The notes under the pieces were generated by a model. The model did not search any database and was not told where the DNA came from. It saw only the letters and a list, made by a program, of their open reading frames with translations. A DNA stretch of 64,000 bases from Urechis unicinctus (Eukaryota; Annelida; Polychaeta; Xenopneusta; Urechidae), in contig CM067357.1 of NCBI GenBank assembly GCA_034190875.2, positions 15,277,327 through 15,341,326 on the forward strand, in the 5' to 3' direction. Made by a program: the position numbers and the translations under genes. Shown piece by piece: positions 1-64,000 of this stretch; positions within the stretch are counted from its first letter, which is position 1; each line of letters begins with the position of its first letter.

Positions 1-860
1 TTGTCATTATTGCACATATAGCCGTCTTGGGCTTAAAGAGAACAATTTAATGGTCATTCAAGATCGGTAACACATATCTGACTGTTCATTTCGTCAACTA
101 GATACACATAGCACTTTCCTATTTAGTGCCGTAATTTTCACGAAACCCCATTTGCTATTGATACAACAAGTGATATTTGTTCAGGAATTCATTGAGTCTG
201 ACTTGGTGGGTTTCGAATACTTTTGAAAATCAGGGAAGAATCGACACGGGTCTATATTTGCTAATTTCGTTTGACAGACCATTTGTGAATATGTTATTAC
301 ACGTGCTCATTTGGGACAACACCTGGTTAGAGATATATTTAGACAGTAGATCAGTGGCTTTAACATATGTTTTTACTTTTAGTAAAAGAACTAGAAATAT
401 CGTCCCATCCAGAATTGTTAAAGCCACCGATGATGTTTGTAACTGCACGTTCAGTCGTATTACTTACAAAGAAAGTATGAGCGTTTAAACTCAAAATGGA
501 AAATCTTGTTGATTGGGGAATGTTGTTTGCAAGATTCTGCTCAATATTCAGGTACAAATGGTTAAATTTGTTGGCTATGACATTTTTACGATCGATAATT
601 TGACCATCAATACAGAATTGTTGAGAAATTTTGACCTGCTTGTTTTGGTTTGGGACTGTTTTGGTTTGGGACTGTTTTGATAAGGTTCCATATATCCCGC
701 ATGTTATATTATTTGCTTTAAATGACGTCATAATAGTCGGACTCACATCGTCCCTGGTATAAGTGTTGGGGGCCGATATACAACACCAACTTATTAGTGT
801 GACACTTACTTGATTTCTAATACATAGATAGCAATAATAAAGTTGCTTCAACTTGTGACG
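1..860 (-). pseudogene. Decayed non-LTR retrotransposon reverse transcriptase fragment (CR1/L2-like)
   Basis: Read on the minus strand, this codes for the segment before and into a LINE reverse transcriptase. It contains a pre-RT stretch (ANNIPQSTRFSILSLNAHTF, about 510-570), then LSNEISKYRPVSILP near 231-275, then FSKVFE and a GFREN-type motif near 130-150. YRPVSILP followed by xFSKVFE and GFRxN is the usual start of the RT fingers in CR1, L2 and related clades. The frame is broken by a shift near 375-385, a TGA at 230-232 inside the conserved block and further stops below 160. The catalytic FADD/YADD block would lie beyond the left edge. The clade is my inference; the RT identity is well supported. 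Confidence 0.7.
642..677. repeat. 16-bp tandem duplication inside the RT fragment
   Basis: The unit GTTTTGGTTTGGGACT occurs at 642-657 and again at 658-673. Sixteen bases is not a multiple of three, so the duplication itself would shift the reading frame of the surrounding RT remnant. Confidence 0.85.
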
Positions 861-980
861 AGACCATATTGCAAGCCCCGTATATATGTCATTGTGTACT
901 TCGGAAGCTTAAGAAATGCACATAAATTTATGTTGCTGTTGTGGCTGGGCTGGGCGGTGAATGGGTGAAAGGGTGCTACT
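861..980. other. Unassigned spacer
   Basis: Nothing recognisable. It ends in a short G-rich stretch (gggctgggcggtgaatgggt) just before the dispersed repeat. Confidence 0.6.
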
Positions 981-1192
981 TAAATGCATCTGTGTATTCA
1001 AATATATTTGACGTACATGTATGTATGGGAATATTGAATTGTCTAAACATTTACACGAAACCATTAGAAACATATTAATGTAAGCATTGAACCTTTATTT
1101 TATTTTAAAAAAAACTATTATGCTATTAATCTTAACTGACTCAAACTTTCATCTTTTGGAAATGATATCTATCGCGTTCAAAACTATTAGTT
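981..1192 (+). repeat. Left arm of a 212-bp dispersed repeat (inverted partner at 60847-61057)
   Basis: This segment matches the reverse complement of 60847-61057 almost end to end with scattered substitutions. For example, TTACACGAAACCATTAGAAA is present here and its complement near 60970. Similarity stops abruptly at both ends. The SINE at 1194 begins immediately after it. No coding potential is seen. It is probably a copy of a dispersed element. Confidence 0.85.
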
Positions 1193-1193
1193 G

Positions 1194-1490
1194 AGCGGAG
1201 TGGTCCTTGCAAGGGCCATATCTGCAAGACACCACTCTGACCCGGATTTCACCTAGACGAGAGGCTGTAATGGCTTGGTCCAGTCAACCGGCTGGTGGTG
1301 ACATGCCCTGGGATAATTGCATTTTTATCTTTTTCCATCATCCACTTGTTTGTCCCCTTTTTTCGTTTATCCTAGAAGGCGGCTTCTTAATCAGGTCAAA
1401 CTTATCTATCAATCTTTCTAGGCGCCATATAACACATACGTGTTGGTGTGCCGTTAAACCCTATTCTCACTCACTCACTCACTCACTACC
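1194..1490 (+). mobile_element. SINE copy, 5'-truncated
   Basis: It starts inside the family body (GAGCGGAGTGGTCCTTGC), runs through the GGATTTCACCTAGACGAGAG block and the AGAAGGCGGCTTCTTAATCA block, and ends in the shared 3' stem-loop (GGCGCC...AACAC...GTGTT...GTGCC) followed by CCCTATTCTCAC and a (TCAC)n tail. The first ~120 bases of the full-length copy at 17977-18384 are missing. Confidence 0.85.
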
Positions 1491-1515
1491 CTGTTGATAC
1501 AGTATATTCTTACCA

Positions 1516-1592
1516 TTTATCCTAGAAGGCAGCTGCTTAATCAGGTGAAACTTATATATTTATCTTTCTAGGCGCCATATAACACATTAACA
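1516..1592 (+). mobile_element. SINE 3'-end fragment
   Basis: A second, separate 3' piece of the same family (TTTATCCTAGAAGGCAGCTG ... GGCGCCATATAACACATTAA) lies directly downstream of the preceding copy. It ends before the simple-repeat tail. Confidence 0.7.
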
Positions 1593-1645
1593 CAAAAAAC
1601 CCATTACCTCACTTAGCCCTTTTGTCATAGATAAAGGAATCGAGG

Positions 1646-2580
1646 GTTGACTGAAGTCCCAAAAAATATCAGAAGACTTCCTTGTCGAAGTGGACCGACC
1701 CAGCCACGCGAGATGCCTATTAAAATCAACGCTGCATGCGGGGGTTCCAACAGGGGTCACCCCTCACAGAACCCTTAACACCGAAAGAGGAGTCATAAGA
1801 TGCAATAAATTATAAGATTGTGAAACTTCGGAAATAGTTGAGGCTTTAAGGTCCCAAAAATTTACTGATGCGAAAAAAAGATAATAATTAATCGCAATGG
1901 GATTCGGGGGAATGGTTATCCTGACCTTTGATAGCACGAAATAGTCAAACGCTATCAAGGTCGGACACATGAATGTCTCCGTGGAGCCCTACATCCCGAA
2001 CCCATTGCGGTGCTTCAAGTGCCAACGTTACGGCCATGGTAACTCAACCTGCAAAAGGACAGCTGCATGCGCAAAGTGTGGACAGGAGGGCCACAAAGAG
2101 TACGATTGCCAGCAGGCCACAAAGTGCATCAATTGCGCAGGGGCCATCCAGCACTCTCTTGGTTGTGTCCTACATGGATCAAGGAGAAGCAAATCCAAGC
2201 GATCCGACACACCGAGACATCTCGTTCCCTGCGGCACGCAAGATAGTGGAGGCACAACAGGGCACCTAACCCTGTTATGCTAGCGCTGTCAAAACGGCCA
2301 CTGTGTCATTCGACACCCAGACCGACTATAGTGGCCAAATGGCAGCGCCCAACCAACGAGATTGGCCTCTGATGTGCCAAAACCTGCTACCACTACCATG
2401 AAGGCTAGAGACATATCTACACAATGCAGTCACCCTGTTCATTCAACTTTAAATAATTAATCTTCTGTACCAAACAAGAAAAGTGAAATTTCCAATGCTA
2501 AAATTTAAAGTAAAACTACATAGACACTGACAATGTCCGTCTTTCCTTTAAATCCAGATCTGCCCTAAACAGCCTCATTC
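1646..2580 (+). pseudogene. LINE ORF1 (Gag-like, CCHC zinc knuckles) pseudogene
   Basis: This is the sense-strand equivalent of the ORF1 at 40399-41644. Matching blocks are the HRTLNT segment (about 1763-1785), NVSVEPYIPNPLRCFKCQRY near 1970-2030, and zinc knuckles CFKCQRYGHGNSTC and CAKCGQEGHKEYDC. The end of ORF1 (the block around 2530-2570) is also present. Such ORF1 proteins bind element RNA in the ribonucleoprotein particle. In this copy several frameshifts and stops (for example TAA in the block near 1800) break the frame, so only a 104-residue piece around the knuckles stays open. It is followed by ORF2 debris of the same family, as expected for one ancient insertion in plus orientation. 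Confidence 0.8.
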
Positions 2581-2599
2581 GGACGCCTCAGGCTTCAAC

Positions 2600-3110
2600 A
2601 ATTAATATAGCCACAGATAAAATACGAAATCCTCAACAGATTCTAAACGGATATACAAACCATGGTTTTTCGATGCATGTTGAGATAATGTCGAAGACCG
2701 CAAAGGTTTGAAATGCGGCCCACTGAGGTCTATAAGAACCTGCACGAAGCTGCCCGAGCCAAAGCTCGACGCTCCATCAAAGCAAGCAAGCACGAATCTT
2801 GCCACAACTTTTTGTCGAAACTGAACAACAAGACGTCCACAAACGTGGTATGGGATATTCCAAACGGATATACAAACCATGGTTTTATGATGCATGGCGA
2901 GACGCCGTCAGAGAGCTCAAATGGGCACTGTGCATGGGACATGGTTCGTAGGACCAGGGGAAAAGCAAATAACAGCACTCCCGCACTTATGGTTAAAACC
3001 TGATTGTTCAAGAGCCTCCAATTTCAATGACATCGCCAATACTTTTGGTGATGCCTACCAAACGAATTCCTCGCCCCAAAATTATATCATCAATAACGGA
3101 ATGTTCCTTA
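2600..3110 (+). pseudogene. LINE ORF2 linker fragment (between endonuclease and RT), internally rearranged
   Basis: Frames here read EVYKNLHEAARAKARRSIKA, SKLNNKTSTNVVWD and MVRRTRGKANNSTPALMVKT. These correspond to the endonuclease-RT linker of the LINE at 34-39 kb (FRAARARARRVVKESKK ... SKLNSRTSIKKTWEMVRK). Between W-D and M-V-R a block encoding the normally upstream IPKxWFxDA segment (about 2852-2935) has been inserted, and a second partial copy of that block sits at 2640-2670. The same abnormal order occurs on the minus strand at 32107-32342, so the rearrangement predates the A/B duplication. Confidence 0.65.
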
Positions 3111-3448
3111 TTTTAAATCCAACTGCGAGCAAAATTATTACTCTCTTTTTACACTCATCTCCAGCACAAATGACCAATATTGCCAACACTTGGTTAAATA
3201 CTAATCTTTATATCCATATTATGTTCCGAACAAATATGTCAGAGTGCAATTGTCTACTTCTATATTGCCAGCATTCAGCACACATTAAACGCGATATCCC
3301 GAACAATTGTTAGAGGAAATTTCGCTATTTAGGAAAAGGGGTGTGACCTAAATTACTAGAAAATAGCCGTTATCCACTGAAATTGTATATATGTTTTGGC
3401 ACCCTAATGTAAAAATGAATGAATGGCTTTTTATCTTTTCTAACTCAG

Positions 3449-3631
3449 ACATTCATTAATGAACCTGTATTACAGGAGATGACCAACAGATCGTCATTAC
3501 TAGCGGACGGAAGTGAATACACGAGAATGGAAGACGTCAAAGCCATGGTAAAACTGGAGGCCCCTTATGATGTCAGTGATAAAATATTCGTCAACAAATC
3601 TGCATTTCTGCGTTTAATGTCCATTTTGTAA
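3449..3631 (+). pseudogene. Duplicated 5' exon of the zinc-finger gene, copy A (upstream duplicate)
   Basis: An acceptor (TTTTATCTTTTCTAACTCAG) precedes an open stretch reading TFINEPVLQEM...SSLLADGSEYTRMEDVKAMV, closely similar to the start of the main exon at 3929. It loses similarity after about 45 codons and reaches a stop. The same upstream duplicate exists in copy B at 31691-31825, so the exon was tandemly duplicated before the segmental duplication. It may be a former alternative exon or a dead duplicate. Confidence 0.6.
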
Positions 3632-3928
3632 ATGGTTTGCTGTATTCCGAAAGGAGAAATTTGTTTGCGTGTGAAAAACATAATGTCTATCGCTGAAGTT
3701 CAATGCTTATCTTTGTACCCATAATATGTTCCGAACAAATAAGCAGTTGTCTACTTCTGTATGGTCCCCATTGATCGTACAGTAAACGTGGTATCCAGAA
3801 TTTTGTTTAATTGTTAGAGGTAATTTCGCTCTTTGGGAAAAGAAGTGTGACCCACTGAAAGTTTTTATATGTTTTGGCGCCCGAATGCAAAAATGCATAT
3901 ATGGCTCTTTTTATCTATCCTAATCCAG

Positions 3929-5422
<1,494 letters not shown>

Positions 5423-5727
5423 TGTGACATTTGTGGAAAGCCTATATCTACAGGGAGCCGTCTTATATAACATATGAGGACATTGTTGAAAAACCATACA
5501 AATTTGACAGAAAGACGCACAAACAGGACTAATTGATTCGATAGTGATGAAGACATCTTTACTTTTGTCTGAGATGTTACTATATTAAAGTGTCGTAGAG
5601 CGTAGCATCTGTTTCCATGTTAACTTTTTTGCGGTGGGTCTGACATATGAACGGTAGAAAAGCGTGATGGACAATAATCTATAGCACTCATTGACACAGT
5701 ATAAAGGCTGAAGGCATCAAAATATAC

Positions 5728-6089
5728 CAATGTTTCCATGAGGTCGCCCTATTTTGTCCTGATGCGAGCAAAGTGCGTTGCGTTCATTATATGCCCAATT
5801 CAGCCAAATATTTTTACACTTTCTAATTCTTAATATCGGTAGGGGCGATTTGCATTGACCCGGGAGTATGCTATCGAACGACACTTTGCACTTCCTTCTG
5901 CCCAGAGAGACAAACTGATTGGCTCACACATACAAAAAACACTAAACGAGTGCTGATCTCCATTTTTCTTTGGCAGTCTGTGTGATCAGTGTATAAACTG
6001 GATTCATCGTGTTACTGGTCGGATGCCACAGAATAAATCCACATAAAAATGCTCAAGATCAGGGGGTTAAGGAGAACAAGGTGGAGAGA
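5728..6089. other. Intergenic stretch
   Basis: No convincing gene. Sequence is of ordinary composition between the end of duplication A and a dispersed repeat. Confidence 0.5.
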
Positions 6090-6257
6090 GTGCGTGAGTG
6101 AAATTAACGAATATGGATTGGTCCTGTAGCTCTGGAAAGATGTGCAATATTCCATAGCGATAATATATTTGTCCGCAACTTGAAGCCCTGTGCCTTGGAA
6201 CTAATGCTAAATATTGAATAAGGGCTTGAGGAATAACGCACGGCGTTGTTATTGACT
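6090..6257. repeat. Dispersed repeat, first of two diverged direct copies
   Basis: It begins GTGCGTGAGTGAAATTAACG and ends GAATAACGCACGGCGTTGTT-ATTGAC. A diverged direct copy is at 7272-7428 with the same beginning and end. No coding potential is seen; a SINE-type element is possible. Confidence 0.55.
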
Positions 6258-7271
6258 TTGCTGTTTCCGAAGACTCCAGCCCAAAAGTGCTAGACATGTA
6301 CACTATATCAAATCGTTAAGACCCAACTACCCTAATTTATTTTCACTTTTTTGTTGTGGTAGATGAAAGAATAAACTATGAATAAATAATCGCTCGACTT
6401 GGGCTAACGTTTGCTGTTCCTATGTCATTGGATGCCTCTCAGCAATACTGCATTCCGGTCAATACTGCATAACTACGACATTATCCGTCGATTGGTTAAC
6501 CTCCCTTGGAGCTGTGGTTACCAATGCTCAGGTAATATACAGTGTATGACTTAACAATGACTTTATCAGGCAGTGACCACTTTAAGCAGAGCAGAAAGAA
6601 CATGCAGCTGCCTAGATACTCACCAGGATGTTACAGGAGACAGTAGATTGCATTGCTTCTTCCCTCCATCTTCACGCAAAATACAATGTTGAATTTCATC
6701 CAGTATAAAAGTGTGGCAATCAATAGTGCTGTAATTCTGAATTACAGCACTATTGATTAGTTATTCAGTAACTGTCTTAAATCTACAATATATCAAAAAA
6801 CTCTATCTAACTGCACCGAATCATTAACAAAAAGAATAGGTTAACGTGTATGTTTATCATAATACTGTATTTTGACAAAGATAATAGCGATCAAAGCCTC
6901 CCGCTACTTGCTACACTCACCATACACACCATAATGTCGTTATCTTTATTACCTGACGCACTTGGACATGAGCAGGTGAATTTTTTTCGAAGAATCCTCT
7001 TAAGCGACAACGCTCTAAATGGCCATGTTTTAGGTTTTTTGCAAGAGTAATGGTACCCAAGATATTATGTCCGTGGGTGAGTATATAAGGGGGTGAATGA
7101 GTGAGTTCATGATGTGGTAAATAAATGAGAATGTCACCGGGTAAGCGAATGAGTCAGTGTGTCAGTGATTTAAAGAGGTGATTGAATGGGTGCGTAAATT
7201 GAGAATAAAGTGAGATCATCGGTGCGCATGTGAGTGCGCGATTAAGTGGATGAGTTTGTGAGTTAGTGAGC
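6258..7271. other. Non-coding stretch with a perfect palindrome and GTGA-rich tract
   Basis: Apart from the palindrome at 6718-6758, it holds only a low-complexity region rich in GTGAGT/GAATGA words (about 7070-7270) running into the second dispersed repeat. Short open frames here have no protein-like features. Confidence 0.5.
6718..6758. repeat. Perfect 19-bp palindrome with 3-nt spacer
   Basis: The left arm AATCAATAGTGCTGTAATT (6718-6736) and the right arm at 6740-6758 are exact reverse complements around CTG. It would form a strong hairpin or cruciform. Confidence 0.9.
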
Positions 7272-7428
7272 GTGCGTTAGTGAAATAACAAATATCGAGA
7301 AGCCCGTGTCGCGCTGGAAATGTTTGCAGTTTTTCATAAGGTCAATATGTTTTACCATTACATGAGGACTTGTACCATGGAACAAATACTGAATATTCGT
7401 TGAATAACGCATGATGTTGCTATTGACT
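7272..7428. repeat. Dispersed repeat, second diverged copy, plus short direct repeat
   Basis: Counterpart of 6090-6257. It is followed by a short direct duplication of TTGACTTCTATGxCCGGCC (about 7423-7447 and 7455-7485). Confidence 0.5.
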
Positions 7429-7499
7429 TCTATGCCCGGCCGCCAAAGACATTGCAATTGACTTCTATGACCGGCCATCAAAGACATATGTAGACCAGC

Positions 7500-8500
7500 C
7501 CTCTATAATGACGTTAATCAGGCCATCCATCACTCAGTTATAATGATATTTCTATTGGTGTTTTCACGTATCTATTGCTATCAGCAATTTCATTGCACAC
7601 AGCGGATTACCAAGGAGCAAAGTTAAACAGAAAAAAACAATCCATCACATAAACTGCTCTGCGGCTCAGATCCACCATAAAAAACACCCACATTCGAACA
7701 CACGTTCGTCATGAACCACATATCAGAGAGCTATCATGAAGCACAGATCTTCCAGACCATGGACATACACTTTACATCAGAGATCCATCGTAAAGTTGGA
7801 ATGGTCCATACATATTTGGAAGAATTGCCATAAACTAAGCACTCCTTGTATAGCATACGTCCACATTACATTGCAGACGCACTATTCAACACATATTCCC
7901 CAGCCAGCATACATCCACTGAGTATTACAGATCAACCCTGTTACGAGCATTCCCTTTTTTTTGGTCCTGTCGATCAATTTGCTGCTGCTATTCAGCTTGA
8001 GAGGCGGGTTTAAAAGTGATAGTTATAGTATGGCAGAATAGAAGTAAAACTCCTAGGATCATTATGTATTCATAGTTTGTTCAGTCATCGACCACAACGA
8101 AAAACGGGAGACACAAGAGAACAGATGGGGTTTCACTATTTGCTTAAGTGTACATGTCTAGCACGTTCGGACACGAGTCTTCTGAGACAAAGAAGTCAAA
8201 AGCAACGACATGCGTTATTCAGGATCCCTACCTCAATAGTGAGTACTTGTGACGTTTTTGTCAAATATATTGCTGGTATGGGAAATTGTAAATCACTCTT
8301 GCATTCACTCATTCATCCGGCCACTACTCTTTCTTTCACTGACGGTAATTCAGATATGTGCAAAATTTCCTTCAACGCATAAAACTATGATACAAGTTTC
8401 ATTTGAATGACTTCAAAATTGAGTATTTCTTATTCAGTTATATGCGGTCTTTATCGCAACATCTAATTCCCTATTTTATTTCCTTATAGATTCTGCTTCG
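7500..8500. other. No recognisable gene
   Basis: Only short open frames of 60-100 codons without protein-like composition or motifs. I see nothing I can name. Confidence 0.5.
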
Positions 8501-8603
8501 TCTTCTATACGCTATATGCACATGCAACCAATGTCTTGCGGGAAGACTGCCCATGCAACAGAGGAAAGGATTGTTTGTGGCATGCGGTATAGGAACCTCC
8601 ACC

Positions 8604-8672
8604 CGCAGGTAGCGAACGTGCCAGCCAACCCCAGTAGCAGGTAGCGAACACCCCCGGTCGCAGGCGGCGAAC
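8604..8672. repeat. Three spaced copies of GCAGGTAGCGAAC in a GC-rich tract
   Basis: Copies at 8604-8616, 8637-8649 and 8660-8672 (the last GCAGGCGGCGAAC), about 23-33 bases apart, in a C-rich stretch that marks the left edge of the compositionally distinct island at 8.5-10.5 kb. Confidence 0.7.
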
Positions 8673-8916
8673 GTACCTCCTCCAGACCACAGGCCAGCGG
8701 CCTACTACATGCTGCGAGACGCACCACCGACCACTACTAGCCTCCTCCAGCCTGCCACACCGCCAGCCAACCCGCAAACCACCCGCCAGCCAAGATGCTA
8801 GCAGAGGGCAAACGCAAGGCTAGAGCCTACTCCATATACAAGGGCGCAAATTTCTTCAACCCATTTTTCGGCCACCGCGAACCCACTGCCAGCCCTAGGG
8901 GCTACAGGGCTTCTTC

Positions 8917-9486
8917 TACTCCATATAGAAAGGGTCGTCCCTAGGGTTCGCCTTGGGCCGTTTTTCCACTACGGGTGTGATACGAGGATGTTCCCATTTT
9001 GCATCGGGGTCTGTACTCGTATACTTCCCAACCAAACCAACCAAGGAAGGTTGCAATGCCCCCATACTCCCAGCTTTGGATGCTGGCAGCCTCTTCCTCC
9101 ACCTCTTTTTCTTCCTTTTCCACCAAATCTTCTTGTTTGTTGCCATGTGTATCGATTTTTTCGGCCTCCACCCAATCGCCTCCAATTGTATCGATTTTTT
9201 CGGCCTCGTTGCCAAGTGTATCAATTTCTTCGGCCTCCACCAAATCGTCTAGTTTGTTGCCAATCGTATCGATTTTTTCGGCCATATCGGAAATAGCCTG
9301 GTAGAAGTCGTGCACACTAGGAGAGCCTAGGGCCAAGGTAGGTGTGGTATACCCCATAGGTGGAAAACTGGTGATCTGTTGCCTTGCCAGTACGTTGTCC
9401 ACCTGGTTTCCAGGATGACGGGCAATCTGTTGGCCTCCACCGTCTTCGTTGTCTGAGGAAGCCTTGGTTGGATTGGAGTCATCCAT
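8917..9486 (-). pseudogene. Unrecognised coding sequence with coiled-coil repeats (frame-broken)
   Basis: The ORF begins ATGGATGACTCCAATCC at 9486. The N-terminal ~80 residues are polar (MDDSNPTKASSDNEDGGGQQ). Then a repeated AEKIDTIGN / EAEKIDTxGN motif (about 9155-9285) occurs four times with acidic linkers, typical of a coiled coil, followed by EEKEVEEE. Downstream the more protein-like reading (YTSTDPDAKWEHPRITPVVE ... DDPFYME, ending at 8917) lies in another frame, so at least one frameshift is present near 9080-9120. I do not recognise a family. Structural or fibre-like proteins of viruses and mobile elements often have such repeats, but this is only a suggestion. Confidence 0.4.
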
Positions 9487-9523
9487 AGAGATATCCAGCT
9501 ATCTCTATGGAGGACTCCAATCC
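9470..9523. repeat. Hairpin: 24-bp arms, 6-nt loop, between two minus-strand reading frames
   Basis: GGATTGGAGTCATCCATAGA-GATA at 9470-9493 pairs with 9500-9523 at 23 of 24 positions around TCCAGC. It overlaps the start codon of the ORF at 9486. It could be a terminator, a replication or recombination structure, or the junction of an inverted duplication. Confidence 0.85.
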
Positions 9524-10262
9524 AATCCGTAGTCGAGTGTATGTATAACGCAGCGATCGCTCTTGCTACAGTGGTCGAAGGCGCCACTTTTGCAGAAGGG
9601 ATCTGCCTTGCCGAAGAGTATGGTCCGTATAGCTGGTATATCGTATCGCTGTTCTTCGCCGCAGGATTCGCTGCAGTCGTGGTGTCGTTCGACTTCTGGT
9701 ATGCCGTCCTCTGGTGTGGGTAAGATGCAACACATCTGGCCCTTCCTGTTGTTTGTCGTGGAGATCTCTACTCTGTCTTCTATGTACCTCCTGCAAAAGG
9801 CGTGGTGGAAAATCAGTTGGTACAGCTCGCGGACCTGGCGCGGGAAATCGGCAAGCCGACTACTGTGGTACCACGGATGGAGGAGAGAATATCGTACTCT
9901 TCCTGGAACAGAAACAATTGGGGGGTGTATTTGTGGGCCTGGTCGTGCCAAGATTGGTCTACCTCGTCGTCGCGGTCCACTTTTTCGACCTCGCCTTTGC
10001 GGATATTGGCGAAGGTTTTCAAGCCGATGCAGTAGGTCTTTCGTGCTTGTTTTTCTCCTATCTTGCCAGTTTTGATGCCTTCCACTAGGCTGTCGGGGTA
10101 CTCCCGGTTGTGTGCGAGGTATTTCTTCTTGGTTGGGCGGGAGGTGTACGTCTCTTCGCCGTTTCGGATGCAAGTATGTCTGGGTGTTCCTATCTGGTAT
10201 TTCTTCATGGACTCTCGAACCCCTAGCGAGCCAGAAACAATCTCTTGGTAGGCTTTTGTGGT
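9505..10262 (-). pseudogene. Unrecognised coding sequence upstream of the hairpin (frame-broken)
   Basis: The protein-like reading runs on the minus strand from about 10262 (AYQEIVSGSLGVRESMKKYQ, EYPDSLVEGIKTGKIGEKQA, KTYCIGLKTFANIRKGEVEK, YTPQLFLFQEEYDILSSIRG). It shifts frame near 9850 (ADFPRQVRELYQLIFHHAFC), and probably again before NDTTTAANPAAKNSDTIYQL (about 9660-9690). Composition is rich in charged residues and evenly open, unlike the surrounding AT-rich DNA. I find no signature motif or membrane segment. The alternative plus-strand frames are hydrophobic or proline-rich and look like shadows. An endogenous viral or mobile-element gene is possible but not shown. Confidence 0.4.
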
Positions 10263-10500
10263 AGTACTATTTTGCCAGGCATCGTGTATACTGGCGTGTC
10301 CTGCGTGTTCAAAAGGGGGTGTCTCCGAGGGGTTGTAGACACAGGCGGGCAGACTGGTGTTGTCCTGTTGGCTGGCCGAAACGTAGTCTGTTGGAAATAT
10401 GGTTGCTGGCTGGTTGGATATATGGGGGTGTGGGACCCACTTTGACTATTCTTTTTCACCAAGAGGCCGGATTCGTCCCCCCGTGCGCCAGGACCCCTAT
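10263..10500 (-). pseudogene. Unrecognised low-complexity N-terminal coding segment
   Basis: The minus-strand frame from about 10500 reads GPGARGDESGLLVKKNSQSG, then a Pro/Thr/Gln-rich segment (PTSQQPYFQQTTFRPANRTT) and MPGKIVLPQKPTKRLF before a stop. A one-base shift would join it to the coding sequence at 9505-10262. It may be the disordered N-terminus of the same protein. Confidence 0.3.
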
Positions 10501-11072
10501 TACCTATACTACTAAAACATTACTTAAGTTATGGATCAAATAGGGCATGTTTATATTCACTGCTTAATCGAAGGAATAATATACGCTACTCCTTAGACGT
10601 TATCGATGTATTTGCGATTTAGGTTCATGTGTGACTCACTATGCACTCTGCTAAATTGTGTCCCTTATTCACTATTCCATATCACGATAATACAGAAGAC
10701 CTGTTAACTTTGTACATTCTAGATTAAAATGTTATGTACCTCAAGGTTAATAATTGGACTTACTGGACACGATTATATTCACTGTTGAATTTGAAAATTT
10801 TAGGTAATTGTTTATTCTTAGATTGTTCTACTCAGGAGTGCCTTACTGTTAAAGTACAAGGGAGCTCCGTTTGATTTAAAACATTCAATTGGGCCTGTTT
10901 GGTACAGGCAATCCACAGCGGGGGTGCTGAACCGTGGCTTTTGTTACAATAACAAAATAGCACATAACGGTTCAAAGTCAGAAACTGAAGAATATATTAC
11001 TCTGGGTGAAGCATCCTATAATATCCAAAGGTAATGTACAGTTGCAATTTATATCCAGCCTGACATAAGTAT
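10501..11072. other. Intergenic, AT-rich; 3' side of the acetyltransferase gene
   Basis: No gene seen. A TTTATT at about 10810 would be an AATAAA signal for the minus-strand acetyltransferase but lies about 260 bases past its stop, so its use is uncertain. Confidence 0.4.
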
Positions 11073-12396
11073 CTAGAACTTATCATGTGTTTCCACTATA
11101 GCAACTACTTTCGAGCTGCACCGTTCACCAAATACAGGCTTGAAGTGATTGGATAAACCTTCCAATGAAATCGCTGATGGGACATGAATACATAGTCCCA
11201 GATTTAAATTTTGACCATAGGTATGACGCAGAGACGTCAAAATATGGCGAACATGTGTGAAACAAATATATGTGTCGCATTCTCTGGTATAAAACCAAAT
11301 GTTAACCGCCATGCCAGACTTACACTTGTATATCGAACTGAGACTGAATGCAATTATCTTATTAATAGCATGTTTCTCATTTTGGTATGTCAAAAGAACT
11401 TTGTCTACAGTTCGGGCTGCATGACTTATACTCTCTCTGTTTACATCAATGGGTATCCATGCAACACCATAAAGGAATACATCTCCATCCAACTTAGCGA
11501 TGTCCTCTAGTTCATTATGGATTTTAGGATCCTCTTTTTCCTGTGACGATGCCATATGGGTCAAACATAGTATTTGTTCATTATCGGCTTCTTTTTTCAA
11601 TGTCGTCGGTACAACTTCCAGGAGAATGACATAACGAAGGGTTTGCTGGAAGCAGAAACAAACACATAAACATCTAATATAAAACCTTAAATATTGAAAA
11701 ATTTGGTTGGGCTTCATAACAACTATAACAAGAAGTTTCATAACCAATATACCCATTCTCGTGCGATCCTGCATTGTGGGTTAGTGTTAATTCTTTCCGA
11801 GAGACTGTTGCTTAATATAGCTGACCGATATTCCAGAATAGGCTTTCCATATATCTCCATATAATGTTGAATTCCAGCTTTATAGAGACTGCTAGCGAAG
11901 CCTTGACCACGATAGCTAGCGTTCGTCCTGGCCGCCATTGTTACAACAGCGTTAGGACCCACCCTCAAGAAATTGGCGAAGCTGACCTGAGATGCAAAGA
12001 TATAACTTAGATACAAAGACATATATTGGTTAACAATTGAGTTAAGATATGCCTTGAAGCTTGAAGAATCACACTTTAGAAACAAAGATCATCTGTGAGT
12101 GATTTTACTGTGAAATTCGTACAGCTTATAAATCCCTACATCCCATCATATCGAATTACAAACATGCACGTACCGTATGTATCCAAACAGTCTCACTAGT
12201 GCAATTAAAACGTCATACTGACCACCTCACTGCCGAGTTCTGCTAGAAGCATGTAGCTGTTATCGTCACGCAGCATACTATTGTATAAAGCAGGTAGGCA
12301 GTCCAAACCGTTGTAGATATTATCGTCAATCCCCATCACAGCTGCAAGGTCTTCTGCGACAGCTTGTCTGATCACTGCATCACTGGTGGCCGCCAT
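11073..12396 (-). CDS. GNAT N-acetyltransferase, NAT16-like (three exons)
   Basis: Exons 12396-12223, 11986-11753 and 11645-11073 join in phase 0 to give about 326 residues. Exon 1 (MAATSDAVIRQAVAEDLAAV ... YNGLDCLPALYNSMLRDDNS ... AELGSEV) and exon 2 (VSFANFLRVGPNAVV ... YRGQGFASSLYKAGI) form a GNAT fold. RGQGFA is the acetyl-CoA pyrophosphate-binding loop. NGLDxLPxLY and the long C-terminal domain (exon 3: YGVAWIPIDV ... SAISLEGLSNHFKPV) are the layout of NAT16-like histidine N-acetyltransferases, which acetylate small molecules such as histidine in the cytosol; the substrate here is inferred. Donors are GAGGTG/GTCAGT and GAATGG/GTATAT; acceptors are TTTGCATCTCAG and TTTCTGCTTCCAG. I chose the second ATG (ACAATGG) because its context is better than that at 12414. 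No frame breaks are seen. An upstream tandem repeat lies at 12517-12550. Confidence 0.72.
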
Positions 12397-12516
12397 TGTA
12401 AAAAATAGGCCCATGGGCCAGGGGAGAACTTGTCGAACTGCATCAGGAAGTTTTTACAGGATTTTAAATTTTTGGCAACCACAATTCAACCATTTTTCAT
12501 GACCATCACATGTAGC

Positions 12517-12550
12517 GGCGACCTATGTACAGCGGCGACCTATGTACAGC
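12517..12550. repeat. 17-bp tandem repeat upstream of the acetyltransferase
   Basis: GGCGACCTATGTACAGC occurs twice in tandem with a flanking partial copy, about 120 bases upstream of the chosen start, in the expected promoter or 5' UTR region. Confidence 0.75.
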
Positions 12551-13230
12551 GCGACAAGTCGGCCGTTGTTAACAACCAAGTGAAGAGCCGGCAGAAATGA
12601 CACCCACTGTACTACAAGCTTACTTTGTGAGAAAACTGTTCCCTATTCATTTCTTATTAATTGTTTTTATGCTATTTCGTCTCCCCTTCCATCAGATAAT
12701 CTGTTGCCGTTGTTTTATATAAAACAAAAACACAGGGTTAGTGTTTCATACCCTCACCCCCACCATTTCTACCTAGTTAAATACAAGCAGAAGCCTGGGT
12801 ATGGGTATTATTAGGAATCTGCACGTAATCGCCACATGTATATCCCAGACAAAACAGTTATTGCTGCAGGCTTGAAGCTTATGATCGCAGCAACAACTTC
12901 AATGGAGTAGAAGATATTGGCCAGGAATACCACATCAACACACCTAAGGGGACCAAGTAATATTCTGATTGATTCTTTGTAGGCTTACCAGTTTATAGCA
13001 ATGTAGGTTTATTACTGATAAATTATCAGTTATGAATGATTATCAGTAAGAATTTTATCACATTACCTCTGTATTTGTTAGAGTAAAAGTTAAGCCAAGT
13101 AGAATATGCTTGTGTGTTCTAAGCTTATTGTGTTTGTGTATTATCAGGCATTAGGACACCCTGCCACCCTGCATTGATATGGCCCAGGTGGCTGCATATC
13201 TTCGTTACCTCAATGCAACTTACCAAAGAT

Positions 13231-14130
13231 GGAAAAGGACTTCACGCTGAAGGATTCCCCAGTTCCCTTACGAGCTACCTCTGACCTTTACTTTGACCAG
13301 GTTTTCTTCATATGTCGATGTTGTGCGCAGATGAGGAAGTCGGTGGAGAATGAGGTTGATGTAGATCTCTAAATCCATGACGTCATCAAGGAGTGCCAGT
13401 GTGATTGTGGTGCAGACCTTCCATCAGAGAAAAAAGTTTAAGGGTTCGCCTGTCAACGATCAGATCCTGAAGCTGAAGTCAGCAACTTCTTGGAATGGAG
13501 ACTTTGACCCAGTCCATACATTTACCGCTCATTGACATACTACGCCTTTCAGGAACAAGTTTGTCAACTTCGCCTCCACATCCACCTGCCACATATCTAT
13601 CCTGCAGCTCTTCCCCAGCAACCCAATATGGAATTGCCAATAACCACTTTCTCCACAAGATGAATTCCTTCAGCATGAAGCCATCACCAAAATCAAAGAG
13701 ACTCAATGCCAAGAGGTGAGGGACAAATTCTGGGACAAGCCAGTAATATAGCTTGGCACATGGAAAAATGCAAGAGACTGAAGTCCTCCCAGTTTGGCAG
13801 GCTATGCAAAGTCACAATCAAAACGGACATGGTCCCTATGGCAAAGTCACTGACCCATGTCAATCAGATTGGGGCTCACAAGATGGTGTTGCGCCTATGT
13901 ACCATACCTGGTCAGTGTGAACAACCAGCTGACCCTCAACAGCCAACACTACTACTTCTACCAGATACAGGCGCTATTGTTTATTGTATTTTTACCTCTA
14001 AGAGCATGGAGATTGTTCCTGTGACCCTTGACAATGACTTGTTCTCTGCTATGGTTGCAAAGTTACCGGTTTTTCAAGGACTACTTCGAAGATGATGTGT
14101 TTGATTCCATGTATTTTCACAATTTCTGAT
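13231..14130 (+). pseudogene. YqaJ-like exonuclease (lambda-exonuclease fold) pseudogene, locus 1
   Basis: Spread over several frames are the marks of a YqaJ-type nuclease: WHMEKCKRLKSSQFGRLC (about 13756-13810, the RRxRLTASxFG-type N-terminal motif), TDMVPMAKSL, then HYYFYQIQ (13947-13970, the HxYYxQxQ core motif), then TSKSMEIVPVTLDNDLFSAM (about 13998-14057) and FFKDYFEDDVF. Upstream, ECQCDCGADLPSEKK (about 13397-13440) is a Cys-rich piece. YqaJ enzymes are 5'-3' exonucleases of the PD-(D/E)XK type; in animal genomes they often occur in mobile-element or virus-derived genes. The expected LGASPDG and ExKCPY blocks are missing, and stops and frameshifts occur throughout. The family is recognised from memory of the motifs. 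Confidence 0.55.
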
Positions 14131-16470
14131 ACTGAATTTGTGAAGTCTTGTGAACTGATTGTTTTCTTAAATAATTATTTATCTGTACCTCTAGTTGCAT
14201 ATAGTCTGTGGTGGAAGGTTTGAATCATTCGTTGAAGTCCAAAGTATTTTTTAATATAAAATACATGAACTCAGTGAGAATCCAGTCCCATTATTAACTT
14301 GTGTAATGAAAGAGACAAACATTAGTAGGTTACAAAACAATTTCATCTTCTTAGTACTTGAGTGAAGGATTATTATAAATTACATATATCAGTTCATGGT
14401 ATAAAATGACAGCTATATAAAACTCACGGGATAGACCTTTCAATGAGATCCATATAATATCACACCCTGAATGGGACATTCGTAGATACATTTGATATCC
14501 TCTCATCCACATTTTACAAACACCACGCATCGCGTTAGGCAGTTGTGGGGACAATGCACTGTCGAAAGTTACATAGCATATAACAGACAATTACTATGTC
14601 TGAGGAAATCTGGACCACACAGTGGTTCATTGGTTCCATTTTGAAAATTTGTCGTCTGCGACGCGCAGCGCATTGGCATTGATAACTTTACCCTAAACAA
14701 TTCGCCACTATCTATATCACATGACAGCGTGACGTAGTGCCGACTGCTAGAATTCTTAGTCGAAGTGGAACAAAATGGAAGCGAATCTTGTGTAGTTATG
14801 CGTCAACGTGATGTAAGCGATTTGAGGCGATAACTTCCGGCCGAGCGTGGGACCACATTGCTCTGTGCCGCCACCTACCGGGCTAAATGGCAAAGCGGTC
14901 TCTCGTTACATTACACTTTCAGAATATGTAAACTTGTTTTAAATCGAATCATTATCTGCAGAGATAATACGCATTGAACTTGTGTAATTTTTTTAAAAAC
15001 TTGGATGCTTTTGTAACCGGAAATGACCGACATCCATGACATTTTACGATGCAACTAACGATGTCACTGACAATCTTCAGCCCAAATTTTATTGCCATAG
15101 GACGATTATTAACGACTGAATTGTTTTGTTATTTTTTGTAGATCAAAACATCTATTTCTAAATTGAATTAGGCTATAATATGGTGTAAATTTTGTAATTA
15201 TCGGACAATTATCCTCAGCGATATTCGGGATTCTAGATTGTCACATTTTCACAAAAGAGTTTACAAACAAACAAACAAACACACAAGCATCCCACAAACA
15301 ACACTGATCAAGGTAATTTGGCGTAATGTGATGACATTTTTGTTTTCATTATCATCATCATCATCATCATCATCATAAATATTTTCAATCTTAATCAACT
15401 TATTATCATTTTCATAATTGTCACCTTAATAAGCATTATTATTGTCTGAACTGCCAAATCATTAACACGGTCTATATTGAATACGGGATACTGTATATAT
15501 TACAGTTATCATAATAAACAACTAAAATTGTTCAATCCTTAGAATATTTAGTGATCCCCCTAATATCGGTTAAACTTTTCCTCGGCTATATATACTTGAG
15601 CTGTAGTAGAAAACATCATCAGATGACTAAATAGTCCAACTGTGTATGTTGTGGGGTTGCGGTCGATATTGCATTGTGGTAGATATACAAAACTATCATT
15701 ATGTTATTATGTAATTAGCCGCGTAATGCCAATATATTGAAATCGTTCCGACAATATGTGAGATGTTCATCCATACATTATGCAGTATACAGCCCAGCGG
15801 TTGATACAAATATTTATTTTAGTAATGTATGGTTCTCTCGAGTTAATCATACAATAACACAGATTAGTACAATCAGAAAATCAAAACGAGCCCTTGCAAA
15901 TGTTCACATACCTGGATGGAGTGAAGAAAACTTTTCTGCTGCTCTGTCAGCCAATCTTCTGTGTGCATCAGGTGATCTTGCAGACGAAGCGCTATGAACG
16001 TTCTTTTAACCAGAATACCAACTGAGGAGAAAGTGATTGAGTCAAAAGAGAGGGTGTTAGAAACGGTGCGTATCTGAACGCAGATACCGTGCCCGTATAG
16101 GTGCGACCTTACTCGTTTTATGCGACGTTTTTTTTATTTTTTTTTTGACTCGACTCACCTTGTCATGGGTGTTGTTTGCTAAATATATTGTGGTCGTTTG
16201 CTAGGTGTTGTGTGTCATGGGGGTAGCTTGATTCGCTGAATGTGATCAAGGAACTGTGCCATTTCAAATCCCAGCCATTCAATTGATTGTATGGTGCAAT
16301 ATGCAGCCATTCAATTTGATGTAGTGTGGATAGTACCTTCGTCGTTCATAAATGTTTAGGGTAAAACGTTGATAATTACGAACTGTTAGGCTAGACGATA
16401 ATAGCATGTTTGTAAGTGTAATGCAGGGTATTATAATCCTAGAGACACACACGATATTTGAAGGGAAATT
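14131..16470. other. Long non-coding stretch with two microsatellites
   Basis: No supported gene. A CpG-richer patch lies near 14640-14900 and could be a promoter. An (ACAA)n run lies at 15263-15281, an (ATC)n run at 15351-15376 and a T-rich run at 16124-16149. Confidence 0.5.
15351..15376. repeat. (ATC)n microsatellite
   Basis: Uninterrupted ATC units for about 26 bases. An (AAAC)n run sits 80 bases upstream at 15263-15281. Confidence 0.95.
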
Positions 16471-16596
16471 GAGATCTGGTACAAGGCAACACCACATTAT
16501 GGTCCTAGCATCTCCCAAATACTTTATTGCATTGAGATTTGGGACTAGGCAATATAGCATTATAACTCTAATACTCCCCAAGCAATCATACCTGTG
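16471..16596 (-). repeat. Two diverged 63-bp tandem units, open on the minus strand
   Basis: Units beginning GAGATCTGGTACAAGGCAAC (16471) and GAGATTTGGGACTAGGCAAT (16534) align over 63 bases. On the minus strand they translate to two 21-residue repeats (RVIMLYCLVPNLN, RTIMWCCLVPDLN). This may be chance. Confidence 0.6.
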
Positions 16597-16730
16597 AAAT
16601 TGTGAGGCTAAAAGATTGGAATGTTTTATTATTATGAGTAGTATAGAGAGTGGCCCACCATCCATACTACTAACCTTTTGACAGCTTACACACGATTTTT
16701 TTGCTCACCCAATGGACGCCTCGGGCCCGA

Positions 16731-16747
16731 CCCCCCCCCCCCCCCCC
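16731..16747. repeat. Poly-C run (17 C)
   Basis: Seventeen consecutive C residues; length is likely uncertain in any assembly. Confidence 0.95.
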
Positions 16748-16878
16748 GAACGGGGCCGAGGGGTTAGTTTGTAGGTAAACTAGTGTGCCCATAGGCCAAG
16801 GTGTCTACACCGTTCGCGGCTATCCACCTCTTTGAATCAAAGGGAGAGAGGGACACCTTATTGACGTGGAGCCCAGCG

Positions 16879-16980
16879 TGGGGCGGGGGGACTGGGGTGC
16901 GTGGGGCGGGGACTGGGGGGCGTGGGGTGGGGTGTGTGTGCGGCACGGGGGCGCGTGGTGCGGAGACTAGGGCACGTGCC
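16879..16980. repeat. G-run-rich tract (G-quadruplex potential)
   Basis: Eight or more runs of four to six G on the plus strand, separated by short spacers (GTGGGGCGGGGGGACTGGGG and similar). It has strong strand asymmetry and is close to the poly-C run at 16731. Confidence 0.85.
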
Positions 16981-17290
16981 ACCCCAGCCTTTAATCTAGC
17001 AAATATATTATTGTATGTACGGTTAAATTCATTACGCTTTTCAAGTGCTTGAAGTGCCTTAGAGCGTGGGTGTAAGGGGGGTTAAAAACCGTGAATTGTA
17101 ACAGAATCGTTTTGGGCTTTACTGCTCGCATATTTTCATGCTACTATACAAATCCTTTCTCTAAAAGGAAATATTATGATACAGAAAAGACAAAGACTAT
17201 ACAGCGAGTGGACTTTGACGTTTTTGGCAGCGCCACAGGATTTCAATTTTATACAGCGGGGAATCCCCTTTCTTTTTTAGGCTTGGCGAC

Positions 17291-17554
17291 TCAGTGTCCC
17301 CGGCAATAGGCTGTTGTGAAGCAATTTTTTTTCTTATGGTAAACACGCTTGTGGTTGACTTTATCAAACCCACAATCAATACACAATCCGACGTTATTTC
17401 TAACACCCTTCTGACAACCCGTACAAAGACAGTTAATGACACCATGTTTCATCTTATATCTGTGTAATCTACAAAACTCTTGCGTACAGGGCCTGTTACA
17501 GGGGTCCGTCTTTTGGAGTAATATCCATGGGCACTTATTTTCAAATACTACCAT
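17291..17554 (-). CDS. Small Cys/His-rich protein, unrecognised
   Basis: An 87-codon open frame with CNRPCTQEFCRLHRYKMKHG (C-x3-C-x5-C-x2-H), then CLCTGCQKG and GLCIDCGFDKVNHKRVYHKK. The regular pairing C-x2-C / C-x2-C with basic residues between suggests a zinc-binding module. Short Cys-rich proteins of this type occur in mobile elements and large DNA viruses, but I cannot place this one. The start could lie further upstream in a spliced exon. The full-length SINE at 17977 is 420 bases to its right. Confidence 0.35.
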   Translation of the reverse strand: MVVFENKCPWILLQKTDPCNRPCTQEFCRLHRYKMKHGVINCLCTGCQKGVRNNVGLCIDCGFDKVNHKRVYHKKKNCFTTAYCRGH

Positions 17555-17976
17555 TGTTATGTATATATATTTGTGTAATTGATAATACTGTCTGGTGGCA
17601 ACTGGGTATCGGACGGCACCACAAGTAGCTCCTCCTTTACAAAGCCACAGAGTGGTCCATCCAACAAAATATCATAATGTCTGTTATCTTTTCGCGTGGT
17701 TTTGATCCTAAACTTTCATTTGATCGATGTGGCTAATGGCTAACCGCCATGCATGGCGGGCACATGACGTTTTAATTGCTCATCGAGTCAGTAGAACTGT
17801 TCTTTACGTCATATGCGTAGTTTCCTGAATCCACTGAAAAGAACACAGCTAATTCACAAACGGGTTTTTTTTGACACAGCTTTGCACAATATATTGTATG
17901 TGTCGCGGGCGCCTGGCACAGGCCGCCAACACAGACACCCCATACTCCGTTTGGAACAACAAGAATCTAGCCCCCG

Positions 17977-18384
17977 AGTCCCCCTGGGGGTCTGGGGGTA
18001 GAATAGGCCCACTGTTTCTCCCGCATGTCGTAAGAGGCGACTAACAGGGGGCAACCTGTTGGCCGTGGGTTGCGACTCGTGTCAGTGGACAATGGGATCC
18101 AGTGGAGCGGTCCTTTTGAGGGCCGTATCTGCAACACACTACTCTGGCCCGGATTTCGCCTAGACGAGAGGCTGGAATGGCCTAGTCCAGTCAATCGGCT
18201 GGTGGTGACTTGCCCTTGGATACTATTTGCATTTTTATCTTTTTCAGCATCTTCCACTTTTATGTCCCTCTTTTTTCCATTTATCTTAGAATGCGGCTGC
18301 TTAATCAGGTCAAACTTATCTATTTCTAGGCGCCATATAACACATACGTGTTGGTGTGCCGTTAAACCCTATTCTCACTCACTC
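17977..18384 (+). mobile_element. Full-length SINE with 12-bp target-site duplication
   Basis: The element starts AGTCCCCCTGGGGGTCTGGG, contains the hairpin GTCGTAAGAGGCGAC near 18020-18040, a box-B-like GGTTGCGACTC near 18067, the GGATTTCGCCTAGACGAGAG block, and the 3' stem-loop with CCCTATTCTCACTCACTC. It is flanked by ATCTAGCCCCCG at 17965-17976 and 18385-18396, a direct mark of target-primed reverse transcription. At about 408 bases it is the reference copy for the family in this window. Confidence 0.9.
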
Positions 18385-18396
18385 ATCTAGCCCCCG

Positions 18397-20318
18397 GGTT
18401 TGCTGAATTTGCTGCGAAAGCAAAATGACGACAATTGTCAATAGCAGCGGTGCATGTTTGCTTTGCAGTGGAGGTCAGTTCGCTTGTTGCTTTTGTCAGT
18501 ATGACCATGCAATTACATCTTACCACAGATGTTCATTCAGTAATACAGAAGAACGGCGTGTGTCACGTGTGATGGTAGATCGGAGAGCTTATGGCAGGCT
18601 CACATAAAGCACAACAGGATAGCACGCGTGACTAGAGGTGCTATGATCAATAATGTACTCCACTTTTAGCCAGTGTCAGCTACAATTACATTAATATAAA
18701 GCAATGTACATTTGAAATGTACGTTTAAAAAGTCAAAAATGTGTGCGTTACGATGAGCGTAATGGTATGGAGCTTGCTGTCATGAATCGATAGAAATGAT
18801 GGTTTGTATCGATCCGACACTTGTACCGCAAATGAGGCAGTCAAATGCAACTTGTCAGACAGTTCAGCTCCGACCCATATAATAGCAGTGGCAACCATTA
18901 GTACTTTATACCTTTCTAAAAGGATTATATATTGTTAGACACGGCAGTATTCATCGTATGTAAATTTGTGCAGTCGGATATCAGGTGAAGACACCAGCAG
19001 GTGATTACCGTGCCGTATTGGGAAAGCATGGTACAGATATCTTATTTTAGCATTTGTCCTCGGATGTAGATGCATGTTATTATAAATAATAAAACAATCT
19101 TACTGGTATTACGGTCCTGTATAAGTTATGTCTTCACATTTTAAAAGTTAATTAGCAGAGATGTAGTAGATATGGACTAGTCACTAAGCAGTGTCTCAGT
19201 TATGAGTTACGCGATGAAATCAATATCAGTAGTGTATTAGGTACCTCTTCGCACCCCGCGTTTTGACGTAAAGACGACCTCACTGACTTGGCTGACGTTA
19301 GAAGCTATTGCGCAATATATTTTTTCGCTGACGGATGGTTTCCGGATTCGGTGCGCGGTATTTCATCATCATTTTGCTGAGCTTAGCATCCTCATGGATG
19401 TGCGGTATTTGGGTGAGGTCATTTTGCGACCTAATGTGATGGATGTGCGCTATTTGGGTGAGGTGATTTGCGAGGGATATGTCCCGAGTTGCTTATTGAG
19501 AAGGAGTTTGTAAATGGCTATTAAAAGTCAATTAGCGGTGATGGTGTTGAAAGATTGAGATATCAAGGGTAGTGTTATGGTTAGCTTGGCGTGAGTATTC
19601 ACCTGTTTCTCTTAATATGAAGACGGTCTTTACGAGGTTATTAGTAGCTATTAACTTCCTCTATCCCATGAGATGAGGTGATATATTGAATCGTATATCG
19701 ACTCTCCTCGGATATTTCATCAAGGCGCTGAGCTTAACTCAGTGAAGTAAAACCTCATGTCAGCTGGTGCTCTGGAGTTTGTAGATGGCCATTAATTTCC
19801 TCTAGCCTGGTAATGGGGTGATAATCGGTGGTGTTGTTGATAGATTGGAGTTAACTGACAAGTGAAACTGCTATACACACGCTACTTTGCGTAGTATTTC
19901 CGTAGATTGGAGTTTTCATGTGAATGAAAATTACTAGCATATGAGTATTCAATTACATACGAGGGAAATGACAGGAGACTTGTCATCATATACTGAATAT
20001 ATTTAACTTGAAGTGTGTTCTAACTCGCATTGAGAATATAACGGGCAGGTGGGTTAAAACTTGATGATTGGATATTTCTCAAAATTGGGGCGGAGTTATG
20101 GGTTACAAATAGCGGATGGTAACTTTACTTCAAAATAGTTTTCATCTGAAATTATTTTGTCACTATTGAAAATATTCGCAAAAATATTTCAACCGAACGT
20201 GAAAAATCTAAATTTTACTGTTCAAATTATCCTGATTTAATCGAACTGACGTTGAAAAACCCGGCTTTAGAGTAGCGATAGGGATGAGCAAGGAAGTATA
20301 TTATAAGCATTTCGAATA
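18397..20318. other. Non-coding stretch with local direct repeats
   Basis: No gene supported. ATGGATGTGCGxTATTTGGG repeats near 19394 and 19439, and a diverged duplication (GAGTTTGTAxATGGC...) recurs near 19505 and 19780. Confidence 0.45.
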
Positions 20319-20902
20319 TACAGTTGGAGTTACAGGGGAGTACCCTTGATATAATTCGACCCCCACCCTGTGCTGTGACGAAAAGCTTAATGACATTGGG
20401 TGATCTTTATATTGACAGATTATCGATGATTATGTCGACAGAAGCTGTGTTGGCTGCTAATGAAAGAGCTATTCGGACTCATACGCGATTTGGTAGACTG
20501 CAAACTGTTTACAACTATAATTTATCTGAAGATGTACCCAACCTCAACCAGAATATATTTGAGGAATGCGATTCAACCTTTAAAATTAACGGGAGTTATG
20601 GATTCTTATTACGCAACAAAGAAACAGACGAATTGCGCTATTTTCACTCGTCAGTTAACAACCATTGAATATTACCTACACCTCTACGGAATGACGACGA
20701 TTTTGACAGGGCTATGCGTGAAATAGCACAAACAGACTTGACCTATGCCCAGAATCAATGACCTGACTTGAGTGTGGAGGCAGTAACAAATTTGACCGTC
20801 TTTGTGAACCCAATCAAAGATCACGTGATCGGCTACCCACCACCTGTTATACCGGATCACCTGAAAACAAACAGAGCCATCAACTTGTTAGACGGAATGA
20901 AA
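20319..20902 (+). pseudogene. Single-frame exon of an unrecognised large gene, two in-frame TGA
   Basis: The acceptor CGAATATACAG is followed by one frame that stays open for about 194 codons except for TGA near 20666-20668 and 20759-20761. It ends at a consensus donor (AAAA/GTAAGT, 20903). The protein reads DIIRPPPCAVTKSLMTLGDL, FGRLQTVYNYNLSEDVPNLN, RNDDDFDRAMREIAQTDLTY, IGYPPPVIPDHLKTNRAINL. Both TGAs fit arginine CGA positions changed by C-to-T. The style (xRYFHSSxNN...DFDxxxxEI...PPPxIPDxL) recalls the N-terminal part of large uncharacterised, transposon-like proteins of cnidarians and molluscs. That is memory only. Confidence 0.45.
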
Positions 20903-21193
20903 AGTAAGTGGCTATTAACTTACCGGAAGACCTGTGCATACACACACTTTATTGGGCTTAATGAAGTCCAGGTTCAGCTGAGAGTGACTACGAGCGGGTG
21001 TAAACGACCATGGAAGTCGTAAACCCTGCAGGAGGTAAGTTGAGGCAGGAAAAGGGTGCGCGAGGAATGCGAACGGAGAGAGAGCCAGAGGGGGTTAAAC
21101 ACCAGAGAGGAAGAGGCTAATTACTTGCTATTAAAGACTCAATAGCACGATAATGAGGTGTTATATATCTCACCTGATGAATCTGTGGTATAA

Positions 21194-21475
21194 TTACACA
21201 GTTGAGTGATGAGATTTACTGATCGTCGAATCCCAGGATGGCATGGTCGGGTCCGCTGGATTAAACATTATGTTGATTATGAGATACGGAGTCCAAGATA
21301 TCATCTGGAGAGATATAATGGCTAAACTCATTTGTGTGAACCTGCGGCTATGTAGCGAACGATTGACATTTACAGATGTGTGTTGCCAAATAGCTATACG
21401 CGCCTGCCTGCGATAGAAAATTAACGTCAAACTAAATAGAATTGTGTTCCCAAACAAACCAATGAGAACGTGCAT
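21194..21475 (-). pseudogene. Rhodopsin-family GPCR fragment (TM5-TM6-like)
   Basis: The minus-strand frame has a hydrophobic segment (GLFGNTILFSLTLIFYRRQA), a short basic loop, then RFTQMSLAIISLQMISWTPY and LIINIMFNPADP. WTPY after an aliphatic helix is the usual TM6 signature of class A receptors, and NPADPTMPSW would be the third extracellular loop. TM7 is lost: the frame ends in KSHHSTV. A TAA lies just upstream (WV*QYFIN). It may be an exon remnant or a decayed copy. Confidence 0.4.
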
Positions 21476-24083
21476 GTTGATAAAGTATTGTTAAACCCAT
21501 GTTGGCAGTAACCCAGGTACGGATTTTGCAGTGGCAACTTGGTCAGCGCGGGACAGTGAATACTTGATCACACCATTCGCACATTGTTAGCGCCATTTGC
21601 TTTTGGTCACTAGTAATTGCAACAATAGATTATACTTTGGTAAAATAAATATTTTACACTTAGTCGGACAACACTGCTAACTGGGTGTAAGAGACTGAGC
21701 AACATTTGGTGCACTTATCAGTGTTTATTCGGGCCAGTTGAATTTAGATTCGGGCCACTGATTAAGACTGCTTACTAGCACGACAGGGCTGGTGATATTT
21801 TTTGAACTTGTCGAGCCCTGGGCACCTACCACTGAGGGCGTACATATTACCCACATATTCATAGGTAATTTCCACTAAAAGGATAAATAAATGGAACCAA
21901 GAATGTACATTTAATAACACTGCGTAATCATGTGTTATTGTAATTCGTAAAAGCAAATTGAGAACTATTTAGCAATAACTTTGTCATTATTTGTAGGCAT
22001 TAAATGATACATTCGGGAATATTGCAGGACATGAAATGGTTTTTGCAATCTAGATGTACAATCTCAACTACAACATAGACTAGAATTGGTTTGAACAGCT
22101 TCTTCTATGTTTTCCATGTATTGCTATGGGTGATCAATATAACTGCTGTTACCGCCTGATCAGACGCTGTCACATAACAGTATTTGCTATTTCAATGCAA
22201 GATCCAACTTTCCAATGAATTGTTAATCTGTCGTTGCAGCGTAATGTTGTATTTAATGTCTCATGACGCCCATGTTATTTGGTTAACTACCATTATAAAA
22301 TTACCTACTGTATTATTTGTATATCAGTTGATTACACGGTACGCAATGTTTCATAATATACAACTATTTGGCCATACCTTGATTGATTATGTTCCACATA
22401 CGCCGTTGCATTGACTCGTGTCTATTCAGAGTGACTGGAGTAAGTAAAATGTAATAGCCTTTCTGTTGGCTCGAAGAGTTGTGTGCATTTTGGCCAGCGG
22501 TGACTTCGTTGCTTGATGTTTTATGATAATGGCAACATATTTGGTTACATGACTGCATACCCCAATTATGGTTTACAGATGTGAAATCAACATAACACTC
22601 ATGCATTGCAAATTCGGCATTATCAGTACCTCTCCCATATGGTATGATCTCCTCATAAAAACATTAGCATGTAGCCTCAGCAATATTGCCTCTTTGAATA
22701 TATGATATTGGATTTGGACATACAATTACTTTTCATTCATTGTTCATCCTTTTCAGCCATACGATTTGACGGTGTCTGAGTCAAACAACGCAGCATCCAT
22801 GAGTATACAATGCTGGCTTCTATTCACCTATCTACAAAATGCCATCTTTTCAGTTATGTTTTCTTGGCTTGGATGTGCTGCTGTAAATAACATTTACAGA
22901 TGAACAGTGCATCATTACAGCTTACAACGTTTTGGATATATTCCCCGTCTGCCCTTGTTTAGATCAAGGAACAAACAACGTAAATTGCATTGAAATTACG
23001 TCTGTTATTCGAACAATGTTTGACATATTCTCATGACATTGACGACAGACGATAAAGTTAAGTTGGATTTGTACCTTTATTCTATAAATATTCCCCCATT
23101 ACACGTCTGGGTCAAGCTGTTTGTGCAAGCTTTGCATGAGCCTTGTCATGGTACCGGCGTGTTGGTTGAGGTCTATATGTGGTTGATCGCAATTATGATT
23201 AATTTCTGGCACAGCCGATATCTGACATCAGTTTGGATACTTCCCAGCTGAATGAATCCTACATAAAAAACCATCCAGCATTCACATGCCCCAACATCGG
23301 CCACTGCCCCCATTGACCACCAACTTCCTTCGACCACGAGCCGACAATGATCGCCACCCACCCCAGATCGACCACCGCCTCACATTTACCACAGAAGCCA
23401 CATCAAAGTTGCATTTGTTGAATAGAGTTTGAACCAGGCTGGGATTCAAAGAGCACATAGGATGATTTTCACAGAGCTGAGGTCGAACAACTATGAGCAT
23501 AGAGTAACGCATATAGAAAGTAAGCCCCGTAAAATGGCTGGGAAGTATGGGCGTTATTGTGTAGAACACCAATCTATGCCATAGTCAAACATGAGCCCTT
23601 CCCGCTACCACATCAAATTACATTGAATGTTTGACAAATTATTTAAATATAATCGGGTTACCATTTATAGGGGTTCGTATAACATTCGGAAAGCATCAAG
23701 ACTCATTGCCCTGACGTTGCAATAGACGGTTATGCTTTTGACCCGACACTTAATCTCTGGATCACGATATTGTCAGCTTAGTAACTAACAATCAACGGCA
23801 ACTTTATGTATACCTCTGGAACACACATGTATGTCATAGGTATGCATGTTTTTGATAGCCTGTTATGTTATTACATTGCCTATATAGTATAAATACAATG
23901 CTAGACGCTAGATGACATATTCACAAACTGACAGTATGAACAAGTGGAGGCAACCATGCCCGGCTTCAAGTCAGATATGTACTTGATGTTATTTGTGATC
24001 ATTCTGCAGTTCTTTCACGAATAATCTAGCAGAAAGTCTTAGGATTTTTCTGTTTCTAGAACTTTTACAAAATCAGGGTTGGT
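21476..24083. other. No recognisable gene
   Basis: AT-rich; only short frames. I see no splice-bounded exons or repeats that I can support. Confidence 0.45.
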
Positions 24084-24344
24084 CCGGATCATTTGACCAA
24101 GGCATACTTTTCATATTATATATCTCAAGAACAACACTTCAGCCCCTAACCATGTCGACAAAGCTAACTCAACCCACAGCGGCACCCGATTACCAGACGA
24201 ATCGGCAAGAACTGACAAAACGGTCGTTGGCTTCCTAGACGATTTGACAACGAACACCTATACAACAGAGAAGAGAGTTAAGAATGCACGATATGCAAGG
24301 ATGACACCGGATGAAATTAGATTGCTACAATTTAAAACCATGTA
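24084..24344 (+). other. Possible exon, unrecognised
   Basis: An 86-codon stretch without an early ATG is open and protein-like: KNNTSAPNHVDKANSTHSGT, RLPDESARTDKTVVGFLDDL, TEKRVKNARYARMTPDEIRL, LQFKTM and stop. TATATATCTCAAG is a weak acceptor. There is no domain that I know. Confidence 0.25.
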
Positions 24345-25149
24345 AGGCCATGCCTGCTTGTTATTGGCACTGTGTGCTGCTTATTGTCATTTTCTCACCT
24401 TACTTCTACGTGTTCCTAGGCATACGGCTGATATATATATGGGAGCTCTGGCACTTCCGGACTATGTTCGTATGTTGCTTTAGCTGCTTCTGTTTTTCTC
24501 GATATATTATGTAATGCGTGGCGGTCAACTGTATCTAGTTCTGCATCAGCTGTCTAGTTTTGCATTCGTTTCATATGTTGAAGCGAACAGTGTGTCAATA
24601 GAGAGGCTTCCGCAGCATGATCCCACCTGTGTACACGCCAGACCTCATGCAATCCTGAAAATGGTTTTCAGAACGCTAAACTCTTGATATTGGACATCAG
24701 CATGGATTATTCTACTCAGAAGAGCATTACATCAGATGATTACAAATGCATTGAGTATTGTGAAAGGGGAACAATTGGTGTATTGCGTATCGGATATGAA
24801 CCCTGCTCTCATGGATAGTCATTGTGGGGTCTGTGTTGCTTATTGGAAGTCAAATATATCATCGCAGAACACACTCGCATTTAAGATATATATAGGCGCA
24901 ATGTTGATTAAGAGCAACCTTATGTTATGGCATACTCGTTGTTAAATCAACGACCATTACAGAAATCGCATATACAGCAGATAAATGATGTTGACATCAA
25001 CAAAGGGCAACAAAATCCCCACAAAGAACGATGCAGCCATGCACACAAGATAATCACCCCGTATCTATCAAGCTATATATAAGTCATAATATCACACAAT
25101 TATTAACTATAAAACCAAAATGAAATTAATATTCGCATTAATTGCTTAG
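24345..25149. other. No recognisable gene
   Basis: Only short frames without features. Confidence 0.4.
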
Positions 25150-25440
25150 GTAAGGTATGGTAAATACAGAGTTTAAATGTGGGATGAATATGAAAACATA
25201 TGGTTAAAATGGTAAAAATGAGAAAATACACATTGAAGAAGATTATGCTAGGGCATGTCACCTCGCTGATTAACTGAACCAGGCCTTTATAAGTCTCTTG
25301 TCTAGACCGAAGTGGTGTGTTGCAGCTATGGCGTTCGCAAAGACCGTCTACTCGACCGTAATGATCCCATTGTCTACCGCAACCAACAGGTTTCTCTCAC
25401 TAGTCGCCTCCAGTGAGCACATTGTACCATAACACCCACG
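25150..25440 (-). mobile_element. SINE copy, diverged
   Basis: The family blocks AGTGGTGTGTTGCAGCTATG and CTAGTCGCCTCCAGTGAGCA are recognisable on the minus-sense orientation at 25310-25440, and the tail region (GTAAGGTATGGTAAATACAG) at about 25150. This is the most diverged long copy in the window. Confidence 0.6.
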
Positions 25441-26227
25441 GGTGCACATCCTTCAAGCATTAGCTTTGTTTTTATGTATTCGTCCATTGATAACATTGCG
25501 TATATTTCAGAAAGCACCCCATATTATTTAATTTCACTTAGTTCATATTTCATACCAAAGCAGCCCCTATAGTACAGTACACACTGCAAATGTAACTGTA
25601 AATATGAAGTAGAACTAAGGTATGGGAGCAACTGCAACCAACTTGTATCACAGGTGAGAACCTGAGTTATTCCTAATGACACCCGTCTTTGTTATCTGAC
25701 ACGGTCGTCGTAATCTGCGCAGAGTGATTACATAATCTACCGCCGCCCATGACGAACGGTCAATCTGCTGTAATCGTGCTGTAATTGCTATTGGTGCAGC
25801 GCAAACAACAGACGATTGCATTAATGACAATCAAATAAGAACGTGATATATGATTTTCAAAAACTTATGTTGCTAACCGGATAAGGGATCAACAAAACTA
25901 ATAGTTATATCACTTACATGACAAGACGTATGTCTGCAACAAAGGGTACAGGCATGCGGAGTGTGCAGTGTAAGGTAGATTTGTAATATATGGTGGATGC
26001 ACGTTTTATATGGAATTTGAACTGCATTGTGGATGGCACTGTAGATCGATGATGTAAAGAGGATGTGAGTTGTGTGGTAGATCTTCGCTTTATGATGGCT
26101 CTCGGATGTTTGTTGTTTGTTTGTTCACATTATTGTCATTTTTAGCAATTCAGGCTATGTGCGACAATGGTGGACGTGCGTTGGAATGTGTGTGTGTTGT
26201 CTACAGAGGATCTGTGGGGTGTGCCAA
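25441..26227. other. No recognisable gene
   Basis: Nothing that I can support. Confidence 0.4.
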
Positions 26228-26593
26228 TAATGCCCGAAATATCACTCATACCCTAAAAAATACGACATTTAGGCGTATTATCATCAGGCAATGTATTATT
26301 GGTGAGAATTGATACTATCACTGAAATATTATTTTTTAACGACTTCACTTTATGCATAGACTATATATCAAAGGTGATATACGATGTAAATATCATCTGG
26401 CCCTGCATATAATGCCCGAAATATCACTCATAACCTGAGGTATACGATATTTGGCGTTATTATCTGATATCAGGCGATTTATCATTGGTGAGAATTGATA
26501 CTGTCAATGATATATTATTTTTAACAACTTCACTTTATGCATAGCCCATACATCCAAGGGTGATATACGATGTAAATATCAACTGGACCTGTC
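26228..26593. repeat. Tandem duplication, two copies of about 183 bp
   Basis: Copies start AATGCCCGAAATATCACTCA at 26228 and 26411 and end CTGGCCCTG / CTGGACCTG. Both contain GGTGAGAATTGATACTxTCA and CTTTATGCATAG. Divergence between copies is roughly 10-15 percent by eye. Confidence 0.85.
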
Positions 26594-27059
26594 TGAGTAT
26601 TTAGGGGATGAGAAGTCATGCTGGATTTTTGGGTTAGATTTTATTTTAAGACATTAAATCGCCATTAGCCTTAAAGCATAATGCATCAATTTCTTTAGTA
26701 ATTCAATATGTGATAGCTCTCATGTGTGAGATGCGTCAATTTTCAACACGATCTCCGAAACCAAAACAATTGCTCAAACGTATATACAGTAATAACATGG
26801 TTCATATAATTACTGTACATCTCGGAATCACAATTATTCATAAAAGCAAGAGCACCCAAGACTACCATAGCGTTTTCAATAGAATTGTAAGAATTGCAAT
26901 AGTGTAGCAAGACACTTTATAAATAATAGGTGTAGCCTACATAATACAATAAATATATCGCTTGTCTCAGCTCACACAATTAATCTGCATTATATATGAA
27001 AGTCGCGGGATAGACGGTGAAGAGTTTCACTTTTGTGTCTGCAGTATGCATCTTCATGT
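26594..27059. other. Intergenic, AT-rich
   Basis: No gene seen. Confidence 0.4.
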
Positions 27060-27500
27060 GTATTTTTAGTTTGCGCGGTTTACTGAACGACACAGATGTC
27101 ACAATTATATGGCCTTTCACCAGTGGGTGTCCTCATATGAATAGTAATGTGAAATCTTCGTGGGAAACGCTTTCCATAACTGCCACATTTATATGGTTTC
27201 ACGGGATACGTTTCCTTATGTCCTTTTATGTTGCTCACTTAAACGACTTTCCACAGATGTCCCACATGGCATTTCACCAGTGTGTGTTCTCATGTGAACT
27301 TTTAGCGTTTGGCCCTGAGAGAATAGCTTTCCACATCTATCAAATTTGTATGGTCTTGCAGTATGCGCTCTTGTTGGTAATGTAAGGCCGCTTGATGAAC
27401 AGGATACCTTACCACCAATGTCAATTTTATGTGGTGTTTTACCAGTGTGCATTCTTGGATTTGGCATTGTGAGGATTGGGTTCACACTAAGGAAGCCAGG
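27060..27500 (-). pseudogene. Third C2H2 zinc-finger fragment, heavily decayed
   Basis: On the minus strand partial fingers are visible: [40 protein letters not shown], and MHTGKTPHKIDIGGKVSCSS, plus further finger remnants at 27080-27200. Several zinc-binding cysteines are replaced (CDxCGK becomes FDRCGK or IDIGGK) and frames change. It lies between the A and B zinc-finger copies but is clearly a more distant paralogue. Confidence 0.65.
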
Positions 27501-27547
27501 GTCACGCAGTACCGACACAAAACAGTTCACGGGTTTTGGGGTCGGCA

Positions 27548-27640
27548 ACTACAACAACAATCCAGGCTATTGGCCTCTAGTTGCCGAACTGCTTTACCTT
27601 GAAATTGAAACAACAACAACAACAATCCAGACTCGAGTTG
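27548..27640. repeat. CAACAA-rich direct repeat
   Basis: ACAACAACAATCCAG occurs at about 27551 and again, with an expanded (CAA)n run, at about 27609-27628, separated by 60 bases. Confidence 0.7.
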
Positions 27641-28903
27641 TATCTTCATACGTCGTCCATTAATCTATCTCCCTCATACGTGCCCAAGCTTTACAGCCCT
27701 CATCATCATTTTCTTCACCTAACCAACACTTGGCCTGCCGTTGTCAATGATGCCAAGATGTTGACTGGTCCTTATAAGGATTGACTAGGGTCTTCATCCT
27801 GCCTTTGTCTTTCGTCTAACAGTAGGGATGGTCCTTAACGCTGCTTATATACACGAATAAAGGATAGCTCCATAATAATCCACGGTGACGTCGGTATGCT
27901 AAGCATAGTTATCGTCAATGAATTACAGTCTTCATATGCAGCTCTATATCAGCAAGTAAACCATTAAGTTGACCTCCATACGCGTCAATGTTGTTCGCTT
28001 CAATCATTGAAGAAAACCATGTCACGAAGCCTCTGCTTCAAAAGAGGTAAAAGCCACAAGTATATCACACTTGTTTCAACATCTCGTTACGTTGTAAGGT
28101 ACGTTTCCAATTCAGCATATTCTTCGTTAACTTAGTAACAATATGACTGTTAGAATCGACAACTTCACACTGTGAAATGTTTGTGGTTCAATAGTAAAGG
28201 TCGATTCAATATATGTAGTTTCTTATTTTAATAGAAGCATACTGATTCGTTCTGTAGATGTAATTCCTGGTTCAATAGCAAGAGTAACAAGATTGTGAGG
28301 AAAAGACGATTCATACTGTTACCATGATCTGGATCTCAAATGTCAAAGCATCAGTCAAGTTCAGTTACAGACCTATTCTCACCTACCGTCTGTCTTCATC
28401 ATAGATCAAGGTAATCAATGATTTCAAATGAATTTCATCAGTAAGGGATATCATCAGGTCGTTCATGAACGAAATATAACGCTGGAAATTAAAGGTGTTC
28501 AACTCAATTACCTCGAATTCATTTGTTAGTGTTGATCCATTTAAATTCAGTGACGGACGAGGAGACTTCATTTCGTCTGTTATTGACGACTGTGTTGCAG
28601 CTGAAAAAATTCTTCATTTCCTGGAAATTGTCCTCATGCTTTTATCACATGTAAATGTATAGCGTGCATTCTAGATTTCCGTTAATTTAACTTTTAACAT
28701 GAACCCTTGACAGCTGTGGAATTGAGAAGCTAACCCATTTCGTGACATCCTCACAGCTGATAAACACGCATACATAGACATTCATGCTAATAAGACCACC
28801 CATACTTCCTTGTTCAATTGTGGAATAATGCATAGCAATAAGCTACTAACTTCACTAACTTTATACTCTATTTAAGTCCTGTAATAAGTAACCATGTGAA
28901 GCG
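27641..28903. other. Non-coding stretch
   Basis: No gene supported; the B duplication begins at its right end. Confidence 0.45.
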
Positions 28904-29202
28904 TATATTTTGATGCCATCAGCCTTTATACTGTGATAATGAGTGATAGAGTTTATTGCCCATCACGTTTTTCTACCGTTCATATGTCAGACCCACCGCA
29001 AAAAGTTTAACATGGAAACAGATGATACGACACTTTTATATAGTAACATTTCTGACAAACATAAGATATCTTCATCACTATCGAATCAATTAGTCCTCTT
29101 TGTGCGTCTTTCTGTAAAATTTGTATGGTTTTTAAACAATGTGTCCTCATATGTTATATAAGACGGCTCCATGTAGATTATAGGCTTTCCACAAATGTCA
29201 CA

Positions 29203-30699
29203 TTAACGAGGTTTTTCACCAGTATGCGTTCTCATATGTTCTTTAACATTACTTCCACGATTGAAAGACTTCCCATAAACATCACATTTGTAAGGTTTGT
29301 CGCCGGTATGCATTTTCATATGTCGTCCAAGATGGCCTCCGTGAATGAAAGACTTTCCGCAGATGTCACATGTGTACGGCCTTTCACCCGTATGCGTTCT
29401 TGTATGTGTTTTTAGGCTGCTCATTTGCGTGTACGTTTTTCCGCAGATATCACATTTATATGGCTTGTCACCTGTGTGCGTCCTCGTGTGTCTTCTAAAA
29501 TGGCTTCCCTGAATAAAAGACTTGCCACAGATGTCACATGTGTACGGTTTTTCACCAGTATGCGTTCTCGTATGAACTTTTAGGTTGCTCACTACAATGA
29601 ACGACTTTCCACAAATATCACATTTATATGGTTTTTCACCAGTGTGCTGTTTAGTATGTCTTTTAAGGACGTTCACGTGAGTGAACGACCTCCCACAGAT
29701 ATCACATTTATACGGTTTTTCACCAGTGTGCGTTCAGGTATGTGTTTTTAGGGCGCTAATTTGAATGAATGCCTTTCCACAGACAACACATTTATACGGT
29801 TTTTCACCAGTGTGCGTTCTCCTATGAATCTTTAGATGGCTTCCATGGTTGAAAGACTTTCCACAAATGTCACATTTGTAAGGCTTTTCACCGGCATGTA
29901 TTCTCAGATGTCGGTCAAGATGGCTTCCATGAACGAAAGACTGTCCACAAATGTCACATGTGTACGGTTTATCACAAGAATGCTTTCTCGTATGTTTTCT
30001 TAGGTTACTCCCGTCAGCGAACGACTTTCCACAGTTATCACACCTATATGGTTTGTCACCAGTGTGCGTTCTCATATGTTTCTTAAGATTGTTTCTACGA
30101 TTGAAACACTTCCCACAAATGTCACATTTGCACGCCTGGCCTCTGGAATTCGCTATCTTATGATTTGTTGGATTGTTCCCGTAAGTGAAGGCCGTCCCAA
30201 ATATGACACATTGGATCCCCCATATGTGCGTCGTCTCGGAGACCATCGTACGATTTCCAGCAACACAATGTATATTATCGTGCACATCAAAAGTTCTTTG
30301 CTTCTCTCGCACATGTCCATGAATATTCATTTCCCTATCACCGATCCGATTTGAGCTGTCCTTATTCATTTCACATCCTTGTTCATAGGCATAATTCTCT
30401 ACATGCTTCTCGAGCGCGCCAGACTTGATGACGATGGCACCATTGGCTCCTAATTCACAAGGAATATTGCCAGAAATGTGAACAGGCGATGACCCGTCTG
30501 AGTTGCTATGATCAATACACACTCTTTTATAATCCTGAAGCAATGTAGATTTGTCCGAGAATAAGTTATCACTGACATCATCAGGGTCCTCCAGTTTTAT
30601 CATGGCTTTGACGTCTTCCATACTCGTGTATTCATTTCCGTCTGCCAGTAATGACGATGTGTTGGACATTCCCTGTAAAACAGGTTCATGAATCAATGT
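29203..30699 (-). pseudogene. C2H2 zinc-finger gene, copy B: one frame with a single TGA
   Basis: After the acceptor CTTTCCTAATCCAG (exon start 30699) one frame runs to 29203, about 499 codons, broken only by TGA at 29736-29734, where the finger should read HTRTHTG. It encodes an acidic N-terminal region of about 180 residues ([20 protein letters not shown] ... [16 protein letters not shown]) and about 11 C2H2 fingers joined by HTGEKPY linkers. The last finger has lost its second cysteine (CDVYGKSF). KRAB, SCAN or BTB domains are not visible. The TGA is the CpG-transition product of CGA, so it could be a recent mutation, a polymorphism or a sequencing error. If so the gene would give a DNA-binding regulator; if fixed, a truncated five-finger product. 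A degenerate further finger lies past the shared TAA. An upstream exon with the start codon is expected. Confidence 0.8.
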
Positions 30700-30783
30700 C
30701 TGGATTAGGAAAGATAAAAAAAGTCATATATGCATTTCTACATTTGGACGCCAAAACATATATAAAATATCAGTGGGTCACAC

Positions 30784-31405
30784 CCAGGGTCTCAGCCAGA
30801 GACCCTTCCATCCATGGACGGGTGAGTCGTAAATTTGGACTGGAACTTCCCCCTATAGCCCGTCCACCCGCCAGCCCGTCCACGCGCCTCCCAGGCCGGA
30901 TACAAGGAATTAGCTGGGCCAGTTGTAATAGCTCATTTAAAGACAAACAGCGACGCAGCACGTTGGCCGCTCATCTACGATCGAAATAAATACATTCTGT
31001 TTGATAACGCTATTTATGACGCATGGGGTTTTATCAACGTCATAATTTAACGATGGTGAATGGAGTTACGACCAGCTTCACCTCCTCGCAAAACAAAGTT
31101 CCCAGTCCATGTCGATATTATACCTTCTCTAAAATGATACTAGATATGTTCGAAGTTTGTAGGAATAATGACAACTAGAAGGCTGGCATACATTGTGCAC
31201 GGTTGTTTGGACCATCATTCTGAAATGTCGTCCTCGCGGCGCGGTATCCCATGATCTTATAAACTTTTGGTCTACACTGTTGGCTAGGGAATGAAGCTCA
31301 CACATTGCAATTGGGTGAAATATCATGATAATAAGTTGGTCACAACGTGATGACGGGCTTGGGGTGGGGATGGACGGGCAGTTTTCAAATCCTGGCTAAG
31401 ACCAT
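30784..31405. mobile_element. Non-autonomous hAT-like DNA transposon (622 bp) in duplication copy B
   Basis: It is flanked by GGTCACAC at 30776-30783 and 31406-31413. Copy A has the uninterrupted site once (near 3846-3854, complement). Ends are imperfect inverted repeats: AGGGTCTCAGCCAG at the left, and ATGGTCTTAGCCAG read inward from the right (12 of 14). An 8-bp duplication with CAGGG-type termini is the hAT pattern. No transposase frame is inside, so it must have been mobilised in trans. Confidence 0.75.
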
Positions 31406-31690
31406 GGTCACACCCCTTTTCCTTAGTTGCAAAATTTCCTCTAACCATTTAACAACATTCTATATATCATGTTTACTGTGAGATGAACGGTGACCATATA
31501 GAAGTAGACATCAGCATATTTGTTCGGAACATAATATGGGTACAAAGATTAGCACTAATTTGTACTGGAGATTTTCCTTCAGCGACGGACATCATGTTTT
31601 CCACACGCAAACAAATTATCCTTTTGGAATACAGCAAACCATTTAAAACATGAACATTAAACGCAGAAATCCAGATTTTTCAAAGAATAT

Positions 31691-31825
31691 TTAATCACTG
31701 ACTTCATAAGGGGCCTCCAGTTTTATCTCGGCTTTGACGTCTTCCATTCTCGTGTATTCACTTCCGTCTGCCAGTAATGACGATGTGTTGGACATCTCCT
31801 GTAACACAGGTTCATTAATGAATGT
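31691..31825 (-). pseudogene. Duplicated 5' exon of the zinc-finger gene, copy B
   Basis: TTTTCTAAACTAG acceptor followed by [20 protein letters not shown] ... MEDVKAEIKLEAPYEVSD and a stop. It is the counterpart of 3449-3631 in copy A. Confidence 0.6.
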
Positions 31826-32078
31826 CTAGTTTAGAAAACATAAAAAGCCATACATTCATTTTTACATTAGGGCGCCCAAACATATATACAATCTCAGTGG
31901 ATAACTGATATTTTCCCCAGTAATTTGGGTGACATACCTTTTCCTAAATGGCGAAATTTCCATTTAATGTGTGCTGAATGCTTGCAATATAGAAGTAGGC
32001 AATTGCACTCAGACATATTTGTTCGGAACATAATATGGGTACCATGAATAGCATTTAACCAAGTGTTGGCAATATTGG

Positions 32079-32700
32079 TCACTTGTGCTGGAGATAAGTG
32101 TGAAAAGAAGAGTCATAATTGTGCCATGTCGTTGAATTCGGGGGCTCTTGAAGGAGTGCTGCTATTTCCTTTTCCCCTGGTCCTATGAACCATGTACGGA
32201 GTCCATTTGAGCTCTCTGACGGCGTCTCGGCATGCATCATAAAACCATGGTTTGTATATCTCTTTGGAATGTCCCATGCCTTCTTTGTGGACGTCTTGTT
32301 GTTCAGTTTCGATATTTGTGTTCTTCGACAGCATCTAAACATGCTGATCCGTTCCTAGAGGCAAGCAAGTATTAGATTTATTATTCAATATGCCAAACTC
32401 TTTTGTATGATGAATTGTTCTATCTTGTGACTAATGTCGTTTGTACCCTGACATCCCCACAAATCACTGTGGGAATTGGAATCACCCAGCGGCAAATAAG
32501 GGGATGGCAGTTGACTGATCAAAGGATCAATGTATCTCTGTACAATGTAGAAGCCTGGTGGTGGGTACAGAGAACACACAGCTATGGTGTTGTGAAGGGT
32601 AACACTAATGGCTATTGCTGGAAGATGCGTGTTCAGAGGAAGGAATACATGGGAGACATCTTGCTTTACTAGCACAGACGCCTCTCCCACGGCTATTCCA
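32079..32700 (-). pseudogene. LINE ORF2 fragment: APE endonuclease piece and rearranged linker
   Basis: At 32690-32385 the minus strand reads MGEASVLVKQDVSHVFLPLN ... LGDSNSHSDLWGCQGTNDIS, the middle of an APE-type endonuclease; the catalytic GDFNAHSDLWG motif is altered to GDSNSHSDLWG. After a gap, 32342-32107 encodes SKLNNKTSTKKAWDIPKRYT with the same misplaced block as at 2852-2935. It belongs to the family represented at 39.6-41.7 kb. Confidence 0.75.
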
Positions 32701-32705
32701 TCCCA

Positions 32706-32983
32706 CTGTTCAGGCTGCTAAGGTAAGTATAGAGTTTAACGGCACATCATCACTTATGTGTTATATGGTGCCAACAAAGGTAAAAATATAAGATAAGATC
32801 GTCCTGATCAAGCAGCCACCTTCTGGGATAAATTGAAAAAAAAGAGTGGATGATGATGAAAAAGATAACAATGCAAACAATATCCTAGGGCAAGTCACCA
32901 CCAGCCAATTGACTGGACCAGGCCATCCCAGCCTAGCATAGGCGAAATCCGGGCCAAAGTAGTGTGTTGCAGACATGACCGTC
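32706..32983 (-). mobile_element. SINE copy, 5'-truncated
   Basis: The 3' tail (GGTAAGTATAGAGTTTAACG on plus) begins at 32706; the body continues through CTTCTGGGATAAATTG and GGCGAAATCCGGGCCAAAGT. It stops at about 32983 before the leader portion. Confidence 0.85.
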
Positions 32984-33045
32984 ACAAGGACGATTCCATC
33001 ATGACACGGGATGCTAGAGAAAAAAAAATTGGTGCTTACAGAGTC

Positions 33046-33924
33046 AGCATGGTGTTTACCGAGGAGCGAGTGTTGTCCGCCTATGGAGAAGTTAAGAAGC
33101 AGTATTGTTTCAACTACGACTTGAGGCCAAAACAGCTGGAATGCTTGACTAGCGTGATAAACCGCCAGCACACACTCGCAGTGCTACCCACGGGCTATGG
33201 CAAAAGTGACATTTATTCAGTTGGTTTTAGACGTCCTGTGCCATTTTGCTTTGGTAGTAATGCCACTCGTAAGTCTAATGACCGACATGGCATCAAAGTA
33301 CGGAGACAGGGGTGTGAAAGTATGCCCTATAAGCAGACGGGCCGAAATGAAGAATCATCAGCTTGTTGGTCTGGCAGAAGGATTGTTCTCCATTCTCTTG
33401 ATCTCACCAGAAGCACTGACGTTAATGGAAAAGTGGAGGAAGCTATTCTTGGAATCTGACCAGTACATATCAGGACTTTGTCAGGTGGCAGATCCCATCT
33501 ACTTATACAATGGTGAGTTCGAACTGCTTGTTAACAGTATTCTATAGCTGAAGCATATATCAGTACGTGAATTGACGCTTATATCAATTGGGTGTTTCTG
33601 TAGGGGGCAGAGCTTCCGCCCAGCCTACATCTATCTAGTTTTTTTGACCGTACTCCCTTATTGCTTACCACGGCCACCTGTACTGCCAACCTCAGGAGGG
33701 CTATGATAAAACTCCTCCACATTCCAAGTCTGAAGACTATCGCCGTTATCCCCGACAGGTATCTGAATGACGAAAAAAAGCGACTGTGAACTTGATATGT
33801 TTTATGATACACTTTGAGTAGTATTTGTTTCCGTCTTACTGTGTAGGCCAAACATCAAACTGCACTACCACCATGAGCATTGCCCAGGTCCCGATGACAG
33901 TATCGACTGGTATCTGAGACAAAG
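33046..33924 (+). pseudogene. RecQ-like DNA helicase remnant, spliced
   Basis: The first part reads YDLRPKQLECLTSVINRQHT and AVLPTGYGKS (33178-33207), a Walker A motif in the RecQ style. In a shifted frame follow PLVSLMTDMASKYGDRGVKV and LISPEAL. A second exon (33604-33758) has GQSFRPAY and TATCTANLRRAMIKLL. A third (33848-33924) joins across a good intron (CCCGACAG/GTATCT ... CTGTGTAG/GCC) to give VIPDRPNIKLHYHHEHCPG, the motif III to IV region. The Walker B DEAH segment is missing between the first two exons and two frameshifts are present. The third exon ends exactly where an antisense LINE tail begins. It could be a decayed host gene or part of a mobile element. Confidence 0.6.
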
Positions 33925-33947
33925 GTAAGGTAAGTATAGGGTTTAAC

Positions 33948-33979
33948 GGCACACCAACACTAGTGTGTTATATGGTGCC
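33948..33979 (-). ncRNA. Conserved 3' stem-loop of LINE/SINE RNA
   Basis: On the plus strand GGCAC-3 nt-AACAC-4 nt-GTGTT-5 nt-GTGCC, giving two stacked five-pair stems. The same arrangement ends SINE copies. In LINE H (43306-43337) the inner pair is G-C instead of A-T with identical spacing. It is probably the structure recognised by the element's reverse transcriptase. Confidence 0.6.
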
Positions 33980-34113
33980 TACTTAAGGAGGGGTACGAAA
34001 GGATAAGAAGTCAAGGTTTACAACCAACTAAACATTGCATTAATTAAATTGTATTAATTGAATTATATTAATTTGAACTATATTGAATTAATGAGAATTG
34101 TATGATCTAAAAT

Positions 34114-37100
34114 CTATAAAAAAAGTCCAATTTCTCTTATGAATCCAAGTATCTTGGATGGATTCACCCTTTCAAATAATTCTGAAAGGGTTTGAACCCG
34201 GAAGAAGCGATTTCGGATCAAAATCAAATCAGCACATTCAATGAGAATGTGCTTGACAGTATAGGCACATTGACAAGGAATACATTCAGGGATGGGCTCA
34301 TCCCTTAGTAGAAAGGCATGAGTTGTATAGGTGTGTCCTATACGAGCGCGAGCAAGAACGACCTCTTCTCTTCGGCTCTCTCTGCAGTTGTGTGGCCACT
34401 CCCCAAGTTGAGGCTGGATTTCGTAAAGTTTATTTGGAATGGATTCATCCCACTGGTCCTGCCATTTTTGTTTAAAAAGTTTAACGACCTGCGGTTTTAA
34501 GTCTGTAAAGGGAATCTTGGTTTCAGACACTGGCTCATGTAGGGCTTCCTTTGCAGTCCTATCGGCTCTTTCGTTGCCTGGGATACCTATGTGACTGGGT
34601 ACCCAGACAAACTCAACATTTTTTCCCAGCATGGATAAACGAGTAAGATTTTCTAAAATATCTACAACAATATGGCACGATAACAACTTATTCCCAATTG
34701 CCTCCAGGGCAGATAAAGAATCACTAAAAATTGTAAAATCCGCATTGGGATGGTGAGCAATAAGGCCCAATGCCATCCTTATTGCGGTAACTTCAGCTGT
34801 AAAAACAGATGCTGCACCAGGCAGTCTTTCCTTGTGGGTCTGAGGTCCGAACACGACTCCAGCGCCCACACGGTTTGCATCTTTGGATCCATCAGTATAA
34901 ATAAGTATCTTGTCTTTGTGATGTTCTTTTATTTCATGAAATTTCATCAAGAGGTCATTTGCATTTAATTTATCATATTTGGTAAGGGATGTGTCTATTG
35001 TTGGTGTGTTCAATTGCCAGGGGGTGGTGTTTCGGGAATTTTGTTTGGAGCAATAATGTCTAAATTATTGGATATGTTGTTTAGCGATTCTTGAATACGG
35101 ATGCCAAGAGGTGGTATGGCATTAGGTTTATTTTCATATATTACTTGGTATTTGGGATGGAAGATAATGTCATAGGCAGGGTGATCTGGATTGCTTTTTA
35201 TTTTAATTGCATATTGAAGGGCCAGTTTGTTTCTTCTTAGATGGATAGGCATTTCATTGGCTTCAGTGTGGAGGCTTTCAATGGGTGATGTTCGAAATGC
35301 CCCAAGGCAAATCCTCAGAGCCTGATTCTGGACTATGTCCAGTCGTTTTAGATACGATTTTCGAGCTGCACCGTAAACGATGCAGCCATAGTCAAGCTTT
35401 GATCTTATCAAGGACCGGTAGAGCCTGAGCAGGACCTGCCTGTCAGCTCCCCAGTCCAGCTTGGACACTACTTTAAGAAGATTCATTGCCTTGAGACATT
35501 TATTCCTGATGTAATTAATATGGGATTTAAAATTGAGTTTTGAATCAAATATGATACCTAAGAATTTGGTTTCTTCCACAACAGGGACGGGATTTTCATT
35601 GATGGTTAATTCTGGGTCAGGGTGAAGGCCCCTTCTTTGACAAAAATGTACACAAACTGTTTTTGTAGTGGGAAAATTTGAAACCATTTTCATCTGCCCA
35701 TTTCTGAATTTTGTTAAGGTTGATTTGTAGCTGGCGTTCTATGGTGGTCATACTGCTGGATCGGTAAGATATAAGGAATCGTCGTCTACATAAAGTGATT
35801 TTTCTATTTCAGGTTTAAGAACTTTTGTGATGCTATTGATCTTTAGGTTGAAAAGTGTGACCGAAAGAATGCTGCCCTGTGGGACCCCCATTTCCTGACC
35901 ATGTTGGTCCGAAAGTGATGTCCCAATTCTTACCTTAAAAAATCTATCATTTAAAAAATTTTGTATAAATAGTGGCATATTACCTCGAAGACCAGCTTCT
36001 TGTAGATCTTTTAAAATCCCATATTTCCATGTCGTGTCATATGCTTTCTCAAGATCGAAAAAAAACACAGACACGACATGGTCCCCCTTTAAAAATGCAT
36101 CCCTAATATAAGACTCTAACTTAACAAGGTTGTCTGTGGTACATCGGCCTTTTCTAAAGCCAGATTGATGTTCATTTATTATATTATTAATTTCCAAGTA
36201 CCACATAAGACGCTTGTTAACGATTCGCTCCATGGTTTTACAGAGACAGCTCGTGAGAGCGATGGGCCTGTAGCTCGACGGGTTGGTTGGGTCTTTTCCG
36301 GACTTTGGGAGAGGGATGATGGTAGCCTCTCTCCATGAGTCCGGGATATTCTCCACTGCTCCATATGTGATTGTATATGTCTAATAAGACATACAAGGAC
36401 TCTTCTGGAAGATGTTTAAGAAGTTGGTAATGAACATCGTCTGGTCCTACTGCAGTGTCCTTGCAGAGTTTCAAAGATTCTTTCAATTCTTCTAAAGTAA
36501 AAGGAACATTATAATTTTCTTCGTTGTTTGACCTAAAATTAAGTTTTGTTCTTTCAGTAATCTGTTTATGTCTTTGAAACTTTTCAGTATAATTAGCAGT
36601 GGAAGAATTCATGGTTATTGTATCCGCTATGATGTTAGATATTTCTTGTTTGTTTTTGACTTCATTACCATCTGGTGTTAGAAGGTAAGAAGAAGTGGAA
36701 GAGGTGTTTTTTCCACTTATTTTGCGGACCATTTCCCATGTCTTTTTGATTGATGTTCTCGAGTTTAATTTTGATATATAAGTTTTCCATGAATTCTTTT
36801 TATTCTTTTTACTTTCTTTAACAACCCGCCGAGCTCTCGCTCTCGCTGCCCTGAATGATGCCAGGTTTGCATGGGTTGGGTGAGTTTGGAATAACTTAAG
36901 GGCCCTTTTTCTGTGGTTGATGGCGTCCTGGCAGTCTTGATTAAACCATGGTTTTGGGATGCGCCTGGGCTTTGCCGAGGACTTCGGAATAGTTTTGGAG
37001 GCAATTTCAAGCAGTTTAGCACAAAATGTATCGATGTGTGTATCTCGCCCTTGCATCTTATCCCTGTGGATAGCCTCCCCACACAGAGATCCAAAGGAGG

Positions 37101-37810
37101 GCCAGTCTGCTTTATGCAGCTGCCACTTTGGAGGAGACTCTGGTGGTAACGGAGGGTTTAGGTCGATAAGAATGGGGAAGTGGTCACTTCCACAGGTATC
37201 ATCGACACCAACTTCCCATGCAAGGTCGAGAAACAAAGAAGGAGAAGAGAAAGAAAGATCTATTGCGGTGGGTGTGCCATAGCCTGGATGGATGTGTATG
37301 TATTTGAGCCGTCATTTAAAAGGCAGAGATTGTGAGAAATGAAGAAATCTTCTACAATTTGGCCTTTTCCATCATCATATGTATTGCCCCATAAAGAGTT
37401 GTGGGCATTAAAATCACCCATGAGGAGAACTGGCTCTGGCAACTGGGCCACAATGTTGTCCAGTTCTCCTCGTGTAAAATTTTGGCTTGGCGGTAAGTAA
37501 AGGGAGCAAAGTGTGATGGACTTATTTAAGGTTATATTTTTACTGCTACTGCTTGAAGGTTTGTATTGAGTTCTATTTCTTTCTGGGGAATAAAATCCTT
37601 GATTAAAATGGACGAGCCGCCAGAAGCTCGTTCCCCAGTGCCTCCAAATTTATGGTAAGATTTATAGCCTTTCAAGCTATATTTATTTTCTGCCTTCAGA
37701 AATGTTTCCTGAAGGCAGGCTGCAATACCATTATTTTTGTTGAGTAAAGTAATAAGTTCTTCATGATTATTCCGAAGTCCTCGGCAATTCCATTGTATAA
37801 TGCCCGCCAT
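34114..37810 (-). pseudogene. LINE A ORF2: APE endonuclease, reverse transcriptase, RNase H
   Basis: It starts MAGIIQWNCRGLRNNHEELI at 37810, with ATG overlapping the ORF1 stop as TAATG. The endonuclease has LLMGDFNAHNSLWG and CGSDHFPI (37451-37190). The linker carries KPWFNQDCQDAINHRKRALK. RT motifs are SSYRPIALTSCLCKTMERIV, HQSGFRKGRCTTDN, FFDLEKAYD, GVPQGSILS and YVDDDSLYL (36300-35750). RNase H (35013-34560) keeps YTDGSKD, FTAEVTAI, FSDSLSALEAI and SHxGxxGNERAD, including D41, E74, D98 and D151 counted from the ATG at 35013. A C-terminal CxxC-type block CIPCQCAYTVKHILIEC follows. The frame is broken near 37530, 37250, 36240, 35755, 35665 and 35012. In an active copy this protein nicks target DNA and copies the element RNA. 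Confidence 0.88.
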
Positions 37811-39049
37811 TACCTATCAGGGGGTTTGGCGGGACGTTTGCTGCCATGGTGGACCTCAGTCCCCATGGCATTCCTGGGGCCGCAGGTTCCCTGGGCCACT
37901 ACAGACCCAGGGTCCCGATTGGCCCCTGATGATGTGTGTCTGCCATGGGGGACCTCATCAGTCCCCATGGTAGACAATGGGCCATAGATGTTGGGCCCAA
38001 CAAAAGAATCTGGGTTCTGAGCCCTGGTGAGTTTTGATTTTACAGACCGTGGGAGTTTAGATTTTTCATTGTATTTGTTTGCTGTTATGTGTTCATTGAC
38101 TTTTGGGGTAGTGGGGGTGTTTGGTTTTGTTTGTTCCGTTGGGGGATTGCTGGCTTTGAAAGGGGGTTGTTTCGGAGGGTGGTTTTCTGTTTGTGTACTA
38201 ATAGATTTGGTTATTTTAGTAGGTGCTGCTGCAGTACTAGCATATGAAGGTCTGGAAGAAGTTGAATTTTGGCACTCTACTATTTTTCTCGCTTCAGGGA
38301 AAGAAAGTTTTTTGGGTGATATGTAGTGTTTGAATTTGTTTTTCGATTTGCCAAATGGAACAGCGTTTAGAGTATGCGGGATGAGCACCGGAGCAGTTTG
38401 CGCACTTGAATGGTGCTTTGCAATCCTGCTCCCCGTGCTCATCACCGCATTTGGGGCAGATTGGTGTTCTATTACATTTGGTTTTAAAATGGCCATATCT
38501 TTGACAGTTGTGGCATCTTAAAGGATTTGGAATGAATGGTTCAGTTTTGATGTTCAGGCCAGCTATTTTAATGTTGTTTGGAAGGTAAGGGGTGTTGAAA
38601 GTAAGGATGTGGGTGCCTGTGGGAACCCTTTCTCCATTTTTATTAATGAGCACTTTGGCTACTTCACTGACATTTTGATTTTTCAATTCCTCCAAAATCT
38701 CTTCTTCGCTGCAGTATTTGAGTTCGAAAGATTTTATAACACCCTTGATGGTATTAAGGGTTCGATGAGGGCTGAATTTTACATTGATATTTGCTAATTT
38801 GGTGGTCTGAAGAAGAAGTTTGGAATGAATTTGTTTTGATGTTTCGACAAGATAAAGCCCAGATCGCAAAAGTTTTAGAGTTTTGGGAGTGCCGGCAACA
38901 CCACAAATTCCTTTAAATAGAACAATGAATGAAACTTTCTCTAAACTCCCGTCGGTTCTTTCAAGCACAAGAAATCTTGGCCAGTTTTCAGTTTCAGTTT
39001 CATTTTCATCTAAATGCCTTCGTTTTTGGCCAGTATGAGAGGAAGACAT
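37810..39049 (-). pseudogene. LINE A ORF1: Gag-like RNA-binding protein with three zinc knuckles
   Basis: I place the start at MSSSHTGQKRRHLDENETET (39049) because the longer upstream frame is 5' UTR and the related LINE B starts at the matching point. An RRM-like central region (NWPRFLVLERTDG ... FSPHRTLNTIKGVIKSFELK) precedes CHNCQRYGHFKTKC, CPKCGDEHGEQDC and CANCSGAHPAYSKRC (about 38520-38390). A one-base change in the A-run near 38300 shifts the frame into KLSFPEARKIVECQ and a Pro/Thr-rich tail that ends TAA at 37812-37810, sharing its last A with the ORF2 ATG. Confidence 0.82.
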
Positions 39050-39235
39050 AGTAATACAACAATTCATCACCTGTGCTCCCCACCCGCCCCGGAGCCCAAT
39101 AAAGGGACATCTTAAAGATGCCAGGGCTACACAGGTGATATACTCGTCCCCCATAAAAAGTGATACAATACGTAACCCATAGAGCCCAGACACTGGCAAG
39201 GTGCTGAGCTCGTAGAGGCGCACCATAACACCCCT

Positions 39236-39613
39236 AATGGAATCCGATTGACCTGATTAAGCAGCCGCCTTCTGGGACTAGTGAAGCCAATGAAATGAGA
39301 AATGGTCCATGAAGTAAATGAATGTCATGAAGGAAGATGCCAAATGCATGTGATGGGTAGTCCCAGGGCACGACGCCACCAGCCGTTAGGAATGGGCCAG
39401 GCCAACCCACCCTCTCGTCTAGGCGAAATCCGGGCCAAAGTGGTGTGTTGCAGATATAGCCCTCGCAAGGACCGCTCCGCTCAACCACCAGGATCCCATC
39501 TTCCTCCGACACGAGTCGCAACCCACGGCCAACAGGTTGCCCCCTATTAGTCGCCTCTTACGACATGCAGGAGGATACAGTGGGCCTATTCTACCCCCGG
39601 ACCCACAGGGGGG
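39236..39613 (-). mobile_element. SINE-like 5' leader of LINE A
   Basis: It is nearly identical to the first ~340 bases of the SINE at 17977-18384, including CCCCCTGTGGGTCCGGGGGT, the GTCGTAAGAGGCGAC hairpin, GGATTTCGCCTAGACGAGAG and AGAAGGCGGCTGCTTAATCA. It then passes into LINE-specific 5' UTR (GGATTCCATTAGGGGTG) instead of the SINE 3' tail. LINE B has the same organisation. Confidence 0.85.
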
Positions 39614-39616
39614 CTG

Positions 39617-40409
39617 TAAAAAAAGGATACCGCATCTTCATCAATATTTTCTAAAGTATCTTTGTTGATAATGTCGCTGCACATAGAAGTAAAATTCGGC
39701 CAGTTGGCCTTATGGAGTTTCCATTTGAATACCCGCTCAGCGGGCATAGGCCTATTGATATTTAAAAATATTGGAAAGTGGTCACTTCCACACTGGTCCT
39801 GACCAACTTCCCAATCAAATTCCATCAAAAGAGATGGAGAGCAGAGGCTAAGGTCTATGGCAAAGAAAATCCGGTTCCAGGATGGAGATATGTTTTAGAT
39901 TTATTATTTAATATAGCAAGATCATTTTGTATGATGAAATTCTCTATCTTATGACCACTGTCGTTGGTGTCCTCACATCCCCATAAATCGCTGTGGGCAT
40001 TGAAATCGCCAAGCAGCAAAAGTGGGGATGGAAGTTGACTGATCAAATGATCAATGTCTCTCTGTAAAATCTTGTAGCTTAGTGGTAGGTACAGAGAGCA
40101 CAAAGTGATGGTTTTGTGGAGGGTAATACAAATGGCTATAGCCTGAAGAGGCGTGTCAAGAGGAATAGGTTCATGGGGAACACCGTGTTTAACAAGCACA
40201 GATGCCCCTCCCACAGCTCTTCCGTCTCTTTGTGATAAAATTGTTTTATTATACATGGTATACCCTCTCATTGACATTTGATCAGTCTCCTTCAAGAAAG
40301 TTTCCTGAAGGCTAACAGCAATAGGTTGATGGTCATACAAAAGAGATTTGAGTTCGTCATAGTTGGACCGAAATCCTCGACAGTTCCATTGGATGATGCT
40401 AGGTGACAT
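39617..40409 (-). pseudogene. LINE B ORF2: APE endonuclease domain, truncated
   Basis: It starts MSPSIIQWNCRGFRSNYDEL at 40409, overlapping the ORF1 end by 11 bases. The motifs are VSLQETFLKE, LLLGDFNAHSDLWG (catalytic Asp/Asn), and after a frameshift near 39860 WEVGQDQCGSDHFPIFLNIN (catalytic SDH). It is cut off at about 39617 after NIDEDAVSFF, before the RT. As in related elements, the endonuclease would nick target DNA to prime reverse transcription. Confidence 0.85.
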
Positions 40410-41644
40410 TGGGGGGAATGGTTGAAGCCCGAGGCTTCCGCCTTGGGCTGTTAGGGGCAGATGTGGGTTTAGAGGGAAGACGGACACTGTCAATGTCCAT
40501 CTCCTCTAGGCTGCCGTATTTATTATGCAATTTTATGGGATCCTTAGATCCCTTAGGAGGTCTATGAGTTTTTACTTCAGTTATTACTGTTTCATTTTTT
40601 TTTACTAGTCTCAGCGGGTTTTTTGTAAACAGTAGGATGGACAGGAGGACTGCACTGCGTTGACATATCTTTTGCCTTCTTGGTAGTAGTAGCAGGTTTT
40701 GGCACATCAATGGTCACCATTTTTGGCTGGGCGCTGCCATTTGGCCACGTGTAGTCGGTCTGGGTGTCGACTGACACTGTGGCCTTTTTGACAGCGCTAG
40801 CATAAGAGGGTTTGGTGCCCTGATGTGCCTCCACTATCTTTCGTGCCTCAGGGAACGAGATGTCTCTGGTGTGTTGGATCGTTTGGATTTTTTTTTCTTT
40901 GATCCATGTAGGACACAACCTAGAGAATGCTGGGTGGTCCCCTGAGCAATTGATATATTTGGTGGTCTGCCGGCAGTCATCTTCCCTATGGTCCTCCTGT
41001 CCACACTTCGCACATGCTGCAGTTCTTTTGCAGGTTGAATTACCATGGCCGTAACGTTGGCACTTGAAGCAGCGCAATGGGTTTGGGATGTAGGGGTCCA
41101 CGGAGACATTCAAGTATCCGACCTTGACAGCTTTAGGCAATTCAGAGCTGTCAAAGGTCAGGATAACCGTCCCCGTGGCTTGTCGAGTCCCATTGCGGTT
41201 CACTGTGATTTTTTTTGCATCGATTACCCTTTGTGGTTGTAATTCCTTAATTATTTCAGAGACCTCACATTCTTTTAAGTCGTAGCATCGAATTACTCCT
41301 CTTTTGGTGTTGAGGGTTCGGTGAGGGGTGACTTGAATGGGAATGCCCGCAAGAAATACTGATTTCAGTAGGCAACTCGCGTGGCTGGGTCGATCAACTT
41401 CAATAAGTAAGCAGCCAGATTGTATTTTTCTAATGTTTTTGGCGACACCAGCCAACCCCTCAATCCCTTTACTAATTGCAAAAGGACTTAGAGATGTCAA
41501 TGGTCTCTCCGAATCAGAAGAAGTTACAACCAAGAACCTTGGCCATGAGGAGTAAAGATCCTTGTCCGAGTCCGAGTCTGGGTCCGTGTCATTGGGTCTA
41601 TTCCGTTTGAAAGATAATCTTTCTTGAGTTTGTTTTTGAGCCAT
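40399..41644 (-). pseudogene. LINE B ORF1: Gag-like protein with zinc knuckles
   Basis: The start MAQKQTQERLSFKRNRPNDT (41644, context ATCATGG) is preferred over the longer frame. The RRM-like region (SSWPRFLVVTSSDS ... VTPHRTLNTKRGVIRCYDLK) is followed by CFKCQRYGHGNSTC and CAKCGQEDHREDDC. In the third knuckle the first cysteine is tyrosine (YINCSGDHPAFSRLC). FPEARKIVEAHQGTKPSYAS follows. A shift in the T-run near 40600 moves the C-terminal tail (VKTHRPPKGSKDPIKLHNKY) to another frame ending TAG at 40401-40399. Confidence 0.85.
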
Positions 41645-42137
41645 GATATTATGATAAAATTTCTTCACTGGTGCTCCCCACCCACCATGGAGCCCAACAT
41701 GGAGGCGTCAGCGGTGTGCGGCTCAACCAGCACACATGACGCCAGGGATACACCAGTGTAATACTCAAATTAATAGTAAAAAGTTCAAAGAGCTGTTCAC
41801 ACATCAACTCAATTGACCTGTTAAGCAGCCGCCAGGGATAAATGAAAAAGAAAAGGGAAAAAACCATGTGGATAAGAATGAATGACAAGAAGTGGAATGA
41901 AAAAGCAATAAGTAATGAAAACAAATATCCCATGGCATGTCACCACAAGCCGATTGACTGGACCAGGCAATTCCAGCCTCTCGCCTAGGTGAAATCCGGG
42001 CCAAAGTGGTGTGTTGCAGATATAGCCCTCGCAAGGACCTCTCCACTCAACCACCAGGATCCCATCTTCCACCGACACGAGTAGAAACCCACGGCAGAAG
42101 GATGCAGTGGACCTATTCTACCCCCAGACCCACAGGG

Positions 42138-42549
42138 GGGAAGGTAAGATAAGTATAGGGTTTAACGGCACACCAACACTAGTGTGTTATATGGTGACTA
42201 CTAAGGAGGGGTAAATACGAATACAAAAGGATAAGAAGAAGTCAAGGGTTAAAACAAACTAAACATTAAACCCATTAGTATTAATTGAATTATATGAATT
42301 GAATTAAATAAAATTTATCAGAATTGAATGATCTAAAATCTATAAAAAAAAGTCCAATTTCACCCTTTCAAACAATTCTGAAATGGTTTTAACCCAGAAG
42401 AAGCGATTTCGGTTCAAAATCAGAACAGCACATTCGATGAGAATGTGCTTGATGTTGTAGGTGCATTGACAATGAATGCATTCAGGGATGGGCTCATCCC
42501 TTAGTAGAAATGCATGAGTTGTATAGGCGTGTCCTATACGAACGGAAGC
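42138..42549 (-). mobile_element. LINE C: 3'-end fragment
   Basis: The 3' UTR with stem-loop and the end of ORF2 (RIGHAYTTHAFLLRDEPIPE, CIHCQCTYNIKHILIECAVL) are present. It is 5'-truncated at about 42549, typical of incomplete target-primed reverse transcription. It abuts the leader of LINE B. Confidence 0.85.
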
Positions 42550-43178
42550 TTTTTCATGCCAAGCTTGTGGCAAAGAACCTACTATCGTTATAATGTATGG
42601 TGTTTGAGTTTATCACCCACAGACCTGAAACTATAACATCAGACCAGCGGTTACGTGGCATTTGTTTCATAATACTTTTAAGTGACCATCTCAACAGGCA
42701 ACCACAATGAGCCTAATTAGTATGTATGTCCTTAAAAGCGTGTATGTACTCCACTACCTGATGCTTCAAGTTTCCTTCCCAACAAGCCTCCCTGATAAAG
42801 TCAGACAAACAATGGGCTACAACATTATTTCAGGTTCTGCAGACACAAAGCATAATCTCTAAACAGCCATGCCTCACCCACTCACTTAACCTGTCATGTG
42901 TACGCGTCCGGCTCAGAGAATGATACTGGTCCTCCTCTTATAGCGCTATTCATCGTCGGAGTGTTGCCCAGGATGCGTCGAGGAACCAGAGATGGTACCG
43001 TGACATTGACATCGATGATACAGGTGTCTTATTAGTCCATGGAGTAATTTAAGGCAGCCACCCAACCCAGCTCTGCCCCTTACACTACTTCACTCTCAAA
43101 TGATGTAATTACTTTCTGTGGTTTGTAGCTGCTTGTATTCGTGTTCCAATTAAATATTGGTTTTATTTGTGGTTACAG
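42550..43178. other. Spacer with weak coding-like patches
   Basis: Short plus-strand readings such as AKEPTIVIMYGV (about 42570) might continue the helicase remnant beyond the retroelement block, but I cannot show it. Confidence 0.3.
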
Positions 43179-43957
43179 TGTGCACAGTGACAGGGTGTTT
43201 ATCAAGGATGCAGGTTGCAGAGCACTTCTTCGCCGGTTTCGCTCTGACAACATGGACAGCGCGTCAATGGACAAGCATAGGGTAATGGTAAGTATAAGGT
43301 TTAATGGCACGTCGACACAATAGTGTCTTATTGTGCCAGGCAAAGATGGGTTAATCGACGACATTAGTGGGAGTAAAATTGATTGAATTCAGTTGAAATA
43401 AAGTTAGATTGAATTAAAATCTGTAGAATAGACATGTTTGTCTTATATATTCAATGATTGTTGAAGGATTTACTGTGTCAAAGAGTTATTTTATATCTCT
43501 CACATTGTAATATCTTTGCCGTATATGGCTAAAATCTACGCAATTTACTAAGAAGGTTTTACTGTAAAAGGTTCATTGCAAGGTATGCATTGTGGAATAG
43601 CTTCATTTCTTAGCAGATATCCATGCGTTAAGTAAGTATGGCCTATTCGTGCACGAGCAAGAACAACTTCCTTTCTCCTATTTTCACGTTTGCTGTGTTC
43701 CCATTCCCCTATATTTGGTTGGATGGACAAGCAGAGGGAGCTTCTTCCAAATCACCAACCAGCACTACTGCCTTTCATGGAGGAAGTGGTTGAACAGGGC
43801 CACAAAACCTGTCCTAATTCCATGAAGCGGTTATTGTTAGCACTTGTTAGCAATGCTCCTGTATGTGCCCTTTTTTCCAAGCATACCTGAACTTCACAGG
43901 GTGAAACAGAGCATAGCAAGAGGTGATGACATATCATGCAGTGCCTCTATTATGAAG
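43179..43957 (+). pseudogene. Unrecognised exon, split by a LINE insertion
   Basis: The acceptor TTTATTTGTGGTTACAG precedes VHSDRVFIKDAGCRALLRRF and RSDNMDSASMDKHR. LINE H (43281-43732) then interrupts. The frame resumes after the target duplication with MDKQRELLPNHQPALLPFME, EVVEQGHKTCPNSMKRLLLA and LVSNAPVCALF. A one-base deletion near 43873 is needed to continue into PSIPELHRVKQSIARGDDIS and a donor ATTATGAAG/GTACTG (43957). Removing LINE H restores one open exon of about 110 codons. I do not recognise the protein. Confidence 0.5.
43281..43732 (-). mobile_element. LINE H: 5'-truncated insertion with 14-bp target duplication
   Basis: It is flanked by ATGGACAAGCATAG (43267-43280) and ATGGACAAGCAGAG (43733-43746), 13 of 14 identical. 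Inside, IQPNIGEWEHSKRENRRKEV and VLARARIGHTYLTHGYLLRN match the ORF2 C-terminus of LINE A. The 3' UTR carries the stem-loop with a compensated inner pair (GACAC/GTGTC). It is a diverged subfamily. Confidence 0.85.
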
Positions 43958-45655
43958 GTACTGCATTTGCATTGTCTTTTACTGCACCAGGTCTACCTTC
44001 ATGATCTCAACTCCTCTTTCTTTCTTGTCGTGGAATGTGCACTTGCCATTAGTAAATAGACATTTGAAAGATGATTAAGCCACGATTTGCATATAGTATA
44101 TAAGCTATGGACCAAGAGAAATCCACTCCGGGGACCTGCACAAATGGGAAATCAAAGAGAAAAAAGCAGGTGGCCTTGAGGAAAAAGCTCATCACCTTAT
44201 CATGGCCACATGGTGTGTTTTAGTATAATGAGATTATACTGTGTAACACTGTTCTATTATATGCACTATTATATATCATCTATACCCGCTTATTCATCCA
44301 ATTATGATTTTAAAAATTTGCCATGGAGTCGACAATATGGAGAATTACGAGTCACGGAATGTCCTGTTCACCATTTTGCGCACTCGTATATCTGGCACAA
44401 GGACCAAAACACAATATTTCCTATCATGTTACGGCTGTAATTGGGCATAATGTGCGTCGGAATGGGTGCCCTTGCCTCATTCAATAGAAATATCTGCAGG
44501 CTCCCGAATCTGCAAGCGCCAGAACTGTATGGTTGGAAACTGTTCTGAGTCGCAGAACACGTCTCTACGGGAAGATCGCACAGTGAGTGTCTCATGATTG
44601 GCCTGTGTCATGATCTGCCACTATCCATGGGAGGCGATTTTTTTCGCTTTGCTTTCTTTTTCTCTGCAATATTTAACGGAACGTCAGCGCTTTGACCCGG
44701 TGTTTACCTCAGTTTCAACGGTTCAAAGCATAAGAAACAGCATTCCGTGATCGCACGATGTCCGGGCACGAGCTGACTGACGCTGTTATGATCAACCTCA
44801 TTCTGGACCACTGGACCATTATTTTTACAATAAATGCGATATTAAGGGGAAATTATAAAGTTAATTGTGTAGATATATTAATGTTTTTTATTAAGTGCAT
44901 TATATTAGCAATGTTCTATATCAAGTGGCAGCATATAGTGAAGTAAACAACCAATGGAAGGACAAGTGAAGGTTACTCAAAATGTTTTTTTGTATTATAT
45001 TAGTTATAATAGTTCGTTATATTTTCTCTCAATCAATAGAATGTAGACATATTAATGATTTGATTAGGTGCTTAGATTAAGAAATGTTTTATGTTTCAGA
45101 TTGTGCGAAAGGTGGTAGGTTTAGCAGTTTCGTGCTGAGAAGCCATAACCTACACCGGGTACGGCGGCAGGAGAGTAAACTGCTTAACATTAGCACTAAA
45201 GAAAGAGGGTAAAGTGACACGAGTGCGGGTGCATGAACCCAAAAAATCATGCAGTTCGTGATAGAACATAAAATCATGCTTACCAACGGCAAAGAAGATG
45301 AGAAAAGGAATATTCTGTTCTTAAAAGAAAGTAGAAAGAAAGTTTTCAGGTAAGAATTAAAATTAATCCTTGGCTATAATGGACACATCATTTCACTCTC
45401 TGTGATTGATCGCAATTTATTTTCAAATTGTTGGAATGCAAAAAACATGTCCTCTCCAATTATTGTGAACATTTCATTCCATTCTTATCTGCCCAAACTC
45501 CTATCTTCCAGGTATCCGATGGTGTCTCATTAATCATCACTGTACTAATCTATTACCATTTCACCATGAGTAATTGTTGATCCATGTATTTTTTCAAATT
45601 AAATGACCCACATTCCTGTTCTGCATTTGTGTATATTATATCATTGTGTGTTTAG
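43958..45655. other. No recognisable gene
   Basis: Probably intronic or intergenic. Short open frames near 44758-44946 and 45089-45292 have no motif. Confidence 0.4.
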
Positions 45656-46676
45656 ATCAGGGAACGAGTTGGTGACAGAGGAAGAAATCCCCACAGGGAC
45701 AGAACGCATTTATGCGCCCGATTATAAAGTGGTGTCTTCCCCGGTCAAGAGAAAAGTGTCCTTTGAAGGGAGAGTTGATGCGGCAAATTTGTTTACAATA
45801 TGATGCCCGATTACAATATGATGCCCGATGAGGCACTGACTTTGGGATTCTTCTATAACATGGTTTATTATCAGTTGTTGATTTACAATAGCGCTACCTG
45901 AAATATATATAAGACAACTTAGACAGTGAGACGATATTAATTATCCAGAAAAATCCAGTCTGGTTAATATTCGTCGTGCAATGATTGCAATATAGACGAT
46001 GTAGTTCCCAATACACTGTCAAATGACGTGGTTTGGCGATGATATTTGGGCTTTTTATTGCGAAATAGTTACAAAGCGAAAGCTACAAAAGCATAGACTC
46101 GGACAATATTGACTCTGTCAGAGTTAAACTCTGGCAGGAGGCAGGGTGTGTGCCAGTCGATGTGGGGGCGTCAATACGGCTAAATGATGTTAACGTGGAT
46201 TTTGACCATTACGAGTCGGTCAATGTACTCCAAGTCAATAGGCCGGATCAAATTGTAGTAAGTTGAGTTGTATTTGTAATAAAAATTATTTCATAAAAAC
46301 TGAACTCATGTCATGGAGGTTTAGAGTAAAGTAATAATAATAATAAAATAATATCTGACAGAATTCAATTAAAATAATTTTTATTTAATGATAAATAATA
46401 TAAAGATGTTTATATTCATGGTTATTAGTTCTCATGTTGTTTAACGTGATTTGTATAGTATTATATGCCATTTAGAACGAGATACTAATAATGGATAGGA
46501 ATTACTTCTCTTTCCTGTTTTTTGGCCAGATTTGTGCCGATGAAATAAAAGAAGGGCTGGTTACAGTAGATGGAGTGGAGGAGATCGGGTCATCTGTGAA
46601 CTTGTTCCTCTCAATGGACGCCGGCGAGGACATAGTGGCATCATGCACTAGTCTACTTTTATTAGCTTCCTGCTAA
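45656..46676 (+). pseudogene. OB-fold-like exon set (possible RPA-like protein remnant)
   Basis: Three plus-strand open pieces: 45656-45803 (SGNELVTEEEIPTGTERIYA, PDYKVVSSPVKRKVSFEGRV), 46122-46257 (VKLWQEAGCVPVDVGASIRL, NDVNVDFDHYESVNVLQVNR) and 46530-46676 (ICADEIKEGLVTVDGVEEIG, SSVNLFLSMDAGEDIVASC). The last two join in phase 0 across GTA/GTAAGTTG and TTTTTTGGCCAG to read PDQIVICADEIKEG. The pattern VxLWQEAG...VGxSIRLxDVxVxF followed by short strands is that of an OB-fold like those in RPA subunits, which bind single-stranded DNA. Such domains also occur in Helitron-type elements. The first piece does not splice cleanly to the second. The assignment is by pattern only. Confidence 0.35.
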
Positions 46677-47059
46677 GTGGAGACACTTGAAAATATCTAC
46701 AAGTGTATGCCATTAAGAGGGAAGATTGTGTTAAAGAACGGGAATAAAGTTACATCGTTTGATGTCGTAAATGAATAGTTCTGCAAATATGAGGATTGTT
46801 CTCCTCAGAAAGTACGACGTGCAATGATGTTTTGGTTTTGGGAATGTTTGGGACTTTTTTTGTTCACTACTAAATTTGTACTGCTATATGTCCCCAATAA
46901 AAGTTATATTTATCGAAATTAGAAATTATTTTGTGTTTTATCACTGAGGCGGCACCATACTTATATGATCCTGCTTAAACAATTTGATGGCTTTGTCTAT
47001 CTATTGGCGGTAGTAACAATTAACACAACTCAATACCAAGCCAACCAAGATGTAGGTAG
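46677..47059. other. AT-rich spacer
   Basis: AATAAA at about 46898 could end a plus-strand transcript of the preceding exons. Nothing else is seen. Confidence 0.4.
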
Positions 47060-47765
47060 CAGATTTACTTTGTGATGATATATGAGTGATCAAAGTACCC
47101 TGAAATTTAGGTAAAGCAAAATTAGAACCCATACACACAAATTATTGCCGGTGATTGCCTCCAGAGTCGACAGGTAATCAGAAAATACCACAAGACGCAT
47201 TTGACTTGATTGGGCAAAAAGGTGCTGTGCAATAGAAAGCTCCTCATTAAAAATTGATAATGGTAACCTCATATTAAAAGTGGTTTTGCCCATTAGGGCT
47301 GCAGCTCTAATCCTGTCGTCCTCTTTCATACCGTCTGTGTAAATGGCAGCACGATCTCAATATTTATCATTTAACTGGGATTCGGGCTGCTCTTGAGGAA
47401 ATGGATTTTACTTGGGCTAAAAACAATGCCAAATGTCGTATTTTGGGGGATCGACTTTAATCGAAGGGCATACTGTACGGCAACCTGCTCCCTTCGCACT
47501 CTAAGTGGAGCCACATTGGCTTCTACATGCAGACTTGTGATATGAGGTGATCTGAAGGCCCTGGGACAAAGCCTCAGATGCTGGGTTTTGAACCGTTTCC
47601 AATTGTTTTAAATAGGATGAACGGGAAGGACCATAGACAACCGTAATCCAATCTCGACCGCACAAGGGGCCGGTAAAGCCTCAAGAGGACTCGCTGGTCC
47701 CCTCCAAAACCAGTATTCAACAACATCTTCAAAAGTTGAAGGGTCCAGAAACTTTTTTCAATGCA
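47060..47765 (-). mobile_element. LINE F: decayed RT C-terminus and RNase H fragment
   Basis: 47760-47530 reads GGDQRVLLRLYRPLVRSRLD and YGCLW, the thumb region of LINE A's RT. 47329-47090 reads MKEDDRIRAAALMGKTTFNM and LVVFSDYLSTLEAI, a degenerate RNase H with its third Asp. Both ends are truncated and stops are frequent. The subfamily is more diverged than A-D. Confidence 0.75.
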
Positions 47766-48073
47766 GTTGAATGAGTGAGTATAGTGTTCAACGGCACATT
47801 AACACGTATGTGTTGTATCGCGCCTATAAATGTAAATGTGAAGAGATTAACCTGATTGAGCGCCTGCCTTCTAGGATAAAATGGAACAAAAAGAGGGAAA
47901 ACACATTGAAAACGATAATCCTAGGTCAAGTCGCCACCAGCCAATTGACCATATAAAATCCGGGACAGAGTGGTGTTTTGCAGATGTGGCCTTCACAAGG
48001 ACCACTCAGCTGACCCACCTGGATACTATTGTCCACCCACACAACCCACGGCCAACAGGTTGCCCCTTATTAT
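47766..48073 (-). mobile_element. SINE copy, 5'-truncated
   Basis: Tail GAGTATAGTGTTCAACGGCA at 47775, body with TTCTAGGATAAAATGGAAC, AATCCGGGACAGAGTGGTGT, and leader sequence to CGGCCAACAGGTTGCCCC (48073). It sits directly 5' of LINE F in the same orientation. Confidence 0.82.
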
Positions 48074-48292
48074 TAGGCAAAATTCCCTTCACATCCATGA
48101 TGAGCGACCTGCTGCATCCAGTTCTGATGGTGATATCCCCACGTGTCTATCATCTCTTACAGTGTCAAAACAATTGTCCAGAGGACACTCAAATGTAAAA
48201 CTAGAACTCGGCCTATCTGCTGGTCGAACATGTGTTGAAATCGCACAGCAAGGCACGCGAGTGGGTGCAACATGCGATCCCTTATAATCAAA
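48074..48292 (+). other. Open, protein-like stretch of unknown origin
   Basis: The plus frame reads HDERPAASSSDGDIPTCLSS, LTVSKQLSRGHSNVKLELGL, SAGRTCVEIAQQGTRVGATC and stops at 48287. It is bounded by retroelements on both sides. It may be an exon remnant; I do not recognise it. Confidence 0.25.
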
Positions 48293-48540
48293 AGCAAGAT
48301 AAGTATAGGGATTAACGGCACACCAACACTTGTGTGTTATATGGTGCCTACTAAAGGGAGTGGGGGAAACACGAAAACGGAAATCAAGGAATAAAATAAA
48401 CTAAAATTAAACTCATAAGTATTAATTGAGTTGTATGAACTCTATAAGAATTGTATCTTCTAGAATCTGTAATAAAGTCAAATACCTCTGATGAAACCAA
48501 GAATTTGATATGAATCTACCCTTTCGAACAATTCTGACAT
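48293..48540 (-). mobile_element. LINE E: 3' UTR fragment
   Basis: The stem-loop (GGCACaccAACAC...GTGTT...GTGCC) at about 48317-48348 and the AT-rich 3' UTR of LINE A/D type are followed by the start of the ORF2 end (ACCCTTTCGAACAATTCTGA). It is truncated there. Confidence 0.78.
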
Positions 48541-49283
48541 ACATTGAACCGAGATATCACAGAGCAACCCCCATCCTGTGATGATGCGAGAATTTATCGC
48601 TGAACCCGGGCTACCACCCAAAGCAGCCATGAGCTGTTGCTCATCCTCCACAAGCAGCAGTGGAAACTTCTGCAGAAGACCCTCAACCTGATGAGACTGG
48701 GACTACAGACACGGATTTGTGATTCACTCAAAACCGATACTCAGACATCATATTTTGCTGAAGACGTCAGCATTTTGCTCTATATGAAAGAACGGAATAG
48801 GATCCAAATCAAGAATCCAAATATGAAGATACTCTGATTGAAAGTGAGTTGCTGGATGTCCCTGTATCTGTAATGGCAGACAGCACTCTCTTGCACAAAG
48901 CCAAATGTGATTCTCGCGAAAACAGCTATACATGCTGTAGGGGTGAAATTAGAATGCTTTCGTCAGAGATCAAATTCTACTGCACGGAAGATGATTAATT
49001 TTGACGAAACTGAAGCCATGTCAAGAAGGAGGACCATTACGCCTACTGTACAAGGCCATTGACCAATATAACTCCATAAGAAAGCCCTCTTCTGTTATCT
49101 TTTCATGCTCATCAACAAATAACATCCAGAGGTTTTTATGTTACATTTTCAAGAAATATAACACAAACATCTTCAAAGTAAAGTTGGAAAACTTCAGGCG
49201 ACCTTATTTAGTAATAGCTACCATGTCCCAAATATGTTTCACTCGATACCATGATGCTATTGGTAATGCCCTCTCATCTGTAA
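48541..49283. other. No recognisable gene
   Basis: Short frames only; possible exon pieces but no motif. Confidence 0.4.
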
Positions 49284-49356
49284 TTCCACTCAACCACCAA
49301 GATCCAATTGTCAACCGACACGAGTCGCAATCCACGACCAAGAGTGAGCCCCCTAT
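49284..49356 (-). mobile_element. SINE leader fragment
   Basis: ACTCAACCACCAAGATCCAA, CGACACGAGTCGCAATCCAC and GAGCCCCCTATG match the leader part of the family. Only about 70 bases remain. Confidence 0.65.
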
Positions 49357-49886
49357 GTATGTTACACAAGTCATATGTTGTTTGTAAAGGCCGGTGATTT
49401 ATATTGACTGTTTTTGCTGCATTTGCTCTATCAACTGTTGCTACCGGTGATAATCACACAGTTGTCAGACTGGACATACTATGCACAGAATAAACTGTTC
49501 AATTGTTTTCATCTTATGTTATATATAAGTGACTTGACTGTTAATGCATTCGTTTTGTGGATGCATTGAGAATTTACATCTTTGTTTTTCAGTCATATTT
49601 TAAGCAATTGTTTGCTATAGCACTGATTACATCTTCTGAATCATTTATATTGGTCACTCTTTGTCAAAGTTAGAACATAATTTATCGAATTAGCTTGTGT
49701 TATGTCCACACCTCTTTTGCTATGCGCTTCAGCTGATATTACTGTTCCCGCTTTTAACCTGGATGATAATCATGTTATCAACATTAAGTTAGTCATTTTA
49801 TTCATGCAATGTTGTCGTGTGGTGACATTTGTTATTACCACAAGAAGGGTTGTCAAGACAAGAATTGTGGGAAGATTTCTTAAGGT
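49357..49886. other. No recognisable gene
   Basis: The plus-strand stretch VVTFVITTRRVVKTRIVGRF just before the LINE tail might be exon sequence. Otherwise AT-rich. Confidence 0.35.
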
Positions 49887-51166
49887 AAGGTAAGTATAGG
49901 GTTTAACGGCACACCAACACTAGTGTGTTATATGGTGCCTACTTAAGGAGTGGTATATACGAGTACGAAAGGATAAGAAGTCAAGGTTTACAACCAACTA
50001 AAAATTAAACCTATTAGCATTAATTGAATTATATTAATTGAATTACATTAATTTGGACTGTATTGCATTAATGAGAATTGTATGATCTAAAATCTAAAAT
50101 AGTCCAATTTCTCTTATGTATCTTAGATGGATTCACCCTTTCAAACAATTCTGAAAGGGTTTGAACCCAGAAGAAGCGATTTCGGATCAAAATCAAATCA
50201 GCACATTCGATGATAATGTGCTTGACGGTGTAGGTGCATTGACAAGGAATGCATTCAGGGATGGGCTCGTCCCTTAGTAGAAAGGCATGAGTTGTATAGG
50301 TGTGTCCCTATAAGAGCGCAAGCAAGAACGACCTCTTCTCTTCGGCTCTCTCTCTCTGCAGCTGTGTGGCCACTCCCCAAGTTGAGGCTGGATTTCGTAA
50401 AGTTTGTTTGGAATGGATTCATCCCACTGGTCCTGCCATTTCTGTTTCAAAAGTTTGACGACCTGCGGTTTTAAGTCTGTAAAAGGGATTTTGGTCTCAG
50501 ACACTGGCTCATGTAGGGCCTCTTTTGCGGTCCTATCGGCTCTTTCGTTGCCTGGGATACCCATGTGACTAGGTACCCAGACAAACTCAACATTTTCCCC
50601 AGCATGGATAAACGAGTAAGATTTTTTAAAATATCTACAACAATATGGCACGATAATAGCTTATTTCCAATTGCCTCCAGGGCAGACAAAGAATCGCTAA
50701 AAATTGTAAAATCCGCATTGGGACGGTGAGCAATAAGGCCCGATGCCATCCTTATTGCGGTAACTTCGGCTGTAAAAACAGATGCTGCACCAGGCAGTCT
50801 TTCCTTGTGGGTCTGAGGTCCGAACACGACTCCAGCGCTCACACGGTTTGCATCTTTGGATCCATCAGTATAAAAATGTATCTTGTCTTTGTGATGTTCT
50901 TTTAGTTCATTAAATTTCATCAAGAGGTCATTTGCATTTAATTTATCATATTTGGTAAGGGATGTGTCTATTGTTGGTGTGTTCAATTGCCAGGGTGGTG
51001 TTTCGGGAATTTTGTTTGGAGCAATAATGTCTAGATTATTGGCTATGTTGTTTAGTGATTCTTGATTACGGATGCCAAGAGGTGGTATGGCATTATGTTT
51101 ATTTTCATACATTACTTGGTATTTGGGGTGGAAGATAATGTCATAGGCAGGGTGATCTGGATTGAT
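49887..51166 (-). mobile_element. LINE D: 3' 1.3 kb of a LINE A-type element
   Basis: It is closely similar to LINE A over 34.0-35.2 kb. It includes the region upstream of RNase H (NPDHPAYDIIFHPKYQVMYE), RNase H (FYTDGSKDANRVSAGVVFGP, FSDSLSALEAIGNKLLSCHI, GNERAD variant) and the C-terminus, and the complete 3' UTR. It keeps one continuous frame at the point where LINE A has an extra C (IPETPPWQLNTPTIDTSL). It has its own frameshift near 50600 (LGKMLSLSGYLVTWVSQ). It is 5'-truncated at 51166, inside sequence that reads as a PIF1-like helicase. Confidence 0.88.
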
Positions 51167-51345
51167 AAAAATCAAATTGTTGTCAGCATGAAGGTCGGCA
51201 AGGGACAAGTTTATGTTGAATTTAGTCGTGTGAAGAAACTGTAAGGTCTTTATACCACTGATTTCAATGTCAAGGCTAACAAGACAAATCCAACAATTGC
51301 TGATGAGATGATGGAAATGCAATCAAGGTGCATGCTGCAATTTGA
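51163..51345 (+). pseudogene. PIF1-like helicase C-terminus remnant
   Basis: The plus frame reads IDKNQIVVSMKVGKGQVYVE, FSRVKKL, TAA, GLYTTDFNVKANKTNPTIAD, EMMEMQSR. GQVYVxxSRVxxLxGL is motif VI of PIF1/RecD-type helicases, with the usual downstream xxNPxxxxEM helix. A TAA (51241-51243) and a later TGA interrupt. PIF1-type helicases occur both as host enzymes and in Helitrons. Only the C-terminus is here because LINE D lies directly upstream. Confidence 0.5.
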
Positions 51346-51735
51346 TCCACCAATTATCGTGCACAGAGATACGCAGAATGGTTGACATTTGAAAATCTTA
51401 ACATAAGACACTTCTTTGATACAATGGTAGACCTCAAATGCCCAGAAGAAATGTAATGTTTCACTGAAACAAACCGGCGAATCTTTTGCAACACATTCTA
51501 GCGCCATTTATTGATCCTAAGCAGGAGAAAAATGATTCTGCATATTTTCTTTAGATGTGAATAGATTATTGTCTTCATAAGAACAACAAACATGTCATGA
51601 ATCTGCTTTTCTTTGTTGTTGTATTTCAACGTTATATTCAGAAACAGTGAGAGAGTGGGCGATCTTATAAATGGTAGAAAGACTCCTCAGCATGAAAGTT
51701 TCCTTCTTGAAAGAGCATGATTACGAGCTGATAAC
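51346..51735. other. No recognisable gene
   Basis: Weakly coding-like but broken. Confidence 0.35.
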
Positions 51736-51890
51736 AATGACCTTAAGACTCCATTCCACCAGGCTGTTTTGAACCACTATACTGCTGCCATGAAGTTACT
51801 GCTGCGATATGGAGCCGAGGGACAAAACATTCCATCGCAGACTGATCGTAATGGCCAGCATGGTGTCATGGCGGTATAACAAAGCATGAA
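51736..51890 (+). pseudogene. Ankyrin-repeat fragment
   Basis: RADNNDLKTPFHQAVLNHYT, AAMKLLLRYGAEGQ and QTDRNGQ follow the ankyrin pattern (D..G.TPLH.A...........LL..GA......D..G) for about one and a half repeats. Stops flank it on both sides. It could be one exon of a larger gene. Confidence 0.45.
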
Positions 51891-51949
51891 AGTTAGGCGG
51901 CAGCTTATTCTCAGCCTGTGTATGTGTGTGTGTTAATGTAATTGTGCAT

Positions 51950-51966
51950 ATATATATATATATGTA
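51950..51966. repeat. (AT)n microsatellite
   Basis: A short TATATATATATATA run. Confidence 0.9.
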
Positions 51967-52125
51967 AATAAATGTATTGACATATTTCGTGATTATTGTT
52001 CAATATATATGCGATAATGCAATGAATAAGAAATGTTATGTACTCCAACGCAACGCTTGCTGTCTTTATTACAATAAAATTGATGAAAGATATTATTCCA
52101 AATGAGATAACAATGGGGACATTAA

Positions 52126-52366
52126 AGCCACCAGGCTGTTATAAAATGGAACAAATGTAGCCACTAGGCTGTTCAAAGATGAAACAAGTGAAGCCACTAG
52201 GCGGTTATCAAATGGCACAAATGAAGCCACTAGGCTGTTCAAAGACGGAACCAGTGTAGCCACTAGGCTGTCCAAACATGGAACAAGTGTAGCCACTAGG
52301 CGGTTATCAAATGAAACAAATGCAACCACTAGGCTGTTCTAAGATGGAACCAGTGTAGCTACTAGG
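52126..52366. repeat. 33-bp minisatellite, about 7 units
   Basis: Units of the type GCCACTAGGCTGTTCAAAGA + TGGAACAAGTGTA recur at 52127, 52160, 52193, 52226, 52259, 52292, 52325 and partly 52358. Because 33 is divisible by three, the minus strand stays open as an 11-residue repeat (SLVATLVPxxN), probably by chance. A related two-to-three-unit array is at 56779. Both arrays sit directly before a SINE tail. Confidence 0.88.
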
Positions 52367-52745
52367 TAAGGTAAGATAAGTATAGGTTTTAACGGCACAC
52401 CAACACTCATGTGTTATATGGTGCCAAGAAAGGTTAATAGATAATTTGACCTGATTAAGCAGCCGCCTTCTAGGATAAATGGAAAAAAGAGGGACATACA
52501 AGTGGATGATAATGACTGCCGATTGACTGGACCAGGCCATTCCAGCCTCTTGTCTAGACGAAATCCGGGCCCAAGTGGTGTGTTGCAGATATGGCCCTTG
52601 CGAGACCACTCCGCTCAACCATCAGGAACCCATTGTCCACTGACACGAGTCGCAACCCACGGCCAATAGGTTGCCCCCTATTAGTCGCCTGTTACGACAT
52701 GCAGGAAGATACAGTGGGCCTATTCTACCCCCGTACCCACAGTGG
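52367..52745 (-). mobile_element. SINE copy, near full length
   Basis: The tail (GTAAGGTAAGATAAGTATAG) starts at the end of the 33-bp minisatellite; the leader end (CCCCCGTACCCACAGTGGG) is at 52745. The hairpin region reads GTCGCCTGTTACGAC on the plus strand, with both stems kept. Confidence 0.88.
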
Positions 52746-53054
52746 GATAACAAAGAAACACAAAACGGGGCGAATTCCATTCGTGGAAAATTACGAATTA
52801 CCATTATTTTCTGCACTGAAGAGTCATTTGAGTGATAGTTTGATGCTCACAATACGCCCCACAATATCATGGACTATCATGATTTTGCAAGAATTGATTT
52901 AGCACTTTTTGCATGCTCTTCATATTATGAAAGAAATGCAAGTGCAATTATTTTTGTCTGGGAATGAAACTGATAAGAATTCTCATTCTTTTATTGTATC
53001 ATATGCATAATAGCTTGCATTACAATGTTGTAGTGAGCACTCTGAAAGAAGAAT
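52746..53054. other. Spacer
   Basis: Nothing recognisable. Confidence 0.4.
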
Positions 53055-53074
53055 GTGTGTGTGAGATTCATGAT

Positions 53075-53750
53075 AATATGTCTTTCAAGTCGAGTTGGCC
53101 AACAGCTCAACTCAAAGAAGACAAAGGTGATGGCAATCAACTCAGTGGGCAGTACCATCAAGACCCGAAATGGCGCTCCCCTAGAGGTCATTGAAGAGTT
53201 TAAACACCTTGGCGTCCTCATAGGATCAACTGAGAGTGAGATAAGAGTGAGGAGAGCCCTGGCATGGAAGGCCCTTCATGGCATGAGACGAGTGTGGAGA
53301 GCGGTTCTCAATGATAACATCAAGAGATGTCTGTTCGTTGCTACAGTTGAGTTGAGACATGGATCGCAAATCAAGAAAGAGCACTAGACGGCGTCTATAC
53401 AGGAATGCTACGGATGGCCCTTGATGTGCACTGGGAAGACCATATGCCAAACTCCCAGCTCTACGCTGCCCTACCAATGGTAACTGTTAAGATCAGGGAA
53501 CGAAGGATGAGGCTTGCTGGCCACTGTGTCCGCCATCCAGAGATAGCTGTGAGCCCCCTAGTTCTCTGGGAGCCCATTGACAGAATCAGGAGCAAGGGCA
53601 GGAGGAGAATTACATTCGTAGATCAGCTGAAGAAGGACGCAACACAACAGGAAACATCTGAGCTTAGGACGCTGATGCTGGACCGGGATGCGTGGAAGAC
53701 GACCATCAGAGTTTCCCGAGAAGGCGTCGGCTGAAGACATCCTCTCGCTC
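53075..53750 (+). mobile_element. Second LINE type: RT C-terminal fragment (RTE-like organisation)
   Basis: The plus strand reads QQLNSKKTKVMAINSVGSTI, EVIEEFKHLGVLIGSTESEI, RVRRALAWKALHGMRRVWRA, then after a short gap near 53370 MLRMALDVHWEDHMPNSQLY, ERRMRLAGHCVRHPEIAVSP and GRRRITFVDQLKKDATQQET. This is the RT thumb and C-terminal region of a different non-LTR family. It ends 13 bases before an (AACT)n tract, as expected for an element whose 3' end is a simple repeat. It is on the plus strand, unlike all the neighbouring LINE/SINE copies. Confidence 0.78.
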
Positions 53751-53791
<41 letters not shown>

Positions 53792-53793
53792 GC
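53751..53793 (+). repeat. (AACT)n tract, probable 3' tail of the preceding LINE
   Basis: About ten uninterrupted AACT units start just after the end of the LINE coding sequence. Confidence 0.9.
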
Positions 53794-53885
53794 TGCCAAT
53801 GTACAACCTGCTGTCAATGCCCAACCTGATGTTGGTGTCCATCCTGCTGTTGATGAGGCCATAGGGGATCAAGCGATGGAAGGTG

Positions 53886-54300
53886 AGGTAAGTATAGGAT
53901 TTAACGGCACACCAACACTAGTGTGATGTGGCGCCTACAAAGATGAATAGATCCGATTAACCCGATTAAGCAGTCGTCTTCTAAGACAAATGGAAAAAAG
54001 AGGGAGACACAATTGGATGATGATGAAAAATATAAAAATCAAAATATTATCCTATGGCAATTCACCTCCAGCCGATTGATTGGACCAGTTCATTTCAACC
54101 TCTCGTCTAGGTGAAATCCAGGCCAGAGAGCTCTATGTTGCAGACATGGCCCTCAAAAGGACCTCTCCACTAAGCAACCTAAATCCCAATTTTCATTGAC
54201 ACGAGTCGCAACTCATGGCCAAAAGGGTGCCCCCTATAAGTTGCCTCTTACGACATGTTTGGGTGTAAAATGGGCCTATTCATTTCACCTCCACAGGCGG
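53886..54300 (-). mobile_element. SINE copy, near full length, diverged
   Basis: Tail GTGAGGTAAGTATAGGATTT at 53886; leader end TTTCACCTCCACAGGCGG at 54300. The hairpin reads GTTGCCTCTTACGAC. The inner 3' stem has lost two bases (GTGATGTGGCGCC). Confidence 0.85.
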
Positions 54301-54369
54301 TACAAAGAAACAGGAAGCAGGAAGGAGGAGGAAGCACCTGGAGTGGGCCGCGTTCACCGCGCGGCGGTC

Positions 54370-54500
54370 AGGTGTGTGAGGTTGCATGAATGTGGTCTGA
54401 CCAACGCGACGCGGTTGAACTCCTGTCACCTGACAACAACCTAAGGCATGTGAACCTTGGCCATAACATGGCGCTGAGTAAAGAAGAGGTGAGCTATACG
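54370..54500 (+). pseudogene. Possible leucine-rich-repeat fragment
   Basis: VRLHECGLTNATRLNSCHL and, one base shifted, NNLRHVNLGHNMALSKEEV resemble LRR units of the RI/NLR type. It is too short and broken to be sure. Confidence 0.25.
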
Positions 54501-55479
54501 CTAAGGTGTATGGATAAACTTAACCTTATTTTAGAGACGCCTTAAAGATAAACGGAATCGGAAAAAACAGGGAAATCGATGTTGATGAAGATGCACGGAA
54601 GAATACGGAGCAAAAGATAAGAATATCCTGGTCAACTTCATCATAAACACTGCATGGATGTAATCATTTCAACTCATACTTCATGCGTCATCTCATACTT
54701 GATATGTTTTTCAAGTAACTTGCAGATTTTGTTCTGTGTGGAAGTCGTGTGTCACCTGTCATCCTACATCAACTCTCTCTCGTTGATTTCCGTTACTTAA
54801 TTGATCGTGTATGTAATTGTTTTTATTGATATACAAAGATCACTATGAGAAACCACGAAATAAGTGGTTGAAGGCAGAGGAGTACACAAGCTCTGACATG
54901 GGTACAACCGATGACGACAGAAGGATGAGTGATATATGATCATCTAAGCCTACATCAAATGTCGTTAATGTGTATCTATCAACTAAGAAGTATCTATTTA
55001 CCAAGAGCATACAAAATGTCACAATATAATGCCGGTTTATTGGTGATATGATTCGTGTTAAATTGGTGTAATCCTTCTCTAATCCCTTTAGGAAGAGACC
55101 CCTGGAAGGGCGGAGGCTACTGATGAGTCGAAATGGTTTGCCTGCTACATTTTGTAGGCTTGGAATACCTTTTGCTTTAGAATGTCCTGATGGATAATGA
55201 TTTTGTATAGTGTTCATGTTGAACGGGACAGAGAAGCACACGAGTGTTACCTCCCACAACCCCAAGCCAGAGTGATGACTATATCAAAGGCGGTTAGTTA
55301 TTTTATGGTCTTGAACTCTTTAATTAATCATGAAAAGTCTATTCGTGGGTTATGTCTTTCCTGCTATTTTATAGTTTGGAATCAAGACTTATGTTTGTGC
55401 ATAATCATATATCTATTATAGCATTGAAAATATGTATTTTGTGTTATGTTATAACAAAGGCTGCTTAACACAAGCTTAC
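54501..55479. other. No recognisable gene
   Basis: Nothing supportable; some short frames on both strands. Confidence 0.4.
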
Positions 55480-56010
55480 CTCCCTAGGGCAGTGTGCAAA
55501 GATACAATGGAAAAGTCTTTGGCAATCAAGTCATGTCAGAGGGATTCCAACAATGAGATAACCGCTAACATCAAGTAGTGTTTTGAAATGCTCATGTCGT
55601 TCTACAAAACTCGATCACCAGTACTCCCTATCATGTATGGGAAGTACTACACACAGATATATGCAGAGCTAAGCTACGTGGTTTGTGTAAGCATACAGTT
55701 GCCTTATTGTGTTTTGTGGCCAGCTTTGTTGAACAGAGAGACACAGGCATGACCTCCAAACATCAATAATGCTCAAGCCTCCTGAGAAGGGTGAGAAAAT
55801 TCACTTCCTGACTTTACCAACAGCATGAACATTGTGGGTGTGACTTCTACTATAGATAAGCATTCAAGTGTGTCCAACATCAGCCGTGTTACATTCGATC
55901 CGCGCACAATAAATGATCGGGTGGAAAAGACTATTGGTGACTTAGTCCTCGATGAACTGGCCACAATCACAGGTGGAAACTGTACAATATAATTGTATTC
56001 ACCCATAGAA
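55480..56010 (+). pseudogene. Coding-like remnants upstream of the YqaJ locus, unrecognised
   Basis: Two protein-like plus-strand pieces: TMEKSLAIKSCQRDSNNEIT with EMLMSFYKTRSPVLPIMYGK (about 55508-55690), and NIVGVTSTIDKHSSVSNISR, VTFDPRTINDRVEKTIGDLV, LDELATITGGNCTI (55827-55992). Stops separate them. They could be the N-terminal part of the YqaJ protein downstream. Confidence 0.3.
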
Positions 56011-56219
56011 AAAGCTGTCCATGACCATGCTCATGTGGTGGCAAATAGTAATGTTGAAAATGAACTGTAGGTTTCTAAAACCAAATACACCCAAACAGCT
56101 GCAGAGGCAAAGAACAATACAAACCAATTCTCAAATGCCCATTTTCAGATTAACGCATTTTTAAGCAATCTGGCTTCATCAAGATGCTTTCAATTTGCTG
56201 GACTTAAAAACTCAGGCAT

Positions 56220-56795
56220 CATGTAAATAACGGTGGGAACACCACAAGGGACGTCTCACTGGGTCAAAAATCCGTGAATGTGCGAGCAAATTGAGAAATG
56301 ATTTGACGATGGACAGAAAGTTCACATCAACACTTTCTGATGTGATGGGGTATCCTCAGGCAGCGTACTCAAAGTAGCTTGATTGTGGAAGCAAAAAGGG
56401 AAACTATGTGCAAAGAGGGCCTATGTGCAAACCATGAAGTAACCCATAAAAGTAAGAACGAGGTGTCCACATTTCCCATAAACATGTCATACATCGCAGG
56501 ATGCCCAGATGGATCATCTCATGTTCCTGCCATGGCAAAGGGGTCCTGGAAATGAAGTACCCTTATACACATTGCCTTAAGTCCATCATCGTCTATGCTA
56601 AAGAGAAAGGTGGATGTCTGTTAATAGATGCAAGCAGACATGCTCTGCGTAAGAGGGACCACCAATATTATATACAGGCCCAAAAACAAATGTTTGTCAC
56701 TGGTAAGAAGTCTGCAGATTTTGTTCTGAAGACTGCTGCTCTGGAAGGTAGTCAACACCAATCCAGCCACAAGGCTGCTATAAGATTGAACTAAT
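56220..56795 (+). pseudogene. YqaJ-like exonuclease pseudogene, locus 2
   Basis: Motifs in family order: HHKGRLTGSKIRECASKL (about 56241-56295), MSYIAGCPDGSS (about 56484-56519, the LGASPDG motif), GVLEMKYPYTH (about 56536-56569, catalytic E-x-K), HQYYIQAQKQMFVTG (about 56659-56705, HxYYxQxQ) and SADFVLKTA (about 56712-56738). Frameshifts at about 56390 and 56515 and a TAG near 56376 break it. The core residues that would bind metal (D of PDG, E and K of ExK) are still readable. YqaJ enzymes degrade double-stranded DNA ends during recombination. A related locus is at 13231-14130. Confidence 0.62.
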
Positions 56796-56870
56796 GGTGC
56801 CATAAGGCTGCAATAAGATGGAATCAGTGAAGCCACAAGGAATAGATATGTAGAATCAGTGTTCTGCGCC
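56779..56870. repeat. Second array related to the 33-bp minisatellite
   Basis: AGCCACAAGGCTGCTATAAG, TGCCATAAGGCTGCAATAAG and AGCCACAAGG start at about 32-33-bp spacing and share GCCAC-AAGGCTGxxATAAGA with the array at 52126. It also lies directly before a SINE tail. Confidence 0.6.
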
Positions 56871-56877
56871 TGATAGT

Positions 56878-57260
56878 AAGGTAAATAGAGGGTTGAAGTA
56901 CACCAACACTTATGTGTTATAGGGTGCCTTAAAAGGTGAAAAGATACGGTTGACCTCATTAGGCAGCTGCCTTCTAGGATAAATGTTTAAAAGGAGAAAT
57001 AAACGCGAATGGAGATGAAAATATAACAATGCGAACAATCTTCCAGGGCGACAGTCCCAAGGCAAGCCAGCCGTTTGTCTTTGTGGAATCCTGGCTAAAG
57101 TTGTGTGTTGTAGACATGGCCCTTGCAAGGAACTCTCCACTCAACAACAAAGATCCGATTGCCCACAAACATGAGTTGCAACCCACGGCCAACAGGTTGC
57201 CCCCTATTAGTTGCCTCTTATGACATGCAGGAGGATATAGTGTTCCTATTCTACCCCGGG
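56878..57260 (-). mobile_element. SINE copy, near full length
   Basis: Tail AAGGTAAATAGAGGGTTGAA; body CTTCTAGGATAAATG; leader CAACCCACGGCCAACAGGTT and TTCTACCCCGGGAC at 57260. The central GGACCAGGCC block is replaced by AGTCCCAAGGCAAGCCAGCC, a subfamily difference. Confidence 0.85.
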
Positions 57261-57439
57261 ACATTTGTCATCAATTAACAGATGATTGGGAATGTCATTT
57301 AACACTTCATAAGATATCATAGCCTCACATGATATGTACTGCTATAGCATTTCTCACCTGACTGAGAACACATCACAACAGGGGAACATGTACTGATTTT
57401 GAAATATATTGCAGATGATTCAGGTACTAGCTAAACTAG
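57261..57439. other. Spacer
   Basis: Nothing recognisable. Confidence 0.4.
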
Positions 57440-57848
57440 TAAGTAAGTAAACATAGGGTTAAGCGGAAAAAGTAGCGCCTGTTAAGGCGAATAGTTAAGT
57501 TGGCCTGATTAAGCAGCTTTAATGATTAATACGAGATAAAACGGAAATCCATGTAGATGAAGTTGAACTAGAACAGATAGCAGAAAAGACAACAATGCAA
57601 ACGATTATCTTACGGCAAGACACAACCAGCCAACTGGTCCATGCCATCAGCCTCTCGTCTGGGGTAAATTGGGCCAATGTGGAGTGTTGCAGATATGGTT
57701 CTCACAAGGACCACTCTACTCATTCAAAAAGATCCCTTTGCCCCCCCCCCGACATGAGTCGTAACATATGGCCAATTGGTTTCCCCCTATAAGTCGCCTC
57801 TTTTAACACGCTGGAGAATAGTGTCCCATTCTATCACCGAACCCACAC
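57440..57848 (-). mobile_element. SINE copy, diverged
   Basis: Tail AGTAAGTAAACATAGGGTTA, body GCCTCTCGTCTGGGGTAAAT, leader TGAGTCGTAACATATGGCCA and GAACCCACACAGGG. It includes a run of ten C at about 57741. Its hairpin has lost the second stem (GTCGCCTCTTTTAAC). Confidence 0.78.
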
Positions 57849-57857
57849 AGGGCATAA

Positions 57858-58040
57858 AATCTGTAATATATTCTTAACTCATCTAATTAAAGCAAGGATC
57901 AACTCTTTCAACCATTTCTAAAAGATTTTCAAACTATTTCCGATAAGAACCAGCACGGCACATTCAATGAGGATGTGACCTATACAAGCAGCTGGTTGCC
58001 GCTCTCTAAGTAGGGGCTGAATTTTGCGATTGCCTCCAGG
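57858..58040 (-). mobile_element. LINE 3' fragment, decayed
   Basis: AAATCTGTAATATATTC, AACTCTTTCAACCATTTCTA and GCACATTCAATGAGGATGTG correspond to the 3' UTR and ORF2 end of LINE A (34.1-34.3 kb). Confidence 0.6.
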
Positions 58041-58044
58041 TTGC

Positions 58045-58096
58045 CGCTATTAGTCGTCGATCATGACATACAGGAGAATACAGTGGGTCCATTCTA
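58045..58096 (-). mobile_element. SINE leader fragment
   Basis: TATTAGTCGTCGATCATGAC-ATACAGGAGAATACAGTGGG matches the leader's hairpin region and first 40 bases. Confidence 0.6.
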
Positions 58097-59029
58097 GGTG
58101 GTCTATGATGCAGTGTAGTTTATTTAGTTGGTGGACTACTCTAGGTAAACATGGGTTGACATAAGATTATGCTGGTAAACTGCATGTATTTGGTGGGTTG
58201 AAGATTTATGAGACTGGTGGAGAACATGTAGAGGTCTCATGGTTGATCACTTAAGGTACGTACCTAGTGGTAGAAATGGGGGGACTGTTGTAGTTGAAAG
58301 AACTTGGTTGGTTAAGCAGTGGGTTGGCAACTGATATTCAAAGGGCTGACTTATTTCAATATTCAGAGGATGACAGCAAAGTATTGTGATGGTGTAATAT
58401 TCCGTTGCTGGTATCAACACTACCATCACCGAACTGCAAGGTTATGAGGTGAAGGGTTGCAGAGAAGTATCGGTTTTGGCTATGCAAAAAAAAGTCGAAG
58501 CAAATATAAAATCTATCCTTCCTTTTTGATTTAATTAAAGTGCCTATCGTACGAAAATCATGTCATGTTTTTAGCCAGATTACGGAAATATAACCAAGAA
58601 GTATCAATTCTGTCTCTGTATCTGTCGTCAAAGTGCGCGCTTTCGGATCGAAATTCTACTTAAAAGACGAGTCCGGCGTATCGAGACGACGAGCTCATGA
58701 ATAATTAATCGTCTCGGCGTGACGTCAGCTCCGGCATTGTTTTCGTTACGAGGCGCGATAAGCGCTACGATTAGCGCGAAGGGGTATTTTTCGCTATTTT
58801 ATCATATTATCGCTCAGATTACAGAAACGAAAGTATTTCGATCGCATGCAGAATTTATAAATGGATCTCACCCGACACAATAGTTGAATTACATAGAGCT
58901 CATCTAAGTAAGCGTTTTGATTACATCAAATGGGTCAATCCACGGTTTTTATGGATGAATATGGTTCACTATGTAAAAGCCAGACCTCTTTTCGGGGCTC
59001 GTCTTCCTGGCTTCTACAACCTTAAATCG
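58097..59029. other. Intergenic, becoming CpG-richer after 58600
   Basis: No gene seen. A short inverted repeat CGAGACGA (58682-58689) / TCGTCTCG (58709-58716) precedes the first TGACGTCA site. Confidence 0.45.
58720..58727. promoter_or_regulatory. CRE-type palindrome TGACGTCA
   Basis: A perfect CREB/ATF consensus in a local CpG-rich patch (GGCGTGACGTCAGCTCCGG). Others are at 59821 and 61265, and outside this cluster at 723 and 13378. Function is not shown by sequence alone. Confidence 0.4.
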
Positions 59030-59426
59030 TTACGCTTTCCAAGTTCGGCCAGCAGGGCTAGAAGTAAGCATACTGCTGGGCTTTGCAGAAGTCAAAGCAG
59101 ACTCGTTCGTTGACTGAGAATAGTTCTGTCTTTATTCGCAAAATATTCCATCTTATATACAATTATTATCATTAAGAAGGCGGGGTCACTGTCAGCCCAG
59201 CCAACTGTCCAGTGCCATTGGCCGATAGCAATGCACAGAACAAAGTCCACTCGGATCATGCAACTCGGGACTCTGGCATATTTTACATACATAGATAACA
59301 AAGATAACTTGACGTTGATACTTGTATGGTCGTGACTTTTAAGACATGAGAAGGATGTATGGTAGACACATCAAAGATACTGCAGAGATAACAGATAACG
59401 CCCTTGAACGGGACCCTCTCGTTACA
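59030..59426 (-). mobile_element. Possible solo LTR
   Basis: On the minus strand a segment begins TGTAACGAGAGGGTCCCGTT (59426), contains TATATAAG (59158-59151) and AATAAAGACAGAAC (59136-59123), and is followed by a TTCTCAGTCAACG-type sequence, a typical LTR layout. A clear CA end and target duplication were not found, so the right-hand boundary on this strand is uncertain. Confidence 0.3.
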
Positions 59427-60846
59427 GGATGGTAATACTTATAACCGGAAATATCTAAAGCCCGAATACGGGTAGGTTACTGATACTTAAGATAAGTGCT
59501 ACTACTTGGTATAAGGGTTGTAACCATTCAAAAGTTAACGGAAATGCACGTTAGTAAAATATGAAATATTATTGACAATTCCAACCATTATACATTACAT
59601 ACTTTACAACTAGTCTGCGTCCCAGACTCTAGGGGTTCCGCTACGCTTCTCGCCCTTTGAGTCTACGGCCAGACAAGGTCTAAAAGTGGCGCGTCCGAAT
59701 ATTCATTAGACACGTTCGTTGATCTTCGTGACCAATCTACACAAAGGTTGTGACCCGGATTGACCTTAATTGCGCCTGGCTCATGAAACTGGCTTGTGAT
59801 ACGCACCCTTCGGTTCCATGTGACGTCATGGACATTGTAGTGGTCTGCATCCAATGAGAACACATTGAAGGTCTTCTGGAACTATCGGCGTCTCAAAAGT
59901 TCAAATTGGAACTACAACCAGCGCTTTTATCGCGTAGCTGCACGATAGTATGTTTACGTGATAGTCAGTTAAAAAGAACCAGCTGTGTGTCTGCTTCCTC
60001 GTCGACTGTGTGATAAACGGTGCCACTCAGCGTGAAACAACAAATCGGAGTGTTGTAGAATGTGTGCCCGGCTCATAAAAATCACTCGGCCGGTTGGACA
60101 AGTTCTTCGGAACTTGTAGAATAGACCAATGAGAGACAACGACTCAAAAGTACCGAGAGAGACCGAGAGACACGGCTTGTGATTGGAGCATCCCAAATCT
60201 GGGATGCCTGTCCAGTTCAAGTCATTATGGTCTCCCAGACCTGAAGGCGAGACTATTCAATATCAGTAACATGTAAACAGCGCCCGCAGCCATCAGGCTG
60301 GGGGACCTTGACTAATGGTTCACCGAAATCAGTTGATGTTTACTTCCCTATCCAAAATAATATATTTTGCACCCAGAAACTTCGGCCACACAACGTTTCA
60401 CATCCGAGCCGTATTGGTCATTGTGCGTTTCTGCCCGCTGAATTATCAATATTTTTGTTGAAATGGACCAGTGGCATTGATCACCTAGTGGCTGTTGGTA
60501 TGGGTAGTTAGTCGAAGTCGAAGTTGTTATTTGTACCATTTTGGTTTAATCCTGATTATTGCTTTTCTTACTTGTTCCATGATTCAAGCTTCATGTGTCA
60601 TTGTTTGTAACCATAATAACTATTGCTTCGCATTGGAAATTCCAAATGCTCGATAATATATTGATATAGTACCTCGAAAAAATATGTTTAAATTTCATCA
60701 AACCATTCATAGCTAATTCCATCTTTATCGTTTAAAGTTTATTTACTCCCTGCTTCGCCTGCCTTGGTGTATCTGTTAATAGCCATGTTTGATCTATTCC
60801 TTTGTATACTGTGTTGTTTTAACAGTAGAAACAAAATCTCAAAAAT
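59427..60846. other. Intergenic
   Basis: No gene supported. A TGACGTCA site is at 59821-59828. Short frames look random. Confidence 0.4.
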
Positions 60847-61057
60847 AACTAATAGTTTTGAACGCGATAGGTATCATTTCCAAAAGATGAAAGTTTGAGT
60901 CAGTAAAGATTAATAGCATAATCGTTTTTTTGAGAAGTAAAATAAAGGTTCAATGCTTCCATTAATGTTTCTAATGGTTTCGTGTAAATGTTTGGGCAAT
61001 TCAATAGTCCCATACATGCATGTACGTCAAATATATTTGAATACACAGATGCATTTA
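60847..61057 (-). repeat. Right arm of the 212-bp dispersed repeat
   Basis: Reverse complement of 981-1192 over its full length. Edges are sharp at both ends. Confidence 0.85.
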
Positions 61058-61370
61058 AAGGTCAACTTCAACGATTTTCATCATTTCTTTATAATGTGTT
61101 TCAAATTGAAGATTAATAACCCATAAAACAACGGGGACCCATAATTCATTGCAACGGCATGCATAAGTACTAAAAATCCACCGATAAGGTTTCATTCGGA
61201 AGAAAATACGAAGCCATCTTCTCGATGCCATTTTGCCTCAGTTGGCCGCTAGGTGCACGTTGCGTGACGTCATTCCTGCTGCGCTGACTCCAAGAGAATT
61301 TGACTGCGAGCGAGCGAGCGAAGCGAAAAACGATTGTTTGGATTTTAAAATTACACCGTTTTGACAAGCC
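61058..61370 (+). promoter_or_regulatory. Candidate promoter region of the P2X7-like gene
   Basis: CpG-rich, with TGACGTCA at 61265-61272 and a GCGAGCGAGCGAGCGAAGCG tract at about 61308-61327, about 40-100 bases before the ATG at 61371. No TATA box in the expected position. Confidence 0.35.
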
Positions 61371-62664
61371 ATGACGTCTTCTGATGAAGTTTACCAGTCC
61401 TCATAGCATAACATTGGGGCAAATCATGTCCATGACTATTTATTTGAGCCAATATGGACGGGAGTTGAAAAATCCAAGTCACACTACGAAATGACACCGG
61501 GAGCTAATTCAAGGGTCCGCTTCGGATGAAGAATCAACAAAAGATTTCGATGAATGGTAAGTTTTAGAATACCCTTCCCAAGCTTTATTGAACTATATTA
61601 ACTGGTATAAAATAATCGTTAGTTTCATTTACCCAATAAATTTACACATTCTGTAAGTTGAGGATGGTATGTTGACAGACCTAACTACAACAACAAATAG
61701 TACTTGGCTAGTGAATGTAGCTTTGTCATTGTACCCTGAGCACATTGAATATTGTGGACAGATGTTTGCATGCAGTTTATAAAGTATTTTCCTTTTATAT
61801 TCATTCATTGTACCACAAATATAAATTTACAATGACTCTTTAATTATTTCTCTAAGTTAGGTGTAGATGTCATTACTGCATCCCAATGGACACAGCCAGA
61901 GAGTGCTACAGAAGTTTGGAGAGAGTGATGGCTCTAACGGAGGAATGGACATGCATCACCAAGCATCCCAGATTCCTGGCTAGCTGCATGAATAAAAATG
62001 TGCTGATAGTGTCCAAATTTTAATCTATTCAAATGGACAGACCTGTTGGAGATGAGGTCTCTACAATGAGTAAGTTAGCCATTATTGCTTCCAAAAAGGA
62101 TGGGTTGAGGTTGAACAATCATATTTATTACAAAGGGAACATTAATTCCACTGTGCAAAATATTCATTGTTCATATTGATGAACTACAATATATTTTACA
62201 TAGCCAAGAATAAATAATGCCAGTTACATGAAATCCAGAGGCAGAGCTTACAATAACATTATGAAGTGAGGGAATGGTTGACAAATGACAATTGTTTTTT
62301 TAACTATACAACTTATTTTAAAACCATAGACAACTAATTGACATATTGCTTCAGATTATTCAGGTATCTAGCCTACCGTCAGTTTACACTCTGGATATGG
62401 CACAGACTGGGCAAAAGAAACAGGAAAGTGCTGGCAGCCTGTGTAGTAACAGCTGTTAGAAAATCCTTCCCTGACCCGGGCGGCAAATATACAGGTTATC
62501 TACAATGGAGCGGAAGATTTCTTGGTCAGGTTGAATCGACACCTGTGAGCACCTACGAGAAGGTCCTTTTCAGGTTTCTCGTACTGGGGGGCAATAGGTG
62601 GTGGGACAGTCCTGTCATCTGCAAGGACCTCAGCAAGTCTGTAGCTTGGGTATTTTTGCCTTAG
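61371..62664 (+). pseudogene. P2X7-C-terminal-domain-like protein, three exons, disrupted
   Basis: Exon 1 (61371-61556) reads MTSSDEVYQSS, TAG, then VHDYLFEPIWTGVEKSKSHY and, after a one-base shift, SASDEESTKDFDEW. The donor GATGAATG/GTAAG joins the acceptor AAGTTAG/GTG to complete W-C-R-C-H-Y-C in exon 2 (61861-62069), which continues IPMDTARECYRSLERVMALT, EEWTCITKHPRFLASCMNKN and then breaks. Exon 3 (from 62355, after TATTGCTTCAG) reads LFRYLAYRQFTLWIWHRLGK, RNRKVLAACVVTAVRKSFPD and PGGKYTGYL. CxCxxC...TxxEC...CITxHPxF and AYRQFxxWxxxxLGxxxRxVxPxCVVxxIRxxFP are the zinc-binding and helical parts of the domain found at the C-terminus of P2X7 receptors and in many invertebrate stand-alone, transposon-linked proteins. 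One nonsense change and two frameshifts indicate decay. It faces the THAP gene. Confidence 0.58.
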
Positions 62665-62848
62665 ATCAAGCACCTGATGTACATAGTCTGAAGCAAATCA
62701 ATGATATTCATATTTTATGATAGTCATATAATGTTATATGCCAATTTTTAATTGGGTAACAATGTTTGTGCAAATGAAACTTATTCAGGTTTCGGTAATA
62801 AATGTCAAAATAACATGTGTTTCATTTTAGATAAATGCATGTTCACAC

Positions 62849-63945
62849 CAAAAGAAATTGGTACTTTGACAGGCTTGGGATTTTCCCATACCTGAACATG
62901 TTCAGTGTTCTAATAGCACTACTGCCACTTACAAAAATCCCTGAAGCCATGAACAAATTTCCTGCGGGCATAGCTCCTGTAAAAGGTTGGTAATCCCACA
63001 TCTTACGGTGTCCATTCACGCCGATTTGTTCAAAACAAGCAATACTCCCCCGGTATCTTTGATTCTGACTAGGGCCATCCTCCAGATCAACACCACTGTA
63101 CATAAGCATTCTGTGAGCTAAATTTTTCTTCCATCAAATAAAACCCTGTGATTACACTACAAACAAAACAATATTTACCTAACAGTTCTTCAAACGCCAT
63201 GTCATCATCAGTATCCATCTCAGCATCATCACTTCGTTAGTGAAGTCAGTCCAACAGATTCCTCCTGGGGCTCATATTGGGTGCCCTTGGTGACACTTTT
63301 GGTGATGTGGGCCAACTTGGCTACCTCTTGAATATATCTTTATCCCAGGAAAGATAGAACTCTGTGTCTGTAGAGACTTGTCAGCCATCTATGGTATCAA
63401 TACAATAAGTATGCTACAATTTCATTCATCATAGCCTTTAAGGATGTAAATGTTTACAAATTGACTCTGAAAAGACACGTGGATACATACAACAGAAGTT
63501 ATCCCCGCCAATGCATTTCATCATATATAATAATGCAGTTGCCTTGTGACACTCACCAAAACATTTGCCTGCACCCCCAATGACAAGTGAGAGCAAGCTT
63601 CATGGTCGGCAGACGGCAAGGCACTCGCCCCTCGTGTAGCAAACAGCGCGGACGCTGACAGGCGAAGTTTCTTCGCCTAGCCTAGGTCGGCAGTACTTGA
63701 GTGTGACACCTCAGTCTGTGATTCACCACTGTCACTAGATTTATCTATCTGCTCAGCTGCCAATACCATTTCGGAGGCTAGGTTTCTTACGAAATCCTAG
63801 ACTTTTGAGCAGCTCTGGGTCAGTCTCATAAGCACTTTTCTCGAAATGATCAGAACATAGAACTGTCGTATAACTAGTATAAGGGCAGGACTACAGTGTT
63901 TACGCTTGACTTTCGACACCCATATGCGGCGCATATCTCTTTTAG
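62849..63945 (-). pseudogene. THAP-domain transposase-like gene (partial, disrupted)
   Basis: Near the window edge the minus strand encodes CAAYGCRKSS (63933-63904) and, one frame over, LCSDHFEKSAYETDPELLKS with LGFRKKPSLRNGIGS. This is the C2CH pattern of a THAP DNA-binding domain, with the middle shortened. A second exon (ending 63179, donor TTAG/GTAAAT) contains AHITKSVTKGTQYEPQEESV and, shifted, DDAEMDTDDDMAFEELLG. A third (63117-62849) reads YRGSIACFEQIGVNGHRKMW, DYQPFTGAMPAGNLFMASGI and FVSGSSAIRTLNMFRYGKIP, resembling the region after THAP in Kolobok-type or related transposase-like proteins (xMPAGNxxLxxxIxFSGSS). The catalytic region is not in the window or is lost. Frameshifts lie near 63890 and 63230. 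Confidence 0.52.
63180..63730. other. Introns and linker exon of the THAP-like gene
   Basis: Apart from the linker exon near 63340-63179, no further coding is evident. An inverted repeat GGCGAAG-TTT-CTTCGCC occurs near 63662-63678. Confidence 0.4.
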
Positions 63946-64000
63946 AAACAAAAAAGTCACGCCTGACTTCTCATTGTTCCGACAACCAAACGCACAACAA

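What the first reader, a model, noticed from the sequence alone, without database searches (positions are those of the whole stretch)
17977..18384. SINE built from both ends of the resident LINE
The full-length SINE equals the LINE's 5' leader (as in 39236-39613 and 41810-42137) joined directly to the LINE's last ~60 bases (as in 33925-33985). So it is not a tRNA/5S-headed SINE that merely borrows a 3' tail. Either it is an internally deleted LINE, or the LINE captured the SINE body as its 5' UTR. Two LINE subfamilies (A, B) both carry the leader, which favours deletion from a LINE or an old capture. The 12-bp target duplication shows it moves as a unit.
Basis: partly seen in the sequence, partly recalled or inferred. 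Interest (0 to 1): 0.75.

Follow-up and report, generated by a model that had tools for sequence, protein, structure and literature searches.

The report
Miniature LINE missing its middle
A short jumping DNA repeat that looks like a SINE consists of the front leader and last few dozen bases of a larger jumping element in the same genome, so it is most likely a stripped-down copy moved by the larger element's enzymes: an uncommon but known kind of element.

Summary
17977-18384 is a full-length element with a 12-nt target duplication. It consists of the resident LINE's 5' leader (about 370 nt in LINE A) joined to the LINE's last ~60 nt. The leader is the LINE's true 5' end, not a SINE lying upstream: in 30/30 LINE A loci and 27/30 LINE B loci it starts within a few bases of the same position, mostly beside unrelated flanks. 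One full-length LINE A has a 13-nt target duplication outside the leader.
LINE A and B 5' UTRs stay colinear past the SINE junction. A 2.34-kb internally deleted LINE B with its own target duplication shows that such deletions arise and move. T5/T5/T6 runs and no A/B box pair above chance make Pol III unlikely. It is best called a SIDE (short internally deleted element), as described for R2/R1, Zenon/Persaeus and ingi/RIME.
The unexpected part is nt 1-108: the same in the SIDE consensus and LINE A and nearly so in LINE B, whose ORF1 protein is 46% identical to A's. Leader sites form a mosaic. This suggests a strongly constrained, perhaps exchanged, 5' cassette of untested function. Capture before the A/B split is not excluded.

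The parts
17977..18384 (+). full-length SIDE (the 'SINE' of the finding), copy S1
17965..17976 (.). 5' target site duplication ATCTAGCCCCCG
18385..18396 (.). 3' target site duplication ATCTAGCCCCCG
17979..18085 (+). 5' cassette (element nt 1-108), nearly invariant between SIDE, LINE A and LINE B
17979..18313 (+). part homologous to the LINE 5' leader
18327..18384 (+). part homologous to the LINE 3' end, with (ACTC)n terminus
39241..39613 (-). LINE A 5' leader; 39613 is the element's first base
34114..39226 (-). LINE A coding part: ORF1, then RVT_1 in 36356-35748 and RNase H in 35013-34114; frames broken in this copy; endonuclease only by DNA similarity to LINE B
33922..33985 (-). LINE A 3' tail ending in CTTAC repeats
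41810..42140 (-). LINE B 5' leader, with an internal deletion in this copy
40592..41668 (-). LINE B ORF1 (zinc-knuckle match just under the Pfam cut-off)
39855..40493 (-). LINE B endonuclease (Exo_endo_phos, Exo_endo_phos_2)
42141..42549 (-). 3' end of another LINE, abutting the 5' end of LINE B; part of a segmental duplication
52362..52747 (-). SIDE copy S3 with LINE-type CTTAC tail
53880..54281 (-). SIDE copy S2 (5' end uncertain); junction reads AATCGGAT as in LINE A
1194..1477 (+). SIDE copy S4, 5'-truncated
32723..32998 (-). SIDE copy S5, 5'-truncated
56877..57262 (-). old SIDE copy S6
57436..57852 (-). old SIDE copy S7
47765..48072 (-). old SIDE copy S8

Best explanation
The element is a SIDE: a non-autonomous retrotransposon made by loss of everything between about nt 370 of the 5' UTR and the last ~60 nt of a resident LINE of the endonuclease/reverse-transcriptase/RNase H type. 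Its RNA begins at the LINE's own +1 because it keeps the LINE's 5' cassette (nt 1-108), probably an internal Pol II promoter or another device that sets the 5' end. The LINE's reverse transcriptase recognises the shared 3' tail and inserts copies by target-primed reverse transcription, giving mostly 9-17 nt duplications. SHOWN: both ends shared with the LINE, near-fixed 5' terminus, target duplications, leader present in all sampled LINE A and B loci, internal T runs, a mobilised internally deleted LINE B. INFERRED: deletion direction, Pol II promoter role of the cassette, trans-mobilisation by LINE A/B protein.
For: The element is accounted for by LINE ends but for about 20 nt of uncertain origin at the junction: homology runs from LINE nt 1 to about CAGGTCAA, further (AATCGGAT) in copy S2, and resumes at about TAGGCACCATATAACACA. 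Leader at the LINE 5' terminus: 30/30 LINE A loci and 27/30 LINE B loci with the start present, the other 3 truncated inside it. LINE A L069 with 13-nt duplication outside the leader. A and B 5' UTRs align beyond the SIDE junction, with a pre-ORF1 block (42/57 A/B) that the SIDE lacks. L029: 2.34-kb LINE B deleted from just after ORF1 to a point past the RNase H domain, with 13-nt duplication. Target duplications of 11-14 nt in 6 of 7 young SIDE loci and 9-17 nt in 10 of 18 SIDEs of a survey. T5, T5 and T6 runs inside the young SIDEs and no A/B box pair beyond chance; no tRNA in the window, no Rfam match.
Against: The unrooted leader tree does not show the SIDE nested inside LINE leaders; SIDE copies span far more divergence than the LINE copies, which are young by selection. 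SIDE copies older than any sampled LINE copy exist, so capture before the A/B split cannot be excluded. No target duplication was found for the window's own LINE A or for S2, S3, S6, S7. The endonuclease was matched by Pfam only in LINE B and RT/RNase H only in LINE A. Promoter activity and trans-mobilisation were not tested.
Confidence: 0.8

Rival explanations
1. Capture: an older SINE with a LINE-like tail lost its tail and became the 5' UTR of the LINE ancestor, before LINE A and B split.
For: SIDE copies are numerous and some are much older than the LINE copies sampled (S6 and S7 are 71% and 67% identical to S1). The leader is far better conserved than the rest of the LINE, as a late addition would be.
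Against: No tRNA or Rfam head, no A/B box pair above chance and internal Pol III terminators, so no independent SINE identity. No tail remnant seen between leader and ORF1. No LINE without leader sequence among the 60 A/B loci cut out.
Confidence: 0.12
2. Cassette exchange: whatever the first event, the 5' ~200 nt is a module passed between LINE families and SIDEs by template switching or recombination, so present-day LINE A and B leaders are recent swaps.
For: A/B identity is 99% (nt 1-108) and 96% (109-205), then drops to 62% (206-330), while ORF1 is 46% identical in protein. In the A/B/SIDE comparison 11 of 12 informative sites at 111-176 group A with B, and 8 of 9 at 204-241 group B with the SIDE; fewer runs than shuffles, P = 0.023, 0.003 and 0.029 for three SIDE types.
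Against: Strong purifying selection on the cassette could give the same gradient: B against B3 (L097) also declines, more gradually (97, 96, 85, 83%). Faster change in LINE A past nt 200 could mimic the mosaic. The three run tests share sequences.
Confidence: 0.35
3. Ordinary Pol III SINE whose head is unrecognised.
For: SINE-like length, high copy number, target duplications. One exact A-box match at nt 127.
Against: T5/T5/T6 runs inside the young copies; no B box suitably placed after that A box, and paired weak boxes occur in 292 of 500 shuffles; 5' end identical to the LINE 5' end.
Confidence: 0.03
4. SINEs that by chance landed just upstream of two LINEs in this window.
For: None found.
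Against: The leader-LINE arrangement recurs at the 60 loci cut out, mostly with differing flanks.
Confidence: 0.01

Closest known systems
R2 and R2/R1 SIDEs of Drosophila (PMC3414825, passages)
   Same: 5' and 3' parts of LINEs joined with the middle deleted, not transcribed by Pol III, thought to use the parent's machinery; target duplications at the R1 site; old families
   Different: Those lie in 28S genes and carry a self-cleaving ribozyme at the 5' end; here insertions are dispersed and no ribozyme was recognised
Persaeus/Zenon SIDE of Lepidoptera (PMC6740152, abstract, passages, one section)
   Same: LINE 5' UTR plus 3' end, no tRNA/5S/7S head, no Pol III promoter
   Different: Partner is a CR1 LINE with a poly(A) tail and the element has a variable middle; here the partner has RNase H, the tail is (CTTAC)n or (ACTC)n, and only about 20 nt lie between the two parts
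TbRIME/ingi and NARTc/L1Tc of trypanosomes (PMC4748587, PMC4035085, passages)
   Same: Short element = truncated LINE; a 5' module (77 nt there, ~108 nt here) shared by long and short elements; L1Tc too has AP endonuclease, RT and RNase H
   Different: Pr77 is reported to be a Pol II promoter and HDV-like ribozyme; here neither activity is shown
HAL1-type ORF1-only LINE derivatives (recalled, no call)
   Same: L029 keeps 5' UTR, ORF1 and the 3' end without endonuclease, RT and RNase H domains
   Different: HAL1 derives from L1; L029 is a single copy seen here and keeps the end of ORF2

Membership tests
SIDE (short internally deleted element) | 5' and 3' ends both homologous to one resident LINE | tested here: met
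SIDE (short internally deleted element) | 5' part is the LINE's true 5' end | tested here: met
   30/30 LINE A loci; 27/30 LINE B loci with the start present
SIDE (short internally deleted element) | no tRNA/5S/7SL head, no Pol III promoter | tested here: met
   (one lone exact A box at nt 127, no B box to match)
SIDE (short internally deleted element) | target duplications of the kind the partner LINE makes | tested here: met
   LINE A L069 13 nt; SIDEs 11-14 nt in 6 of 7 and 9-17 nt in 10 of 18
SIDE (short internally deleted element) | moved in trans by the partner LINE | not testable with these tools
   needs a retrotransposition assay
Pol III SINE | A and B boxes | tested here: not met
   no pair beyond chance
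Pol III SINE | no internal T4+ terminators | tested here: not met
   T6 run in 7 of 7 young loci, with T4-T5 runs before it
LINE 5' end with HDV-like ribozyme | HDV-like double pseudoknot at +1 | tested here: inconclusive
   Rfam 0 hits; own strict descriptor 0 hits, no positive control run
I-superfamily LINE (partner) | AP endonuclease, RT and RNase H domains | tested here: met
   Pfam: RT and RNase H in LINE A, endonuclease in LINE B; endonuclease of LINE A only by DNA similarity to B; RT/RNase H of LINE B not seen
I-superfamily LINE (partner) | CCHC zinc knuckles in ORF1 | tested here: inconclusive
   zf-CCHC 20.6 bits against a cut-off of 20.8 in window LINE B; no match in L069 or L070 ORF1; CCHC spacing visible in the alignment
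I-superfamily LINE (partner) | RT phylogeny inside the superfamily | not tested
   no named reference RTs at hand; the listed relatives are nearly all unnamed

The most novel reading that the evidence does not exclude
The first ~108-200 nt is a transferable 5' cassette that sets the RNA start. It is kept almost unchanged and exchanged between LINE families whose proteins are only about half identical and their SIDE: an animal counterpart of the trypanosome Pr77 module.
Probability: 0.35. Interest if true: 0.62.

Novelty: new member of a known kind. Interest (0 to 1): 0.42.

Why it matters
One of the papers seen (PMC6740152) calls SIDEs rare, naming fruit flies, a mosquito and a trypanosome besides its own moths and butterflies. 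The present one is abundant, has a clear partner LINE, a deletion derivative of intermediate size (L029), and a 5' module that is almost invariant where the partner LINEs' proteins have diverged to about half identity. The module's role (promoter, processing or translation) can be tested directly. Repeat annotation that assumes Pol III heads would misfile such elements.

Tried and rejected
Rejected: SINE inserted upstream of the LINE; tRNA head and Pol III; known Rfam RNA at the leader. HDV-like fold: own descriptor gave 0 hits on the consensus, while 12 of 60 shuffles had at least one; no positive control was run, so this is weak. Consensus RNA structure: the 49 distinct module rows are too alike and RNAalifold gave only a weak structure. 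Leader tree: unrooted, bootstrap not settled, direction not decided; rows dropped beforehand were leader hits under 170 nt, all but 15 of the LINE A hits (plus two LINE A rows), and the duplicate loci L001, L009, L034, L035, L039 and L056. Relatives elsewhere: one exact 18-nt leader motif absent from viral contigs and four motif spellings absent from the paper library; the LINE RT segment had no confirmed relative in viral contigs; the SIDE has no match in the plasmid collection at that sensitivity. Protein relatives of the LINE exist (2081 of 7994 scored, best 69% identity; 120 listed, nearly all unnamed), but their DNA could not be looked at. 'LINE C' (window 1601-2525) proved not to be a clean family: of 9 loci fetched, L091-L095 share one composite arrangement, L096 has no recognisable 5' end of its own, and L097-L099 are B-like LINEs with the leader.

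Full report
WHAT IS THERE. The stretch 17977-18384 is a complete mobile element flanked by ATCTAGCCCCCG at 17965-17976 and 18385-18396. LINE A runs on the minus strand from 39613 to 33922; Pfam sees RT and RNase H in it, and its endonuclease part is recognised only by DNA similarity to LINE B. LINE B runs from 42140 with ORF1 and a Pfam-matched endonuclease and is cut off where LINE A begins.

GENOME-WIDE TEST. The window lies in a held 1.19-Gb genome. I searched it with ORF1-side segments that begin just past the leader, so leader presence was not selected for. LINE A: 221 first-look candidates, 40 scored, 30 cut out as loci. LINE B: 315 candidates, 40 scored, 30 cut out (one locus in each set is the window's own). 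The leader lies upstream in 30/30 LINE A loci. All 30 LINE B loci keep leader sequence: 27 with the 5' start present, 3 (L021, L030, L036) truncated inside it. Not all are independent: L009-L011 are segmental duplicates, L016 and L017 share a flank, L034 and L035 are units of one tandem array. The start lies within four bases of the same position (CCCCC[C]TGTGGG; the first one to three letters vary), while the 5' flanks otherwise differ from locus to locus. LINE A copy L069, full-length but with broken frames, has TATTAAACATGCG on both sides, so leader and LINE moved as one unit. These samples are the best matches and therefore young copies. An exact 39-nt LINE A leader/ORF1-side junction occurs 98 times in the genome, with 0 for the reversed control.

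THE SHORT ELEMENT. Six young genome copies (L003-L008) gave a 423-nt consensus, to which they are 98-99% identical. Target duplications of 11-14 nt were found in 6 of 7 young loci (L002-L008; L002 is a duplicate of the window copy with the same flanks); L004 had none. Of the other 9 items in that call, the window copy S1, LINE A L069 and deleted LINE B L029 had 12-13 nt, L008's second copy had 7 nt, and S2, S3, S6, S7 and the window's LINE A had none. Of 240 mispaired controls 225 gave nothing, 12 gave 6 nt, one 7 nt and two 12 nt; the two at 12 nt are presumably S1 against its duplicate L002. The 57-nt core occurs 504 times exactly, the reversed control 0 times; only the first places are listed. 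Of those I fetched 20 on C1 and C3, leaving out places already known: 18 carry leader and tail (consensus match reaching nt 400 or beyond), 1 is LINE B, 1 is a SIDE truncated at both ends; 10 of the 18 show a 9-17 nt duplication by a simple exact test, without mispaired control in that call. Some SIDEs end in (ACTC)n, others in (CTTAC)n like the LINEs. A second survey, biased because its query was LINE A's own first 110 nt and only the 40 best of 982 candidates were scored, gave among 20 fetched places 15 LINE A, 3 LINE B-type, 1 SIDE (matching to nt 306) and 1 fragment.

DELETION OR CAPTURE. For deletion: apart from about 20 nt at the junction the SIDE is LINE-derived, and S2 keeps LINE A letters (AATCGGAT) there. 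LINE A and B 5' UTRs remain colinear past the junction and share a second block before ORF1 that the SIDE lacks. L029 is a LINE B deleted from just after ORF1 to a point past the RNase H domain, keeping the end of ORF2 and the 3' UTR, with its own 13-nt duplication, so such deletions do arise and move. Three more B-like loci (L097-L099 of 9 fetched; L097 and L098 share flanks) also carry the leader; the other six cannot be judged at their own 5' end. Against, or undecided: the unrooted leader tree of 71 rows groups LINE A leaders (100/100) and LINE B-type leaders (97/94), while SIDE copies are older and more diverse; its bootstrap had not settled and LINE sampling favours young copies, so it gives no direction. 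Capture before the A/B split is not excluded.

TRANSCRIPTION. The consensus has T4 at 146, T5 at 264 and 272, and T6 at 303. The T6 is in 7 of 7 young loci; L006 has T4 in place of the first T5. Old window copies vary: S6 has only T4 runs. One exact A-box match lies at nt 127, but no B box fits it; the weak A/B pairs found elsewhere are no better than chance, since 292 of 500 single-base shuffles have one. ARAGORN found no tRNA in the window and Rfam nothing. I therefore infer Pol II or read-through RNA, as argued for other SIDEs. No experiment is available here.

THE 5' CASSETTE. LINE A (L069) against LINE B (L070): 107/108 identical at nt 1-108, 93/97 at 109-205, then 69/112, 89/150, 42/57 in the pre-ORF1 block and 64/141 at the ORF1 start. 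Proteins: ORF1 46% over 322 columns, endonuclease-RT stretch 52% over 284. The SIDE consensus equals LINE A over nt 1-108. Informative sites are clustered: at 111-176, 11 of 12 have A=B; at 204-241, 8 of 9 have B=SIDE; run tests against shuffles give 0.023, 0.003 and 0.029 for three SIDE types that share data. Strong constraint or exchange of the cassette would explain this; B against B3 declines more gradually, which constraint alone could give. A test for an HDV-like fold was negative but had no positive control.

LITERATURE. I saw passages, not whole papers. PMC3414825 (passages) names SIDEs in Drosophila, with R2 ribozyme 5' ends, and says they are not SINEs because Pol III does not transcribe them. 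PMC6740152 (abstract, passages, one section) describes Persaeus/Zenon in Lepidoptera and calls SIDEs rare, naming fruit flies, Anopheles gambiae and Trypanosoma brucei. PMC4035085 and PMC4748587 (passages) describe ingi/RIME, L1Tc/NARTc and the 77-nt Pr77 module as promoter and ribozyme; PMC4035085 states that SINEs can be 'products of LINE ORF deletion'. PMC11203168 and PMC10294476 (passages) were looked at on a recalled hunch that the host is a mollusc; the host was not identified. No paper holding this leader motif was found (four spellings); that says little, since papers rarely print such sequences.

VERDICT. A SIDE: a new member of a known, uncommon kind, with an unusually conserved 5' module whose role is the interesting open point.

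Noticed in passing
genome contig C16; window = C16:15277327-15341326: 54 of 98 exact LINE A leader/ORF1-side junctions lie on C16, which is 5% of the assembly, 50 of them at 0.5-2.6, 8.8-17.7 and 25-33 Mb: perhaps a poorly recombining or sex chromosome.
   Followed up: no
window 42141-42549 and LINE B; L009, L010, L011, L063: LINE tail plus LINE B 5' end recurs with about 1 kb or more of shared sequence: segmental duplications on C16. Window SIDE S1 also has a 100% copy with the same flanks (L002).
   Followed up: partly
L070: Tandem ~3.2-kb units, two of them holding the 5' ~2.6 kb of LINE B.
   Followed up: no
L016, L017: LINE B copies whose leader is reduced to about nt 1-110; in L016 it is joined directly to the pre-ORF1 block; both share the same 5' flank.
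   Followed up: partly
L029 (C13:75677220): Internally deleted 2.34-kb LINE B (5' UTR, ORF1, end of ORF2, 3' UTR) with 13-nt duplication.
   Followed up: yes
L073: A LINE A cut off at about nt 469 is followed directly by the 5' end of another LINE A.
   Followed up: no
window 3845-5727 and 28903-30783: Inverted duplicate of a C2H2 zinc-finger gene region, 90.8% identical.
   Followed up: no
window 52126-52366 and 53751-53791: A 33/99-bp tandem array next to SIDE S3 and an (AACT)n run about 90 bp from SIDE S2.
   Followed up: no
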